A stretch of 51,446 nucleotides of DNA from a virus. Below, in pieces: positions 1 through 51,446 of the stretch. The first letter of the stretch is position 1, and each line of letters starts with the position of its first letter. Location: the IMG/VR virus record IMGVR_UViG_3300022540_000325, positions 1 to 51,446 of that record; one strand, written 5' to 3'. Position numbers and translations under genes: made by a program. The notes beneath the pieces are model-generated. The model had not been told where the DNA came from. It did not search any database and was given only the letters and a program-made list of their open reading frames with translations.

Positions 1-2
1 TC

Positions 3-152
3 TACTGCACCGGCAACAAAGTTCGTGACATCCGTGAGTGTACGGATAGGTCTTGCCCATTCTACCCATTCAGGAGAGGTGGCTTGGAACGTGAGGTTGA
101 GAAAGAAATATGTCAGAAGATAGTTAGCAATGTACTTACTGTAGGAGATTAG
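3..152 (+). CDS. C-terminal part of a cysteine-rich phage protein (start outside window)
   Basis: The frame is open from the window edge to a TAG at 150-152; about 49 residues remain and no start is visible. They contain a CTG...REC-x4-CPFYPFR pattern. Small phage proteins with similar spaced cysteines ending in CPLWPFR or CPLYPYR are common and probably bind zinc; their function is not known to me. The next gene starts three bases later, so it belongs to the same plus-strand transcript. Partial gene. Confidence 0.6.
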   Translation, partial: YCTGNKVRDIRECTDRSCPFYPFRRGGLEREVEKEICQKIVSNVLTVGD

Positions 153-154
153 TA

Positions 155-532
155 ATGATAGACGAAAAATACAAAAATTTTGATTATCCAAAGTTTGTAG
201 ATAGTCTTAGAGCTTACAATGATAGGATGGGTTTATCTGGGGATATTCTCCATTCCGCCGTTGGTATATCTGGTGAAGCAGGGGAGCTACTTGACCATAT
301 TAAGAAGGTTATATGGCAGCAGCATTGTATAGATGTTGACTATATTATCAAAGAACTTGGTGATATATTATTTTATCTAACATCTATGTGTAATTGTGTG
401 GGTACAGACATAGATGAAGTGCGTGAACTAAACATAGAAAAGCTTACTAAGCGTTATCCAGATGGTGTATTTGACGCAGAAAGGAGCATAAATAGAGATG
501 AGGAAATTCAAAACGGGAGCGACAAGAGATGA
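155..532 (+). CDS. MazG-like nucleotide pyrophosphohydrolase
   Basis: 125 residues, the usual size of a single-domain all-alpha NTP pyrophosphohydrolase. The metal-binding signature is visible as E41-x2-E44 (in GEAGELLD) followed by E67-x2-D70 (in ELGDILFYL). This family hydrolyses (d)NTPs to monophosphates and pyrophosphate. In phages it is thought to tune nucleotide pools, remove modified dNTPs or lower ppGpp; which applies here cannot be told. The ATG follows a GGAG element by about 7 nt. The 3' end overlaps the next gene by 35 bp, suggesting coupled translation. Close neighbours also concern nucleotide metabolism. Confidence 0.85.
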   Translation: MIDEKYKNFDYPKFVDSLRAYNDRMGLSGDILHSAVGISGEAGELLDHIKKVIWQQHCIDVDYIIKELGDILFYLTSMCNCVGTDIDEVRELNIEKLTKRYPDGVFDAERSINRDEEIQNGSDKR

Positions 533-851
533 AGTAGGGGGTAAACTAAGTTATGTTAAGGGGTTATCCCCTGTTGTATTAAAGAGGTATTTGCAATACC
601 TTGATGCACATAGGTTACAAGCTGATGGACAAAAGAGGAATTTTGATAATTGGAAACTGGGCATAGACCAAGATACATACCTTGATGGATTAGGCCGTCA
701 CTTCTGGGATGTGTGGTTACTGTGTCAGGGGTATTCTGCGGAGGATAATCACGGCCCAGTTGTATTAGAGGATGTATTATGTGCGGTGATGTTCAATTCA
801 ATGGGGATGCTGTACGAGGTACTTAAAGGAAAGGAGAAGAAAGATGGGTAG
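498..851 (+). CDS. DUF5664 / dATP-dGTP diphosphohydrolase N-terminal-like protein
   Basis: 117 residues. It starts with KFKTGATRDEVGGKLSY and continues with LSPVVLKRYLQYL, DNWKLGI, RHFWDVWLL and an acidic-to-helical LEDVLCAVMFNSMG segment. This order matches what I recall of the phage family DUF5664, named after its homology to the N-terminal part of dATP/dGTP diphosphohydrolases. A role in dNTP pool control is inferred from that name and from its 35-bp overlap with the MazG-like gene; no catalytic activity can be read directly. The assignment is from memory of the family pattern, not a search. Confidence 0.65.
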   Translation: MRKFKTGATRDEVGGKLSYVKGLSPVVLKRYLQYLDAHRLQADGQKRNFDNWKLGIDQDTYLDGLGRHFWDVWLLCQGYSAEDNHGPVVLEDVLCAVMFNSMGMLYEVLKGKEKKDG

Positions 852-990
852 AATTAAGTTATTTCTTGCAGCATTATTAATAGTTTCTATGTTGGGTTTA
901 TCAGTTATCAACCTTACTAATGGTGATTGGAAATCTTTTTGTCTGGGTATTCTTTATTCAGTAGCTAATGTAATAATTTTTATAATATAA
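844..990 (+). CDS. small two-helix membrane protein
   Basis: 48 residues starting at ATG 844, overlapping the end of the previous gene by 8 bp, and ending at TAA 988-990. Two hydrophobic stretches (about residues 5-22 and 33-48) separated by a short polar loop (NLTNGDWKS) predict a hairpin in the membrane. No family recognised. A GGAGAAGA ribosome site lies upstream. It could be a holin-like or host-takeover peptide, but nothing shows this. Confidence 0.55.
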   Translation: MGRIKLFLAALLIVSMLGLSVINLTNGDWKSFCLGILYSVANVIIFII

Positions 991-1005
991 ATGAGAGGGG
1001 TAGAA

Positions 1006-1419
1006 ATGGATATTAAGAAAAGTACAAATAGGGGCTTGTGGTATTTTGCACACCCATATAGTTGTAGGGATAAGGATGGCAATTTTGTCCCAGAGGGTGA
1101 GGAAGCGAATTTTTATATTTGTAACATGCGGTCGGCAGAGCTACTGATGCGGGGTTATAATGTTTATTCTCCAATTTCTCATACGCACCCCATACATAGG
1201 GCTTGTCCTGAGTTTCTTGCAAAGCATGAGCATGAACTGTGGTATCAACTGGACAATGAGTTTATTGATAAAACAAGTTGGGCTGGTATAATCCTTGCTC
1301 CTGGTTGGGAGAAATCATCCGGTTGTAAGGCAGAGAAGGAAAGAATTGAGGCAAGAGGGTTGCCAGCTTTGTACTACTTGGATATAATGGATGACTTTTA
1401 TCCTAAGATGGTGGAATGA
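1006..1419 (+). CDS. DUF1937-type protein (nucleoside deoxyribosyltransferase-like fold)
   Basis: 137 residues from ATG 1006, preferred over the in-frame ATG 991 because GAGGGG sits at ideal distance before 1006. Recognisable blocks: WYFAHPYS near the N-terminus, an AELLMRGYNVYSPISHTHP segment, and a later AGIILAPGWEKSSGC block. These match DUF1937, small proteins related to nucleoside 2-deoxyribosyltransferases. A role in nucleoside or base metabolism is inferred from the fold and from the MazG/DUF5664 neighbours. Its end overlaps the next gene's start by 4 bp (ATGA). Confidence 0.7.
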   Translation: MDIKKSTNRGLWYFAHPYSCRDKDGNFVPEGEEANFYICNMRSAELLMRGYNVYSPISHTHPIHRACPEFLAKHEHELWYQLDNEFIDKTSWAGIILAPGWEKSSGCKAEKERIEARGLPALYYLDIMDDFYPKMVE

Positions 1420-1706
1420 AAACACAGGTGATAACAACCCCCACCGACTTCAAGAATTGGATGTCTACCTGTAAAGGCATCTTCTCATTAGATACAGAAT
1501 GTACATCTCTTAATTGGTTAGACCTTGAAATAATAGGCTTCTCAATTTGTGATGGAAAGCAAGCGTGTTATGTTGATATAAAGAGGGGGCATAAGAAAGA
1601 GTTGTTGGTGGTTCTTGACTACTATATATCCGAAAGTAAAATGGTAATATTTCATTCAGCCTCATTTGATATGATGGTTCTCAAAAAGGAGGGAATAGAA
1701 ATATGA
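1416..1706 (+). CDS. family A DNA polymerase, N-terminal exonuclease fragment
   Basis: 96 residues with the first half of a 3'-5' proofreading exonuclease: Exo I (SLDTECTSLN, with the D-x-E metal ligands) and Exo II (FHSASFDMMVL; the usual Asn of the Nx2-3FD motif is Ser). The frame then stops at TGA 1704-1706 after KKEGIEI. In intact phage polymerases this point runs straight into a PKxIFCT-like block, which is exactly how the frame at 1862 begins (PKIFCT). So this looks like one piece of a polymerase split by the small gene between them. It may form a two-subunit enzyme or be a non-functional remnant. Confidence 0.8.
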   Translation: MKTQVITTPTDFKNWMSTCKGIFSLDTECTSLNWLDLEIIGFSICDGKQACYVDIKRGHKKELLVVLDYYISESKMVIFHSASFDMMVLKKEGIEI

Positions 1707-1861
1707 TTGATACTAGAAAGTATCCTTGTCCAAAATGTAGTACCGGTGAGTTATATGATACTGGTAGTATGTTTATACAAGAAATAGAATGTGATAATCC
1801 TGATTGTAACTATAAGTGGTTAGATACTTGTGGTGTTGTATCTGGGGATATAACTGATTAA
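1703..1861 (+). CDS. small zinc-ribbon protein inserted inside the polymerase gene
   Basis: 52 residues; ATG 1703 overlaps the TGA of the exonuclease fragment (ATGA) and its TAA is followed at once by the ATG of the polymerase frame. CPKC near residue 9 and CDNPDC near residue 30 form a two-knuckle zinc ribbon. It is in the same frame as the downstream polymerase, separated only by TAA. It appears to be an insertion between Exo II and Exo III. Function unknown; it could be a passenger gene or a small subunit of a split polymerase. Confidence 0.65.
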   Translation: MIDTRKYPCPKCSTGELYDTGSMFIQEIECDNPDCNYKWLDTCGVVSGDITD

Positions 1862-3319
1862 ATGCCTAAAATATTTTGTACTCTCACTTCGTCACATCTT
1901 TTAGACGAGAATTTATTGGAAAACGGTCTAAAATATTTGACTCGTATTCAACTCCATAGAGAAGTAACAGATTATAAAGATGTTATAAAGTATGGTACTA
2001 ATAGTCCAGAGTTTGCTAAGTACGCTACAGAAGATGCTATCAATACTTACGATTTATATAAACTACAGTCACCACAAATAGAGAAAGAAGGTTTACACCA
2101 CCTTGCTTATGACATTGAGTTTCCGTTTCAAAAAGCGTTGATGTGGCTTGCGATTAATGGGATACGAGGAGACGTAAGTGCTGCCAAGACAATGAGATAC
2201 GAAGTGCAGCATTTATTTTATACAATAGAGAATGAACTATTGAATATATTTGGTGGTGATTATGTCACCAGCATTACACCAAGAAGCAGAGTGGTGTCTT
2301 GTAAACCATCCATAAATTTCAATAGTTCAGACCAAGTAGTTCCCCTGATAGAAGGACTGGGATTCCCTATATATGAGAGAAGTAAAAAAGAGAAGAAGAA
2401 GTCTTGGAATAAACAGAGCAAGAAAAGGTTAGAGGGAAAGCACCCCGCAATAGATTTATTAATTAAGTTGGGTAAAGTAGAGAAATTACTTAATGGTTTT
2501 TTAATTCCTTTTGAAAGGTTTATAGATGTTGATGGGAGAATTCGTTGTTCTTTTCATAACACAGTGTGTGTTACTGGTCGTCTTAGTTGTTCGAGTCCGA
2601 ACATTGAGCAACTTCCTAAAAATAATGACATTGCCAATATACGTAATTTATTTGTGGCCGAGCTTGGCAATGTTATTATTACTGCTGATTACTCTGGCCA
2701 AGAAGTAAGGATAATGGCTCAGGAGAGCGGTGACAAAACTTTCAAAGATGCTCTCATAAACGGATTGGATTTACACCAAGTCACAGCAGATGCAATGGGA
2801 GTCAGCCGTGATGATGCTAAATGTATAGTCTTTGGTACAGCTTATGGCAAGTCGGCTTACGGCTTCTCCAAAGATTTTAATTGTTCAGAAAAAGATGCAC
2901 AGGCATTTATTGACAGGTTTTTTGCCCGTTATCCAGGACTTAAACAAGCCATTGAAAAAACTAATGGGCAAATATATAGATATGGGTTTGTTAGGAATAT
3001 GGCGGGGCGTAAAAGGAGATTCCCCGACTTCCATAGGTTAAATAAGTGGGGTAAAAAGAGGTGCTATAGACAAGGGTTTAATTTTAAGATTCAAGGTTAT
3101 GGTGGAGAAGTCCTAAAAAAAGCAGCGTCAGAAGTTGTTAAGAACCTTAAATTAATGCTTATCAATTTAGTGCACGATGAGATTGTCGTTGAGTGTGGTA
3201 GAGAATACAAAGAAGAAGGTATGAAGTACATTGAACAGTGTATGGTTAAAGCATTACCAATATTTATACCTTGGGATATAGATATTAGTTCGGGAGGTTG
3301 CTATGGCGAAGCAAAGTAA
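1862..3319 (+). CDS. polA-like: family A DNA polymerase, Exo III plus polymerase domain
   Basis: 485 residues. The N-terminus (PKIFCTLTSSHLLDEN) continues the exonuclease domain, with Exo III in YATEDAINTYDLY (about residues 54-66). Polymerase motifs follow: A in ADYSGQE (catalytic Asp 276; DYSQIE is commoner), B in KCIVFGTAYG (Lys 320), and C in VHDE (Asp 439). All catalytic residues are present, so polymerisation is likely. Proofreading would need the separate upstream fragment. Family A enzymes are the replicative polymerases of many podophages, consistent with the helicase and primase encoded near the other end. The last 17 bp overlap the next gene. Confidence 0.93.
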   Translation: MPKIFCTLTSSHLLDENLLENGLKYLTRIQLHREVTDYKDVIKYGTNSPEFAKYATEDAINTYDLYKLQSPQIEKEGLHHLAYDIEFPFQKALMWLAINGIRGDVSAAKTMRYEVQHLFYTIENELLNIFGGDYVTSITPRSRVVSCKPSINFNSSDQVVPLIEGLGFPIYERSKKEKKKSWNKQSKKRLEGKHPAIDLLIKLGKVEKLLNGFLIPFERFIDVDGRIRCSFHNTVCVTGRLSCSSPNIEQLPKNNDIANIRNLFVAELGNVIITADYSGQEVRIMAQESGDKTFKDALINGLDLHQVTADAMGVSRDDAKCIVFGTAYGKSAYGFSKDFNCSEKDAQAFIDRFFARYPGLKQAIEKTNGQIYRYGFVRNMAGRKRRFPDFHRLNKWGKKRCYRQGFNFKIQGYGGEVLKKAASEVVKNLKLMLINLVHDEIVVECGREYKEEGMKYIEQCMVKALPIFIPWDIDISSGGCYGEAK

Positions 3320-3560
3320 ACCAATACACCTAACCGTACAATGGGGTTATAGGTGTAAGGCGGCGTGCGATTATTACTGTGGTGTTGTACCTATTGAAGC
3401 AATTATTATTGGAGGAGATGGTAGTAGTATACGATGTTGGTCTAAAGGTACATTCAACCCTAAAAAGGTTACTTGCAAACGCTGCCTAAAACACCCTAAT
3501 TATAAAACAGCAATGGATAAAATAAAATACCCATTATTGTTTTGGAAGGAGAATATATAA
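3303..3560 (+). CDS. cysteine-rich small protein ending in a YPLLFWK tail
   Basis: 85 residues beginning inside the polymerase 3' end. Six cysteines (YRCKAACDYYC early, CW in the middle, CKRC later) suggest a zinc-binding or redox-stabilised domain. The last residues, KYPLLFWKENI, resemble the end of the following, otherwise unrelated protein (KKYPLFYWKDGIV). The codons for WKE/WKD also hold the AAGGAG-like ribosome site of the next gene, which explains only part of that similarity. No family recognised. Confidence 0.55.
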   Translation: MAKQSKPIHLTVQWGYRCKAACDYYCGVVPIEAIIIGGDGSSIRCWSKGTFNPKKVTCKRCLKHPNYKTAMDKIKYPLLFWKENI

Positions 3561-3784
3561 TGCCTGATTGGATTAATTATTATAATGATTACGTTACTGA
3601 TTCAGCAAGTACAAGTTCAAGTACTTGGGGTTTATCTGCTTCCATACAACAAATGTATGAAGAGTATATGCGACAAGACCATATAATGGAACAAATGATG
3701 TGTGAAGATGCAGAACGGGAAGCAGAGTTGGAAGAAGATAAAAAGAAGTACCCCTTGTTTTACTGGAAGGATGGGATAGTATAA
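3560..3784 (+). CDS. acidic small protein with a YPLFYWK tail
   Basis: 74 residues. ATG 3560 shares its A with the previous stop and follows GGAAGGAG, so it is preferred over an in-frame ATG at 3542. The protein has a Ser/Thr-rich stretch, then a Met- and Glu-rich helix (about residues 30-62) and the terminal KKYPLFYWKDGIV. Only the tail resembles its upstream neighbour. No known family. Confidence 0.5.
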   Translation: MPDWINYYNDYVTDSASTSSSTWGLSASIQQMYEEYMRQDHIMEQMMCEDAEREAELEEDKKKYPLFYWKDGIV

Positions 3785-3978
3785 TGAGTGAAAACCTGAA
3801 AGAATTTCAGAAGAAGTGGAATAAAATGGGAGTAGATGTCCCACGTGATATTCTAAGAGATGAGGCCATTGCAAAAAGGTATTGGATAGCAGCCCTGGAG
3901 TGGATATACTATAAGGGCGTATTAGACCCTTCTTTAGCGGGAGATTTAATTAAGGATGAGTTAGATGGAAGTATTTAA
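3784..3978 (+). CDS. small helical protein of unknown function
   Basis: 64 residues, charged and mostly helical (MSENLKEFQKKWNKMG...). Start overlaps the previous stop as TAATGA, typical of coupled translation in this block. No domain recognised. Overlaps the next small gene by 14 bp. Confidence 0.5.
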   Translation: MSENLKEFQKKWNKMGVDVPRDILRDEAIAKRYWIAALEWIYYKGVLDPSLAGDLIKDELDGSI

Positions 3979-4069
3979 TAGTTTATTAATAATAGGGCTT
4001 ATGATTTGGATTGTACATAGGTTGTTTGTCCTAATTAAACGTATTGTAAAAGGATGGGGTAAGAAATGA
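3965..4069 (+). CDS. 34-residue single-pass membrane peptide
   Basis: ATG 3965 to TGA 4067-4069, overlapping both neighbours. Residues 6-25 (LLIIGLMIWIVHRLFVLIKR) form a membrane helix followed by a basic end. It fits exactly between the two genes, with ATGA coupling to the next. Function unknown. Confidence 0.4.
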   Translation: MEVFNSLLIIGLMIWIVHRLFVLIKRIVKGWGKK

Positions 4070-4383
4070 AAACCACACTAATAAACTATAGAACATACAA
4101 CCTTGACAGGTCAAAGGTTATACCTATTGACAGAAGGAGTATATTTGGCAATCCATTTCCTTTAAGTAAGTATAGCAGAGAAGAGTCTATTCTTCAATAT
4201 TCTGTATGGTTTTATAGGCAATTAGAATTTAGACCGAATTTTGTTGAAGCCGTTAAAAAGCTTAAAGGTAAAACCCTTGGATGTTGGTGTCGACCTGAGG
4301 AGGGATTCAAAGGTAGATTACTATGTCATGGTCAGATTATAATTGCTTATTTAGAAGGGTGTAAACCAGAGGAGGTTGAATGA
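4066..4383 (+). CDS. DUF4326 domain protein
   Basis: 105 residues. Diagnostic blocks: YNLDRSKVIPIDRRSIFGNPFPL, then a Tyr/Trp helix (LQYSVWFYRQL), then LKGKTLGCWCRPEEG and LCHGQIIIAYLE. This GNPF ... GKxLGCWCxP ... CHG order is that of DUF4326, a small, widespread phage and bacterial domain whose Cys/His residues suggest metal binding. Activity unknown. Confidence 0.75.
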   Translation: MKTTLINYRTYNLDRSKVIPIDRRSIFGNPFPLSKYSREESILQYSVWFYRQLEFRPNFVEAVKKLKGKTLGCWCRPEEGFKGRLLCHGQIIIAYLEGCKPEEVE

Positions 4384-4580
4384 AAACCAAATGGGATGAA
4401 ATGTGGATACCTATATACGAATCAATAAGTCGTGGTCAGCTCTACTATCCATTATGGCATCACTTCTTTTCTCATCTGATTTATATATTGTTGCCTTTTC
4501 TCAACAAATTCCTCCCTGGTTATCCTTCCATACTTATGCTCTTGTATAAGGCCTATCATCTTCCCCTGCAACTCACTTAG
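4380..4580 (+). CDS. possible truncated gene at the strand-switch junction
   Basis: ATG 4380 is ATGA-coupled to the DUF4326 gene, so translation probably starts here. The first 25 codons (MKTKWDEMWIPIYESISRG...) look ordinary. From 4452 on, the frame runs antisense through the 3' end of the minus-strand 928-residue gene and becomes hydrophobic, as antisense readings often do. I take it as a gene cut by, or running into, the convergent late module. Low confidence that the full length is real. Confidence 0.25.
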   Translation: MKTKWDEMWIPIYESISRGQLYYPLWHHFFSHLIYILLPFLNKFLPGYPSILMLLYKAYHLPLQLT

Positions 4581-7238
4581 ATTTTTTTGCGTTTTATACA
4601 TATTAAATCTTCGTTGCATTGTTATATCAATAGCTTGTGTTCTTAACCCAAACACTGTGTGAGCTATAGCCTCTGGCAACGGTTGTTCTTTTCCAAGTCT
4701 GGTTTTCTTGCCTGTAGCGGCCTCTTCTAACTTATCCCAATATATCCCCTTATAAGCCAAAGACGGAACTAAGCCCTGCCAGATATATTTCATGCACTTA
4801 AACGTTTTCTCCTCAGTAGTGTCCGTATTTTTATATATTTCCCTATCAGTCCACCCTGATTTATTTCTTGATATATCGGCGGTTAATTGAAAAAGCGGAT
4901 TAGTGATACCTATTTTTAATAAACCACGTTCATTGGCGTCATTCAACTCCCCCCAGGGAACAATGTAAGTCCAGTCAAAAAATCTTAAATCGTTGTTCTT
5001 ATCCCTATATGGCATAAGGATATAACTTCCAGTTTTCATATGGCTTGGAAGCTCTTTTTTTATCTTCTCATAATCTTTGGTAGTTAGGTCTAATTTATAT
5101 AAGGAATACTGTGTCATTGTCTTAGCAGCCAGAGGGTACTTGGCTATGGTATGGGGTCGAGCAGCAGCAGCTTCTAATACTCTTGGTAATGCTTTGCGTG
5201 GAAATGTGTAGAAGGGCATTACCCTTCTTGCTATTAATTTCTCCCACTTTGCTAAATCACTATAGTCAAACAACCATTTGTTAGCCTCCGTCACAGAATC
5301 TATCACTGACATTCCCTTGTCCCTTGATTGCAGGTACTTCATAAACTTGTTGATAAACTCCTCGTGCTGGTACATCGCAGATGGTTTCTTACTTGCTTTA
5401 GTTATAAAAGCATTGACATCATCAAGGCCACCTCTAAGTCCCTTGATTGAATGTTTACCAGTACTTTTTAACAAATCACCCATTATCTCTCCCTGAACCT
5501 GAGTAGTGCGGGCAAAATACATTTTTGCTATCTTGTACTCCTTTGAACCGGCCTTATAATGCTTTAGGGCTTTGAATGCATACTTACTCTGTTGAATATA
5601 ATCCATACCGCTCAAATCAAGTAATATCTTGTTCGAGATTTTATTGCGAAAATGGGTGGCTGGATTCCAAACAACCTTGCCTAATTTCCACGTACCAATT
5701 GCAGTGTCATACAACCTCTCAAAGTTACCCTTTATCCTCACAAGTTCGGTGACATCATTATAGATTTTTGGATGAGCATACAACCCCCTCAATGCCCCGT
5801 AAGCCTTTGTGTCCGGTAGTGGTTTGCTTCTTAATCCTGGCATCCATCTTAAGCTTGTCCAGCCGGATTGTTTTGAAGCAAAATCAAATAGTTTAGCGGT
5901 CTCTATATCTGACCCTTGTTGAATTAATCTTTTAACTACAGGATAGGCAGGCTCCTTAATCTCCCCCATTGCCTTGCGAATCTTAAATGGTATATCTTTT
6001 CGTTTTTTGGCATACGGTGCTCGGATTCTTTTTGCTGCTCTTCTAAAAAGGGACGGGGCTGTGGCTTCTTTTGAAGTATACATCCTGGGTAAATATCCAG
6101 TACCACCATATTTATATGACCTTTGTATACTTTCTGTAATATCATCAATTTGAGATTGAAGTTTTCTAACTAATTTAACCTTACCTGGGAACCGTTTTCT
6201 CTCCTTAAGTTTGATGATTTTACCCTGCAAAAATCTCTTTTTGAGAATTAACTGTGTTATACTTTTTCGTGGAAGTTTGGTTGTGTATACTTCTTTAGGT
6301 AATATACCTAATTTTTGAAGGGTCTTAAAGTTCTGAGAAAACTCTTGGATAGCTGGGTTAGCCGCTTCTCGAAGTCCAGGCTGCTCGGTAACGCTCCCTT
6401 TAATAACCTGACTTATACGTTGCTTTACGGCTTTGGGCCTGATATGTTTTCCAGTCTGTTTGCTTAATTCCTTTGATAGTCTATTTACATCTTCCTTTGC
6501 TAATTTTCTACCCAAATCTTTTGCTTTACTTACTTTTGCTCCTACTTTAGCTCTTACTCTTAACTTTGCTCTTTCCCACAAAGGTAGTTTTTTAACACCA
6601 ACTAATTTTCCAATGGGCTTAATCCCCTTTCCTGCAAGTTTTAATAATTTGCCACTAACGGCAGGGGTAACCGCAAAAGAAGTAGTTGTTCCTGCTGTCC
6701 ACTTATACCACCCAGGGGCTTCCTCTCCTGTAACGCCTTTATAATATGAACCCCAAAAATCATTGAATGTCTTTGCCTCCTCCGGAACCTCCTTGCCAGG
6801 AATCCAAGTCTTGAGACCGGTTAAAACTGCTTCGCCTACTTCCCCCCATTCCCTTTTCGCTTGTTCAGCAGAAATAAAACTCAAAGGTCTACGCTGTCTT
6901 TGTATTGCAGTTAATGGGGTAGCCAGTGTATATTCTATTCTCTCAAATGGCCAGGCTATTACCCCTAACCCTACCCACACACCTTTACCAGCAACACCCC
7001 CAATCCTTTTAAGTACATTCCAAGAATCAGAAAAAACAGAGGAGTCAGCCTCCTCTAAAGGAATCTCTCTTGAAGGAAGTTGTAGTTGTTGTGCTCTTTG
7101 ATGCCAAATGGAAGCTCCACCAGCAAGTTTCGCTGAGGCTATACCCGCTAACTTCGTTGTTGGGGCTTTGCCTGCAAGCGTAGCTGAAATTCCTTGTTGG
7201 GTATCGTATGCTCTTTTTCGTTCTTCCCATATACCCAT
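4452..7238 (-). CDS. large internal virion / DNA-ejection-like protein (928 aa)
   Basis: The largest protein of the window and last gene of the leftward late operon. Residues about 30-110 are Ala/Gly-rich with hydrophobic patches (GGVAGKGVWVGLGVIAWPF); about 190-340 is very basic and helical; a later segment has WNPATHFRNKISN, which I associate with very large phage polyproteins and ejected proteins. It lies next to a coiled-coil protein, downstream of the tail hub. That matches the position of internal or ejection proteins in podophages. No enzyme motif (lysozyme, transglycosylase) was seen. A tape-measure role is unlikely, as there are no tail-tube genes. Confidence 0.6.
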   Translation of the reverse strand: MGIWEERKRAYDTQQGISATLAGKAPTTKLAGIASAKLAGGASIWHQRAQQLQLPSREIPLEEADSSVFSDSWNVLKRIGGVAGKGVWVGLGVIAWPFERIEYTLATPLTAIQRQRRPLSFISAEQAKREWGEVGEAVLTGLKTWIPGKEVPEEAKTFNDFWGSYYKGVTGEEAPGWYKWTAGTTTSFAVTPAVSGKLLKLAGKGIKPIGKLVGVKKLPLWERAKLRVRAKVGAKVSKAKDLGRKLAKEDVNRLSKELSKQTGKHIRPKAVKQRISQVIKGSVTEQPGLREAANPAIQEFSQNFKTLQKLGILPKEVYTTKLPRKSITQLILKKRFLQGKIIKLKERKRFPGKVKLVRKLQSQIDDITESIQRSYKYGGTGYLPRMYTSKEATAPSLFRRAAKRIRAPYAKKRKDIPFKIRKAMGEIKEPAYPVVKRLIQQGSDIETAKLFDFASKQSGWTSLRWMPGLRSKPLPDTKAYGALRGLYAHPKIYNDVTELVRIKGNFERLYDTAIGTWKLGKVVWNPATHFRNKISNKILLDLSGMDYIQQSKYAFKALKHYKAGSKEYKIAKMYFARTTQVQGEIMGDLLKSTGKHSIKGLRGGLDDVNAFITKASKKPSAMYQHEEFINKFMKYLQSRDKGMSVIDSVTEANKWLFDYSDLAKWEKLIARRVMPFYTFPRKALPRVLEAAAARPHTIAKYPLAAKTMTQYSLYKLDLTTKDYEKIKKELPSHMKTGSYILMPYRDKNNDLRFFDWTYIVPWGELNDANERGLLKIGITNPLFQLTADISRNKSGWTDREIYKNTDTTEEKTFKCMKYIWQGLVPSLAYKGIYWDKLEEAATGKKTRLGKEQPLPEAIAHTVFGLRTQAIDITMQRRFNMYKTQKNLSELQGKMIGLIQEHKYGRITREEFVEKRQQYINQMRKEVMP

Positions 7239-7239
7239 T

Positions 7240-8217
7240 CTATCTCCTTTTGAACCCCTTGCTCATTATGTAGTCCCAATCAATACGTCCAACCGTAGGT
7301 TTACGTTCTAATAACCCTGGTTGTCCCTGTGGCGGACGAAGTGGCTCAATTACAGGCTCAGGTACAGGCTCATACACAGGCTCAATATCAATATCATATC
7401 CATCACGTTGTGCCATTTGTTGAGCCACAGTTATATCACCACCCGCCGCTATCAAATAACTATCGACTATCTCAAGCGTTAGAGGTTGATTAAGGGTAAC
7501 AAAATGTGGTGCTTCATCTGGAAACTTGTTTTCTATAATCCTTGCTGCTTCGGGAACTTCCTCATGCCAATTCGGCCCCCATCTATTTGTGGCGTAAGCG
7601 ATGTGGTCTGCTTTTTCTATAAGAACCTCCATAGGCAGGCCTAATGCACTTGATGGAGCACCAGTCGTCAACTCCCCTAATCCCTGTTGAATATTGTATG
7701 GGGTAAACGTGGGCCTTTCCACCCTTGGAGCCAACGCTTTCTCTCTTGCAGCAATCCCCTCCGGCGTATCCTCCCATTCAGGCGATGTCCACCAAGGGGG
7801 TATACCATATCTATCTTCCTCGTCACCAGGAAATGCGGAAACAGGAACACTGACACCTGTCTTACTCAACTCCAACTTCTGTTTGATGGGGTATGCCTCT
7901 TGTTCCGTTATCCTGCCAGCCAACACCTCCTTGTCTATCTGCTGTATGGCACTGTCTATGCTGTCCATTTTACGTTGGCGTAGTTGCTCCTTACGTTGGA
8001 AGTCTATCTGGGAACGCAACTGCATCTTATCAATTTCCCATTGCTTCGCACGTTCCTGCATCTGCAAGTCTATGGCCATATCCTGCTGTCGGAGGGATTG
8101 GCGATAATCAAACTCCATTTGCATCTTCTGTAGTTCTTCCTGCTTCCTTGCTTGGCCAGCTAACGCAGCGGCAGTTAGCATAGTTTCAGGCCTGCCGTGC
8201 TTTATTTTAATGCCCAT
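7240..8217 (-). CDS. coiled-coil structural protein
   Basis: 325 residues. Residues about 15-115 are a long Gln/Glu/Arg/Met-rich helix (EELQKMQMEFDYRQSLRQQD...) predicting a coiled coil. The middle is Pro/Trp-rich, and the C-terminus has a repeat of acidic Pro-Val pairs (EPVYEPVPEPVIEP). It ends one base before the 928-residue gene, suggesting the two are made together; probably a second internal or ejection protein. No known family. Confidence 0.55.
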   Translation of the reverse strand: MGIKIKHGRPETMLTAAALAGQARKQEELQKMQMEFDYRQSLRQQDMAIDLQMQERAKQWEIDKMQLRSQIDFQRKEQLRQRKMDSIDSAIQQIDKEVLAGRITEQEAYPIKQKLELSKTGVSVPVSAFPGDEEDRYGIPPWWTSPEWEDTPEGIAAREKALAPRVERPTFTPYNIQQGLGELTTGAPSSALGLPMEVLIEKADHIAYATNRWGPNWHEEVPEAARIIENKFPDEAPHFVTLNQPLTLEIVDSYLIAAGGDITVAQQMAQRDGYDIDIEPVYEPVPEPVIEPLRPPQGQPGLLERKPTVGRIDWDYIMSKGFKRR

Positions 8218-8226
8218 ACTATTCTC

Positions 8227-9825
8227 CTATGTTTCTCTAACTTCAACAAAAACTAATTCTGCATCATCAGTCAAAGTATCACTTCCACTATCAGCGACTC
8301 TTGTTACTTTTAATCTAAAATATTCTCCTGCAGCGACACTATCCATATCAGCACCATCAGTAAAAGCTATCTCACAATATGAAACTTCGCCAGAGGCAGA
8401 GGCTTCTTCATCGGCAACTGAATTATCTGACCCCCAAGCCTTTGTATCTAAATCGTCTGCGTCATTAGTTACTGACTTAAATGCTACTCCCCAGAAAACA
8501 CCATGTGGAGTTACAGTCGTATCAGTTGCCATCCAACCTAAAGTTACAGTTACACCACCGCCAGTATAGTTACGGGGCATAAACCCGCCAAATACTGCCA
8601 ATTCATTAGTGTCTGCATCAAAATCTAAAACAGACACAGCGTTTCTTGTATCTGCTGTTGCAGCATTTGCTACTGTTGGTTCATTATCAAGTGCTGTGAA
8701 AGTTGTTAATGTAGTACCCGAACCACCACCAAGACCTAATTGGAAATCATTACCACCATCGTCTGTAAACCAACGTGTGCAAGGAGAAGTATTTTTTACC
8801 CAATCCTGCCCATAAGCTGCTGTGTCTCCATCTGCTGCTGCTTGTTCTTTAAGGGTTATGGTTCCTTCAACTGTAAACAATGTTTTTGGTAATACGCCGA
8901 TACCAACCTTATTATCCAATGCGATTGTTACCCCCATAACACCATCTTTGGCAGTAGTTATGGCTGCTTCTTCGTCACCCCCACTGCCAACATCGTATGC
9001 CAATCTAAGCAATCCGGTATTGTTTGTACTTATCAACCATCCAGCGTCACCAAAATCAATCGGATGAAACCATAATCCGCAAACATCTACTCCAGTAAAT
9101 GTAGTCGCTAATCTTAACCAACATTGGCTGCTGTTATGTTCTATATCAAGCCTACATTGAGTAGCATAAGCACCCATAGTGCTTCCAGGTGTTGCTGTCC
9201 CAATACCAACTTTACATCCTGTTATCTCAAGAAAATTATTGGTATTATCAAATGTAAGAAGTGGCCCCGCTGCTTGACCTATTGTACCACCATCAGTAAT
9301 AGTAATATTTCCAACAGTTGCTATTGTGCCAAGAGTAGTAATATTTGCTGAACCTGCCCAAGTGGAAAGTTGAGTGTTCTCTACGTTACCAAGACCAATC
9401 GATGTCTTTGCAGTAGCAGCGTTCTCCCAAGCCAATGCACCAGCACCAGTACCCACAAGAAACTCGCTATCAGCAGAATTAGCACCCAATGTATTCAAAT
9501 CATCAAGTACATCTCCTTGTGCCTGAACATTAGTGCCAATAACTAATCCCAAGTCTGTTCGTACCTCAGATAATGTTCTAATTGCATAAGTATCGGTGGC
9601 TGTTACCTTGATAAAGCTATCAGAAGCATAAGTAAGTCCCACTAATGAATCCAAACCAGCATCCCATGCTTGTACATCAGTACCAATAGCTTTTACTTCT
9701 AAATCTTTACTGGCATCTAAAGCAAGTAATCTGGACGCAGTATGAGACGCTATATTTATAGTAGTACCAGTAGTACCAAGTGTTATTTTATTGGCTGCTC
9801 GTTCTACATGGAATATATTTGCCAT
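8227..9825 (-). CDS. tail fibre-like protein
   Basis: 532 residues, rich in Gly, Ala, Thr, Asn and Asp. The N-terminus (VERAANKITLGTTGTTINIA) and segments such as LGNVENT, GNITITDGGTIGQAAGPL and KVGIGTATPG are typical of phage fibre shafts and of DUF-type 'valid-time' beta structures with GIGT-x-P repeats. The C-terminal 170 residues form a distinct beta-rich domain. Probably a trimeric appendage contacting the host. No chaperone-type peptidase domain recognised. Confidence 0.65.
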   Translation of the reverse strand: MANIFHVERAANKITLGTTGTTINIASHTASRLLALDASKDLEVKAIGTDVQAWDAGLDSLVGLTYASDSFIKVTATDTYAIRTLSEVRTDLGLVIGTNVQAQGDVLDDLNTLGANSADSEFLVGTGAGALAWENAATAKTSIGLGNVENTQLSTWAGSANITTLGTIATVGNITITDGGTIGQAAGPLLTFDNTNNFLEITGCKVGIGTATPGSTMGAYATQCRLDIEHNSSQCWLRLATTFTGVDVCGLWFHPIDFGDAGWLISTNNTGLLRLAYDVGSGGDEEAAITTAKDGVMGVTIALDNKVGIGVLPKTLFTVEGTITLKEQAAADGDTAAYGQDWVKNTSPCTRWFTDDGGNDFQLGLGGGSGTTLTTFTALDNEPTVANAATADTRNAVSVLDFDADTNELAVFGGFMPRNYTGGGVTVTLGWMATDTTVTPHGVFWGVAFKSVTNDADDLDTKAWGSDNSVADEEASASGEVSYCEIAFTDGADMDSVAAGEYFRLKVTRVADSGSDTLTDDAELVFVEVRET

Positions 9826-9826
9826 A

Positions 9827-10639
9827 TTACCACCCCCAATAGCCCGAATTAGTTGTCATTGCACCGGCCATGCCTACTGGTGGTATTCCAAAACTACCGA
9901 GAACGGGTATCTCATCAGGATTCATAAATCCATAGAACGGGAATCGGTAGAGTAAGGCTATTTCAGAAGCTGAGAGGGCGCGATTATAAATTGTTACGTG
10001 GTCAATGATACCATCCATGAAGTCAGCCCAGACACTATTTAATTGGAGACAGCCTACTGTTGTATTATCAACTCCACCAGGCGTGTGGTCGGCTGTATCC
10101 TGAGTCCCAATTTTCCCATCTAAAACCGCGTATCTACTTGTAGAAGATTCAAAAATAGCACCCCATTGCTGCCATTTACCTAATGTTATTACTCCATCAC
10201 TACTGGCGGCACTTACTCCTGCGGCATCTCTCACACAGGCTTGCACTGTATTAGTAGTTTTATGAGCACGTAAATAAAGAAAATGCACAGTATTACTATT
10301 AGCTACAGCAACAGCCGTAAAATAACTGCTGGGAGTTGATGGTAATTGTTCTACCTTTACCCAGGCAATCATTGTCATAGGTGCACTTGTCAAGACAGCT
10401 TTAGCAGCAAATAATCCTTGACTGCTGGAAAGTTCAAAGTCGATACCAGAACCAAAATTACCACCTACCCAAGTTGGAGAATTAACAAAATCCAGAAATA
10501 GCCCATTCCCACTCAAATCAAATACTTTATTGCCTGAGCCTTCCGGCATATACCAATATCCAACAAGACCATCGTTGATACTCTCCCCTAAATCAAGTGG
10601 CCAGCCCATCGGTGGTTTATTATGATATACCCAAGCCAT
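9827..10639 (-). CDS. LamG/concanavalin A-like lectin-domain virion protein
   Basis: 270 residues. The core matches a LamG-like jellyroll: GLVGYWYMPEGSGN, DLSGNG, FELSSSQGLFAAK, MTMIAWVKVEQ, VDNTTVGCLQLN and the closing DGIIDHVTIYNRALSASEI. Such domains bind glycans, so a receptor-binding or decoration role is inferred. The C-terminal 40 residues are Pro/Gly-rich. It sits between two beta-rich structural genes with 1-2 base gaps. Confidence 0.8.
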   Translation of the reverse strand: MAWVYHNKPPMGWPLDLGESINDGLVGYWYMPEGSGNKVFDLSGNGLFLDFVNSPTWVGGNFGSGIDFELSSSQGLFAAKAVLTSAPMTMIAWVKVEQLPSTPSSYFTAVAVANSNTVHFLYLRAHKTTNTVQACVRDAAGVSAASSDGVITLGKWQQWGAIFESSTSRYAVLDGKIGTQDTADHTPGGVDNTTVGCLQLNSVWADFMDGIIDHVTIYNRALSASEIALLYRFPFYGFMNPDEIPVLGSFGIPPVGMAGAMTTNSGYWGW

Positions 10640-10640
10640 A

Positions 10641-11285
10641 TCAATCTCCCGTCTGACTCACAAGAAAAGCTATTTCACATTGTGCAATCGTAGCAGTATC
10701 TTCAAGAAAGATAAATTTACCTATATTATCAAGTCCGGCAGTAGCAGGATTTGTAACATCCAATACAGTTTGACCAGCAGCCTCTTGTGCCGCAAAGTCA
10801 GCTTTTTTTGCGGCGGCGGCGTGTGACAAAGCATTGAAGCGAGTTATATCAGTCCATTCATCTAATGAATTTTCTTTTCGACCTTGAACAATAATCTCAA
10901 TACCCGTTGTATTCACCGTAGTAGAAGATTGGGCTATATCAATATGAAGCGTAGTTGACCTTGAACCACTACAATCCAGTATACCACTATCCAGGACAGC
11001 AGGGGGAGTTATAGTAGTCCATTCCATAACCTGTGTATTTGCCGACTTAGTTATACCAGTAGTAGTCATTCCAGTAGTTAAGGTTGCTTTTACTCTACCA
11101 TGAAACCTACCACCGTTAGGGTCATAAGCGCCATTAAAAACTACCCTTGCCGCTTTGTAACTCAACGGTATATATACCTGAAAAGTCTTGACGGCCTCGC
11201 CTGTTGCAGTATCCTGAGTATAAACATCAGAAGTAGTTTCTTTCTGAAACTGTATACCATCTAAAACTGTAATTGTATCAGCCAT
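10641..11285 (-). CDS. beta-rich virion protein of unknown function
   Basis: 214 residues, Thr/Ala/Asp-rich with alternating hydrophobic positions, no membrane segment. Starts MADTITVLDG and overlaps the next gene's end by one base. Position between lectin-like and fibre-like genes suggests a baseplate or fibre-associated part. No family recognised. Confidence 0.5.
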   Translation of the reverse strand: MADTITVLDGIQFQKETTSDVYTQDTATGEAVKTFQVYIPLSYKAARVVFNGAYDPNGGRFHGRVKATLTTGMTTTGITKSANTQVMEWTTITPPAVLDSGILDCSGSRSTTLHIDIAQSSTTVNTTGIEIIVQGRKENSLDEWTDITRFNALSHAAAAKKADFAAQEAAGQTVLDVTNPATAGLDNIGKFIFLEDTATIAQCEIAFLVSQTGD

Positions 11286-11851
11286 TATTCTCTTGCCTCC
11301 AAATTAATTTTACCTGCTATTTCTAATCCAGATGTAAAAGCCTCAATTATAACAGTCGAGGCTAAGGCAGCTTGATGTTTATCCCATATCTCATCAGCAA
11401 CAGCAATTTGTTGTGCGAGGGTTTGTATTTTAGCCCTGGGCACAGTATAAATTTTAATATCAATATTTTCTGAATCTGTATTATCGGTTCTTATAGCTAT
11501 AATAGATGCTTCGTAAGTCGAGATATTTATAGGTGTTATTTTGAGTTCCCAAGTTATTGCCATAATTATATCCTCACTTAATGGATATTCTTCATAAGGA
11601 AATGGGGGCGGACTTTTGATAATAAATTGATACATATATATTGTCCGTTCCCACTGTTCCTGTTCCTGTGTATATTGCCAAGGTAAATGTTTTTCACATA
11701 CTTGAAATATCTGTTGGCGTTCTATCATAGTGTAATAATGAAATACACTATAAGTATTTGGGCCAACATCAATATGTCCATCTGTACTAATATATGTTAG
11801 TTGGTACGCAGGTGCAAACAGTTCTTCAAATGGTTTGAAGTCTATTGCCAT
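11285..11851 (-). CDS. virion-module protein of unknown function
   Basis: 188 residues with an aromatic N-terminal half (YQLTYIST, VFHYYTMIERQQIF, WQYTQEQEQWERTIYMYQF) and a more regular C-terminal half ending in a helix. No motif recognised. Tightly packed within the fibre gene cluster, so probably structural. Confidence 0.45.
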   Translation of the reverse strand: MAIDFKPFEELFAPAYQLTYISTDGHIDVGPNTYSVFHYYTMIERQQIFQVCEKHLPWQYTQEQEQWERTIYMYQFIIKSPPPFPYEEYPLSEDIIMAITWELKITPINISTYEASIIAIRTDNTDSENIDIKIYTVPRAKIQTLAQQIAVADEIWDKHQAALASTVIIEAFTSGLEIAGKINLEARE

Positions 11852-11853
11852 TT

Positions 11854-13584
11854 TTATACTGCAAGATAATAAGTAACTGTTACGCCTACATTACCAGCAG
11901 TTGAACCTTTGACATTTAATGCCTTATTTTGTGTTACTGTATTTAATGGAGTGCCCTCTGGGAAAGTAATCGCACATCCACCATTAGCTGCAAAATACAT
12001 TTTACTTGTTACCGCCGTAGCATCCCCATCTTCAAGCCAATAGTTACCAGCAGTATCAACTGAAATTATAAGTGATGTTACGAATATTCTTCTTGTTGCT
12101 GTTGCTGCAACAATCTCTCTTGCCGTTGTAGTATCAGCATTATCAAGGGTAGCTTTAGCTGCTTGTGGTTGTAAACCAGTACATAATCTACCATACCTAT
12201 CAGTTACTAATCTGGCAGCATCCGCATCAGCACCTACATCTGTCGGTAATGCCGTACCGTAAGCTGCCCCCATTGTTTGAATACCATCAGCAGGAGCAGC
12301 AGAAGCGTGAGTAGCATCCCAATCATCTATAATTTGAACAGCAGTTTCAATATTAGTTGTATCACCGGCAATAGTAGCTAAATGTGCTACACCATCATCG
12401 TCAGTTGCTATAGTTACTCTTTGTGTCTGTGCTGATATTGCTCCCTCACCAGCAGCAGCATCCGTACCTGCTATATTTATATTAACATTACAATAATTGG
12501 CATCATCCCAATCATCCATGATTTCTACTGCCGCTTGAATATTATCAAGTACAGTATTGTCTGTAGAGCTAAGATTGGCTGTCACTGTTCCATCAACAGT
12601 AATTGTATTTCCACCATCGGAAATATGAAGAGCACCATCAGCATCTACTTGGAACGGGCCAACGTCCCCATCGGTAATGGTTTGGGGTGAAGATTGGTAA
12701 AGCCCACCTACTAAAATATGTTTTGAGCTTCCATCAGACCAATCAGCGTCATCAATATAAACGGCATCATCTATTAACTCTGTTGCTGTTTTTATTGCTC
12801 CTGTATCCGCATCTATTGTTCCTAACAATGCAAGAGCAGCGTCACTATTAAAATCCTGCGTCCACAAAGCCCCCTCTGCTGTACCCCGTAATCCAATCCA
12901 ATCTGCTTCTGCCGGCGTTACTGTGGTAAGTGCATCATCACGTTCTACCATTATAGCACTACCCACTTGCGGATTTGCGGTAACTACATCCTCGGTGTAT
13001 TCTGTACCGCCGCCTGCTCCTGTGACGTGTAATTGTCCGGTGCTACTAACCCTAAGAGGTACATAATCACCATCGGCAGGTGTCAATGTGGTAAGTGTAT
13101 CATCACGAACCGCCAGAGCCATCACACCTGTATCCGTAGCCCCCAAGGCAGAATCCCTTGCTTTACCAAGACTTGTGGCAGCCACGCCAGGAATTATACT
13201 AAGAATATCTACATCACCAATGTCAACACCACTATTGGCCGCAAGTTTGCCTATGGCTGCCGTTCCTGCGGTCAGGGTAACGTCACCTATATCTACTCCA
13301 CTATTTGCTGCTAACTTACCAATAGCATTAGTACCTGCTGGTAGAGACTCACCAAATTTAATATCGCCGATATAAGTAGCATCGGTAATGTCATTAGCCG
13401 GTGCAACTCGCACAGCATTAAGTTTAACACCAATATCAGTAGCTATTGGTTCAGTGCCATTAAGCGTACCATCTACTAATTTAACAAACTGAACCAAACC
13501 TTGTGCATGTGTACCGTCTACTTGAATATCATCAGCGGCCACAGTAGCACCTGACCCTGGAGTTACGTTTATATTGTCAGCCAT
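11854..13584 (-). CDS. large repetitive fibre or surface protein
   Basis: 576 residues, Asp/Ala/Thr-rich. Direct repeats are visible near residues 85-125: IGKLAANSGVDIGDV occurs twice in tandem after a diverged copy. The pattern of TEP-ADxDWIGLR-like and DDAVYIDDADWSDGS segments is common in environmental phage surface proteins. Ends in a beta-rich C-terminal domain (LNVKGSTAGNVGVTVTYYLAV). Likely virion surface or fibre protein. Confidence 0.55.
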   Translation of the reverse strand: MADNINVTPGSGATVAADDIQVDGTHAQGLVQFVKLVDGTLNGTEPIATDIGVKLNAVRVAPANDITDATYIGDIKFGESLPAGTNAIGKLAANSGVDIGDVTLTAGTAAIGKLAANSGVDIGDVDILSIIPGVAATSLGKARDSALGATDTGVMALAVRDDTLTTLTPADGDYVPLRVSSTGQLHVTGAGGGTEYTEDVVTANPQVGSAIMVERDDALTTVTPAEADWIGLRGTAEGALWTQDFNSDAALALLGTIDADTGAIKTATELIDDAVYIDDADWSDGSSKHILVGGLYQSSPQTITDGDVGPFQVDADGALHISDGGNTITVDGTVTANLSSTDNTVLDNIQAAVEIMDDWDDANYCNVNINIAGTDAAAGEGAISAQTQRVTIATDDDGVAHLATIAGDTTNIETAVQIIDDWDATHASAAPADGIQTMGAAYGTALPTDVGADADAARLVTDRYGRLCTGLQPQAAKATLDNADTTTAREIVAATATRRIFVTSLIISVDTAGNYWLEDGDATAVTSKMYFAANGGCAITFPEGTPLNTVTQNKALNVKGSTAGNVGVTVTYYLAV

Positions 13585-13593
13585 AATTTTTCC

Positions 13594-14025
13594 TTATGTT
13601 GTGTAGGTTAAAGCAAGTAAAAGTCCGATTGGGTTTCCTGTTACTATCACAGAAACAGCAGTAAAATACATCTCATCATCGTCTACATAAAATATAATAG
13701 CGTCACTTGAATCTTTAATTACTGTTCCTGCCCATTCAGGCGTTGCATCCGTATGAATATTTTGTGGGCAAGAAAGGGTTATTGTTCCATCCCCATCATC
13801 GGTAACTATTATTTGATTTGTAGTACCTGCTATCCATGCCGTTAGGTCAGCAACTGATTCAAAAACTTTACCTGAATCGGTAGCAACCAATCTACTTGCT
13901 ATCAAATCAGTTAAAGTAATACTCTTGAAAGGTGGATTTGCAGTATAACCCAACTCTTTAGATATTCTTCTAAAGTTTTTCTTGACACTGATATCACAAT
14001 TCTTGGCTTCTGGAAGCAACGGCAT
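13594..14025 (-). CDS. small fibre-like structural protein
   Basis: 143 residues. The N-terminus is basic and helical (KNCDISVKKNFRRISKELG); the middle contains ITLTDLIASRLVATDSGK and ESVADLTAWIAGTTNQIIVTDDGDGTITLS, a pattern seen in phage fibre shafts (ITVTDDGDGTITLS). Likely an adaptor or short fibre between tail hub and the larger fibres. Confidence 0.55.
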   Translation of the reverse strand: MPLLPEAKNCDISVKKNFRRISKELGYTANPPFKSITLTDLIASRLVATDSGKVFESVADLTAWIAGTTNQIIVTDDGDGTITLSCPQNIHTDATPEWAGTVIKDSSDAIIFYVDDDEMYFTAVSVIVTGNPIGLLLALTYTT

Positions 14026-14028
14026 CTT

Positions 14029-14574
14029 TTACCTCGCTAACATTTGAAGTAATGCTGAGTAATCAGGGTATACATCTTCTATCCTTTCAAGGAATCCTGC
14101 CTTTTGTCCCATCACACCAAGCTGTCTTTGCTGCATAATATCTTCAAGCCTTAACCGTGCGGGAGCACCAACATCTGCTTCCCATTGTTTACCAATACCG
14201 GCAGCGGTAGTCGTACCATACATACCACCAGAAATCATTTGCTGCATTTGTTGTCCAACACCTTTGGTTCGAGCAGATTCTATTTCTCCCAAACCTCGTT
14301 TCTCAAATGCACCACCGGGCCCGACCATCCCCATCATTTTATCATACATTGCTTCAATCTGTTTTCGTCTTTGTATATTAGCCCGCCTTGCACTTCTTGA
14401 TTGAGCACCAACTTGTCTTGTCACCGCTTGTTGTTGTCGAGCACGATTCCTGGCAGCTATATCCCGATTCATAGATGCAATAGTTCTTTCATACCAACCC
14501 CCGCCAGCTTGAGGCCCAATTTCCACTTCGCTGCCCCTCGCCATTCCAAAATCCCACCCTGTTTTGAGTGCCAT
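14029..14574 (-). CDS. Arg/Gln-rich helical structural protein
   Basis: 181 residues. It begins with a Gly-rich stretch (GSEVEIGPQAGGG), then a long basic helix rich in Arg and Gln (residues about 30-75), then Met/Gly-rich helices. This composition is usual for small internal or tail-associated proteins of environmental podophages placed next to the tail hub. No enzymatic motif. Confidence 0.5.
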   Translation of the reverse strand: MALKTGWDFGMARGSEVEIGPQAGGGWYERTIASMNRDIAARNRARQQQAVTRQVGAQSRSARRANIQRRKQIEAMYDKMMGMVGPGGAFEKRGLGEIESARTKGVGQQMQQMISGGMYGTTTAAGIGKQWEADVGAPARLRLEDIMQQRQLGVMGQKAGFLERIEDVYPDYSALLQMLAR

Positions 14575-14586
14575 AGTCTTATCCTT

Positions 14587-16179
14587 TTATCTTATTTTCC
14601 CTGCTTCTTTTATCTCGCCGAACACCTTATTGATGGCAAAAGTTTCAGAGGCAGTGGAGTTCAATAATTTCAAACCAATATAAGCTCCACGAACTCTTGT
14701 TCGGATTCTATCTTTACGGCCAGTACCGCTTAATGTACCAGAAGTAAATGGTGTATCACCATCCTTAATTTTTTCAATTACTGTTTCTGCATCATCCCCA
14801 ATGTGTATTTCATATGATACACCATCTGTATCGCTAAAACTTCCACCTGCACCACCCCCCGCTAATTCAAAAACCAAAGACGTCAACCGGCCCTCCCTAT
14901 CATTATCCTTTGTCAAATGCTGAATAGGCCAAACAGCATAGCTTGATATGGCATCATCACTTCCACCAATATCATCATCCTTTGCTGTTTCATCAAACTT
15001 CCTGATATACCCATCTTTGCAACCAACCAACAAATCTGCATAGTCATTATCGTTTGCAGCATAATAAAACAATGAATAAGGCCCACACTCGTCAGGATAA
15101 CTTTCAGGAAAGAACCCTCCGAGCTTTAAGTCATACCAATAATTAGAGTTACTCCCATCAGACAGCTTAGTGATACAAATTAGTATTCCGTGCCTTTTTC
15201 TATCATAAGCCATCGTGATACGATGAGTCGATGGGTTGGCATCCTCATCACTAATTAAATTAGGCAATGAAATCTCAGTAAGGTTCTCAACTGAACGAAA
15301 TCCAAGTGGTATCTTATAAATTCCACCTGTTCCAAAGAAGTAAAGATTACCGCCCCCATCAAAGCACCAACTGTTAGCACCAAACATCCCCACAGTTAAG
15401 TCAACCTCATCTATCTCCCCACCAGCGGCGGGGTCTCCTGTCAACACCCATATAGTTGAGGCACATCCAAAGATTAGGTAATCATCCTTGTAGGGAATCA
15501 AAGCTCGTATAATGTCCCCCGTCTCACCCGCATCAGCATTGTTTCCTGCGGCTGCCGTCAATGGGTCGGTAGAGGCATAAACCCAATTCCAAGGGTTACC
15601 TATTTTAGACATATACCACTGGTGAGGATAATTGGGATTACCAGCAAGAACATTCCTACCACGATATAGGCATCCAAGATATGCCTTGGTTGGCATCGTA
15701 CCGCTTGCCCCACCAGCGTAAGGTGTCCAATCATACCAATGCGGATTATTGGCTACCGCCGAAGGCACACGGGTTTCAGGGGCCATACTTCCCCCAGACA
15801 GTGTGTAACCTGCAGTAGTAACAAAAGTCCCGCTTGTCACATAACCGTAGATTTCTGTTTTGGCAGTATTAACAAAATCAACTATCATTGTAGCAGCAGA
15901 TGTTGCTTGTGTTACAGTTGAACCTCTTGTCGGAGCAGTTGTTAGAGCAGTTACAGTTAATTTAGTATTAACAAAATCTGCTACTTTGAGATTTGCACCA
16001 TTAACCACAAATACTTTCTGGAAGGCTTCATACATATTGAGTTGGTCACTGGTGTCTATATCACCATTAGCTGCACCCAACTCTGTCATTGTTCCTGCAC
16101 TCACTTCGTACCATACCTCGTCAGTCCCGACAGCAACCAATCTTCTAATAGTTGCTCTTTCATTTATAGAAACAGCCAT
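14587..16179 (-). CDS. beta-propeller-like tail hub protein, main part
   Basis: 530 residues. Repeating blades are visible: a LVAVGTDEVWYEVSAG start, QKVFVVNGANLKVADF, YLGCLYRGRNVLAG, IRALIPYKDDYLIFGCASTIWVLTGD, NLYFFGTGGIYKIPL, and LVFELAGG near the end. This resembles tail-hub or stabilisation proteins of podophages. Its first 20 residues (ATIRRLVAVGTDEVWYEV) resemble the last residues of the preceding gene (TTIRRLVVAANSTIFYEQ), suggesting the frame was once continuous. ATG shares a base with the previous stop. Confidence 0.65.
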   Translation of the reverse strand: MAVSINERATIRRLVAVGTDEVWYEVSAGTMTELGAANGDIDTSDQLNMYEAFQKVFVVNGANLKVADFVNTKLTVTALTTAPTRGSTVTQATSAATMIVDFVNTAKTEIYGYVTSGTFVTTAGYTLSGGSMAPETRVPSAVANNPHWYDWTPYAGGASGTMPTKAYLGCLYRGRNVLAGNPNYPHQWYMSKIGNPWNWVYASTDPLTAAAGNNADAGETGDIIRALIPYKDDYLIFGCASTIWVLTGDPAAGGEIDEVDLTVGMFGANSWCFDGGGNLYFFGTGGIYKIPLGFRSVENLTEISLPNLISDEDANPSTHRITMAYDRKRHGILICITKLSDGSNSNYWYDLKLGGFFPESYPDECGPYSLFYYAANDNDYADLLVGCKDGYIRKFDETAKDDDIGGSDDAISSYAVWPIQHLTKDNDREGRLTSLVFELAGGGAGGSFSDTDGVSYEIHIGDDAETVIEKIKDGDTPFTSGTLSGTGRKDRIRTRVRGAYIGLKLLNSTASETFAINKVFGEIKEAGKIR

Positions 16180-17135
16180 TATATTTGCTCATAAAATATC
16201 GTACTATTAGCCGCAACTACTAATCTTCTAATTGTGGTCATAAAATTCAAACCAGTATATTCCCAATCCGTTCCCTGAGTTCCAGGTGGGTTGTCATAAG
16301 GCCCAGCACCATTACCACCACTGATAAGTCTATAACTTACCCGTATTTGGTCATAATTAATAGACCCAAAATTCCAAGTATCACCTGTTGTCGTGCCATA
16401 TATATTTGTAGCATCTATACGCCACTCATAAGTAGTTTCATAGCCCAGTGTTCCAAAAGCAATAGCCCAATTTACGGCAGCTTGGGCATCCCCAACTCGT
16501 ACCCAACTGTCACCTTGTATACGAAAATAAACCTCATAGGTATCGGCAGCAGGGTCAGAAGCATCCCAACTCAATGGAGTTTCATCCAAAGTTATATCTG
16601 ACCCAGTGTGAGAAGGTGATGGGTTAGTGGGTTTACCAGGGAGAATCGGGTCGCCCCAAGTTTCAAATAATATATCAACACTTGATACTGCTGTCCAATT
16701 ACTGCCCGAATCAGAAGAAAGTAAACTTTCTCCATTAGCGTATGTTGGAGAAGAAATATCTGCTTTCGGCATTACCCGATTATCTAAATCACCAGATGCT
16801 GTTCTCATTACAATAGCATATCTGGTTGAAGCAGATAACGCATAAGGTATAGAAAAAGTGTACTCCACCCACGCACCAGCAGTACTGGTAGTGTACGAAG
16901 TTGGGTCGTCCGTTATAGATGCGAGGTCTGCATCAGTAGGCTTATTATTACCATCTACAGCTTTTATACTTATTGTTACTGTACCAGGAGCACCTATTTT
17001 ATAGACCAATAGTTTAACGGAACTAATGGTAAAACCAACAGCTAATGTAGTAAAAGTTTGAGCCTTCCATTTTGTAGCATAAAAACCAGCGGCACCGTCC
17101 TCGCCCGTAATATAATATTCAAACCTATCTGCCAT
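16179..17135 (-). CDS. jellyroll plus fibronectin III-like protein fused to a tail-hub blade remnant
   Basis: 318 residues in three parts: a beta jellyroll (about 1-165; KAQTFTTLAVGFTISSVKLLVYK ... YAIVMRTASGD ... DILFETWG), a fibronectin III-like domain (about 168-260; KPTNPSPSHTGSDITL ... TYEVYFRIQ ... YETTYEWRIDATN), and a C-terminal strip (MTTIRRLVVAANSTIFYEQ) that copies the start of the next gene. The first two domains are typical carbohydrate- or protein-binding modules of virions. The layout suggests they were inserted into the tail hub gene. Confidence 0.6.
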   Translation of the reverse strand: MADRFEYYITGEDGAAGFYATKWKAQTFTTLAVGFTISSVKLLVYKIGAPGTVTISIKAVDGNNKPTDADLASITDDPTSYTTSTAGAWVEYTFSIPYALSASTRYAIVMRTASGDLDNRVMPKADISSPTYANGESLLSSDSGSNWTAVSSVDILFETWGDPILPGKPTNPSPSHTGSDITLDETPLSWDASDPAADTYEVYFRIQGDSWVRVGDAQAAVNWAIAFGTLGYETTYEWRIDATNIYGTTTGDTWNFGSINYDQIRVSYRLISGGNGAGPYDNPPGTQGTDWEYTGLNFMTTIRRLVVAANSTIFYEQI

Positions 17136-17136
17136 A

Positions 17137-17367
17137 CTATACCACCGAAGCTACGGTGCAACAAGCAACTACAGGCTGTTCCGCTGCACCAACCTGCGTA
17201 CCTGCTCCCCACTTATCAAGCCCAGGTCTTTGAACAATTATAATTCTTCCACCAAAGCCCTTAGCCCTTACATTGTTCATATACTCAGAGGTATTAGGTG
17301 CTGGTGTATCAGCGGGTAACCCAACATTTATCCCACGAATGGGAGGAGTGAACTCAATGTTTGCCAT
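17137..17367 (-). CDS. N-terminal segment of the tail hub (split gene)
   Basis: 76 residues. It has the block IEFTPPIRGINVGLPADTPAPN ... YMNNVRAKG ... IIIVQRPGLDKWG, which in related phages I recall as the N-terminus of the large propeller-like tail protein. Here it ends after PVVACCTVASVV, and the propeller continues only after the 318-residue gene. It may act as a separate arm peptide or be the stub of a broken gene. Confidence 0.55.
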   Translation of the reverse strand: MANIEFTPPIRGINVGLPADTPAPNTSEYMNNVRAKGFGGRIIIVQRPGLDKWGAGTQVGAAEQPVVACCTVASVV

Positions 17368-17368
17368 A

Positions 17369-17602
17369 TTACTTACCTCTTTTTATTCTACGTAACATAG
17401 CATCTGCTGTTTCTCTTCCCCGACCATAGTATGCAATCTTTTTTCCTCCCTTTGGCTTCCCTGCTTTTACCCATTGGGCAAGGCCCATAGCTTTTTTTCC
17501 AACACCTTTGTGATACGCTTGCCACTCAGTCAATAAACTTTTCTTCTTTTTTGTTTTTCTTTTCAATCGCCACGTTTTTATTGGGCCTGTAATTTTAGCC
17601 AT
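17369..17602 (-). CDS. small very basic protein
   Basis: 77 residues, about a third Lys/Arg, e.g. KTWRLKRKTKKKKSLL at the N-terminus and MLRRIKRGK at the end. Probably binds nucleic acid or is packaged inside the virion. It lies within the late operon with 1-2 base gaps on both sides. No family recognised. Confidence 0.5.
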   Translation of the reverse strand: MAKITGPIKTWRLKRKTKKKKSLLTEWQAYHKGVGKKAMGLAQWVKAGKPKGGKKIAYYGRGRETADAMLRRIKRGK

Positions 17603-17604
17603 AA

Positions 17605-17958
17605 TTATCCCACCAAGTAAGTTATATCAATAATTGCATTTGCATCTGCACTATAAAAATAGAGTTCTGCTACATCTGAAATAGGAACCCAAAGCGGCTG
17701 ACACGCCGAGGCACTTGCTTCGGTCGTACCATCATAAATATACTGTCTACCTAAGTCAACGCCTAAAGTGGAAGATGCTGCAACACCAAAATTCATTTTT
17801 ACAACTTCTGTATTAGCAATAGCAGCCTGCACAAAACACCCCTTACAAGGCAAACTTGTACCACCATTGCCTTGACCAACATTAGTTGCACAAGTAACTC
17901 TAACAGAACCACCTGTAGGACAAATACGCTGCTGCTTACCATCATACTTTGTACCCAT
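17605..17958 (-). CDS. small beta-rich virion protein
   Basis: 117 residues with four cysteines in the first 45 positions (RICPTGGSVRVTC ... LPCKGCFVQ) and a small-residue-rich beta C-terminal part ending in IIDITYLVG. Such small proteins near the tail hub often decorate the head or tail. Function inferred from position only. Confidence 0.45.
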   Translation of the reverse strand: MGTKYDGKQQRICPTGGSVRVTCATNVGQGNGGTSLPCKGCFVQAAIANTEVVKMNFGVAASSTLGVDLGRQYIYDGTTEASASACQPLWVPISDVAELYFYSADANAIIDITYLVG

Positions 17959-17971
17959 TATTCACCCCTTT

Positions 17972-18346
17972 CTAAGTGGCCTCATTACTTAACTCTACCC
18001 AGCCAAGCGTACTGCCCATCCAGACCAAATCTGAATAACCACCAGCAGCCGTCATTTGGGTGGCACTATCACCAGTGGTGGCGGTTACATCTACAGTACT
18101 GGTTGCGGCATAAACCTCAAGTATAACCAAGCATCGCTGACCATAATATTTTCCGTTTGGGAGAGTAATAGTCATAGCACTTCCACTTGTACCATCAACT
18201 CTGATTACTCTATCTACAATAAAATTATCCGATGCACCACCAACTCTTGCTGTATAAGTAGTAACTGTAGTTGAAGTTGTTAATGCTTTGGTGCGGAGGT
18301 CGTAGGCCTTCCGCTGTGTTTCAAAAAAGTTCCCAGCACTTGCCAT
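17972..18346 (-). CDS. small beta-rich virion protein
   Basis: 124 residues. After a short helical start (FFETQRKAYDLRTKAL) the protein is Thr/Val/Gly-rich with alternating pattern (AMTITLPNGKYYGQRCLVILEV), common in fibre and decoration domains. Clustered with other virion genes. No family named. Confidence 0.45.
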   Translation of the reverse strand: MASAGNFFETQRKAYDLRTKALTTSTTVTTYTARVGGASDNFIVDRVIRVDGTSGSAMTITLPNGKYYGQRCLVILEVYAATSTVDVTATTGDSATQMTAAGGYSDLVWMGSTLGWVELSNEAT

Positions 18347-18398
18347 AATTTTGCTTCCTTAATTAGTTCTTTGCATTAAAAAATTTTATACCCCCACA

Positions 18399-19169
18399 TT
18401 AGGGATATACGTTATTTTCTGTGTCCGGATATGTAAAGTAACCTCTCGGTGGAGGCCATACTCTATCCTTATCTGTGTACAGATTACCGATTTTGTCAGT
18501 GATAGTTACTTTATCAAATTTTATTAACGTTTGAATCAACTCCTTTGATTTCATTGTATGATGAGTTGTTGCCATATCGTCCTCTTGCATTTCAGCAACT
18601 GCCAAACAACTTTCCAAGATGGCCTCAATAGCACGAATCCCACCAATCACGAGGTCTGTGGTAGCTGACAACTGAACGGGGTCTGCCCTGTAAAACCCAG
18701 AAAGGGTTTCAGCTTGACCTGGCGTTGGATGCAGCCACAACTCATACAAAGTACCTATCTCAATGTCATATCTAAGTGGTGTGACGGCGAAATATTCAGG
18801 ATAGCCTGATATAGCACCACCAGTACGCATACTAAGAATTTGCTCAGCGTCTCGCTTTAGAAGCGGGGGATTAGCAGATGTGGTATCAAAATACAAGGTG
18901 CTATATACATCCGAAAAATCAATGGGCAAAGCATATTTCCATTGTCCAGAAGTGGTAGTAAAATCCCAATAAACCTTTAGGAACTCCCATTCGTGAGGTT
19001 GCCCAGTTTGCATATCAATAGGGTATAAGAACTGACGAATACCCCTATCAACCAAAGCTTTGCACAAAGTTAAGTTAGCTCCAGTAGGGGTTGTACCTCT
19101 TGCTGTAAGTCCTAAGAAATGGGACACTTCATCATAAAGATTTTGATAAGATAATGTTAATTTTGCCAT
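18399..19169 (-). CDS. head-tail adaptor-like protein (gp4/gp11-type)
   Basis: 256 residues. Opening with YQNLYDEVSHFLGL and an invariant-looking ALVDRGIRQFLYPID helix, then WKYALPIDF, PEYFAVTPL, YELWLHPTPGQAETLSGFYRADP and a helical end with LESCLAVAEMQEDD. This is the recurring pattern of the adaptor that sits under the portal in podophages. Its place between capsid and tail hub agrees. A hairpin lies just upstream at 19184-19220. Confidence 0.6.
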   Translation of the reverse strand: MAKLTLSYQNLYDEVSHFLGLTARGTTPTGANLTLCKALVDRGIRQFLYPIDMQTGQPHEWEFLKVYWDFTTTSGQWKYALPIDFSDVYSTLYFDTTSANPPLLKRDAEQILSMRTGGAISGYPEYFAVTPLRYDIEIGTLYELWLHPTPGQAETLSGFYRADPVQLSATTDLVIGGIRAIEAILESCLAVAEMQEDDMATTHHTMKSKELIQTLIKFDKVTITDKIGNLYTDKDRVWPPPRGYFTYPDTENNVYP

Positions 19170-19183
19170 ATCACTCCTAAATG

Positions 19184-19220
19184 CTGAAAGGGGGCAGGAT
19201 GAACCCCGACCCCCAATCAG
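19184..19220. other. G/C-rich hairpin between late genes
   Basis: CTGA-AA-GGGGG pairs with CCCCC-AA-TCAG across a 15-nt loop. It lies between the 55-residue gene and the adaptor gene on the minus strand. There is no T tract on either side, so it is not a standard intrinsic terminator; it may be an mRNA processing or stability element. Confidence 0.4.
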
Positions 19221-19231
19221 CCGGAGACAGA

Positions 19232-19399
19232 TTACATATCTGTCTTTACTTCTTTTTTAGCTTCCTTTGCCCCTTCATCTTCCTTAATTAACCTTAAAAA
19301 AATTGATAACGCTTCCGCCACCAATCGGTGTTCAGCAGGTAGTCCCTTATCCCGCTCTGTTACTTGAAAAAGTACATCATATGCTTGCTTACTATTCAT
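19232..19399 (-). CDS. small helical acidic protein
   Basis: 55 residues from ATG 19399, preceded by AAGGAGA at good distance and overlapping the previous gene's end by 8 bp. A longer in-frame reading (to 19543) would lie inside the glycosyltransferase gene and lacks its own ribosome site. Sequence is helical with a charged tail (EDEGAKEAKKEVKTDM). No family recognised. Confidence 0.55.
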   Translation of the reverse strand: MNSKQAYDVLFQVTERDKGLPAEHRLVAEALSIFLRLIKEDEGAKEAKKEVKTDM

Positions 19400-20567
19400 A
19401 ACTGTCTCCTTTCTTAATCCAATACACACAAGATTGTTCTGTAAACCCACTTCGACCAACAACTTTGAAATCTTTTGATAGATATTTTTGTTGGAGTAAA
19501 ACTTCTGTTTCCCGTCCAGCATCGTGAACAATAATTCTATCACTACACTTTACTGCTGTTGCAAAACTACATTCTCTATCAATATGTTTTCCAAGAATCC
19601 CTGGCCCATCAATAAAAATCAAATCAAATTTATCAGGAAATTCTACAGCTTTCTTACCATCCCACATCTTTATGTCTAATAAGTTTTTACCTTTGTAATT
19701 ACTTGCAGAAAGAGCGTCTATTGCCTTCTTCCAATCCTCGCTTGTTTCAAGACTGATAATATTAGAGTGTTCTTGTATAAGAAGAGATGAAAGACCACAA
19801 CCAAACTCTAACATCTTTTTAATATCGTTTCTTTGTATAATACTTCTAATAAACTTCCAGTCTGGCCAACTAATACTCATTCCACCCCATTGTAACCCAA
19901 GGTTATAAGGAATAACCGTATCTTCCTCAACATCGGCCCAACTCATTGTTTGAAACAAACCCAGTTTTTTAATATGTTCACAATATCTATGTGGAGCAGT
20001 ATAAACTTCAAATCCAGCCCTCTCAGCCTTTTCGCAAAAGGCAAAATCAGTTCCCATTGTAAGTATCCCATCCTCATCATACTCACAATGAAACGGAGCT
20101 TTAAGATTCTCAAGAACCTCCCTTTTAATTAAAATACAACCAGTACCTACTGCATCTACTTGTAAAATATCTACTTCATCATCTATAGCAGATAAATTTA
20201 CTGATGTATAACCTCGATTGCCAGGACATTTTACATAAGAAGTCCAATCTATTACCATCCCCGTTTGCCTAACCTTCGCAGGAAACCCCAGTATATCTTT
20301 TCCAGCGGAAACCATTTCAAGTGGATTGTGCATAGGAATAACATCATCGTCTATCATAAGAAGATACTCACAGTCTGTTTGTAAGAACCTTCGTGTTATC
20401 TTATTTCTATTACTTGATATGGGATGATGCCACGACTGACTGGGTTCCTCCATAATAAGGCGTACCCCAGGTGTATTAATCATTGCTGGAAGAAGCTTAA
20501 ATGCCACCACTGTATGTACCCAACCATTGTTCAAAATAGCTACATAAACTTTTATTTTATCTTTCAT
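19392..20567 (-). CDS. GT2-type glycosyltransferase fused to a SAM-binding-like domain
   Basis: 391 residues. Domain 1 (about 1-215): GT2-like, with MIDDDVIP (Asp73-75, the metal/nucleotide-sugar site), VDAVGTGCILIKREV and a TDFAFCEKAERAGF block. Domain 2 (about 225-391): Rossmann-like, with MLEFGCGLSSLLI (SAM-binding glycine loop), ISLETSEDW (acidic end of the second strand), FDLIFIDGP and IIVHDAG. The fusion could glycosylate and further modify a virion protein or host glycan; the substrate is unknown. It sits in the late operon between the 413-residue head protein and the adaptor. A hairpin terminator candidate lies upstream. Confidence 0.72.
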   Translation of the reverse strand: MKDKIKVYVAILNNGWVHTVVAFKLLPAMINTPGVRLIMEEPSQSWHHPISSNRNKITRRFLQTDCEYLLMIDDDVIPMHNPLEMVSAGKDILGFPAKVRQTGMVIDWTSYVKCPGNRGYTSVNLSAIDDEVDILQVDAVGTGCILIKREVLENLKAPFHCEYDEDGILTMGTDFAFCEKAERAGFEVYTAPHRYCEHIKKLGLFQTMSWADVEEDTVIPYNLGLQWGGMSISWPDWKFIRSIIQRNDIKKMLEFGCGLSSLLIQEHSNIISLETSEDWKKAIDALSASNYKGKNLLDIKMWDGKKAVEFPDKFDLIFIDGPGILGKHIDRECSFATAVKCSDRIIVHDAGRETEVLLQQKYLSKDFKVVGRSGFTEQSCVYWIKKGDSYE

Positions 20568-20590
20568 TCTGTCTCCATTAAAACATAATA

Positions 20591-20610
20591 GGGGTGGAAT
20601 TAACCACCCC
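20591..20610 (-). terminator. candidate attenuator/terminator after the capsid genes
   Basis: Perfect 7-bp GGGGTGG / CCACCCC hairpin with a 6-nt AT loop. Read on the minus strand it is followed by TATTATGTTTT, a loose T-rich run. It lies between the 413-residue head protein and the glycosyltransferase, where it would let capsid genes be expressed more than the genes downstream. Confidence 0.55.
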
Positions 20611-20633
20611 CATTATATTATTAAACCTTACTG

Positions 20634-21875
20634 TTAGGCTCTTGCACCTAATTGAGCAATTTTTACCCAATCAACAGTCACATCCTCTGCTGCCCCAGTC
20701 ACTTCCATAATGGCAGCCAAACTCAAGCACATTGCAGCATTGGGAATATTGGTAGTAGTCTCACCCGTTTCCACTAATACACCATTGACATAGAATTCAA
20801 TTTTGGTAAGACCTGAAATCCTAAACCCAATGGTTTTATAAGCTCCATCAGTAAAAGCAGCAGTGTCTATCGTAGCATCGCACGCAGAACCCCGCTCAGT
20901 TACCGTACCAACTTTATTATCGGCACCGTCAACTGCGTGGTAGAAACCTGCTCTGTCCGTGTTATTATCAATACTACCACCTGCAAAAATAGAAGTATCA
21001 GTTGCACACAAACCAACAAACCACTGGTCTGTAGCATCAGCTACTTTAACGCGGGCTTCAAACCAAATAGTACTTGCGGCAACAGGTTTGAACCTACAGC
21101 TAAGAAGTTGAGCCTGCACACCCTGGTCGACCGTTGAAGTATTGTCAGTATCAAGTATTAGTGCTCCTCCCTCATCAGCAACAGGCTTAAGTGTACCAGC
21201 ATCCGGTATCTGTGTTATCGTCCAACCTTCGCCACTAACCAAATTGGGTGCACTTGTAAAATCATCAAAATAAGTGATACCTATACCAGGGTTACCATCT
21301 ATTTCTTTCCAGGGGCAATCTACCCACAGCAATTCACTTGGTGCAATTCCCAAAGTACCAGGAATAAGATTGTCTGCTCCCACCGGAAGTAATTTTGCTT
21401 GTACAAGACCAGCGGTGGAGCGGTCGATTGTTTCAGTAGCAATCGCTACACAATCTAACATTCCAACTTGAACAGCATTTACCAGTGTATTCGCACCATC
21501 TTCAAGATATAATTTATCACGAGCAACGATACTCTTGTCGGTATAAACTTGAACAATAGCCCCATTAGGAACATAAATATCAAGTATCCTCGGCCCTGTC
21601 CTACCGCACCAACCACCCTTAGCAACTACACCAGCAAAAACAATTTGATTGGCAGACGACGGCTCTTCTACACGAATATATTTACCTTCATTGTGAGTAC
21701 CAGCAGATGTGGTAGTAGACGCTGTTACTACACCATCACTAACACTTCCACCAAACCAGTTGGTAGTAGTATCATAATTGTAACTAAGGGCCATACCTTC
21801 ATAAATCGTATTAGACCCTTCATAATAAACCCTGACTCTATGAGCAACAGGGTTTCCAGCCGTTAAATTATCCAT
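20634..21875 (-). CDS. capsid decoration or head-fibre protein with lectin-like domain
   Basis: 413 residues directly downstream of the major capsid gene. The first 190 residues (VRVYYEGSNTIYEGMALSYNYD ... GVVAKGGWCG ... VQVYTDKS) resemble capsid-decoration domains. The last 200 form a jellyroll: FDDFTSAPN, WFEARVKVADATDQWFVGLCA, FRISGLTKIEFYVNGVLVE, closing VDWVKIAQLGAR. Together they suggest an abundant head-surface protein that binds a glycan. Specific ligand unknown. Confidence 0.6.
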   Translation of the reverse strand: MDNLTAGNPVAHRVRVYYEGSNTIYEGMALSYNYDTTTNWFGGSVSDGVVTASTTTSAGTHNEGKYIRVEEPSSANQIVFAGVVAKGGWCGRTGPRILDIYVPNGAIVQVYTDKSIVARDKLYLEDGANTLVNAVQVGMLDCVAIATETIDRSTAGLVQAKLLPVGADNLIPGTLGIAPSELLWVDCPWKEIDGNPGIGITYFDDFTSAPNLVSGEGWTITQIPDAGTLKPVADEGGALILDTDNTSTVDQGVQAQLLSCRFKPVAASTIWFEARVKVADATDQWFVGLCATDTSIFAGGSIDNNTDRAGFYHAVDGADNKVGTVTERGSACDATIDTAAFTDGAYKTIGFRISGLTKIEFYVNGVLVETGETTTNIPNAAMCLSLAAIMEVTGAAEDVTVDWVKIAQLGARA

Positions 21876-21969
21876 TTTTACCCCTCTAAAAAATTATTGG
21901 TTGCCCGTACCTATCCATCGTTTTCCTTTAGCTGGGCCTCCTTGTGTCAATCCTTTTTATTATTTATTA

Positions 21970-23061
21970 TTAAGACGGTGTAACCGTACTATTAGTAAGC
22001 AAAAACCCACAGTACTTAGGTGAACTATTACACCAAATCTGATACACCAAGTCCATATACAGTTCCATAACTGTATGTCGTAAGTTTGCTGGTTGTTTGG
22101 TAATTCTAAAATCCCAATTCCTTAAAATGACCGGATATATAAAGTTATGGTTCAATCCAAGAATTGGATTAGTGCCATATACCGATACATTGGCCGTGTC
22201 CAGCGGTGGAGTATAAACCATAGGTATACGATTGAAACCCGGCGTACCATAATGGGCATCAGGACGATAACCCATATTATCATCACTCTTTGCATAAAAA
22301 GCATTAAGATTTTTGATAACCGTATCATTCGTATACATTGCGTAGTTCACTTTCTCCATCGGTAACTTCTCAGGAATCACTGGAGGCTGGAAATTCAACT
22401 TCCTCGTAGCTGTATCAAGAATGGTTAGTAAACTATCATCAATGTTATTATCGTGGTCGCCAAAATAACTCGCCCAGTCAGTGTAGGCAGTAGCATCAAT
22501 ACCAGCCTTGTTGAAACCAGTACCAGGGGTGCTACCATCATTGTAACAACCGTAATATCCAGTAAATCCACCTGTAGTTCCAGTAGTACCCATACCTACC
22601 CACTGAAATACAGAATAAGGTCTATTAGTATCGGTAGCACTATTTCTACCATTAATCATAGCATCAAGTACTTCCTCTACCATATCCTTAACGCAGGAAT
22701 TATACTGTTGTTTCCATACATCATAAATCGCTGCGGGGGATTGATTGATGTCCTGCTCAATCAAATTCCACATCATACCGCCGGTGGCCTTCGCCCAACC
22801 CAAACGATATCTCTGATTAATGTTATCCTTAATCAGACTATCTTGTGCCCAAAAACCACTGTGTGTAGCATTTCCCTCGCTACTAAGAGTCACGTGACCC
22901 TCCAACGCCTTTCCTACAGTCTTAACATTACCTCTGAAAAAAGTATTGTAAAATTGATAATTGGAATAGGCATAAGTAGCAAGAGGGGGATTCTTTCTAC
23001 GAATATCCCATAGAGTCCCATACGCTATATCAAGGTTCTGTGCGAATGTAATCTCTGCCAT
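21970..23061 (-). CDS. major capsid protein
   Basis: 363 residues, placed immediately after the scaffold. It reads as a HK97-fold capsid without N-terminal delta domain: VTLSSEGNATHSGFWAQDSL and RYRLGWAKATGGMMWNLIEQDIN (E-loop and spine-helix region), VDEMINGRNS-type segment, and NLRHTVMELYMDLVYQIWCNSPKY-like C-terminal A-domain ending (shown in parts). Such sequences are usual for environmental podophages. Fold assignment is from gene order and pattern, not from a search. Confidence 0.8.
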   Translation of the reverse strand: MAEITFAQNLDIAYGTLWDIRRKNPPLATYAYSNYQFYNTFFRGNVKTVGKALEGHVTLSSEGNATHSGFWAQDSLIKDNINQRYRLGWAKATGGMMWNLIEQDINQSPAAIYDVWKQQYNSCVKDMVEEVLDAMINGRNSATDTNRPYSVFQWVGMGTTGTTGGFTGYYGCYNDGSTPGTGFNKAGIDATAYTDWASYFGDHDNNIDDSLLTILDTATRKLNFQPPVIPEKLPMEKVNYAMYTNDTVIKNLNAFYAKSDDNMGYRPDAHYGTPGFNRIPMVYTPPLDTANVSVYGTNPILGLNHNFIYPVILRNWDFRITKQPANLRHTVMELYMDLVYQIWCNSSPKYCGFLLTNSTVTPS

Positions 23062-23077
23062 TTTTTATCCTTCCTAA

Positions 23078-24103
23078 TTATTCTCCATAGTTTTTAACTC
23101 CTGCCTTCCTTGCAGCTTCACAAACAACCTCAGCTTGACGTTCCTCCTCATTCTCAAATACCCTCACAGTTTCCTTACCTGAACGCTTCGCAGAGAGTTT
23201 AGTTTCGTGCTTCTTCAAATCCTTTATCAAATTACGCTGCACATCCTTTTCCAGATTCGCTCCCTTGTACCAAGTCAAAGCAATATCCATAGCGTCTTTG
23301 ACAGGTATTCCGCTCTGAATAAACGGAGCGGCTTTTGCCCACACTTCTTTACGAACAACCATAGTGGGAGATGTAGGCACAACTTGACCCTTCTTAGGGC
23401 CAGCAGGGTATTTTAAGAGTTCATCGGTTTTTCCGAATACCTCAAAGTCCTTACTTGCCTCATCGAACACTTGATTGACCGTTTGAATCATAACCTCTTC
23501 ATCCCTGGCACTTCTCACCTTATCCGCTTCTCCTATACTTTCCTTAATTGCGGCGAGTTCCTTCTTTATTGCGGCTAATTCTTCATTTGTGACCTCTTTC
23601 TTAGCAGTATCATCGGCAGCTTTGGCTTTAACCTCTTGCTTAGCCTGGTCTTTACCAAGTTCCGACTTATCCTGCTTTGCAGCATCCTGCTTCTCCAGAC
23701 CTCCGTGTCTCGTAGCTTCGCTCTCCTTGTCTGATATTTCTGGTATTAAACTAAGTAATGCAGCATCATCAAGGTCAGACGCAAATTCTTTAATTTCATC
23801 TTCCGTCCAACCTTGTTCTAAACAAGCGTTAGTAAACGCATCTGGTATCTCAGTACCATCATCATCTTTATCTTTAGCATCGGGGTCAGTTTCACCCAAT
23901 ACGTCTCTCTTTATTTTTGTAACAATATCCCCACCATCCTCTTCTTTATCCCCAGAGGAATTAGGAACATCATCTATTTTAACATCTAAGTCTTTAGTGT
24001 CTACTTCTTTAGTATCTGCCTCTTTAACATCCCCCTCCAACTTAGGAGCAGGTTCAAGAGCACTTGTAATATAAGAATTAAACTCTGTCTCTTTGTCTGC
24101 CAT
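23078..24103 (-). CDS. scaffolding protein
   Basis: 341 residues, highly charged. The N-terminal third is Asp/Glu/Lys-rich and probably disordered; residues about 150-200 are a Lys/Glu/Ala coiled coil (EELAAIKKELAAIKESIGE); the C-terminal part is basic and helical (RNLIKDLKKHETKLSAKRSGKE), the typical capsid-binding end. Directly upstream of the capsid gene, as expected. ATG overlaps the previous gene's stop by one base. Confidence 0.8.
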   Translation of the reverse strand: MADKETEFNSYITSALEPAPKLEGDVKEADTKEVDTKDLDVKIDDVPNSSGDKEEDGGDIVTKIKRDVLGETDPDAKDKDDDGTEIPDAFTNACLEQGWTEDEIKEFASDLDDAALLSLIPEISDKESEATRHGGLEKQDAAKQDKSELGKDQAKQEVKAKAADDTAKKEVTNEELAAIKKELAAIKESIGEADKVRSARDEEVMIQTVNQVFDEASKDFEVFGKTDELLKYPAGPKKGQVVPTSPTMVVRKEVWAKAAPFIQSGIPVKDAMDIALTWYKGANLEKDVQRNLIKDLKKHETKLSAKRSGKETVRVFENEEERQAEVVCEAARKAGVKNYGE

Positions 24104-24444
24104 TATTTAGTCTCCTTCTTTGCTCTATTTCTTTCATCGGCATCCGCAATTCTACATAAAGTACACAATTTTTGAGCAGGCGACCTACGATAATACAAAT
24201 TACCGCAACCCAAACACCTGTGCAAAATACCATAAGATTCAAGTTCCTCATTAACCTGTTTAGTAACTAACTCTTTAATATGAACTTCGTGGCTTTCTAC
24301 TTCGGGTTTCTTCTTTTTGTTTCTATCTTCTGGTGTCTTAGCCCCAGGCCATAATTTATTACACTGACCACAAACACCATCTACTAAACCATCCCCTGAC
24401 CCAAATTCTGCCTCACATACTTGGCATTTATTTTGTTCGTTCAT
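24103..24444 (-). CDS. double zinc-ribbon small protein
   Basis: 113 residues with two Cys-pair sets: CQVC...CGQC near the N-terminus and CLGC...CTLC (residues about 82-104), separated by a charged helix. Probably a zinc-binding adaptor. Expressed with scaffold and capsid genes; the role in assembly is unknown. Confidence 0.55.
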   Translation of the reverse strand: MNEQNKCQVCEAEFGSGDGLVDGVCGQCNKLWPGAKTPEDRNKKKKPEVESHEVHIKELVTKQVNEELESYGILHRCLGCGNLYYRRSPAQKLCTLCRIADADERNRAKKETK

Positions 24445-24455
24445 TTTTGTCTCCT

Positions 24456-24716
24456 TTAATCTTCCAAAGCTAAAACCATATTTTCTGAAATTATAATGTA
24501 GCCATCATTCCCTATAATTGGGTAAGCCCCTAAGTGCGGAGGAGGGGGTGGAAATATAACAATGTCTCCTTCGTTAATGTTCTCCTCTACTTTAGGGCCA
24601 ACCCTAATTACTTTACCCCTTAACCAAACATCTTGAACTACATCAGGCATCACAATCTTTCCAAGCTGGTCTTTAGATAACTGCTTAACTATAATGTTCT
24701 TATATGTTGGTTTCAT
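24456..24716 (-). CDS. GroES-like co-chaperonin
   Basis: 86 residues, close to the about 95 of GroES. Key blocks in order: KNIIVKQL (first strand), a mobile-loop region with GKIVMPDV, RGKVIRVGPKVEENINEGDIVIFP (the VxAVGPG...VkvGDxVlf core), and a closing YIIISENMVLALED (GROES-type ILxExDILAVIE). Phage co-chaperonins such as T4 gp31 adapt host GroEL to fold the capsid protein. Its place a few genes upstream of scaffold and capsid supports that role. It replaces the GroES roof hairpin with a PPPPP loop. Confidence 0.75.
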   Translation of the reverse strand: MKPTYKNIIVKQLSKDQLGKIVMPDVVQDVWLRGKVIRVGPKVEENINEGDIVIFPPPPPHLGAYPIIGNDGYIIISENMVLALED

Positions 24717-24743
24717 CTAACTCTGCCTCCAAAAAAATTTTAT

Positions 24744-25127
24744 TTAATCCCGACCCTTGAAATCTTTTGGGTCATATTCTTCGTAATTACATTGCTTCAT
24801 AAGTTTTAATTTCTCAGCACGATTTTTAATCAAGGGACGATAACTGTGGCCGAATTTTTTCCAATCACATTGGGGCGATAATTTTCTTGCCTCTTCAATT
24901 TGAGTTTCTGAAACCCCTAAAGTAGCAGAATAGCGGGGATTTTCCCCGTAAGCAATATTTACTACTTCTTTTTTTATATTAGGGTCATTAACAGAATGTT
25001 TCTCAACACATTTCCCAACTAAAATAGTTCCACAAATACTACAACCACCGTAACTACCCCTACCAACATGTTTGAAATATTTGTTGCATTTAGGACAACA
25101 TGCTCTTACAACATAAATTACCACCAC
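24744..25127 (-). CDS. zinc-ribbon protein of the head module
   Basis: 127 residues. Two CxxC knuckles (CCPKC, CSIC) form an N-terminal ribbon. The C-terminal half (NPRYSATLGVSETQIEEARKL, KNRAEKLKLMKQCNYEEYDP) resembles a recurrent phage protein ending in KNRTEKLxRMKxRGxEEY. The gene start is covered for 38 bp by the HNH endonuclease gene upstream, which may have changed its natural N-terminus. Function unknown. Confidence 0.55.
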   Translation of the reverse strand: MVVIYVVRACCPKCNKYFKHVGRGSYGGCSICGTILVGKCVEKHSVNDPNIKKEVVNIAYGENPRYSATLGVSETQIEEARKLSPQCDWKKFGHSYRPLIKNRAEKLKLMKQCNYEEYDPKDFKGRD

Positions 25128-25704
25128 TAACCTCCGCTACCTTCATACAGTGTTTAATATAGTCTCTCTGAGTCCAACTATACTTACCACAATTACACAT
25201 CTTACAAAGAAACTGTAAGTTTTCTATTTTGGTTTCTCCTCCTTTACTAAGTGGAATAATGTGGTCTAAATGACAATTCAAGTCTAACTCTTCGCCACAT
25301 AAATTACACTTACCTTTTTGACCCTCACATAAATCTCTTAATTCTTGTTTATTAATTTTCGTTTTGTAATGTCGATTAATTGCACTACACTTATAACCTA
25401 CCCAATCCATCTTTTTATATTTATACTTTAATTTTCTTGCATATCTACAACAACATTTTTTGCAAATTCTAAATCCTTGTTTTTTATGCTTATCATATTG
25501 ATTATCTGTGGCCAAATCAACCCCACATTTTATACAAATTTGTTTATTATCGTGCACACGATAAATATGCAGCCCATTCCATATACGTTTATTAGCTAAA
25601 TAATTATCTACAGTATTTTTTGATAATCCCAACTCTTTTGCCAAATCTTTACAATTATCAAAAACCTCACCGGTTTCAAAAATAATACACTCTGTAGGAA
25701 GCAT
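25090..25704 (-). CDS. HNH homing-type endonuclease
   Basis: 204 residues. An N-terminal NUMOD-like helix-turn-helix (FDNCKDLAKELGLSKNTVDNYL) is followed by a zinc ribbon (CIKC...CKKCC), a basic linker and a C-terminal HNH nuclease: CNLCGEE, LDHIIPLSKGG, NLQFLCKMCN. Free-standing HNH genes of this type spread between phages by double-strand breaks near the insertion site. Its ends overlap neighbours, marking a probable insertion into the head operon. Confidence 0.85.
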   Translation of the reverse strand: MLPTECIIFETGEVFDNCKDLAKELGLSKNTVDNYLANKRIWNGLHIYRVHDNKQICIKCGVDLATDNQYDKHKKQGFRICKKCCCRYARKLKYKYKKMDWVGYKCSAINRHYKTKINKQELRDLCEGQKGKCNLCGEELDLNCHLDHIIPLSKGGETKIENLQFLCKMCNCGKYSWTQRDYIKHCMKVAEVSGGNLCCKSMLS

Positions 25705-26099
25705 TATACTTTCCCCACTAATACATAAAGTAGTTGAGAGGAGGCATCGTCACCAATAAACCTGATGCCAGCCATTGCTGTTGCATTAGGATTTATGGGT
25801 ATCACACAATGCTCCCCTTCAAGAAGGTATATCTGTGAATCAGTAAGAACAGGGTCTCCTGTGGTTGCTCCAAGTTTTATATAGAAATTACCGGTTATAG
25901 CCTCAAGATATAAACTAAACCCCTTCCCAGCAGCAATATCACCCAAATCAATAGAAGTACCAGTTGTTCCGGTAACAGGACTTCCCTTAACAACTTCAAT
26001 CGGCGTAGAACCAGCAGTAAACTTATCTATTAAAGTCTCATTTCCAGTATAAAGCCCAGTGATTTCAAAAATACTTGTGATACTTAATTCGGCTGCCAT
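25704..26099 (-). CDS. small beta-rich virion protein
   Basis: 131 residues, Gly/Thr/Ile-rich with IEVVKGSPVTGTTGTSIDLGDIAAG and YIKLGATTGDPVL segments and a C-terminal LLYVLVGKV strand. Pattern suits a head-decoration or adaptor protein. No family recognised. Overlaps the HNH gene start by one base. Confidence 0.45.
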   Translation of the reverse strand: MAAELSITSIFEITGLYTGNETLIDKFTAGSTPIEVVKGSPVTGTTGTSIDLGDIAAGKGFSLYLEAITGNFYIKLGATTGDPVLTDSQIYLLEGEHCVIPINPNATAMAGIRFIGDDASSQLLYVLVGKV

Positions 26100-26348
26100 T
26101 TATTTAACCTTCCCTATCATTTTTTTGGGAATTAACAACTTACCCATAATATCATTTTTAACTGTTTTACCTTTAGTATGCGACACCGTGACAAAATCGC
26201 TATTTTGGCTTATGAACCAAGCAGATGTATAACAATAAACTTCATCAGGTACGGTACAAACATCCTTAAAAGATTTCCAACCCGCTTCTTCTAAAGCATC
26301 AAGCCACTCAATATAAACCTTATCACCAAACTTTTTGTTTATTTTCAT
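26100..26348 (-). CDS. small phage protein with VxWxDA...GW pattern
   Basis: 82 residues. VYIEWLDALEEAGWKSFKDV, VYCYTSAWFISQNSDFVTVSHT and LLIPKKMIGKV fit a recurrent small phage protein (IxVxWxDA..GW.., S.GWL....D.V.....IP...I). Function unknown. Start is ATGA-coupled to the gene upstream. Confidence 0.5.
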   Translation of the reverse strand: MKINKKFGDKVYIEWLDALEEAGWKSFKDVCTVPDEVYCYTSAWFISQNSDFVTVSHTKGKTVKNDIMGKLLIPKKMIGKVK

Positions 26349-26467
26349 CTTTTCTTTCTTTTAAGACGCCTTCTTCCCTGCATAAACTTCCTGTACCCAT
26401 CCATATTAAGAATAGCAAAGTCTTGGAGGTTTTTCAATGTCATTTCAGGGATAGACTTTTCAGGCAT
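26345..26467 (-). CDS. 40-residue protein with basic tail
   Basis: ATG 26467 to TGA 26345-26347, overlapping both neighbours. Starts with PEKSIPEMTLKNLQDFAIL and ends GRRRLKRKKR. Likely nucleic acid- or virion-associated. No family. Confidence 0.4.
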   Translation of the reverse strand: MPEKSIPEMTLKNLQDFAILNMDGYRKFMQGRRRLKRKKR

Positions 26468-26606
26468 GTTTCTTCTTCCGTTTCAGATGCGTACCAGTTA
26501 TAGTTTTCTTCTGTTGAGAAGCATAAAATACATCCTCACCTTTTTCCTTACCGTAGTGTTTTTCCATTGCTTTCTTTATCTTACGCCCCTTGCGAGTCAA
26601 CGGCAT
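26460..26606 (-). CDS. 48-residue basic protein (PLTRKGRKI type)
   Basis: ATG 26606 overlaps the stop of the protease gene. MPLTRKGRKIKKAMEKHYGK, GEDVFYASQQK and a KRKKKHA end match a very common tiny phage protein (MPLTxKGxKIxxxMxKxYGxKKGExVFYAS). Its function is unknown to me; it usually lies in virion gene clusters, as here. Confidence 0.6.
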   Translation of the reverse strand: MPLTRKGRKIKKAMEKHYGKEKGEDVFYASQQKKTITGTHLKRKKKHA

Positions 26607-27289
26607 TATTCAATCCTTTCTAACGCTCTAATTGCATCATACTTTTGCAGTGCTAATTCAATAACTTCCGCTCTAACAGAATAATTCATGCCCTCAGTAG
26701 CCGGAAAAATATAATGCCAGACAAAAATACCAAGTATATTTCCATTTCTATCAAAAATGGGAGAACCAGAATTTCCACCATTGGCAGGACAATCTGTTAT
26801 TAACATATTCTTTGTTTTACCATAACTATCTGGCATATTAACAGCAGATATAATTCCTTTAGTTAATACTGGAAATACACCATACGGATTACCATATATC
26901 CAAACATCTTCACCAGGTTTAGCATCATCAAAAGACAACGTGCTTTCGATATCATTGGTATCAACTTCAATAAATCCAATATCTATTTCTGTTTCTAAAT
27001 ACCAAGATTTTGCTTTGTACTCCTTGCCATCAATAGTAAATATGTTAGCGTCAGATATACTATCAACTATGTGTCCAGCGGTAAGTATCAAATCATCTCT
27101 GACAAACACTCCTGTCCCCTGCCATTCAACAAATTCACCTGTATACCAATCTACCTCAGTACTAATAACTTTAATTTGAACTACGTTTTCTAATGGTAGT
27201 GGTTTATTAAGACCCAACCATAAAGCAGAACATAGTATTACAAGCGTCAATAACATTACTACAGTTCTTATTCTTTTTCCTGTACTCAC
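26606..27289 (-). CDS. membrane-anchored trypsin-like serine protease
   Basis: 227 residues. An N-terminal membrane helix (about residues 8-27, after KRIR) anchors a chymotrypsin-fold domain. The catalytic triad is visible: His73 in LTAGHIV, Asp103 in EIDIGFIEV, Ser174 in GGNSGSPIF. No PDZ domain follows, unlike HtrA/DegP. It lies between the portal and small head genes. The anchor suggests it acts on the periplasmic or outer face of the host membrane; a head-maturation protease would not need one. Overlaps the portal start region by 4 bp. Confidence 0.85.
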   Translation of the reverse strand: MSTGKRIRTVVMLLTLVILCSALWLGLNKPLPLENVVQIKVISTEVDWYTGEFVEWQGTGVFVRDDLILTAGHIVDSISDANIFTIDGKEYKAKSWYLETEIDIGFIEVDTNDIESTLSFDDAKPGEDVWIYGNPYGVFPVLTKGIISAVNMPDSYGKTKNMLITDCPANGGNSGSPIFDRNGNILGIFVWHYIFPATEGMNYSVRAEVIELALQKYDAIRALERIE

Positions 27290-29058
27290 TTTGTTCCACC
27301 ACCTGTTCTTACTTGTTGTTGATTCATATTAGCCGTTCTTGATTGAGGACTGCTTCCAAAAGTATCGTTGGCCTGCCCAGGTGATTTGCTGCCCACATTT
27401 GGCCCTTTAGGTCGCTGCTGCTGTCCCATCGACTCCATCATATACCCCACACCAGAAAGCTCATGTGGTATTGCTGTATGGTAGAATTGGTTGAAGTTCT
27501 CAAATCCCATATAATCACTGAGTATTCTTGTGACAGTAGGCACATCAAGTTCCGCACCCTGAGCCGCCGCAAACTGGTATGTCGGCAATACCCACTGGGT
27601 CATAAAGCCCATTAGTTCCTGAGCCAATACTTTCGGCGAAGTCCTTTGTGTGGAATATGGTCTAATACTAAACACAAAATCATAGAAATCCCCAACCCTG
27701 TCAGCAGAAGAAAACACCTTTGGTAACTCACCCACACCTGGTATCTGGTGCATCAACGGTATATATTCAGACGGGTCTTGTAAAACCTTCCAAGCCAACT
27801 TGTTTATAATGCTCGTCATAAATCCCTGAAAACGGGTGTGCATATTATTTACAATTCTTGAAGCATTTTCAAATATCATCTGTTCTTGACCCAGCGTTGG
27901 TGCCTGTGCCCCACGCCCCGCAAGAACATCTGGATTAGCTCCTGTCTTAGTAAATGATTGTTCAGCAAAGTTCATCCAATTATAATTCTCGGGATTCACC
28001 CCACCAAATGAAAGCTTCTGAATCTCTTGTGGATTTGCAGCCTCCAAAATATCAAGGTTTTTAGCGTTTGGGAGCTTCTTACCAAATTCTCTATTCTGTG
28101 GTTGAACCGCAATTATATCCTTTTGGCTCTCAGCCTGCTCCCTTGCGGTCTTAGCAAGTACATTCATTGTAACATCCAAGTCGTGCCACGCCCATGCTGG
28201 CGGGATAGGGTACGTAGTACCTGGAAAGAACTTATACCCCAAGAAGTCATACGGGGAACCGCCTGGCCCATCCTCTTCAACAGTATGAAGAACCTTAGCC
28301 GCTTTGCCGTATGGCATTATAGTAATAGTAGTACCTTCATCGTATAAGTACAAATCTATGAAAGAAGTATACTCTCTTAAAGACAACCTATTCAAATCCC
28401 ATTCACCACTTGAAATCTTCTCAGGGTGATAATCACTTGTCAATTTACAATCAGAGGATATATCATCTGCATATTTATGATATAAGTCTTTGGCATAGTC
28501 TGTGGGAAGCTTGTAAATATCCCCTTCAATGATAAAATCATCCCTTGTCTTGGCAGCAACATCCCCAATATAATCAGCATCATCAATGACCCGTATTACA
28601 TTGTTGCCATATTTTATAAGGTTATCATCAAGATTTATAACTCTGTCATACTCAGTAAATGTTCGAGTAATACCCGCACCAAACATAGAATTTATGGCAG
28701 CAGGAATTAAAGTTCTCTCTGCGAAGTTCATCTTATCAAGGATGAAGTTTAGAGCTAATTGAGTAGTAAACGCCCAAGGCCTACAATTCGCTATCTTTGT
28801 CTCAACAAGAATCTTAGGGTTGCCCTCTACAAGATAAGGAACTATAGTAAATACTCCCCTATCTATGAGGTTTATTAAGTGCTCTCTACCGTATCCGGCA
28901 TCAAAGAAACCAGAAGCCCACAGAGCGAGAAGTTTCTGTCGTTTCTGTAAGGGAGTTTCTATCCGCTTCTGCCACGCCCTCACCAACTTTTGTAGACGAA
29001 CTTCAAATCGCTCTTCTTCGCCTGTACCGTTGTCGTAAAGATACTTCTTAGTTTTCAT
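27286..29058 (-). CDS. portal protein
   Basis: 590 residues, in the expected place between terminase and scaffold/capsid. Characteristic features: a helical N-terminus with Arg/Trp-rich LVRAWQKRIE, the LVEGNPKI segment, a central stem region (AKTAREQAESQKDI), and a Gln/Pro-rich C-terminal tail. Twelve copies normally form the DNA channel at one head vertex. Family assignment rests on size, order and overall pattern. Confidence 0.75.
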   Translation of the reverse strand: MKTKKYLYDNGTGEEERFEVRLQKLVRAWQKRIETPLQKRQKLLALWASGFFDAGYGREHLINLIDRGVFTIVPYLVEGNPKILVETKIANCRPWAFTTQLALNFILDKMNFAERTLIPAAINSMFGAGITRTFTEYDRVINLDDNLIKYGNNVIRVIDDADYIGDVAAKTRDDFIIEGDIYKLPTDYAKDLYHKYADDISSDCKLTSDYHPEKISSGEWDLNRLSLREYTSFIDLYLYDEGTTITIMPYGKAAKVLHTVEEDGPGGSPYDFLGYKFFPGTTYPIPPAWAWHDLDVTMNVLAKTAREQAESQKDIIAVQPQNREFGKKLPNAKNLDILEAANPQEIQKLSFGGVNPENYNWMNFAEQSFTKTGANPDVLAGRGAQAPTLGQEQMIFENASRIVNNMHTRFQGFMTSIINKLAWKVLQDPSEYIPLMHQIPGVGELPKVFSSADRVGDFYDFVFSIRPYSTQRTSPKVLAQELMGFMTQWVLPTYQFAAAQGAELDVPTVTRILSDYMGFENFNQFYHTAIPHELSGVGYMMESMGQQQRPKGPNVGSKSPGQANDTFGSSPQSRTANMNQQQVRTGGGTK

Positions 29059-29560
29059 TTAACTCTCTGATATAATTTATTTTTCCTTTATAACCTCTCT
29101 TATAATAAAGGCAACCTGTCGGAAACCCAAAGGAAAAACCACAAGTTGCTCCACCGCCTATCAACCATATTTCTTTCAAACCCCCATATTGGTTGACAAG
29201 ACGTTCTGTACCCAAAGACTTAAAAGCTTTAGCTATTGGACAAAGAAAAACAACATTATCTGAAACCTCAAAACATTTCTCCAAAAAAGCATTGTAAATA
29301 GAATAAGGCGGATTAGTTATTATCCAATCAACTTTTCCTCTATAATCAAAGAAATCCTTACCTTGAGTAATCTCGCACCATTCTTTAGGTCTTGGTAATA
29401 GTTTATAGAAAATACCATCACCACGACAAGGCTCTAAACATCTCCCATTAGGTCGATAGTGGCTGATAACTTTTTTAGCTATTTTTAGCGGGGTTTGTAC
29501 TAAATCGGCAGCCGTTGCTTTTTTTGTTCTATTCGGTTGTGTTGGGCCGTTATTTATCAT
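29048..29560 (-). CDS. DNA N6-adenine methyltransferase
   Basis: 170 residues, compact. SAM-binding motif I is seen as CLEPCRGDG (about residues 41-49) and the catalytic motif IV as IITNPPYS (NPPY 83-86). These define amino-methyltransferases of adenine in DNA. No target-recognition domain is evident, as in small phage enzymes. It could protect phage DNA from restriction or mark it for packaging. Its end overlaps the portal start by 11 bp. Confidence 0.85.
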   Translation of the reverse strand: MINNGPTQPNRTKKATAADLVQTPLKIAKKVISHYRPNGRCLEPCRGDGIFYKLLPRPKEWCEITQGKDFFDYRGKVDWIITNPPYSIYNAFLEKCFEVSDNVVFLCPIAKAFKSLGTERLVNQYGGLKEIWLIGGGATCGFSFGFPTGCLYYKRGYKGKINYIRELNEN

Positions 29561-29590
29561 TCTGTCTCCTAAAATAAATATCTACGAATC

Positions 29591-30001
29591 CTAAACACTT
29601 CCTTCTAAATAATCTCTTATTTTATCCTTCAACCCATAAAATTCTGTTTCATAAATATCAATTAAATGATTACAATTATCACAAACAAGTCCCCTTACTT
29701 CTTTAGTAAAATGATTATGTTCAACACTTAAAATTCGTGTAAATTCAGTCTGATGTCGCCCACAAATAGCACAACAACCCTGCTGTTTATCAAACATTTG
29801 TTGCCACTGTTCAGAAGTTAAACCGTAACGATTTTTAAGATTATACTCTCTAAAATATTTTGTAAGTCGTTTTTTATTATTTTTCGTCCAGTTTTTTATA
29901 TGCTTCTTTTCCAGTTCTTTTGCACATTGCTTACAATGTTTTTGGGCGTTTGCTGCTTTTATAAGTTCTTTTCCACACTTTATACAAAATTTACTTTTCA
30001 A
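29591..30001 (-). CDS. recombination endonuclease VII-like (homing-type)
   Basis: 136 residues. N-terminal CIKC...CKQC knuckle, a basic linker, the RYGLTSEQWQQMF block and the nuclease core CAICGRH ... LSVEHNH ... RGLVCDNCNHLI. This is the endonuclease VII/HNH-like fold. In phages it acts as junction resolvase or as a mobile homing enzyme; its position wedged between terminase and methyltransferase favours the latter. A second, distinct copy lies at 47459. Confidence 0.82.
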   Translation of the reverse strand: MKSKFCIKCGKELIKAANAQKHCKQCAKELEKKHIKNWTKNNKKRLTKYFREYNLKNRYGLTSEQWQQMFDKQQGCCAICGRHQTEFTRILSVEHNHFTKEVRGLVCDNCNHLIDIYETEFYGLKDKIRDYLEGSV

Positions 30002-31044
30002 AATAAGTATCTCCTAACCTCAAACCCACTCTTTTCTTTTTCTAATTTTTTATTAACATCATTAAACCTTCTCTGAAACGAATTGACGGGTGGATTCTCC
30101 GCTACCTGCCAATCTCCCTTCATTTGCTCCTTGCAGGCCAACACAGCCAACCCAGCGGTTATAACCCTGTCACCATGCCTCTCCAAAGCTCCGGTACTTA
30201 AATCAGCCTTCTTGGAAACTACAGCACCTGCCCCCTTGTCCCTAAACACATAATCGAATAACTCATCGAGCAAGTCTTTATCGTGAATTATAATTGATTT
30301 ATACTCTTCAACATTATCGGTTAAACCACCACTTAATGCTATCGCGAGCCCACCCAATAAAGCATCTTTTTGTTTTGCACCTCCAACCCACCCCCATTTT
30401 TGCATTATCTTCCGTGTTTTGGAATCCTCTCTACGTTGGGTATAAATGTATGGGTATCTATGAAATACCAACCTTTCAGTAAACATAGTACCACAGCCAC
30501 CACCAGCGTCCCAAATTATATATGCTGGTCTGATACCGCCACACCAGTATGCCATTGCTGTAACTATATCAGCTAACGTTTCTGGCTTAGTATTAGCATC
30601 TGCCCACGCACCCACCTGCTCGTAAGTATTCCTGTCATATACCATAATAGCGGAGTTAGCAGAACCCAGCCCGTATGATGGGTCAACCGCAATAATATAA
30701 TTATGTCGTTGCTCCGGCCTACTGAATGGTAACTTTCCCCACCATTGTAATCTTCCCACTATTCCAGGTATAAACCCTATATTCTCAGTATTCATCATAC
30801 CATTAGAATATTGAGCAATATACAACTCTCCTGTATAGTCAGGTTCACGAATGTGTCTACTTTTTATCTCAGTTAATACAGCGTGGTCGAAAGGCGTTTC
30901 GGCTGAGCCAAGAGCTACGGCCAAACAATTACAGAAAAAGTCTCTTTTGTTTCCACGCCTTTTCTTTTCTTGTTCGTCTAACCAAGGACTTCTATAAGGA
31001 GAAGGTATACCTTTTAGGCCATCTGCTACAAATAAACTTTGCAA
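29998..31044 (-). CDS. terminase large subunit, C-terminal nuclease part (split gene)
   Basis: About 348 residues counted from a TTG at 31044; the frame is open further back to about 31120, where it would read ...KNQESAKIDYARLPEHLQSLFVADG. Nuclease-domain features: IIAVDPSYGLGSANSA (first metal-binding Asp), YIIWDAGGGCGTMF, and RHGDRVITAGLAVLA (last acidic cluster). No convincing ribosome site precedes the TTG, and the ATPase half ends in another frame at 31106. So production of a full terminase would need a frameshift or bypass. The 3' end overlaps the endonuclease gene by 4 bp. Confidence 0.8.
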   Translation of the reverse strand: MQSLFVADGLKGIPSPYRSPWLDEQEKKRRGNKRDFFCNCLAVALGSAETPFDHAVLTEIKSRHIREPDYTGELYIAQYSNGMMNTENIGFIPGIVGRLQWWGKLPFSRPEQRHNYIIAVDPSYGLGSANSAIMVYDRNTYEQVGAWADANTKPETLADIVTAMAYWCGGIRPAYIIWDAGGGCGTMFTERLVFHRYPYIYTQRREDSKTRKIMQKWGWVGGAKQKDALLGGLAIALSGGLTDNVEEYKSIIIHDKDLLDELFDYVFRDKGAGAVVSKKADLSTGALERHGDRVITAGLAVLACKEQMKGDWQVAENPPVNSFQRRFNDVNKKLEKEKSGFEVRRYLF

Positions 31045-31086
31045 ATGCTCAGGAAGTCTGGCATAATCAATCTTAGCAGACTCTTG

Positions 31087-31111
31087 ATTTTTGAATAAAA
31101 TCGTATTAATT
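31087..31111 (-). other. possible translational-bypass site in the terminase gene
   Basis: On the minus strand the ATPase frame reads ATT AAA AAT TAA. Twenty-two bases downstream of the first AAT comes another AAA AAT, followed by CAA GAG in the frame of the nuclease half. If the ribosome left at the first AAT (31109-31111) and resumed after the second (31087-31089), the product would read EYIKN-QESAKIDYARLPEHL. T4 gene 60 bypassing uses matching take-off and landing codons with a stop after the first. A plain 22-bp insertion gives the same appearance. Confidence 0.35.
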
Positions 31112-32029
31112 TTTAATATACTCTAATATTTCAGGATAATGTTGTCGATAGTATTCTACATCAATTAAAGTAATTTCCCCAGGTTCAGACGTTTCATAAA
31201 GGCCAGGAGCCTCTATAGGCGAATCGTACCATATCAATTCTATAAATTCCGTTGTACCTTTATTTAAGCAAAGATTAAAAGGATGATTCAAACCGTACCA
31301 ATGAGTAGATGAATATATTACACATTCGGCAACATCGTGAACTGAACCTTCAATAGATTTTGCAGTCGCAGTATCAAGCCTCCCAAATTCATCCAAAAGA
31401 AGAGCGGTTCCCCTGCTACCCGCTGCAAAATTTTCATTGGTGGTATCACCAGAAAAAGAAGAATTTGTAGCAGGAATAGTTAAATTCATATCCTTTCGAC
31501 AAGTCTTAGGATTATACCCTGTCAATTCAAGCCACCAAGATGGCAAATAATCAAAAACCGAGTCTATCTTGGCAAATAAAGTAGTTGGGTCGCCTGAATT
31601 GTCGACCAACTCCTTTTTTCTTGAACCAATAATAAAATGGGAGTCTGGTTCCAATAACGCCTTTGCAGCAAACAATTTACAACAAATTTCAGATGCTCCT
31701 TGTTTTCTACTTTTATTTAGACCTGCATCCCGTTTATTGTCTATACACCAGTTCAGCCGCTCAACTGCCGGTATCTGTGCTGGCCGTAGTATAAACGGCT
31801 GATTCCTTTCACCAGGCAATAATTGTGGATTTAACGTCCACGCCGTGCTCGAAAAAAAGATGGGGTAATACCTTCTACATAACTCAAGGAATATTTGTTG
31901 TAGGGTTTTGTCTGTTGCAAGTAACTTATGCAACTCAATCCGAAACTTTATATTTTCCTGTATTTGAGTAGGTATTGCTTTATAAAACCCCTCTGGCGTA
32001 TCAAATATCTTATTTTTTGGTTTTGACAT
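31106..32029 (-). CDS. terminase large subunit, N-terminal ATPase part (split gene)
   Basis: 307 residues. ATPase motifs: Walker A-like LNKSRKQGASEI, Walker B TALLLDEFGRL, and a coupling-type SSTHWYG. It ends with YYRQHYPEILEYIKN and TAA at 31106-31108, just before the nuclease domain. The remaining domain is encoded directly downstream in the +1 frame. Together they make a normal-sized large terminase of about 660 residues, the motor that packages phage DNA through the portal. Overlaps the small terminase gene by 20 bp. Confidence 0.85.
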   Translation of the reverse strand: MSKPKNKIFDTPEGFYKAIPTQIQENIKFRIELHKLLATDKTLQQIFLELCRRYYPIFFSSTAWTLNPQLLPGERNQPFILRPAQIPAVERLNWCIDNKRDAGLNKSRKQGASEICCKLFAAKALLEPDSHFIIGSRKKELVDNSGDPTTLFAKIDSVFDYLPSWWLELTGYNPKTCRKDMNLTIPATNSSFSGDTTNENFAAGSRGTALLLDEFGRLDTATAKSIEGSVHDVAECVIYSSTHWYGLNHPFNLCLNKGTTEFIELIWYDSPIEAPGLYETSEPGEITLIDVEYYRQHYPEILEYIKN

Positions 32030-32453
32030 CTATTGCTTCAAGCAACTTTCCAGCAAAACTCTCTATCTCTTTCTGTGCTATTTCTTTGATTTCTATAGTC
32101 TTTTTATTGATTTCGACCCTCTGTACATCTTGGAAGTATTCTGGCAGCCTACACTTTAATATAAAACGTAGGAGGGCTTCGTTAGGTAATGCCCTTTTAC
32201 TCTTAACCTTCCTACCATCAACTACTTCCCGCATCACAGGAGCACCCATCTCGTCCCTATTATTAAGTATATTTCGGTAGGTCTTATCTTCCTCCTGATA
32301 TTCATACCCCAAAGCACATTTAACCGCTGCCACGATAAGGGCAATGTCAGCACGTTGCCGGGCAATCTCAAGAAACTCATCAACTGTGGTACACTCCGCC
32401 TTGAGGTCTTTAAGCCACTTCAAGGAGTCCTCGCCAAGTGCACCGAGAATCAC
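32010..32453 (-). CDS. probable terminase small subunit
   Basis: 147 residues from a GTG at 32453; helical and charged, with ARQRADIALIVAAVKCALGYEYQEED and ALLRFILKCRLPEYFQ, a pattern seen in small terminases (N-x-LLxFLLKxRxPExF). It directly precedes the large subunit. The frame is open 30 codons further upstream and a strong GAGGAG lies exactly 6 nt before an ATC at 32541-32543; that longer product (about 177 residues, starting near IARPKKDIGAAFAIV) looks more natural. The true start is therefore uncertain and may be a rare non-AUG codon. Confidence 0.6.
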   Translation of the reverse strand: MILGALGEDSLKWLKDLKAECTTVDEFLEIARQRADIALIVAAVKCALGYEYQEEDKTYRNILNNRDEMGAPVMREVVDGRKVKSKRALPNEALLRFILKCRLPEYFQDVQRVEINKKTIEIKEIAQKEIESFAGKLLEAIDVKTKK

Positions 32454-32704
32454 ACCTACATCTGCGATATTCGAGTTATTATCAAGAATATCTTTTGCTA
32501 CTATGGCGAAGGCTGCCCCTATGTCTTTTTTAGGACGTGCGATTTTAGTCTCCTCTTTAATCTTGCTATCTTATGTGATTCCGCCCATATCTTATCAAAA
32601 GGGTATTTCAAAAACCCGACCAATCCAAGCCTTTTTAACCTAATATCAGTCAGATGAGGGCCACATAAACAGAATCTCCCATAAACCCTAAAACTATTAT
32701 ATTT

Positions 32705-32736
32705 AAGCTTTTTATAACTTTGTTTATATGAAGCTT
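32705..32736. repeat. extended dyad with core TATAACTTTGTTTATA (copy A)
   Basis: AAGCTT-N2-TATAA-CTTTGT-TTATA-N2-AAGCTT. The 16-bp core (32713-32728) recurs exactly at 41609-41624, where it is flanked by different but again complementary arms. Same core plus changed-but-paired arms suggests a structure- or protein-recognised element. A further ACCCTAAA/TTTAGGGT pair (32685-32692 and 32735-32742) encloses it. Confidence 0.5.
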
Positions 32737-33383
32737 TAGGGTATAGATACTTATAATGAAAATACGTAGTATTTTACGGTGGCGTTACCGGCTATTAGCC
32801 ACCGTTATCTTTTGTGGTTATATTATAAATAACCATAGTCCTCTCAAAATACACCCAGAATTGGCTACGTCCGAATATCTTATAAAGCCGTTATATTGTA
32901 GTTATAGGCAATTCCACAAACAAACCCTATCAAAATAGCGTTATACATGGATTATATCAAGTAAATACTTGTAAGTCTATGCTACATAAGCAATAAAAAA
33001 TTTTCAAAATATTTTATTTTTTTTACGATTGTAATGTGTTCTTGACTATATTTTAGTTATAGGACTTATCATACACAAGAGAGATATGATATTTTAATTC
33101 AGTATTGATTAAATTAAGTGGATATATAACATACAAGAGAATCAACCATAAAATATAGTCCTGTATTATGGCAGAGTTAAGTACAAAGATGTACGATATT
33201 ATAAGGTTATTTTGTATAAACTATTTATGAAATAGGACTATGTCAAGGTAAGTATAGGACATGAAATATTGAAAAATATGGTTATAGTTTTCGTAGCCTA
33301 CACACCTCCCCTTGCTCCTCTATTCATAGATACCCTACCCCACCCCACCGCTACAATCGTTATAACTGATGTGGCCGTACCTT

Positions 33384-33403
33384 TGTTATATAACTACCTA
33401 ACA
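33384..33403. promoter_or_regulatory. operator-like dyad TGTTA-N10-TAACA, site 1
   Basis: Matches TGTTA-N10-TAACA exactly. Embedded in a longer 22-bp block (TTGTTATATAACTACCTAACAG) that is nearly repeated 40 bp further on. Two half-sites 15 bp apart centre to centre suit a dimeric regulator. See the other four sites. Confidence 0.5.
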
Positions 33404-33423
33404 GCAGGGCTTATACCTAATCT

Positions 33424-33443
33424 TGTTATATAATTACTTAACA
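33424..33443. promoter_or_regulatory. operator-like dyad TGTTA-N10-TAACA, site 2
   Basis: Exact match; its start is 40 bp after site 1 and 20 of 22 bases of the surrounding block are identical to site 1 (two C-to-T changes). Confidence 0.5.
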
Positions 33444-33608
33444 GAATTGGGGGAAGTCCGATATACTAATTACAACCTGTATGGGTTATGCCGGTTGTAG
33501 GGGCTGTGAGGGGTTGTAGTGGCTAACACCAGCTATATCAACTATGCTATTTACATCCATTGTATCGCCTGTACCATCTATCCCTTATCCTATTATATAC
33601 TCATCTGC

Positions 33609-33628
33609 TGTTAACTATCTGTCTAACA
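33609..33628. promoter_or_regulatory. operator-like dyad TGTTA-N10-TAACA, site 3
   Basis: Exact match with an unrelated 10-bp spacer, so not just a copy of sites 1-2. It lies 38 bp upstream of the -35 element of the first rightward promoter (33667-33694). No partner at 40 bp on either side. Confidence 0.45.
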
Positions 33629-33666
33629 TTTTACAAAGTTATACAAAGATAAATTTTATTTTTTAC

Positions 33667-33694
33667 TTGCATTATCCTGATAATGTGTTATACT
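33667..33694 (+). promoter_or_regulatory. sigma70-like promoter P1
   Basis: TTGCAT (33667-33672), 16-bp spacer, TATACT (33689-33694), followed by TTATAT. It sits upstream of the first rightward gene. The same hexamers, spacer length and downstream TTATAT recur at 34000-34027; both are preceded by ATAAATTTT. Confidence 0.65.
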
Positions 33695-33741
33695 TTATAT
33701 GTAAGAACCAAAAACAGAAAATAACAAAAAGGATAACGAAA

Positions 33742-33828
33742 ATGAAATTCGGACTATTGGATAATGATTATGTGTCAACTGCACAAATGCTACTGTTGTG
33801 CGTAGCAGCATATATCTCATTATTGTAG
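33742..33828 (+). CDS. 28-residue peptide, first gene after P1
   Basis: ATG 33742 after AAAAAGGATAACGAAA. Sequence MKFGLLDNDYVSTAQMLLLC... ends in a hydrophobic helix (about residues 14-28). Longer in-frame reading upstream would overlap the promoter and is not used. Could be a regulatory leader peptide or small membrane peptide. Confidence 0.4.
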   Translation: MKFGLLDNDYVSTAQMLLLCVAAYISLL

Positions 33829-33837
33829 GGATTGATA

Positions 33838-33990
33838 ATGAATAAACAAAAACGGACTAAGCCGACTAAATGTCGCAAAGCGAACAAGCTACGCTGGCAG
33901 GTTGTTTGCGATAATTGTTATCGTAAGCAATACTGTCAATTCTTATTGACTACGAATACTTGCATATTGTTTAGACCAAAAGAAAAATAA
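33838..33990 (+). CDS. 50-residue basic zinc-knuckle protein
   Basis: ATG 33838 to TAA 33988-33990. Very basic N-terminus (NKQKRTKPTKCRKANKLR) and a CDNCYRKQYC knuckle. Probably binds nucleic acid. Lies between the two promoter copies, so may be an immediate-early product. Confidence 0.45.
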   Translation: MNKQKRTKPTKCRKANKLRWQVVCDNCYRKQYCQFLLTTNTCILFRPKEK

Positions 33991-33999
33991 ATTTTCTAT

Positions 34000-34027
34000 T
34001 TGCATTTTTCAATTTATGTTGTATACT
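34000..34027 (+). promoter_or_regulatory. sigma70-like promoter P2
   Basis: TTGCAT (34000-34005), 16-bp spacer, TATACT (34022-34027), then TTATAT: the same architecture as P1. It is placed about 80 bp upstream of the zinc-ribbon gene at 34106. Confidence 0.65.
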
Positions 34028-34105
34028 TTATATAGTTAAGCAAAGCTATTTGACAAGTTAAAACAGAAACCAAAAACAATATTGTTTTATTTGAAAGGTT
34101 GAATT

Positions 34106-34462
34106 ATGGCAAAGCCAAAAAAGGAACGGGGTAAAGTAATTACTATTGATGCGGTCAAGAGCAAGTGCAAGGAATGTAAGGCAGAATACGAAGCCACAAA
34201 AACAACGTATGAGAACGGCGAAATTGTCATATCGCCCATGCGGTGTGTGCCTTGCCAGACAGCACACTTGACAAACCTGCGAGTCAACAAGACGATAAAG
34301 GATATATCATTGCTCGGCAACCTAAAAGCCCGTCTGAATAAACCTGGACAGAGGGACGCTGTAATCGGCGTAATTACAGCAGCAGTTGAAACCCTGATGG
34401 ACAGATTTGCAGGGAACGCCATACAGGCAAGTGCCTTTGACCTAAAGAAAGTCAAGGCGTAA
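34106..34462 (+). CDS. zinc-ribbon protein with helical C-terminus
   Basis: 118 residues. CKEC (21-24) and CVPC (47-50) make a zinc ribbon, with IVISPMR between. The C-terminal half is helical and basic (VNKTIKDISLLGNLKARL ... RDAVIGVITAAVETLMDRF). First sizeable gene under P2, thus probably early and made in quantity; DNA or RNA binding is likely. No family recognised. Confidence 0.6.
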   Translation: MAKPKKERGKVITIDAVKSKCKECKAEYEATKTTYENGEIVISPMRCVPCQTAHLTNLRVNKTIKDISLLGNLKARLNKPGQRDAVIGVITAAVETLMDRFAGNAIQASAFDLKKVKA

Positions 34463-34474
34463 TAGTGCTGGTTA

Positions 34475-34529
34475 ATGTGCTGTATAATAAGACTATCGAA
34501 CCGACTTGGGGTTAGCATATACAGCACAT
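34475..34529. repeat. 12-bp perfect inverted repeat between genes
   Basis: ATGTGCTGTATA (34475-34486) pairs perfectly with TATACAGCACAT (34518-34529) across a 31-nt loop. It lies just downstream of the 118-residue gene and upstream of the next. No T tract follows, so a standard terminator is unlikely; an operator, RNA processing site or small structured RNA are possible. Confidence 0.5.
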
Positions 34530-34560
34530 ATCCCGATACTATTAAACTACGAGGATTAAA

Positions 34561-34713
34561 ATGAGTTATGATAAAAACAGTATAGATTCACAAGCCGAAC
34601 GTGAGGGAGCAGCACTAAAACAACAGGGACGGTATACACAATCGAGATACCGATGGATAAGATTACAGGAAGGACATAAAGCGGCAATAGAAAAGAAAGC
34701 ATTTAGGGGGTAA
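34561..34713 (+). CDS. 50-residue polar helical protein
   Basis: ATG 34561 after GAGGATTAAA. Charged, Gln/Arg-rich (SQAEREGAALKQQGRYTQSR) with aromatic YRWIRL centre and basic end. No family recognised. Confidence 0.45.
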   Translation: MSYDKNSIDSQAEREGAALKQQGRYTQSRYRWIRLQEGHKAAIEKKAFRG

Positions 34714-34717
34714 AGTA

Positions 34718-34783
34718 ATGAACACGCTAATATATACTATTGCCATTGTATTCTGTCTGGTAATGGCAACAAAAGGAGAATAA
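34718..34783 (+). CDS. 21-residue hydrophobic peptide
   Basis: ATG 34718 to TAA 34783: residues 3-16 form a membrane helix. It ends two bases before the next ATG, and its AAAAGGAG codons provide that gene's ribosome site. It may exist mainly to couple translation. Confidence 0.3.
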   Translation: MNTLIYTIAIVFCLVMATKGE

Positions 34784-34784
34784 A

Positions 34785-34967
34785 ATGTATTCACTGACAA
34801 TAGGTAACACCATATTAAACCGATATAAACTACAATGGAAAAACTATAATGGCAAGCGATATTATGTATATAAAACCTATATATTGCATGGTGTATCCTT
34901 GCAGTATGTAAAGGCCAAAGCATTAAAGCTGTTTGGTTGTAAACCAGATAATATACAGAGAATATAA
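34785..34967 (+). CDS. small basic Tyr-rich protein
   Basis: 60 residues with nine tyrosines (e.g. YNGKRYYVYKTYIL) and a KAKALKLFGC helix. Good ribosome site (AAAAGGAG). No family recognised. Confidence 0.45.
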   Translation: MYSLTIGNTILNRYKLQWKNYNGKRYYVYKTYILHGVSLQYVKAKALKLFGCKPDNIQRI

Positions 34968-34979
34968 GGGGATTGTAAA

Positions 34980-35165
34980 ATGGATATAGAATATAATGTG
35001 GGCAGTGATAAAGGGTATTGTCCAAAGTGCAAAAAGGAAATAAGGGACTATAGGCCCATAAAATTAGATGGTGAATGTATTGGCTACCCTTTTGAGTGTG
35101 GGTGCGGTTACAGCGGTACAGAATGGTACAACTTAATATTCACTGAAATAACAGAGGATATATAA
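34980..35165 (+). CDS. zinc-ribbon small protein
   Basis: 61 residues. CPKC (14-17) and CGCGYSG (about 40-46) define a small zinc ribbon; C-terminus acidic. Part of the tandem series of tiny zinc proteins in this block. Confidence 0.5.
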   Translation: MDIEYNVGSDKGYCPKCKKEIRDYRPIKLDGECIGYPFECGCGYSGTEWYNLIFTEITEDI

Positions 35166-35166
35166 T

Positions 35167-35436
35167 ATGTTTAATCTACAATCCGAAGTACAAAGATTAC
35201 AACAGTTAAAGCACGATAGGGTGCACGGCTTGCCAAACAAGTCTAAACAGCATGATGCCAAAGTTAAACAAGTGGACGGTGTACCATTCGATACAAGAGC
35301 TGAACAGGAACATACATATATGCTACGGCGTTTTCGTAATTACTCCAAAGATTTTGGCAGGAGGTTATCTAAACGCAAAGGCCAATCACACCATCCTGGC
35401 GGTGGTTATGCTGGATGTACAATTAAAGGAGGGTAA
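35167..35436 (+). CDS. basic protein resembling a nuclease-associated N-terminal motif
   Basis: 89 residues. The middle reads DGVPFDTRAEQEHTYMLRRF, similar to the VxGxxFDSxxEAxRYxxL motif of phage DUF1064-type nucleases, but the catalytic remainder (YxADFxY ... EDVKG) is absent. The C-terminus is basic and Gly-rich. Possibly a fragment or relative of such a protein. Low certainty on function. Confidence 0.45.
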   Translation: MFNLQSEVQRLQQLKHDRVHGLPNKSKQHDAKVKQVDGVPFDTRAEQEHTYMLRRFRNYSKDFGRRLSKRKGQSHHPGGGYAGCTIKGG

Positions 35437-35437
35437 T

Positions 35438-35860
35438 ATGATAGACAGAGAGAAATTGTACGATTTAATCTACACCAAAGCAGACAAGCTGTTAAAAGAA
35501 TATAATCCCTGTAATATCCATAAAAACAATCAAGGGTTGTTAGTATGTAACAACAAACAAATGTGCAAAGATAATGAAAAACTATGTTGTTTCCAGTGTA
35601 AATATCAATCAATAAACGGATGTACCATAAAATGTTTGGGGTGTAAAGTAGCATTATGTAATATCCCATCAAGAACTTTTCATCAGAAGTTTCAGTTTGA
35701 CGGAGATTGTTCTCGTATAAATGCAGATAAAACTTTCAAAATAAAAATGTGGAAACTTGTTAGAATTACTATGAAGTATAAACTATTCTTTTTACATGCA
35801 ACTAAGGAAGAGTTATTTGAACATTATCCTATCATAGAGGTGTCTTATGCAACAATATGA
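35438..35860 (+). CDS. cysteine-rich protein, paralogue 1
   Basis: 140 residues from ATG 35438, which follows AAAGGAGGG; the longer frame from 35252 would overlap the previous gene. About eleven cysteines: YNPCNI, LVCNN, MCKDN, LCCFQCKYQ, GCTIKCLGCK, LCNIP. The layout is shared with the gene at 36175 (see there). Likely zinc- or iron-sulfur-binding; function unknown. Confidence 0.6.
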   Translation: MIDREKLYDLIYTKADKLLKEYNPCNIHKNNQGLLVCNNKQMCKDNEKLCCFQCKYQSINGCTIKCLGCKVALCNIPSRTFHQKFQFDGDCSRINADKTFKIKMWKLVRITMKYKLFFLHATKEELFEHYPIIEVSYATI

Positions 35861-35993
35861 ATATGAATGTATCTGTGGTTATATCTGGATAGACAGTGAG
35901 AATAATGGCTGTCCGATGTGTGGTGAACAAACGAATATTACTGCTGAACCATATACAAGTTTACCGCCAGATAAATTAAATAGAGGGAAGTAA
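35847..35993 (+). CDS. 48-residue rubredoxin-like zinc knuckle protein
   Basis: ATG 35847 overlaps the previous gene by 14 bp. YECICGYIW and CPMCGE form a rubredoxin-type CxC...CPxC site. Pro-rich polar tail. Binding partner unknown. Confidence 0.5.
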   Translation: MQQYEYECICGYIWIDSENNGCPMCGEQTNITAEPYTSLPPDKLNRGK

Positions 35994-35994
35994 A

Positions 35995-36171
35995 ATGGCA
36001 ATAAGAGAACATTATAGTCATACGATAGCAGACAAACACAGAGACAGAAAACGTAAAGATGCCATTGTTAGACAAAAAGCACGAAAACAACGCAGCAGCA
36101 AACAACAATTAGCTAAACTTGATGTTGGTGGTTATACAGCCAAAAAAGAACGAGCAAGGTTGGAGAAATAA
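35995..36171 (+). CDS. 58-residue very basic protein
   Basis: ATG 35995, two bases after the previous stop. Almost half the residues are Lys, Arg, His or Gln (e.g. DKHRDRKRKDAIVRQKARKQ). Helical; probably binds nucleic acid. No family recognised. Confidence 0.5.
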   Translation: MAIREHYSHTIADKHRDRKRKDAIVRQKARKQRSSKQQLAKLDVGGYTAKKERARLEK

Positions 36172-36174
36172 ACT

Positions 36175-36612
36175 ATGCCAGCAACACAAATAAAGGTAAA
36201 AAAATTATCTACTGAAGATTTATCTGCATTATATAACCGTATATACGATATTGCGGATAGGCTGTTTAAGAAATATAACCCTTGTAACATTCGCACTAAA
36301 AATGGAAAAGCAAGCTGCACTTGTTATTTACATTCAAAATATAAAGACTATTTGTGTTGTACTGACTGTAAGTACACTTCTCCAACAGGATGCACTACAA
36401 AGTGCTTGGCTTGTAAGTTATTTATGTGTCCTCCTGTGTCTCGTGTGAATAGAAGGCTCTATCACCAATTACAGAGACTGAGTAGATTTGCTTGCAAACA
36501 TGATTTGCCTGCCGGAAAATATTTTTATCCTAAAAGGAAATGGTTGAAGGAGATTAAAAATGGTAAACAAAGTATACATTGTTTGGTGCAAACTAAACAA
36601 AAGTACGGATAA
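36175..36612 (+). CDS. cysteine-rich protein, paralogue 2
   Basis: 145 residues. Aligns with the 35438 gene: LYNRIYDIADRLFKKYNPCNI against LYDLIYTKADKLLKEYNPCNI (partial quotation), then LCCTDCKY, GCTTKCLACK and MCPPVS against LCCFQCKY, GCTIKCLGCK and LCNIPS. So the two arose by duplication, with three small genes now between them. The C-terminal third differs. A cluster-binding role is likely from the conserved cysteines. Confidence 0.6.
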   Translation: MPATQIKVKKLSTEDLSALYNRIYDIADRLFKKYNPCNIRTKNGKASCTCYLHSKYKDYLCCTDCKYTSPTGCTTKCLACKLFMCPPVSRVNRRLYHQLQRLSRFACKHDLPAGKYFYPKRKWLKEIKNGKQSIHCLVQTKQKYG

Positions 36613-36733
36613 GTTTGATTTGGGTGTATTTACCGATAAATCAAAAGCTGATAAGGTTATGAAAGACCATTCCAGCGATATGGTGAAACCGAAAACAGGC
36701 AAAGTATGGATACAAGAGTATAGGTTGTCTTAG
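36560..36733 (+). CDS. 57-residue small protein
   Basis: ATG 36560 after GAAGGAG, overlapping the previous gene by 53 bp. VNKVYIVWCKLN ... VWIQEYRLS suggests a small alpha/beta domain of the type that pairs two strands (phage-specific, Lys-rich). Function unknown. Confidence 0.45.
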   Translation: MVNKVYIVWCKLNKSTDKFDLGVFTDKSKADKVMKDHSSDMVKPKTGKVWIQEYRLS

Positions 36734-36743
36734 GAGAAAACAA

Positions 36744-36995
36744 ATGAATAATAATAAAAAACAATCCGAGCATAGCTACAGGGATTCTGAAAAGAACCCC
36801 AACATACAATTCACTGAATTAACATCTGATGACATATCAACTCACGAAGATATTTATATTGACATGCTGGTAGGTTTAGCTCCTAAATGTTCTCTGCCGT
36901 CCGTCCCCTCTGGTACATACGAGGGTATGTACTACGGGTATGCAATAGCAGAAGCACTAAAATCCAAACAAATGTTTCATAAAACATTTAAGTAA
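36744..36995 (+). CDS. acidic small protein of unknown function
   Basis: 83 residues, polar N-terminus, Asp/Glu-rich centre (LTSDDISTHEDIYIDML), then GTYEGMYYGYAIAEALKSK. Ribosome site AGGAGAAA. No family recognised. Confidence 0.45.
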   Translation: MNNNKKQSEHSYRDSEKNPNIQFTELTSDDISTHEDIYIDMLVGLAPKCSLPSVPSGTYEGMYYGYAIAEALKSKQMFHKTFK

Positions 36996-37029
36996 ACAAA
37001 CTTTATTAACTTTATTTAGGAGAACAAAA

Positions 37030-37230
37030 ATGACTGCAAACAATGCAAGTTCAAGCGGCGGTATTGGTATTTGTGGAATGTTGTTTATCCTGTTCTTAGC
37101 ATTGAAGCTAACAGGGTATATCACGTGGTCATGGTGGTGGATAACTGCCCCGCTATGGATACCGGTTGCCGTTGTTGCTGCTATTCTTTTAACAGTATTG
37201 GTGGTAACAATACTCATGTATGTAAAGTAA
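37030..37230 (+). CDS. two-helix membrane protein
   Basis: 66 residues; hydrophobic helices at about 13-31 and 38-64, joined by a Trp-rich turn (WSWWWI). GGAGAACA ribosome site. Could be a holin-like or superinfection-type membrane protein; nothing decides this. Confidence 0.5.
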   Translation: MTANNASSSGGIGICGMLFILFLALKLTGYITWSWWWITAPLWIPVAVVAAILLTVLVVTILMYVK

Positions 37231-37240
37231 CAAACAATCA

Positions 37241-37323
37241 ATCGCAAAGCGATTAGTACACAGGGTGTCAATATAAATCTTTAATGTGAGCGATAAAATC
37301 GCCATGTAGCCGACAAAGTTGGC
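37241..37323. repeat. cluster of three AAA-loop mini-hairpins
   Basis: Three short perfect or near-perfect hairpins in one 107-bp spacer: ATCGC-AAA-GCGAT (37241-37253), GCGAT-AAA-ATCGC (37290-37302) and GCCGAC-AAA-GTTGGC (37309-37323). Stem sequences differ while pairing and the AAA loop are kept. The last ends 5 bp before the AGAAAGGAC ribosome site of the 37338 gene. Similar elements occur at 44108-44124 (GATTAGC-AAA-GCTAATC) and 43018-43028 (CTAC-TTC-GTAG). Confidence 0.5.
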
Positions 37324-37337
37324 AGAAAGGACAAGAA

Positions 37338-37580
37338 ATGGCAAAGAAAAAGAAAACAAGCAGAGTATCACCATCATTACCCTCAAAGAACCTCGACATT
37401 ACTACGTATGATGATTTAGTAAACGGGGATTGTTTTCTGTGGGAAGGATGCTTGATGATGAAGTGTGATGCAAGTAACCAAGAAGCGTTTGACCTCGATA
37501 GTGGTGATTATGGTGTTGATATGTGTGATAAGGGAGCAGTTATCCCTGTTGACATTGAAATCACCTGGAAAAAGAAGTAA
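37338..37580 (+). CDS. small acidic protein
   Basis: 80 residues: basic Ser-rich start (AKKKKTSRVSPSLPSK), then LDITTYDDLVNGDCFLWEG and an acidic middle, ending IPVDIEITWKKK. LVNGDCFLWEG...MKC resembles small phage proteins with an SH3-like barrel, but it lacks the QLLFxFM tail. Function unknown. Confidence 0.45.
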   Translation: MAKKKKTSRVSPSLPSKNLDITTYDDLVNGDCFLWEGCLMMKCDASNQEAFDLDSGDYGVDMCDKGAVIPVDIEITWKKK

Positions 37581-37652
37581 GCACACTATATATCTATTGG
37601 GATGTATAGTTTAACCAGTGATAAGGGCAGCAGTGTCCTATGATTGCTGGTC

Positions 37653-37722
37653 GGCGAGGTCGTCTAATGTAGGACACTCCCTCTCTGGGGGAGCAATGTA
37701 GGCTCAAACCCTACCCTCGCTA
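37653..37722 (+). tRNA. tRNA-Glu-like RNA with aberrant elbow and anticodon loop
   Basis: Cloverleaf folds as: acceptor GGCGAGG/CCTCGCT (first pair G-T), D stem GTCT/GGAC with loop AATGTA, anticodon stem CTCCC/GGGAG with loop TCTCTGG, 4-nt variable loop CAAT, T arm GTAGG-CTCAAAC-CCTAC, discriminator A, no encoded CCA. U11-A24, U13-G22, A46 and missing base 47 are the D-arm identity elements of bacterial tRNA-Glu. Oddities: only one G in the D loop (the G18-G19 pair is incomplete), C for T54, and C at position 33. Formal anticodon UCU (Arg); CUC (Glu) is present one base out of register. Confidence 0.6.
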
Positions 37723-37748
37723 TTGTATGTAAACTTAGGGGAAATAAT

Positions 37749-39320
37749 ATGGCATATAAAAAGTATGATTTCGCTGAAATACTAAAAGAATGTAACAAAA
37801 AGCACGGTACGCACCATAAACTTAATAAGCAAATAAGTAATGCTATGATAACATGTGATATCGGCAACAATTCTTTTATGGTTTCATATACATGTGATGA
37901 TGCCTCTCACAAAAGAGGTATATTAGATTTTGTATATTACAATGTATCCACGTCATCTCTTTTTCTTGAAGATATTATAGACATTATACAACACAAAGGG
38001 GAAGATTCTTTGAACCTAAGAATAGAAATATGGCCTTCAAGCAAGATAAGCTACGCTTATTTGCAAAGTAATTATCACGCTCCAAATGTAGGTAATTTAG
38101 GTAAGAGTTGCATGCGTCTCGAAGAAATGCAAAAAGCATTGAACTTTTATATTAAAAACAGAACAAAGATTGTTGTAGTTGTGGATAGTAATAACAAAAT
38201 TCATGCCCGTGCTTTGTTATGGGATAATGTTAGAAGTATAAAGCTCAAAACCCCATTTACTTACTTAGATAGAGTATATGCAAGGTCAGACACATTTTTA
38301 TGTTTGTTTTATGACTTAGCAAAAGAAAATAAATGGAAGTGGTATCCTACGGTTGCAGTTAACTGTATGGACAAAAATTATTATAAAGAAGATATATACG
38401 CAGCGGGTATGTGCCATTTACCTTTTATGGATACATTCAGATACCTATATCATAAAGATAATCTTCTTACTGCCAGCAGGGGCTTAGGTATAAGCAAAAA
38501 TTCTGACTCCTATACAGCTTTGAATGAATACACAAATCGTGGGTATTACCCAAGTCTTGACCCTGACAGGGTGCTGGAAGCAATTAGTAATAAATATATA
38601 TCCAAGAAGGATGCCATATTTGTAAAAAGGTATGATGCTTATGTATTGAAAAAGAATGTTGCAGATATAAATGGTACCTACTACAGTACCTTTGATAAAA
38701 AGGTAGTAAAAACAAAAATTGATGGGTATATACTTAAAGAAGATTCTGTAACAGAGGCGCTTACTGGTGAAACAATAGACAAAAATAATGCAATACAGTC
38801 TGCTAAATACGAGGGGTACATACATAAATCTAACATTATACACATCTGGGATGAAATATACCATAAATCTGACAACAACGTTATTCATTTTGATAATAAG
38901 TGGTATCACATATCACAGTGCTTTATAAATTATAATAGAGTCGGTGTGAATGACGACCTTGCAACACAAACAGGCTATACGCATTGTCCTCAAGACTATA
39001 CACCGTATTGGAGAAGGACAAGAGTGAATGATAAAAATAGCAAATATATAGGGCTTTCAAGAAAGGGTAATTTGATACCAAAAGAACACGCAATAATAGC
39101 GTATGACCTTGTTTACAATCCAATAGTAGACGATATTGAGTACCAAAAGGTATATTGCACAGACAGAAAAAACCTTATTCTACTTATTACTGGGGAGCTT
39201 ATAATAAACTCACCCGAAAACAAACAACACTTAAAAAAGTTTAGTAATAAATGGTACATAAAGCAAAACTTTAGGCTGCCAGATAAAAACCAGTTGCTAT
39301 TACTTGAAGATAAGAAATAA
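37749..39320 (+). CDS. 523-residue protein with tandem GYI-type repeats and a QLLLL tail
   Basis: Starts 27 bp after the tRNA-like RNA. Residues about 115-180 (NLGKSCMRLEEMQKALNF ... TKIVVVVDSNNKIHARALLWD ... YLDRVYARSD) match a domain I recall from other phage and giant-virus proteins; the VVVxDxxxKIxARALLW strand pair is faintly acetyltransferase-like. Residues about 280-400 repeat units such as YDAYVLKKNV, IDGYILKEDSV and YEGYIHKSNII. The C-terminus KNQLLLLEDKK resembles the tail of the small SH3-like family downstream. Function unknown; the neighbouring tRNA makes an aminoacyl-transfer role conceivable but unproven. Confidence 0.6.
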   Translation: MAYKKYDFAEILKECNKKHGTHHKLNKQISNAMITCDIGNNSFMVSYTCDDASHKRGILDFVYYNVSTSSLFLEDIIDIIQHKGEDSLNLRIEIWPSSKISYAYLQSNYHAPNVGNLGKSCMRLEEMQKALNFYIKNRTKIVVVVDSNNKIHARALLWDNVRSIKLKTPFTYLDRVYARSDTFLCLFYDLAKENKWKWYPTVAVNCMDKNYYKEDIYAAGMCHLPFMDTFRYLYHKDNLLTASRGLGISKNSDSYTALNEYTNRGYYPSLDPDRVLEAISNKYISKKDAIFVKRYDAYVLKKNVADINGTYYSTFDKKVVKTKIDGYILKEDSVTEALTGETIDKNNAIQSAKYEGYIHKSNIIHIWDEIYHKSDNNVIHFDNKWYHISQCFINYNRVGVNDDLATQTGYTHCPQDYTPYWRRTRVNDKNSKYIGLSRKGNLIPKEHAIIAYDLVYNPIVDDIEYQKVYCTDRKNLILLITGELIINSPENKQHLKKFSNKWYIKQNFRLPDKNQLLLLEDKK

Positions 39321-39338
39321 GGTCTACGGGGAGATTTT

Positions 39339-40700
39339 ATGGACACTTATTGGTTTAATAAATTGATTGAACTGCTCAAGGTTCAGACAAATAGCGAAAA
39401 TGAAAAGCTGATGGTGCTGTACCTTGACAAAGAGCTTAGGAAATTAAAATTACCTTACCAAATAGATGCTGCTGGTAATGTTATTGTTGTAAAAGGTAAG
39501 GCAAACACATATCCTTGTGTGGTATCACATATGGACACTGTGCACGACTTCACAGACAACTTTAACGTGTACCAAGATATAGACGACAAAGATATACTGT
39601 TTGCGATGGACGGTAAGACAAGAGTGGGTGTAGGTGGAGATGATAAATGTGGTGTGTTTGCGTGTTTATATTTATTAAAAATAATACCTCAAATAAAAAT
39701 TGTATTTTTCTCAAGAGAAGAAAATGGGTGTAAAGGCAGCACAGATATAGACAAAGGGTTTTTTGCTGATTGCCGATACTTAATCCAATTAGACAGGAGA
39801 GGAAGTAGGGACTTTATTCAAACCTATTGGGGCAATAAAACTATATCCCATGATTTCTCCTCTGAAATTGGGCTGATAAAAAGGAAATATAAATACAAAA
39901 ACTGTATCGGCACTGTTACTGATGTAATGAAATTATGGAATAACAAGGTTGGGGTTTCTTGCATCAATCTATCTTGTGGGTATTATAATCCCCACTCCAA
40001 CACTGAACACATATCTATCAAGACTCTATGGCATAGTATAGAATTTACAGAAGAAATAATAAATACCATGCAACCAAAGAGGTATACTTCTCTGCCTCCC
40101 AAACCAACTATAGTTAAAGTATCATATGCACCATTCTCATACAATTCAGGTTATAACCAATGTTGTAAGTGTAAAACATGGAAAAAAGAAGCTCTATTAT
40201 ACGAAGTCAAGGGCAACAAAACGGGTGAAATGATGTGTTGGTCTTGCAAAAGAGGCCCTGCCAAGAATAATCCAGTATCAAAGGAAAAAGAACAACAAAC
40301 TAAAGTATGGGATAAAAATACTGGTGGTAGTATAATCTTTGCTTGTCACGAATGTGGAATAACAACAGCTCAAATGGAAAAAGGTGATTCGCTTAAACAT
40401 ATGGGTACTGATAATCAGTTATACTGTAATAAATGTGCCTCAATATTCTTTGCACCTATTAAAAAACCTGTGAATTGTGAAATATGTGAGGATATAATTC
40501 CAGAAGGCCATTATCGTACGACAATACAAGGTATGTTAGTTTGTGGAGTGTGTGCTCACGAACTACACAAAGGGGATAACCTCCCCAAAGAGTGTTTTGT
40601 GTGTAATAAAGTAATACCGAAAGACCATAAGATAATAGAGAGATTCGGTGTACGTGTATGTGAAGATTGTGCTTGCCCAAGCGATATTATAGTTTGTTAA
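39339..40700 (+). CDS. M20-type zinc peptidase with C-terminal zinc ribbons
   Basis: 453 residues. Dinuclear zinc site motifs: SHMDT (His64, Asp66), GGDDKCG (bridging Asp near 101-102), SREENG (Glu127-128, catalytic base and ligand), QLDRRG (Asp152) and a late NPHSNTEH. This order is that of M20/M28 exopeptidases such as peptidase T. From about 275 on, several CxxC pairs (CCKCKTW, CWSC, CHEC, CNKC, CEIC, CGVC, CFVC, CEDC) form a string of zinc ribbons unusual for M20 enzymes. Substrate unknown; small peptides or amino-acid conjugates are usual. Confidence 0.8.
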   Translation: MDTYWFNKLIELLKVQTNSENEKLMVLYLDKELRKLKLPYQIDAAGNVIVVKGKANTYPCVVSHMDTVHDFTDNFNVYQDIDDKDILFAMDGKTRVGVGGDDKCGVFACLYLLKIIPQIKIVFFSREENGCKGSTDIDKGFFADCRYLIQLDRRGSRDFIQTYWGNKTISHDFSSEIGLIKRKYKYKNCIGTVTDVMKLWNNKVGVSCINLSCGYYNPHSNTEHISIKTLWHSIEFTEEIINTMQPKRYTSLPPKPTIVKVSYAPFSYNSGYNQCCKCKTWKKEALLYEVKGNKTGEMMCWSCKRGPAKNNPVSKEKEQQTKVWDKNTGGSIIFACHECGITTAQMEKGDSLKHMGTDNQLYCNKCASIFFAPIKKPVNCEICEDIIPEGHYRTTIQGMLVCGVCAHELHKGDNLPKECFVCNKVIPKDHKIIERFGVRVCEDCACPSDIIVC

Positions 40701-40707
40701 ATAGCTT

Positions 40708-40727
40708 TGTTAAGCGTTTATCTAACA
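40708..40727. promoter_or_regulatory. operator-like dyad TGTTA-N10-TAACA, site 4
   Basis: Exact match in the 101-bp spacer before the 40802 gene. A TATAAT (40738-40743) lies between this site and site 5. The upstream gene stop is at 40700. Confidence 0.5.
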
Positions 40728-40747
40728 AGGTATGTCCTATAATACAG

Positions 40748-40767
40748 TGTTAAGTAAGTATCTAACT
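40748..40767. promoter_or_regulatory. operator-like dyad TGTTA-N10-TAACT, site 5
   Basis: One mismatch in the second half-site. It starts 40 bp after site 4, the same spacing as between sites 1 and 2. Both sites flank a TATAAT, so a bound regulator would control transcription of the HTH gene's operon. Confidence 0.45.
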
Positions 40768-40801
40768 TATCTTCGTTTAGAAGCTAAAAAGAGGTATAGA
40801 G

Positions 40802-41029
40802 ATGGAATTTAAGGTAGGTGATAAAATAAGAGTTACAGAAGATTTCCTATTGAAACTACCAGAACTTACTGACCAAGTAAAAGATGGTGGTGTAATAATC
40901 AAAATCTTTGGAGTTGAAGCGAGAATAAGATTTTATAGTGGGCGAACTTATAACATATTTTTTAGCAGTTTAGAGTTAAAATCAGTAGAAAACCAACAGC
41001 TATTATTTGAATTTATGGAACAATCATGA
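40802..41029 (+). CDS. SH3/KOW-like small protein with QLLFxFM tail, member 1
   Basis: 75 residues. FKVGDKIRVTEDF opens an SH3/KOW-type barrel (GDxVxV signature), followed by GGVIIKIFGVEARIRF strands. It ends in ENQQLLFEFMEQS. It is the first gene after operator-like sites 4-5, and ATGA-coupled to an HTH protein gene. The tail recurs on eight other small proteins here. Confidence 0.65.
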   Translation: MEFKVGDKIRVTEDFLLKLPELTDQVKDGGVIIKIFGVEARIRFYSGRTYNIFFSSLELKSVENQQLLFEFMEQS

Positions 41030-41316
41030 CCAGAAAACAGAAAATAACGCTTGTTTGGTTTGCACAAAACTACTCCTTACAAACCATAGCAAAGAAGCAA
41101 GGGGTATCTTTGGCGACTATACGGGAACGTATAAAGTCGCTTAGTAAACACTACCCGATAGAGTTTGCCAACACCATTGACTTGCGTAATACTTACAAGA
41201 GAAATCGAAATAATCTTAAAAACATCCTTAGATTTGCTGACTTAGATATAACAACTGGGGAACAGTTATCGGAACACGATGGTGGAAAAAACAATAAAAT
41301 AAGAGAAAAGTTTTAA
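41026..41316 (+). CDS. helix-turn-helix DNA-binding protein
   Basis: 96 residues. QNYSLQTIAKKQGVSLATIRERIKSL (residues about 14-39, cited in part) is a sigma-region-4/LuxR-type HTH; the rest is basic and helical. ATGA overlap with the SH3-like gene implies co-translation. As the only clear HTH protein in the plus-strand block it may be the regulator of the TGTTA-N10-TAACA sites just upstream, including its own promoter. Confidence 0.65.
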   Translation: MTRKQKITLVWFAQNYSLQTIAKKQGVSLATIRERIKSLSKHYPIEFANTIDLRNTYKRNRNNLKNILRFADLDITTGEQLSEHDGGKNNKIREKF

Positions 41317-41688
41317 CCAATAGTTACAATAGCTATAATCGTTACAGACGTAAGATAAATATTACAAAAATCTAAAATTATTTTCAGAATTATTATTTAT
41401 CGGGCGTGAAAACCCCCCTTATTCTGGGTGTATTATGACGAGACGTATGTTTTTTATTGAAAAGTGAATATGGGACGGCGGCGTGTATGCTTGCACGTTA
41501 AAACAGCGTTGCGGTAAGACACGGGGGCATTGCGTTTTTGGCCTGTCAATAAAATCCAGTAGGCAATTATCTCCCCCCCGCCCCCATAAGTATATTACCT
41601 AAGTGCTATATAACTTTGTTTATAAAGCACAGTAAATATAAACGTAGTAATATAATATAACAAGTATAATATAATATAGGGGGTTGAA
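41317..41688. other. 372-bp gene-free spacer with GC-rich island and copy B dyad
   Basis: No plausible gene. Bases 41400-41590 are clearly more GC-rich than their surroundings, with runs of C and G (e.g. CCCCCCGCCCCC near 41572) and small hairpins such as CGTG/CACG near 41480-41493. From 41590 on it is AT-rich with the GTGCT/AGCAC dyad and several TATAAT-like words (41665-41670) before the GTG start at 41689. It may hold a promoter and a structured RNA; neither is demonstrated. Confidence 0.4.
41603..41630. repeat. extended dyad with core TATAACTTTGTTTATA (copy B)
   Basis: GTGCT-A-TATAA-CTTTGT-TTATA-A-AGCAC. The 16-bp core (41609-41624) is identical to that at 32713-32728, but the outer arms are GTGCT/AGCAC instead of AAGCTT/AAGCTT. 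Confidence 0.5.
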
Positions 41689-41901
41689 GTGAAACGAGAA
41701 GAATTGGAAAAATACCTGAACAAAAATGTGGCAGTTTATCCCGACAAAACAAAAGTTGGCTCAAATGGCTCTAAGTTTTTTAAGGGAGAATTAGTTAATT
41801 TGGCAGATACATCTTTAACAATTTCTCTGGATGGGTGTACATATGCCTCAGAGATTTGTATAAATTTGGATATTATAGCGTTTGTTGGTTTGAGTAAATA
41901 G
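41689..41901 (+). CDS. small SH3/Sm-like protein without tail
   Basis: 70 residues from GTG 41689, preceded by GGGGG at suitable distance. A short helix (EELEKYLNKNVAVYP) leads into a beta barrel (FFKGELVNLADTSLTISLDG). Barrel order resembles the tail-bearing family, but the C-terminus is IIAFVGLSK with no QLLF motif. Function unknown. Confidence 0.5.
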   Translation: MKREELEKYLNKNVAVYPDKTKVGSNGSKFFKGELVNLADTSLTISLDGCTYASEICINLDIIAFVGLSK

Positions 41902-41912
41902 GGGTTTATATA

Positions 41913-42182
41913 ATGAAGTGGTACGAGAAATTCAAAGTTGGACAAGAAGTTAAGGTCACTAAGAAAGTGATTGTTTGGAGGTTTCCTAATGATGGTGGAT
42001 GTTCTTGGGCCAGAGGTATGGATGAAACAGTGGGTAAAATCTATAAAATAGTTGATATTGATGTGCATATAGGGTATCGGTTGGACACAGACAGTAAGGT
42101 AGAGTATGATTATTGGTATCCTGTAGAGTCTTTACAGGGGATGGCGGGAATACAGTTATTATTTAATTTTATGGAAAGGTAG
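41913..42182 (+). CDS. SH3/KOW-like small protein with QLLFxFM tail, member 2
   Basis: 89 residues. FKVGQEVKVTKKVIVW, then a Gly/Trp-rich loop and VGKIYKIVDIDVHIGY strands. Ends IQLLFNFMER. The body is clearly diverged from member 1 while the tail is kept. Confidence 0.65.
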   Translation: MKWYEKFKVGQEVKVTKKVIVWRFPNDGGCSWARGMDETVGKIYKIVDIDVHIGYRLDTDSKVEYDYWYPVESLQGMAGIQLLFNFMER

Positions 42183-42186
42183 TATT

Positions 42187-42636
42187 ATGGGGCAGTACAC
42201 AGAAAAAGAAATACAGGAATTTCGTGATAAAGATTTAAGAATTAGTAAATTAGCAATAGTAAAATCACTAATTGAGAAGTTACCATTGGAGGAAATCTAT
42301 GAAGTCAATAAGGTTAAAGAATTAGCAGAGAAGTATGTTGATTATGTTTATGAGGAACGTAAGGAGACTACAAAAAGGGGTCAAGCTGGCTGCGTAGCCA
42401 GTAATACCAAACCAGATTGGGGACAGATAGCGATAGGATTAAATCTTGCTATACCTAATAGCCAAAACATAAAGATACTCAATCAAGTACTCGGTGAGTA
42501 TAAAAAGGCAAATAAAGCAAGTGCTAATCCTAACGATGTTCTTGTTCACATTCTTAACACGTTTGGTAAGTATCCCGCCAAAACAGAGAGTGTAGAGAAA
42601 GTTGTTCAATCATTAACAGAAAATTTGAAAGGTTAG
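42187..42636 (+). CDS. helical protein of unknown function
   Basis: 149 residues. N-terminal helices EKEIQEFRDKDLRISKLAIVKSL and VKELAEKYVDYVYEERKE; a Cys-containing linker; a C-terminal helical region. The RISxxAxxxxAL ... AExYxxWVY pattern is seen in small phage replication-region proteins, but I cannot name a family. A CTGGCT-gcgt-AGCCAG hairpin lies in the coding sequence near 42386-42401. Confidence 0.45.
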   Translation: MGQYTEKEIQEFRDKDLRISKLAIVKSLIEKLPLEEIYEVNKVKELAEKYVDYVYEERKETTKRGQAGCVASNTKPDWGQIAIGLNLAIPNSQNIKILNQVLGEYKKANKASANPNDVLVHILNTFGKYPAKTESVEKVVQSLTENLKG

Positions 42637-42640
42637 AAAA

Positions 42641-43015
42641 ATGGCAAAGACAGTGTTGAAAATTGGTGGCAAGAGTGTAACGATTGACACCAACAAACCC
42701 AAAGTAGCTGATTTGTTATCTCAGCTTATGAAAGCACTCACCACTCGTGAGTTTCCGATTGGTATGATGCTTGAACACGAGAATCAGAATAACTATTTGC
42801 TGGCAAGAATCAAGCAATCCAGCGGTGCATTTAGAGCTTATCTCATTAACGCAGAGACGGGTATTGCACGCAATAGTACAAAGAGGGTTCTTGTGGAAGA
42901 GCCAGAAAACGGTCATGGGTATGTCACAGACTTGCCGTGCAAGAAAGACCGTTATTACGACCCTGAGGATAGTAGTAGTTTTATCGAAGTAGATGAAAAC
43001 GGAAAGGTAATATAA
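42641..43015 (+). CDS. alpha/beta protein of unknown function
   Basis: 124 residues: LKIGGKSVTIDTNK, then LLSQLMKALTTREFPIGMML, and a C-terminal acidic segment with FIEVDENGKVI. No family recognised. It is followed by an intrinsic-type terminator at 43042-43075. Confidence 0.45.
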   Translation: MAKTVLKIGGKSVTIDTNKPKVADLLSQLMKALTTREFPIGMMLEHENQNNYLLARIKQSSGAFRAYLINAETGIARNSTKRVLVEEPENGHGYVTDLPCKKDRYYDPEDSSSFIEVDENGKVI

Positions 43016-43041
43016 ATCTACTTCGTAGTTAGTGAACAAAG

Positions 43042-43075
43042 GCGTAGGGGATATTTATGTGCCTCTACGCTTTTT
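43042..43075 (+). terminator. intrinsic terminator
   Basis: GCGTAGGGG pairs with CCTCTACGC (eight of nine pairs) across an 11-nt loop, followed by TTTTT. It lies after the 42641 gene. The ATG at 43057 lies in the hairpin loop, so the next gene more likely starts at 43087. Confidence 0.75.
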
Positions 43076-43086
43076 GGAATTATATT

Positions 43087-43353
43087 ATGATTAATATAAT
43101 ATTCAAAGTTGGGGACGGGGTTAGAATTATTGATTGCTCTTCAACAGAACCTTATAAATTAAATAAGATAGGTACTATTGTATACATAAAGAATTATGGT
43201 GATGGGTGGACTACTTATGTTGTAAATATGGGTAGGCCAAGACGCCCGAATAATTCATTTGATGATGAAACTTGTTTGTATTTGCAGGAAAGAATGATAG
43301 AACTGGTAAATAAACCAAATGAACAATTAGTTTTTGATTTTATGGATGATTAA
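43087..43353 (+). CDS. SH3/KOW-like small protein with QLLFxFM-type tail, member 3
   Basis: 88 residues from ATG 43087; an upstream ATG at 43057 falls in the terminator loop. IIFKVGDGVRIIDC and KIGTIVYIKNYGDGW are the barrel strands. Tail NEQLVFDFMDD. Ends 11 bp before a zinc-ribbon gene with a good AAAGGAGG site. Confidence 0.6.
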   Translation: MINIIFKVGDGVRIIDCSSTEPYKLNKIGTIVYIKNYGDGWTTYVVNMGRPRRPNNSFDDETCLYLQERMIELVNKPNEQLVFDFMDD

Positions 43354-43364
43354 AGGAGGTTAAG

Positions 43365-43568
43365 ATGAAGCGAGATAGACAAGCAAGACAAATTGGGCTA
43401 ATATCTGCTAAAGAAGTTAAGAGACCAGGTAATTCCCGCTATCGTGGTGGTAGTGACCCAAATAAAGGCAAGAAAAAGAGATGGTGGCATGAGTTTGTTT
43501 GCTCATTATGTGGAAAAGTAAATAAAGTAGAGCCAAGAACTAAATCTAAATGTCCATGTAAAAATTAA
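43365..43568 (+). CDS. basic zinc-ribbon protein
   Basis: 67 residues; basic N-terminal half (RDRQARQIGLISAKEVKRPG) followed by a C-terminal ribbon CSLCG ... CPCKN. Probably binds nucleic acid. The last Cys pair is at the very end of the chain. Confidence 0.5.
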   Translation: MKRDRQARQIGLISAKEVKRPGNSRYRGGSDPNKGKKKRWWHEFVCSLCGKVNKVEPRTKSKCPCKN

Positions 43569-43596
43569 AACTAATTTGAATAGAAAGGATAATATT

Positions 43597-43860
43597 ATGG
43601 CGGCAACAACACCAGAAAAAACGGTAAAGGTTGGCGGTATCCAATTAGCAATATGGAGCAACGAAACGACTAAGGGAACGTTTCAGAGTATAACAATAGA
43701 TAAGTCGTATAAGGATGGTGAAACTTGGAAGAAAACCAAGAGCTTGAAACCGACTGATTTAATTAAAGTACAAATTGGAATTAATAAGGTTCTTGAATAT
43801 CTATACTTGAAACCTGATGTAATTATACCGAAGAAAGATGATGATAATATACCGTTTTAA
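43597..43860 (+). CDS. SSB-like protein with acidic DDDNIPF tip
   Basis: 87 residues from ATG 43597 after GAAAGGATAA; a TTG at 43576 is in frame but less likely. VKVGGIQLAIWSNETTKGTF and SITIDKSYKDGETWKKTKSL resemble small ssDNA-binding domains related to archaeal ThermoDBP-like and phage SSB families, recognised by pattern only. The C-terminus KKDDDNIPF is almost the bacterial SSB tip (DDDIPF) that recruits replication and repair proteins. It likely coats ssDNA near helicase and primase genes. Confidence 0.7.
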   Translation: MAATTPEKTVKVGGIQLAIWSNETTKGTFQSITIDKSYKDGETWKKTKSLKPTDLIKVQIGINKVLEYLYLKPDVIIPKKDDDNIPF

Positions 43861-43870
43861 CAGGTGATTT

Positions 43871-44113
43871 ATGAAATTTAAGGTTGGACAAATAGTAGAA
43901 GTTGTGAATAATAGCAGTATGTGTGTATCAATAGATGCTACTGCTGTAGTAACAAAGGCAAACCATGATTTTATGGGCTATGACCTTATTGATGTAGCAT
44001 GGAAAACAAACTCCGGTAATCAAATGAATGGCGGGTATCCTTCTTACTATTTCAAACTCAAATCTGTACGTGGTGAACAATTAATGTTTGCTTTTATGCA
44101 AACGAGCGATTAG
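43871..44113 (+). CDS. SH3/KOW-like small protein with QLLFxFM-type tail, member 4
   Basis: 80 residues. FKVGQIVEVVNN and ATAVVTKANHDFMGYDLIDVAW are the barrel part; tail GEQLMFAFMQTSD. The last codons overlap a hairpin (44108-44124), after which a second, frame-separated copy of the tail coding sequence is found. Confidence 0.65.
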   Translation: MKFKVGQIVEVVNNSSMCVSIDATAVVTKANHDFMGYDLIDVAWKTNSGNQMNGGYPSYYFKLKSVRGEQLMFAFMQTSD

Positions 44114-44124
44114 CAAAGCTAATC
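44108..44124. repeat. AAA-loop mini-hairpin
   Basis: GATTAGC-AAA-GCTAATC, a perfect 7-bp stem that includes the stop codon of member 4. Same design as the cluster at 37241-37323; the word GCGATTAG is shared with 37249-37256 and with 50727-50734. Confidence 0.5.
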
Positions 44125-44154
44125 TTACTATTTAGTTTTATGGATGATGACTAA
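44125..44154 (+). pseudogene. relic of a QLLFxFM tail
   Basis: The frame TTA CTA TTT AGT TTT ATG GAT GAT GAC TAA encodes LLFSFMDDD and a stop, nearly identical to the end of member 3 (LVFDFMDD). It lies in the spacer after member 4, with no barrel-coding sequence in frame upstream. It looks like the end of a deleted paralogue or a leftover of tail exchange. Confidence 0.45.
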
Positions 44155-44440
44155 AATAAATAAACCAAATTCTGATGCCGAAGTCTTTGAAATAATGAAA
44201 AAGTACTGCCAAGATAAAGGATATACTTTTAGTGACATACAGTTGGATTACATGGCTCAAAGTTGTTACCTTCATTTTGAAAGCCGAGGGTGGGTAAGTA
44301 TAAAATACTGGCCTGCGGTAGCTAAACGCTGGTGTCTGAATAATTTGGATAAGCAGTATAAAGATACTTATAAGGCTGAGCCACAGCCTCAAGGTAAAAG
44401 CATGAGAGAAAAAATAATGGAGCAGGAGAGCGATGGGTAA
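44144..44440 (+). CDS. replication-region small protein
   Basis: 98 residues (ATG 44144 or 44147). YMAQSCYLHFESRGWVSIKYWPAVAKRWCLN resembles the conserved C-terminal motif of phage replication initiators/helicase loaders (FYxYYxSNGWK...WKAAVRxW), quoted in part; the initiator N-terminal domain is missing. The rest is polar. Might help load the DnaB-type helicase encoded 2 kb downstream. Overlaps the next gene by 8 bp. Confidence 0.5.
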   Translation: MMTKINKPNSDAEVFEIMKKYCQDKGYTFSDIQLDYMAQSCYLHFESRGWVSIKYWPAVAKRWCLNNLDKQYKDTYKAEPQPQGKSMREKIMEQESDG

Positions 44441-44684
44441 CAAAAGATATCCTGTGGGAACTAAAATTATGTATATGCCTAACGCAGACAATGTTTGTTT
44501 TACGGCACGTGGGGATATTGGCAAACAAGGGACAGTTGTCAAGGATTTGGGGTATCAAGTAAGAATTCATTTGCCAACATCATCAAAGTCATCAAAAACA
44601 TGGCGAACACTGTGGAAAAATATGGTGTTATTACCACAAAAGAATGAGCAGTTATTATTTGATTTTGCTTATGAGGAAGGCTAA
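44433..44684 (+). CDS. SH3/KOW-like small protein with QLLFxF tail, member 5
   Basis: 83 residues. RYPVGTKIMYMPNADN and KQGTVVKDLGYQVRIHLP are barrel strands; tail LPQKNEQLLFDFAYEEG (the FM is FA here). Closest to member 6 (46077), sharing the KRYPxGTKI start and LLPQKNEQLLF end. Confidence 0.65.
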   Translation: MGNKRYPVGTKIMYMPNADNVCFTARGDIGKQGTVVKDLGYQVRIHLPTSSKSSKTWRTLWKNMVLLPQKNEQLLFDFAYEEG

Positions 44685-44714
44685 TTATGGTAATCACAAG
44701 GTTTGGAGAATATA

Positions 44715-45233
44715 GTGGCTAATACAATTAGAGAAGTTCCTGGCCACAAAGGGTATTATGCTACAATAGATGGTAGAATATGGTCTGCCCCTAAAATTGG
44801 AAGTAGCACAATGGGGATATATCTAAAGCCACGAGCCAAATCTTGTGGGCACTTGCAAATGTGCTTAATGCCAGATAAACGGAATTATTATGTGCATAGA
44901 TTAATATTAGAAACATTTGTAGGTAAATGTCCTGACGGTATGGAGGCATGTCATATAAATGGTAGCCCAGCCTGTAATCATATTTATAATCTACGTTGGG
45001 ACACTAAAAGTAATAACCAAAAAGACTCTATAAAATATGGAACGTACCCAGATAAAAGTGGAGAAAATAATCCATATTCCAAACTAAAAGAACAAGATGT
45101 ACGAATTACTGTTTATATGTATAAGATTGGTAAATTTACTCAAAAAAAGCTTGCAGAAATATATGGTGTAAAGCGTCAAACTATTAGTGATATAATTAAT
45201 AAAAGAAATTGGAAATACATTTGGAGGAATTAA
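44715..45233 (+). CDS. NUMOD4/HNH homing endonuclease
   Basis: 172 residues from GTG 44715, which follows TTTGGAGAA; a TTG at 44703 is in frame. IREVPGHKGYYATIDGRIWS is a NUMOD4 motif; VHRLILETFVG ... ACHINGSPACNHIYNLRW is the HNH core (His, Asn, His); the C-terminal LAEIYGVKRQTISDIINKRNW is a NUMOD-type HTH. It lies immediately before the GluRS gene, so the pair may have been acquired together or the endonuclease inserted there. Confidence 0.88.
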   Translation: MANTIREVPGHKGYYATIDGRIWSAPKIGSSTMGIYLKPRAKSCGHLQMCLMPDKRNYYVHRLILETFVGKCPDGMEACHINGSPACNHIYNLRWDTKSNNQKDSIKYGTYPDKSGENNPYSKLKEQDVRITVYMYKIGKFTQKKLAEIYGVKRQTISDIINKRNWKYIWRN

Positions 45234-45235
45234 TT

Positions 45236-46084
45236 ATGGTGGTAACTCGTTTCGCACCGTCTCCGACAGGCGAGCTTCATTGTGGTGGTGCAAGAACAGC
45301 ACTATTTAATTGGTTGTGGGCAAAGCACAATGGTGGGAAGTTTATCCTCCGTATCGAGGATACAGACCGTAGCAGGTATAATGAGGAATCGGTAAGTAGT
45401 ATAATGGAGGACTTACTGTGGCTCGGCTTAAATTGGGATGATGAAGTACCCTTCCAATCACAGCGTTTGGATATATACAACGAATTTATAAACAATCTAC
45501 TTCATAAGAACATTGCATATAAGAAGTCGGACACTCTTGCGGTTTTTCTTGGTGTACCCAAAAACCAGAAGATTGTTATACACGACACAATAGTAGGTGA
45601 TGTAACTTTTGACACCAAACACATTAAGAATTTTGTCATACGGAAAAGTGACGGGTTCCCGACATATAACTTTGCTTGTGTGATAGACGATTATCTGATG
45701 GGTGTATCCCATGTTATTCGTGGCAAAGAACACTTGAATAATTGTGCCCAACAACAAATCATCCGAAACTTATTGGGTATAGAGGGTTGCCCAGTCTATT
45801 CCCATGTATCTGTTATACTCAATATTGATGGAAGTAAAATGAGTAAGCGAAACACCAACAAAGTTAGTGTCAAAGATTACAGGGATAGTGGTATACTGCC
45901 GGAGGCTTTGTTGAATTATCTGGTTTTGTTGGGGTGGAGTATTGGGGGTGATAAAGAAATAATAAGTTTGAACGATTTGATAGGTGTTTTCTCCATTGGC
46001 AAGTTTAAGAAATCCAACAGTAAATTTGACGATAAAAAACTCCAGGCATTTAATCGTAAATATAGGAATATAGGACATGGGTGA
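45236..46084 (+). CDS. gltX-like: glutamyl-tRNA synthetase catalytic domain without anticodon-binding domain
   Basis: 282 residues from ATG 45236 after TTGGAGGA. Full class I catalytic core: TRFAPSPTGELHCGGART (HIGH motif as HCGG, residues 15-18), FNWLWAKHNGGKFILRIEDTDRSR, IRGKEHLNN, and KMSKR (201-205). The YRDSGILPEALLNYLVLLGWS stretch is that of true GluRS, not of GluQ-RS, and the zinc cysteines of GluQ-RS are absent. The chain stops after FDDKKLQAFNRKYRN, exactly before the C-terminal anticodon-binding domain (normal length about 470-490). It should form Glu-AMP; the acceptor is unknown. Stop overlaps the next ATG by 8 bp. Confidence 0.88.
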   Translation: MVVTRFAPSPTGELHCGGARTALFNWLWAKHNGGKFILRIEDTDRSRYNEESVSSIMEDLLWLGLNWDDEVPFQSQRLDIYNEFINNLLHKNIAYKKSDTLAVFLGVPKNQKIVIHDTIVGDVTFDTKHIKNFVIRKSDGFPTYNFACVIDDYLMGVSHVIRGKEHLNNCAQQQIIRNLLGIEGCPVYSHVSVILNIDGSKMSKRNTNKVSVKDYRDSGILPEALLNYLVLLGWSIGGDKEIISLNDLIGVFSIGKFKKSNSKFDDKKLQAFNRKYRNIGHG

Positions 46085-46334
46085 TAAAAGATACCCTATT
46101 GGTACTAAAATAAAGTATAAAGGACGTAACGGTATTTTCAGTAAGCGTCTCTATGGTATGACAGGAAAAATAGTGGGTATAGTAAAAGACTTTCCTTTAA
46201 TTTATCTGCCAGAAGCAAATGATATATCTGCGTACTCTACTAAAGAACGTCCAGCAACAGTACAAACAAATTGGAAAAATATTGAGATGCTGCCACAGAA
46301 AAACGAACAACTACTATTCGCTTTTATGGAATAA
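46077..46334 (+). CDS. SH3/KOW-like small protein with QLLFxFM tail, member 6
   Basis: 85 residues. Starts inside the GluRS 3' end. RYPIGTKIKYKGRNG, MTGKIVGIVKDFPLIYLP and a tail LPQKNEQLLFAFME. Sister of member 5 at 44433, which brackets the HNH-GluRS pair from the other side; the two may be a duplication around that insertion. Confidence 0.65.
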   Translation: MGDKRYPIGTKIKYKGRNGIFSKRLYGMTGKIVGIVKDFPLIYLPEANDISAYSTKERPATVQTNWKNIEMLPQKNEQLLFAFME

Positions 46335-46337
46335 TAT

Positions 46338-47210
46338 ATGCCATTATATAGTTTTAGGAAGGACATGGGCAAGATTAGGGATTCTATGGGTAAGCCTTTC
46401 GATGGTATACCTTCTGGAATAAAAGCATTAGATGATAAGATTTTGGGTTTTGGTAAGGGGGAGTTGTGCATTATAGGTGGTAGGCCAGGGTTAGGAAAAT
46501 CATCATTGGCGAGGGACATACTATTACATAACAGCAAACCAGGAGTTACAAGTGATATGAGTTTGTTGTGCACGATGGAGATGCCCGCCTATGAGATATG
46601 TAATTATATGGCAGCTACATTAGCGATGGTTAGTTTTAGAGACATACAACAGGGCTGTGCTACCGAGAAGATGGTGGAAAGATTTAATGCAAAATGTGAC
46701 GAGTTAACCAAGTATCAAATATACATTCAGGATGATTCATCCACCACACCAGAAACTATCCGGAATGATTTATTAACCATCTATGAGGATTACCCTGTGT
46801 CCTGTTTAATTGTAGATTACTTGCAACTTATGTCTTTACACAAGCCTGTTGAAAGCAGGGAGCGGGAAATAGCTGAAATAGGCAGAGATTTGAAGGCAAT
46901 AGCTATGGAGTTTAACATCCCAGTTATAGCCCTTTCTCAACTAAGTAGGAAAGCGGAGTTCAGAGAATCCTCCCGACCCCGTATAACAGATTTACGGGAG
47001 AGTGGGTCATTAGAACAAGATACAAGTAAAGTCATTCTAATACATAGACCAAGTTATCATTTGCAGCAGGATGACCCTAACATAGAAGATGATGGAGAGG
47101 CAGAACTTATTATTCCTAAACAACGGGGTGGCAAGAATAGCATAGTTAAGTGTGCATTTATCGGTGAGTGGACATCCTTTCGTGATTTACCAGAAGAGGA
47201 GGATTTTTAG
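46338..47210 (+). CDS. DnaB-type replicative helicase, ATPase domain
   Basis: 290 residues: only the RecA-like C-terminal domain of DnaB. Walker A GGRPGLGKSS (about 47-56), Walker B CLIVDYLQLM, the ALSQLSRKAEFR motif (H3, base-sensing region) and an arginine-finger-bearing KQRGGKN. The N-terminal primase-binding domain is missing, as in many phages. The end, LPEEEDF, is acidic with a final Phe, loosely like an SSB tip. Unwinds DNA at the fork with the primase encoded at 47895. Confidence 0.9.
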   Translation: MPLYSFRKDMGKIRDSMGKPFDGIPSGIKALDDKILGFGKGELCIIGGRPGLGKSSLARDILLHNSKPGVTSDMSLLCTMEMPAYEICNYMAATLAMVSFRDIQQGCATEKMVERFNAKCDELTKYQIYIQDDSSTTPETIRNDLLTIYEDYPVSCLIVDYLQLMSLHKPVESREREIAEIGRDLKAIAMEFNIPVIALSQLSRKAEFRESSRPRITDLRESGSLEQDTSKVILIHRPSYHLQQDDPNIEDDGEAELIIPKQRGGKNSIVKCAFIGEWTSFRDLPEEEDF

Positions 47211-47462
47211 ATGATGTTTAGAATTGGTGATAAAGTAAAAGTAATTTACAATAGCGGCGGGTCTGATATTGTAAAACAAGCAATGAACAAAATTGGAATA
47301 GTTAAATCTATATCTTATGATTCTGAAAATCTTGAAATGGTTTATATTAAATTTGACGAGATAATATTCGGTGGTTTAACAACCGTAGGCTTTTTCAAAA
47401 ATGAGATAGAAAAAATATCCACCAAAGGCCAACAACTATTATTTTTGTTTATGATACAATGA
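47211..47462 (+). CDS. SH3/KOW-like small protein with QLLFxFM tail, member 7
   Basis: 83 residues directly after the helicase stop. FRIGDKVKVIYNSGGS and KIGIVKSISYDSENLEMVYIKFD strands; tail KGQQLLFLFMIQ. ATGA overlap with the following endonuclease gene. Confidence 0.65.
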   Translation: MMFRIGDKVKVIYNSGGSDIVKQAMNKIGIVKSISYDSENLEMVYIKFDEIIFGGLTTVGFFKNEIEKISTKGQQLLFLFMIQ

Positions 47463-47893
47463 AAAAGATAAAATGTCCAAAATGTAAGAAAATAAAGACC
47501 ACAACGTGTTTTTATAAAAGTAAACGGACTAAAAGTGGTTTATATTGTTGGTGTAAAGAATGTTGTAGTATTCATAACAAAAAGAATTATAAAAAAGACA
47601 AAGAAAAAGTAATAGCTCGTCTGCTTAAAAGCAGATATGGATTAACTTTTGAACAATATAACAAAATATTAAAGCGACAGAATTATGAGTGTGCTATATG
47701 TGGTAAAACAGAGAAAGAAAATAAGCGAAGATTAGCTGTTGACCACTCACATAAAACTAATTTTATTCGTGGGCTGCTTTGTGTTTACTGTAATAATAAA
47801 CTGATGGGGTGTTTGTGTGATGATAGAAATTATACTATCGGTTTAATAACATATCTTCAAAATGCTATAAATAATGATACGGATTGGGTTTGA
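47459..47893 (+). CDS. recombination endonuclease VII-like (homing-type), second copy
   Basis: 144 residues. CPKC...CKECC knuckle, basic helix, SRYGLTFEQYNKIL block and the core CAICGKTE ... LAVDHSH ... IRGLLCVYCNNKL. Same architecture as the 29591 gene but only distantly similar, so independent arrivals. It separates helicase from primase genes. Confidence 0.82.
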   Translation: MKKIKCPKCKKIKTTTCFYKSKRTKSGLYCWCKECCSIHNKKNYKKDKEKVIARLLKSRYGLTFEQYNKILKRQNYECAICGKTEKENKRRLAVDHSHKTNFIRGLLCVYCNNKLMGCLCDDRNYTIGLITYLQNAINNDTDWV

Positions 47894-47894
47894 T

Positions 47895-48779
47895 ATGCGA
47901 GACTCAGACTTCCAACGATTAAATATTGTACTTTGTGAGTATGATAAGGTATGGAGTTATTGTTGCTTTCATAAGGATACCATTAGACCTAACTTATCTA
48001 TATCATTGTTAGATAAATACTACGGAAGATACAAATGTTGGGCTTGCCCAGCAGAGGGTTACTTGAGTAAAGAACAAATGGATAAATTAAATTTATCAGG
48101 CTTCATTACATACAAAAATAATAAGGATAACCTATCTACAAGATGGAGAGACTTTATTGATAATTGCCACGATAATCTACAGAAATTCCCATTATTGAAG
48201 TTGGGATTATCAAAGGAATTAAATGTAAGCATAAAGAGTTTGGATACGTGGTTAGTTGGGTATGATAGCCAGTCGTTTACTATTCCAATGTTTAGGGAGG
48301 ATTTATCAGATTATTACCAACAAGGAGGATTCTGTGGAGCACAGCGTAGATTTCCGGATGGGGTTAAACGCTGTGTTACGGGTTCTCATTTGGGGCTTAT
48401 GTACCCATACAATTGTATCGGTGATTATTACACATTTATTTGTGAGGGATTTAGTGATGGTATTTCTGTATGGGATTTGGGTCTACAGAGTATAGCACGC
48501 CCACACTGTCGACATATTGATGGAATTAAAGAGCTTTTTAATGAAGTTACGGAGGGCGTGGAACATATAATTATAATACCAGACAATGACACCGTAGGTC
48601 GTGATGGTGCGGAACAACTACAAGATGAATTAGAAGGATTGTGTTATGATGATTTGGAGGGTTGGGAGGAAGAATGCGATATAACTATATTTTCTTTTAA
48701 TGGAGCCAAGGACATAAGGGGGTACATTAAGTTGAAAGGTAAAGAGGTTGTTAGGAGAGAGTTGTCGAGGTTAATATAA
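47895..48779 (+). CDS. DNA primase (zinc finger plus TOPRIM)
   Basis: About 294 residues from ATG 47895 (an ATG at 47874 is possible). Zinc-binding start WSYCCFHKDT ... YKCWACPAEG; a middle region; TOPRIM core YTFICEGFSDG (catalytic Glu) and IIIIPDNDTVGRDGAEQL (DxD-type metal site). Shorter than DnaG and lacking its helicase-binding C-terminus. Makes RNA primers for the split family A polymerase. In many phages helicase and primase are fused (T7 gp4); here they are separate and interrupted by two genes. Confidence 0.85.
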   Translation: MRDSDFQRLNIVLCEYDKVWSYCCFHKDTIRPNLSISLLDKYYGRYKCWACPAEGYLSKEQMDKLNLSGFITYKNNKDNLSTRWRDFIDNCHDNLQKFPLLKLGLSKELNVSIKSLDTWLVGYDSQSFTIPMFREDLSDYYQQGGFCGAQRRFPDGVKRCVTGSHLGLMYPYNCIGDYYTFICEGFSDGISVWDLGLQSIARPHCRHIDGIKELFNEVTEGVEHIIIIPDNDTVGRDGAEQLQDELEGLCYDDLEGWEEECDITIFSFNGAKDIRGYIKLKGKEVVRRELSRLI

Positions 48780-48790
48780 GGGGTAGTTAT

Positions 48791-48991
48791 ATGGTTAAAA
48801 AGAAAATAATATTCAATAACCACCACATAATTTATGAAAATAAAGAGAAGCGGGTTAAAGCCGTTACTCGTAAGATAAGAAAAGGCGTTCACCAAGCAAT
48901 TACTTTACTTAGGAGATTTACTTTTTTGACGAGTCAAGAAATAGATACGATAAAGACAGAATGTGACCTGAAAAGGAAATACGATGAGTGA
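48791..48991 (+). CDS. small basic protein
   Basis: 66 residues, Lys/Arg-rich (VKKKIIF ... NKEKRVKAVTRKIRKGVHQ) with a helical C-terminus. Lies between primase and tail-bearing member 8, with a 8-bp overlap downstream. No family recognised. Confidence 0.45.
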   Translation: MVKKKIIFNNHHIIYENKEKRVKAVTRKIRKGVHQAITLLRRFTFLTSQEIDTIKTECDLKRKYDE

Positions 48992-49202
48992 ACACAACTT
49001 CAAAAAGGGTGACAAGGTAAAACTAAGGAAACCTAAATGTTGGAGTATGGGGGATAGTGTTGGGGAAGTTGTTGGATTTGACCCCCCGTTTATACGAGTT
49101 ACGTGGAAAGGTAAAGTTTATCAGGAGGATTACCCACATCTTGTACGAGAAATAGAATATGTTATGAAAGTTGGTGAACAATTAACGTTTGGTTTTATGT
49201 GA
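48984..49202 (+). CDS. SH3/KOW-like small protein with QLTFGFM tail, member 8
   Basis: 72 residues. FKKGDKVKLRKPKC and VGEVVGFDPPFIRVTW strands, then a chain end at VGEQLTFGFM with no residue after Met. This is the shortest form of the tail and fixes its core as QLxFxFM. Confidence 0.65.
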   Translation: MSEHNFKKGDKVKLRKPKCWSMGDSVGEVVGFDPPFIRVTWKGKVYQEDYPHLVREIEYVMKVGEQLTFGFM

Positions 49203-49214
49203 AAGGGGAACAGA

Positions 49215-49664
49215 ATGAGAAAGTTAGGTAAAGGTTTAGTAACATTGATTTGTATTGTAGGATTAGTTATTATGTTTGGTTGTGCTGGCTTGCAGGATAT
49301 TGTTACTCCGTGCCATATTGATGAGGTTGCTGTTGATTATGCTGGTGTGGAGGCTATCAGCTATCTTCCTTGGACAACGATATGGGATGCCAAGCGTGTA
49401 AGAGCATATATGAATTATATGCACACTCAAACACAAATTGCTTATGAGCGATTACAACAGGATGATAGTTTAACCCACGCCTTCTTATTAAATAGTGTGG
49501 AGGTTAATTTGGCTGATGCTGTGGGGCTACAGGAACAACTGTTTGACCCCGCTGGCCCAATCGGTTTAGCTTTACCAATGATATTCGGTGGTACATTGGG
49601 TGCATTGTTTATTCCACGTAAACGAGAAAAAGATTTGGAGAAGCAGTTAAATGGCAAAAGCTAA
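49215..49664 (+). CDS. lipoprotein with C-terminal membrane helix
   Basis: 149 residues. Signal peptide with lipobox MFGC (Cys23 lipidated). A middle helical region follows, then a second membrane segment near the C-terminus (about 117-135; GPIGLALPMIFGGTLGALF) and a charged end (KREKDLEKQL). Small lipoproteins in phages may act in lysis (Rz1-type) or exclude superinfection. No endolysin is recognised nearby, so lysis is uncertain. Confidence 0.65.
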   Translation: MRKLGKGLVTLICIVGLVIMFGCAGLQDIVTPCHIDEVAVDYAGVEAISYLPWTTIWDAKRVRAYMNYMHTQTQIAYERLQQDDSLTHAFLLNSVEVNLADAVGLQEQLFDPAGPIGLALPMIFGGTLGALFIPRKREKDLEKQLNGKS

Positions 49665-49818
49665 TCCTGAATCTATGAAATGGCCCACTGATAAACCCAG
49701 GTATGATAAGAATTATCTTAGGTTGTACGGCAAGCAATGTCCTGTGTGTACTGGACGAAATGAAGTACTTGCTTGTTGGAAGTGTGGTGGTATTGGTTAT
49801 GTGGAGAAAGAAAAATGA
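49651..49818 (+). CDS. DnaJ-type zinc-knuckle protein
   Basis: 55 residues, ATG 49651 overlapping the lipoprotein end by 14 bp. CPVCTG ... CWKCGGIGY is a DnaJ-like CxxCxGxG zinc knuckle pair. Its TGA overlaps the next ATG (ATGA). Too small for a co-chaperone; function unknown. Confidence 0.55.
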   Translation: MAKANPESMKWPTDKPRYDKNYLRLYGKQCPVCTGRNEVLACWKCGGIGYVEKEK

Positions 49819-50051
49819 AATTCAAAAAGGGTGACAAGGTAAAGATACTGCCATCGGCTGTAGATATAGGTGTAAAGGAAAGTGAGGTGGGCAGAGTAGT
49901 AAAAGTGACAAATCCATTACCTTCATTTAGTGTCGGTATACTGATTAGTGATTCCAGAGGAGAGGAGTATGGATGTTGGTGTGTCAATGATTATGATATA
50001 ACACCCTTCATAGAAATAGGCCAACAACTTTTATTATGGGATGATGTATAG
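49815..50051 (+). CDS. SH3/KOW-like small protein with diverged tail, member 9
   Basis: 78 residues from ATG 49815 (ATGA with previous gene); a frame start at 49773 is upstream but unlikely. FKKGDKVKILPSAVD (as in member 8) and VGRVVKVTNPLP strands; the tail is GQQLLLWDDV, keeping QQLLL with Trp in place of the second aromatic position. Confidence 0.6.
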   Translation: MKFKKGDKVKILPSAVDIGVKESEVGRVVKVTNPLPSFSVGILISDSRGEEYGCWCVNDYDITPFIEIGQQLLLWDDV

Positions 50052-50059
50052 GATTAGTT

Positions 50060-50527
50060 ATGAAAAATATAATATCGAACATTATCTTTAATATTTACTT
50101 ATTATACCCTACAAACAGGGATGATGAAGGTAACTTCTACAGGTTATTACAGAACTACACCAACATAGGCATAGAGCTTCAGGCGTATCTGATAGATTGG
50201 GAGAAGATGGATGGTCTACCTAAGTCCTACTTGTATGTGCCTGCTGACCATGAGTTATTCATACATCGTGCTTACAAGGACAACCTTTTAACGAAAGAGC
50301 AAATATCATCCATAAACTGTAAGATTATTGAAGATTGCAACTTACTGATAAACTTTGGGAGCGGTAGCGACAACCGAAGTGATGTAGCTGTTGGTGATAA
50401 CCTTGCTAACGAGTTGCAATATGCACAGCGAGAGAAGATACCTATTTACTCAATGCCTGATTTAAGTCCACATGCAATTCAATCATTAAGGTTGGCTATA
50501 AAACTTATAGTGAAAGCGGAACAATAA
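50060..50527 (+). CDS. possible Rossmann-type nucleoside-processing protein
   Basis: 155 residues. YLLYPTNRDDEGNFYRLLQ near the N-terminus, and INCKIIEDCNLLINFGSGSDNRSDVAVGDNLANELQYAQREKIPIYSM later (quoted in parts). The layout DxLIxF...S.G...E...A....pI resembles nucleoside deoxyribosyltransferase or SLOG-like folds, related to the DUF1937 gene at 1006. Weak assignment. Confidence 0.4.
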   Translation: MKNIISNIIFNIYLLYPTNRDDEGNFYRLLQNYTNIGIELQAYLIDWEKMDGLPKSYLYVPADHELFIHRAYKDNLLTKEQISSINCKIIEDCNLLINFGSGSDNRSDVAVGDNLANELQYAQREKIPIYSMPDLSPHAIQSLRLAIKLIVKAEQ

Positions 50528-50541
50528 TTGGAGGATTAAAA

Positions 50542-50733
50542 ATGGATATGGACAAAGCAGCCGATAAGTTAATCCGGTCAGCGTGTCGAGATTTAATTAA
50601 AGAGCGAGAAGTTCTGATAGATTTGTTGGTAGAGGCTCGTGATAGGATAACTTTGGAATGTTACGGAAGAAAACCTGAACCGGAAACTGTGGATACTATG
50701 AAAAAGATAAACAAATTGTTGGGGAGCGATTAG
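50542..50733 (+). CDS. small helical protein
   Basis: 63 residues, helical and charged (KAADKLIRSACRDLIKEREVLIDLLVEAR), good GGAGG site. No family recognised. A word GCGATTAG with a small hairpin (CGA-CAAA-TCG) overlaps its end. Confidence 0.5.
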   Translation: MDMDKAADKLIRSACRDLIKEREVLIDLLVEARDRITLECYGRKPEPETVDTMKKINKLLGSD

Positions 50734-50752
50734 CGACAAATCGGAGATTAAA

Positions 50753-51070
50753 ATGGAAAAGTACGAGTTTTACGTAATCACAAAGGTACCAAGTATATCT
50801 GAACAAGGAAATATGGCACATGAACTTATGTATGACGGATGGGATTATTCTAATAACCGTAAAATTCCTGTTATTGGGTTATCTGACACTCTTAAACCTC
50901 TCGGTGAGTGTAAAGTGCCTGTTTTTGAAGAGGGGGAAATAGTTATATGTGATATAGATATTGGTAGGGAAGTGTGCTACCCTGGAAGAAAACCATCCAA
51001 ATGGGGCGTTGTTTATGACGTGTTTGATAGTCTTGATAATGCGGTTAAAAGAGCGAAAGAACTTTTATAA
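50753..51070 (+). CDS. protein of unknown function
   Basis: 105 residues, alpha/beta, starting EKYEFYVITKVPS and ending with helix DNAVKRAKELL. Has one GREVCYPGRKPSKWG loop. No motif recognised. Between small helical gene and PD-(D/E)XK nuclease. Confidence 0.45.
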   Translation: MEKYEFYVITKVPSISEQGNMAHELMYDGWDYSNNRKIPVIGLSDTLKPLGECKVPVFEEGEIVICDIDIGREVCYPGRKPSKWGVVYDVFDSLDNAVKRAKELL

Positions 51071-51081
51071 AGGAGATAACT

Positions 51082-51446
51082 GTGGAGTGGACAAATAAAT
51101 TTTTATTGCCCCCTCGTGTTATACGAGTCTTAAAAGGGAAATATAAAGAACACAGACCGGAGTTAAACAGACTAAGTATTACTGATTTAATTGACGACCC
51201 ACTACCAAGAATATTATTTATCAATCATTGGGATGATATAGTACGTGATTATTCTGACCTAATAACTATGGTACAGGGTATATCCTTACATAGTAGATAT
51301 GAGGATTGTGCTTTAGGTGGTGTGGATGTTGAGCGTAAGTTTGAGGATGTTATTGATGGGGTGATTGTAGTAGGCAAAGCTGATTGGTATGAAGAGCCTT
51401 TGCTATTGGAGTTGAAACAAACAGGGGTGTACGGCCCAAAGTATAG
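51082..51446 (+). CDS. PD-(D/E)XK nuclease, N-terminal part (cut by window end)
   Basis: GTG 51082 after AAAGGAGATAAC; about 121 residues are visible. VERKFEDVIDGVIVVGKADWYEE followed by LLLELKQTGVYGPKY carries the D...ExK signature of RecB/Cas4-type nucleases: Asp in ADW, Glu and Lys in ELKQ. Phages use such exonucleases in recombination or end processing; they are often encoded near primase and polymerase. The rest lies beyond the window. Confidence 0.75.
   Translation, partial: MEWTNKFLLPPRVIRVLKGKYKEHRPELNRLSITDLIDDPLPRILFINHWDDIVRDYSDLITMVQGISLHSRYEDCALGGVDVERKFEDVIDGVIVVGKADWYEEPLLLELKQTGVYGPKY

What the first reader, a model, noticed from the sequence alone, without database searches (positions are those of the whole stretch)
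37653..37722. tRNA-Glu-like RNA with features of a non-translating tRNA
The D arm keeps tRNA-Glu identity (U11-A24, U13-G22, A46, no base 47), yet the D loop has only one G, T54 is C, and the anticodon loop TCTCTGG has C33 and reads as UCU. Staphylococcal tRNA-Gly isoacceptors reserved for cell-wall synthesis also lost the D-loop GG and T-loop bases so as to escape EF-Tu. With an anticodon-blind GluRS in the same genome, a Glu-tRNA made for something other than ribosomes is an attractive idea. Decoding of AGA or simple decay are alternatives.
Basis: partly seen in the sequence, partly recalled or inferred. Interest (0 to 1): 0.8.

Follow-up and report, generated by a model that had tools for sequence, protein, structure and literature searches.

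The report
Phage tRNA-Glu without glutamate anticodon
A bacterial virus carries a well-folded glutamate-type tRNA that has lost its glutamate anticodon, together with its own glutamate-charging enzyme that lacks the anticodon-reading part; related viruses without that enzyme keep a normal glutamate anticodon, which suggests that the charged tRNA is made for something other than reading codons.

Summary
37653-37722 is a complete cloverleaf (Rfam tRNA 46.7 bits; 21/21 stem pairs) with Glu-type D-arm features, one D-loop G, C54, C33 and a UCU anticodon; ARAGORN misses it. It is not decayed. Seven divergent phages carry a homologous tRNA at this place, with 146 of 147 stem cells paired and 17 of 21 pairs showing double changes. 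Two unreported conserved hairpins sit directly upstream in all seven.

Four relatives whose GluRS site is empty, and one whose site is off-contig, keep the Glu loop UUCUCAG (anticodon CUC). The two lineages with a phage GluRS that ends before the anticodon-binding domain (window; L003/L004) have lost CUC in different ways. GluRS is under strong purifying selection. AGA is not recoded. This fits a Glu-tRNA charged without regard to anticodon and no longer used for Glu codons. With only two GluRS-bearing lineages the link is not statistically secure.

The 'EF-Tu escape' argument fails as a family signature: relatives with intact CUC share elbow defects. The acceptor of the glutamate is unknown; the next gene's poor model resembles GNAT transferases, a weak lead. 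Charging, expression and function are untested.

The parts
37585..37610 (+). Hairpin 1 (11 bp in the window, 4-base loop, CANTGG-like apex), first part of the conserved leader
   Evidence: folds in window and L004; 10 pairs kept in 7/7 phages, 6 with double changes
37614..37651 (+). Hairpin 2 (9 bp, bulge, inner stem), ends one base before the tRNA
   Evidence: sequence nearly invariant in 6 phages, replaced by a different but paired stem in L004
37653..37722 (+). tRNA-Glu-like RNA, full cloverleaf with A73, no encoded CCA
   Evidence: Rfam RF00005 46.7 bits; 21/21 stem pairs; covariation
37662..37675 (+). D arm GTCT-AATGTA-GGAC: U11-A24, U13-G22; only one G in the loop
   Evidence: sequence; U13-G22 in 7/7, U11-A24 in 5/7 of the family
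37677..37693 (+). Anticodon arm CTCCC-TCTCTGG-GGGAG: C33, anticodon UCU at 37684-37686; CUC present one base out of register
   Evidence: sequence; five relatives have TTCTCAG
37698..37714 (+). T arm GTAGG-CTCAAAC-CCTAC with C54
   Evidence: sequence; T stem covaries
45236..46084 (+). Mini-GluRS: catalytic plus stem-contact part only, ends at the domain boundary; HIGH-type (HCGG) and KMSKR motifs present
   Evidence: TIGR00464 359.6 bits over cutoff 289.95; aligns to T. thermophilus GluRS up to residue 317 of 468; nearest full-length bacterial homologues are 422-435 aa
37749..39320 (+). 523-aa protein downstream of the tRNA; low-confidence GNAT-fold resemblance; candidate user of the charged tRNA (speculative)
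   Evidence: homologues in 7 phages; Foldseek PDB top hits mostly GNAT, best E 0.03, not significant; no Pfam family

Best explanation
The window phage carries a structurally maintained tRNA-Glu descendant that no longer has a Glu anticodon, and a matching glutamyl-tRNA synthetase reduced to its catalytic and stem-contact part. The mini-GluRS most likely recognises the acceptor, D arm, A46 and absence of base 47, ignores the anticodon, and charges this tRNA with glutamate. Because the anticodon is no longer needed for charging or for GAG decoding, it drifted (window: one-base register shift giving UCU with C33; L003/L004: a short or otherwise abnormal anticodon arm). The Glu-tRNA would then be used outside normal Glu decoding, probably as glutamate donor to an acceptor not yet known. 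Shown: RNA structure under selection, GluRS under selection and truncated at the domain boundary, co-variation of GluRS presence with anticodon loss, no recoding of AGA. Inferred: charging, non-ribosomal use. Unknown: the acceptor.
For: Stem conservation with compensatory changes in all four helices, including the anticodon stem. UUCUCAG invariant in the four relatives with an empty GluRS site (L010, L011, L102, L101/L107) and in L108, changed only in the window and L003/L004, which have the GluRS. GluRS is the only gene of this block shared by window and L004 but missing from the other four. Window groups with GluRS-less L010 (98/98), giving two independent changes on the best tree, both in the same direction. 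GluRS: 76% identity against 50-56% for neighbours at equal four-fold divergence (0.62 against 0.58-0.63). The protein ends at about residue 317 of T. thermophilus GluRS; PMC3927822 puts the catalytic/anticodon-binding boundary at 322/323. Known Glu identity elements outside the anticodon (U11-A24, U13-G22:A46, no 47; PMC9976931) are present. AGA aligns with Arg 57%, Lys 20%, Glu 1.8%.
Against: Only two independent GluRS-bearing lineages; the sign test cannot reach significance (p 0.5) and a window+L004 clade is not rejected (AU p 0.20). No expression, charging or acceptor evidence. No known Glu-tRNA-using enzyme was found by Pfam in the window. The homologous tRNA in L108 looks close to an ordinary tRNA-Glu(CUC). 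Elbow defects do not track GluRS. U35 and C36 are strong Glu determinants for E. coli GluRS, so charging without them needs proof.
Confidence: 0.45

Rival explanations
1. The whole leader-plus-cloverleaf is a structural or regulatory RNA (processing signal, transcript-end or leader element, nuclease decoy or regulator). The tRNA shape is kept but not charged, and the GluRS serves another RNA.
For: Two conserved hairpins abut the tRNA in all seven phages. The element lies in a gene-dense same-strand block. B. cereus tRNA-Other is a poorly charged tRNA-like part of a larger regulatory RNA (PMC3399842).
Against: The anticodon loop is strictly CUC in all GluRS-less relatives, which a purely structural element would not need. 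A GluRS is present exactly where that anticodon is lost. Glu identity features of the D arm persist.
Confidence: 0.22
2. Anticodon-nuclease evasion: the anticodon loop was altered so that a host tRNase cannot cut the phage tRNA, and the phage GluRS restores charging of the altered tRNA.
For: Phage tRNAs with anticodon-loop changes that avoid VapC nucleases are described (PMC10264068). The changes that set the GluRS-bearing lineages apart are in the anticodon arm.
Against: The altered tRNA could no longer read Glu codons, so evasion alone does not restore Glu decoding. No nuclease or host is known.
Confidence: 0.1
3. Anticodon switch to tRNA-Arg(UCU): the host ArgRS charges it and it decodes AGA, a common codon in this phage.
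For: UCU anticodon, C35, U36 and A73 in the window; AGA is about 39% of Arg codons.
Against: Would not explain L003/L004 (ACU, five-base loop or no base 26, no long variable arm for Ser). AGA share is not raised over relatives (0.29-0.42). C33 and the missing A20 disfavour it (own knowledge of Arg identity). It leaves the co-occurring GluRS unexplained.
Confidence: 0.1
4. Relaxed relic: the mini-GluRS charges host tRNA-Glu (for example under-modified tRNA), which made the phage tRNA redundant, and it is drifting.
For: Elbow irregularities in several members (D-loop insert in L011; C54, G55 or C55 in others); a second degenerate tRNA-like copy in L107.
Against: All 21 stem pairs are intact in window and L004 despite saturated synonymous divergence; five double and two single compensated changes separate them.
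Confidence: 0.13

Closest known systems
Non-proteinogenic staphylococcal tRNA-Gly used for cell-wall bridges (PMC4052509)
   Same: A tRNA proposed to be diverted from translation to an enzyme; loss of D-loop GG in the window
   Different: There the explanation is weak EF-Tu binding of Gly isoacceptors; here the anticodon is lost, a dedicated synthetase is present, and D-loop loss does not track it
Bacillus cereus tRNA-Other pseudo-tRNA (PMC3399842)
   Same: tRNA-like RNA not used in translation, possibly part of a larger RNA
   Different: Trp anticodon, poorly charged, bacterial chromosome; no dedicated truncated synthetase named in the passages read
GluQRS (YadB), a GluRS paralogue without anticodon-binding domain
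   Same: Catalytic-domain-only GluRS architecture
   Different: The phage protein scores above the bacterial GltX cutoff (359.6 against 289.95) and below all GluQRS cutoffs (192 against 250 or more); a tree without GluQRS rows places it among bacterial GluRS, near Planctomycetota
Phage tRNAs with anticodon-loop mutations that evade tRNases (PMC10264068)
   Same: Phage tRNA with changed anticodon loop
   Different: Those are treated as decoding tRNAs; the paper's main text does not mention synthetases

Membership tests
tRNA (Rfam RF00005) | Cloverleaf matching the tRNA covariance model above gathering score | tested here: met
   46.7 bits against 29
tRNA-Glu | U11-A24, U13-G22:A46, no base 47 | tested here: met
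   read from sequence; identity elements from PMC9976931
tRNA-Glu | Glu anticodon (UUC or CUC) with U33 | tested here: not met
   loop TCTCTGG, anticodon UCU, C33; met in five relatives
tRNA-Glu | Charged with glutamate | not testable with these tools
   needs aminoacylation assay
tRNA-Arg(UCU) | Codon use adapted to AGA decoding; same anticodon kept in relatives | tested here: not met
   AGA share not raised over relatives; no relative has an Arg anticodon
Bacterial GluRS (GltX) | Catalytic domain with class I motifs | tested here: met
   TIGR00464 over cutoff; HCGG and KMSKR
Bacterial GluRS (GltX) | C-terminal anticodon-binding domain | tested here: not met
   281-282 aa, ends at about T. 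thermophilus residue 317 of 468
GluQRS | Scores over the GluQRS equivalog cutoffs | tested here: not met
   192 bits at best against cutoffs of 250 or more
EF-Tu-escaping non-proteinogenic tRNA | Loss of D-loop GG and weak T-stem pairs, consistent across members | tested here: not met
   L004, L102, L107 and L108 keep GG; window G49-C65/A51-U63, L004 G49-U65/A51-U63: mixed
EF-Tu-escaping non-proteinogenic tRNA | Weak EF-Tu binding measured | not testable with these tools
   needs binding assay

The most novel reading that the evidence does not exclude
A virus-encoded private Glu-tRNA/GluRS pair from which the anticodon has been removed on both sides (no Glu anticodon on the tRNA, no anticodon-binding domain on the enzyme), supplying activated glutamate to a non-ribosomal transferase, possibly the GNAT-like protein encoded just downstream, within a conserved hairpin-hairpin-tRNA element.
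Probability: 0.3. Interest if true: 0.85.

Novelty: new variant of a known kind. Interest (0 to 1): 0.62.

Why it matters
If right, it is a natural tRNA/synthetase pair freed from the codon table inside a virus. It would give a testable route to a viral glutamylation pathway and a compact GluRS that charges without reading the anticodon. It also offers a direct comparison: related phages with and without the enzyme, with lost and intact anticodons.

Tried and rejected
AGA read as Glu: rejected by codon-to-residue alignment with relatives. Raised AGA or changed GAG use: none clear. Known RNA family for the hairpins: none in Rfam. Known Glu-tRNA users in the window by Pfam: none. Relatives in cultured phages: none for the tRNA; the 523-aa protein and peptidase have distant homologues there without a shared tRNA arrangement. 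DNA-pattern scans gave no new family members; the other hits look like chance. AlphaFold of the mini-GluRS failed (pLDDT 36, two sequences), so the domain claim rests on alignment. The AlphaFold model of the 523-aa protein is poor (pLDDT 59), and its GNAT hits are not significant. A second copy of hairpin 2 in the window: none above chance.

Full report
What is there. At 37653-37722 (+) lies a complete tRNA cloverleaf. Rfam's tRNA model gives 46.7 bits against a gathering score of 29; the default Rfam scan and ARAGORN miss it. The acceptor closes with G1-U72, the next base is A73, and no CCA is encoded.

Relatives. The window is a virus record of 51,446 bases from IMG/VR. Searches with the GluRS, the 523-aa neighbour and the adjacent peptidase gave six further phage groups: L003/L004 (the same sequence at the tRNA), L010, L011, L102, L101/L107 and L108. 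All carry a tRNA upstream of the same 523-aa gene: L004 3904-3974, L010 9570-9642, L011 9862-9964 with an insert of about 30 bases in the D loop, L102 7816-7890, L107 9491-9573, L108 9894-9967.

It is not a relic. Over the seven tRNAs 146 of 147 stem cells are standard pairs, 17 of 21 pairs show a change on both sides, and none of 500 shuffles reaches these values. Directly upstream, all seven have two more hairpins, at window 37585-37610 and 37614-37651. Together with the tRNA, 24 of 45 pairs show double changes. No Rfam family matches the hairpins. The functional RNA is therefore probably larger than the tRNA.

The anticodon and the synthetase. In L010, L011, L102, L107 and L108 the anticodon loop is exactly UUCUCAG, that is, U33 and a Glu anticodon CUC. 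In the window it is UCUCUGG; CUC is still visible, one base out of register. In L003/L004 the arm is GCUUGUUACUGACAAGU: either base 26 is present and the loop has five bases, or base 26 is missing and a seven-base loop shows ACU; neither is a Glu anticodon. Only the window, its near-identical partner L002 (whose contig does not reach the tRNA) and L003/L004 encode a GluRS. In L010, L011, L102 and L101 the GluRS spot next to the DnaB gene is on the contig and empty; of the genes in this block, GluRS is the only one shared by window and L004 but missing from those four (genes beyond the ends of the held loci were not compared). On a four-gene tree the window groups with GluRS-less L010 (98/98), so GluRS and anticodon state change together twice. 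This cannot reach significance with two pairs, and a window+L004 clade is not rejected (AU p 0.20).

The synthetase. The protein is a bacterial-type GluRS (TIGR00464, 359.6 bits over cutoff 289.95) and falls below all GluQRS cutoffs. It aligns to T. thermophilus GluRS up to residue 317 of 468; the domain boundary is put at 322/323 (PMC3927822). The nearest bacterial homologues by sequence are 422-435 aa, so about 150 C-terminal residues are missing. The tree puts it with Planctomycetota and Verrucomicrobiota sequences, a hint at most about the host. Between window and L004 it is 76% identical while neighbouring genes are 50-56%, at the same saturated four-fold divergence: it is under strong purifying selection.

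How it probably works. Known Glu identity lies in the anticodon loop and in U11-A24, U13-G22:A46 and the lack of base 47 (PMC9976931). A GluRS without anticodon-binding domain can use only the second set, and the phage tRNA keeps that set. I infer that relatives without the enzyme depend on the host GluRS and so keep CUC, while phages with their own enzyme do not need it. If GAG decoding were the purpose, losing CUC would end the function, yet both RNA and enzyme are maintained. A role for Glu-tRNA outside Glu decoding is therefore the best reading (0.45), not a shown fact. AGA in the window aligns with Arg (57%) or Lys (20%), Glu 1.8%, so AGA is not read as Glu to any visible extent.

D-loop and T-loop defects are not tied to the supposed non-translating state: L010 lacks the D-loop GG, L011 has an insert and G55, L102 has C55, all with a CUC anticodon, while L004 keeps GG. 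T-stem pairs thought to weaken EF-Tu binding (PMC4052509) are mixed. And L108 has a nearly ordinary tRNA-Glu(CUC) at this place.

Possible user of the charged tRNA. No known Glu-tRNA-dependent enzyme was found among the window's proteins. The 523-aa protein has no Pfam match; a low-confidence model (pLDDT 59) resembles GNAT-fold proteins, a fold that includes tRNA-dependent transferases such as FemA and MprF, but no hit is significant (best E 0.03). Homologues next to a peptidase also occur in phages without a tRNA beside them. This is a lead only.

Verdict. It is a new variant of known non-canonical tRNAs, with a testable mechanism and an unknown acceptor.

Noticed in passing
window 37585-37651 and equivalents in six relatives: Two conserved hairpins directly upstream of the tRNA, with covariation and a conserved apex (C-A-N-T-G-G-like) in hairpin 1; no Rfam family.
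   Followed up: partly
window 46338-47210: The window's DnaB-like helicase is an outlier (56-58% to all relatives, which are 80-90% alike among themselves), unlike the other genes, suggesting that the segment next to the GluRS was exchanged.
   Followed up: partly
window 44703-45233: An HNH endonuclease lies directly before the GluRS; a homologue sits elsewhere in L102 and none was found in L004. Possible vehicle of the exchange.
   Followed up: no
L107 9880-9958: A second, degenerate tRNA-like stretch (T arm ATATG-CTCAAAC-CGTAT) between a small gene and the 523-aa gene.
   Followed up: no
L004 3942-5402: The homologue of the 523-aa protein has lost about 90 N-terminal residues and its open frame runs back into the 3' part of the tRNA.
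   Followed up: partly
window 37749-40700: The 523-aa protein and the M20/M28-like peptidase with C-terminal zinc ribbons form a pair also seen in Cellulophaga phages and, by structure, in Klebsiella phage KpV48; function unknown.
   Followed up: partly
window 37653-37722: ARAGORN and the default Rfam scan miss this tRNA; such phage tRNAs may be undercounted. The fast genome search also missed the L108 copy.
   Followed up: no
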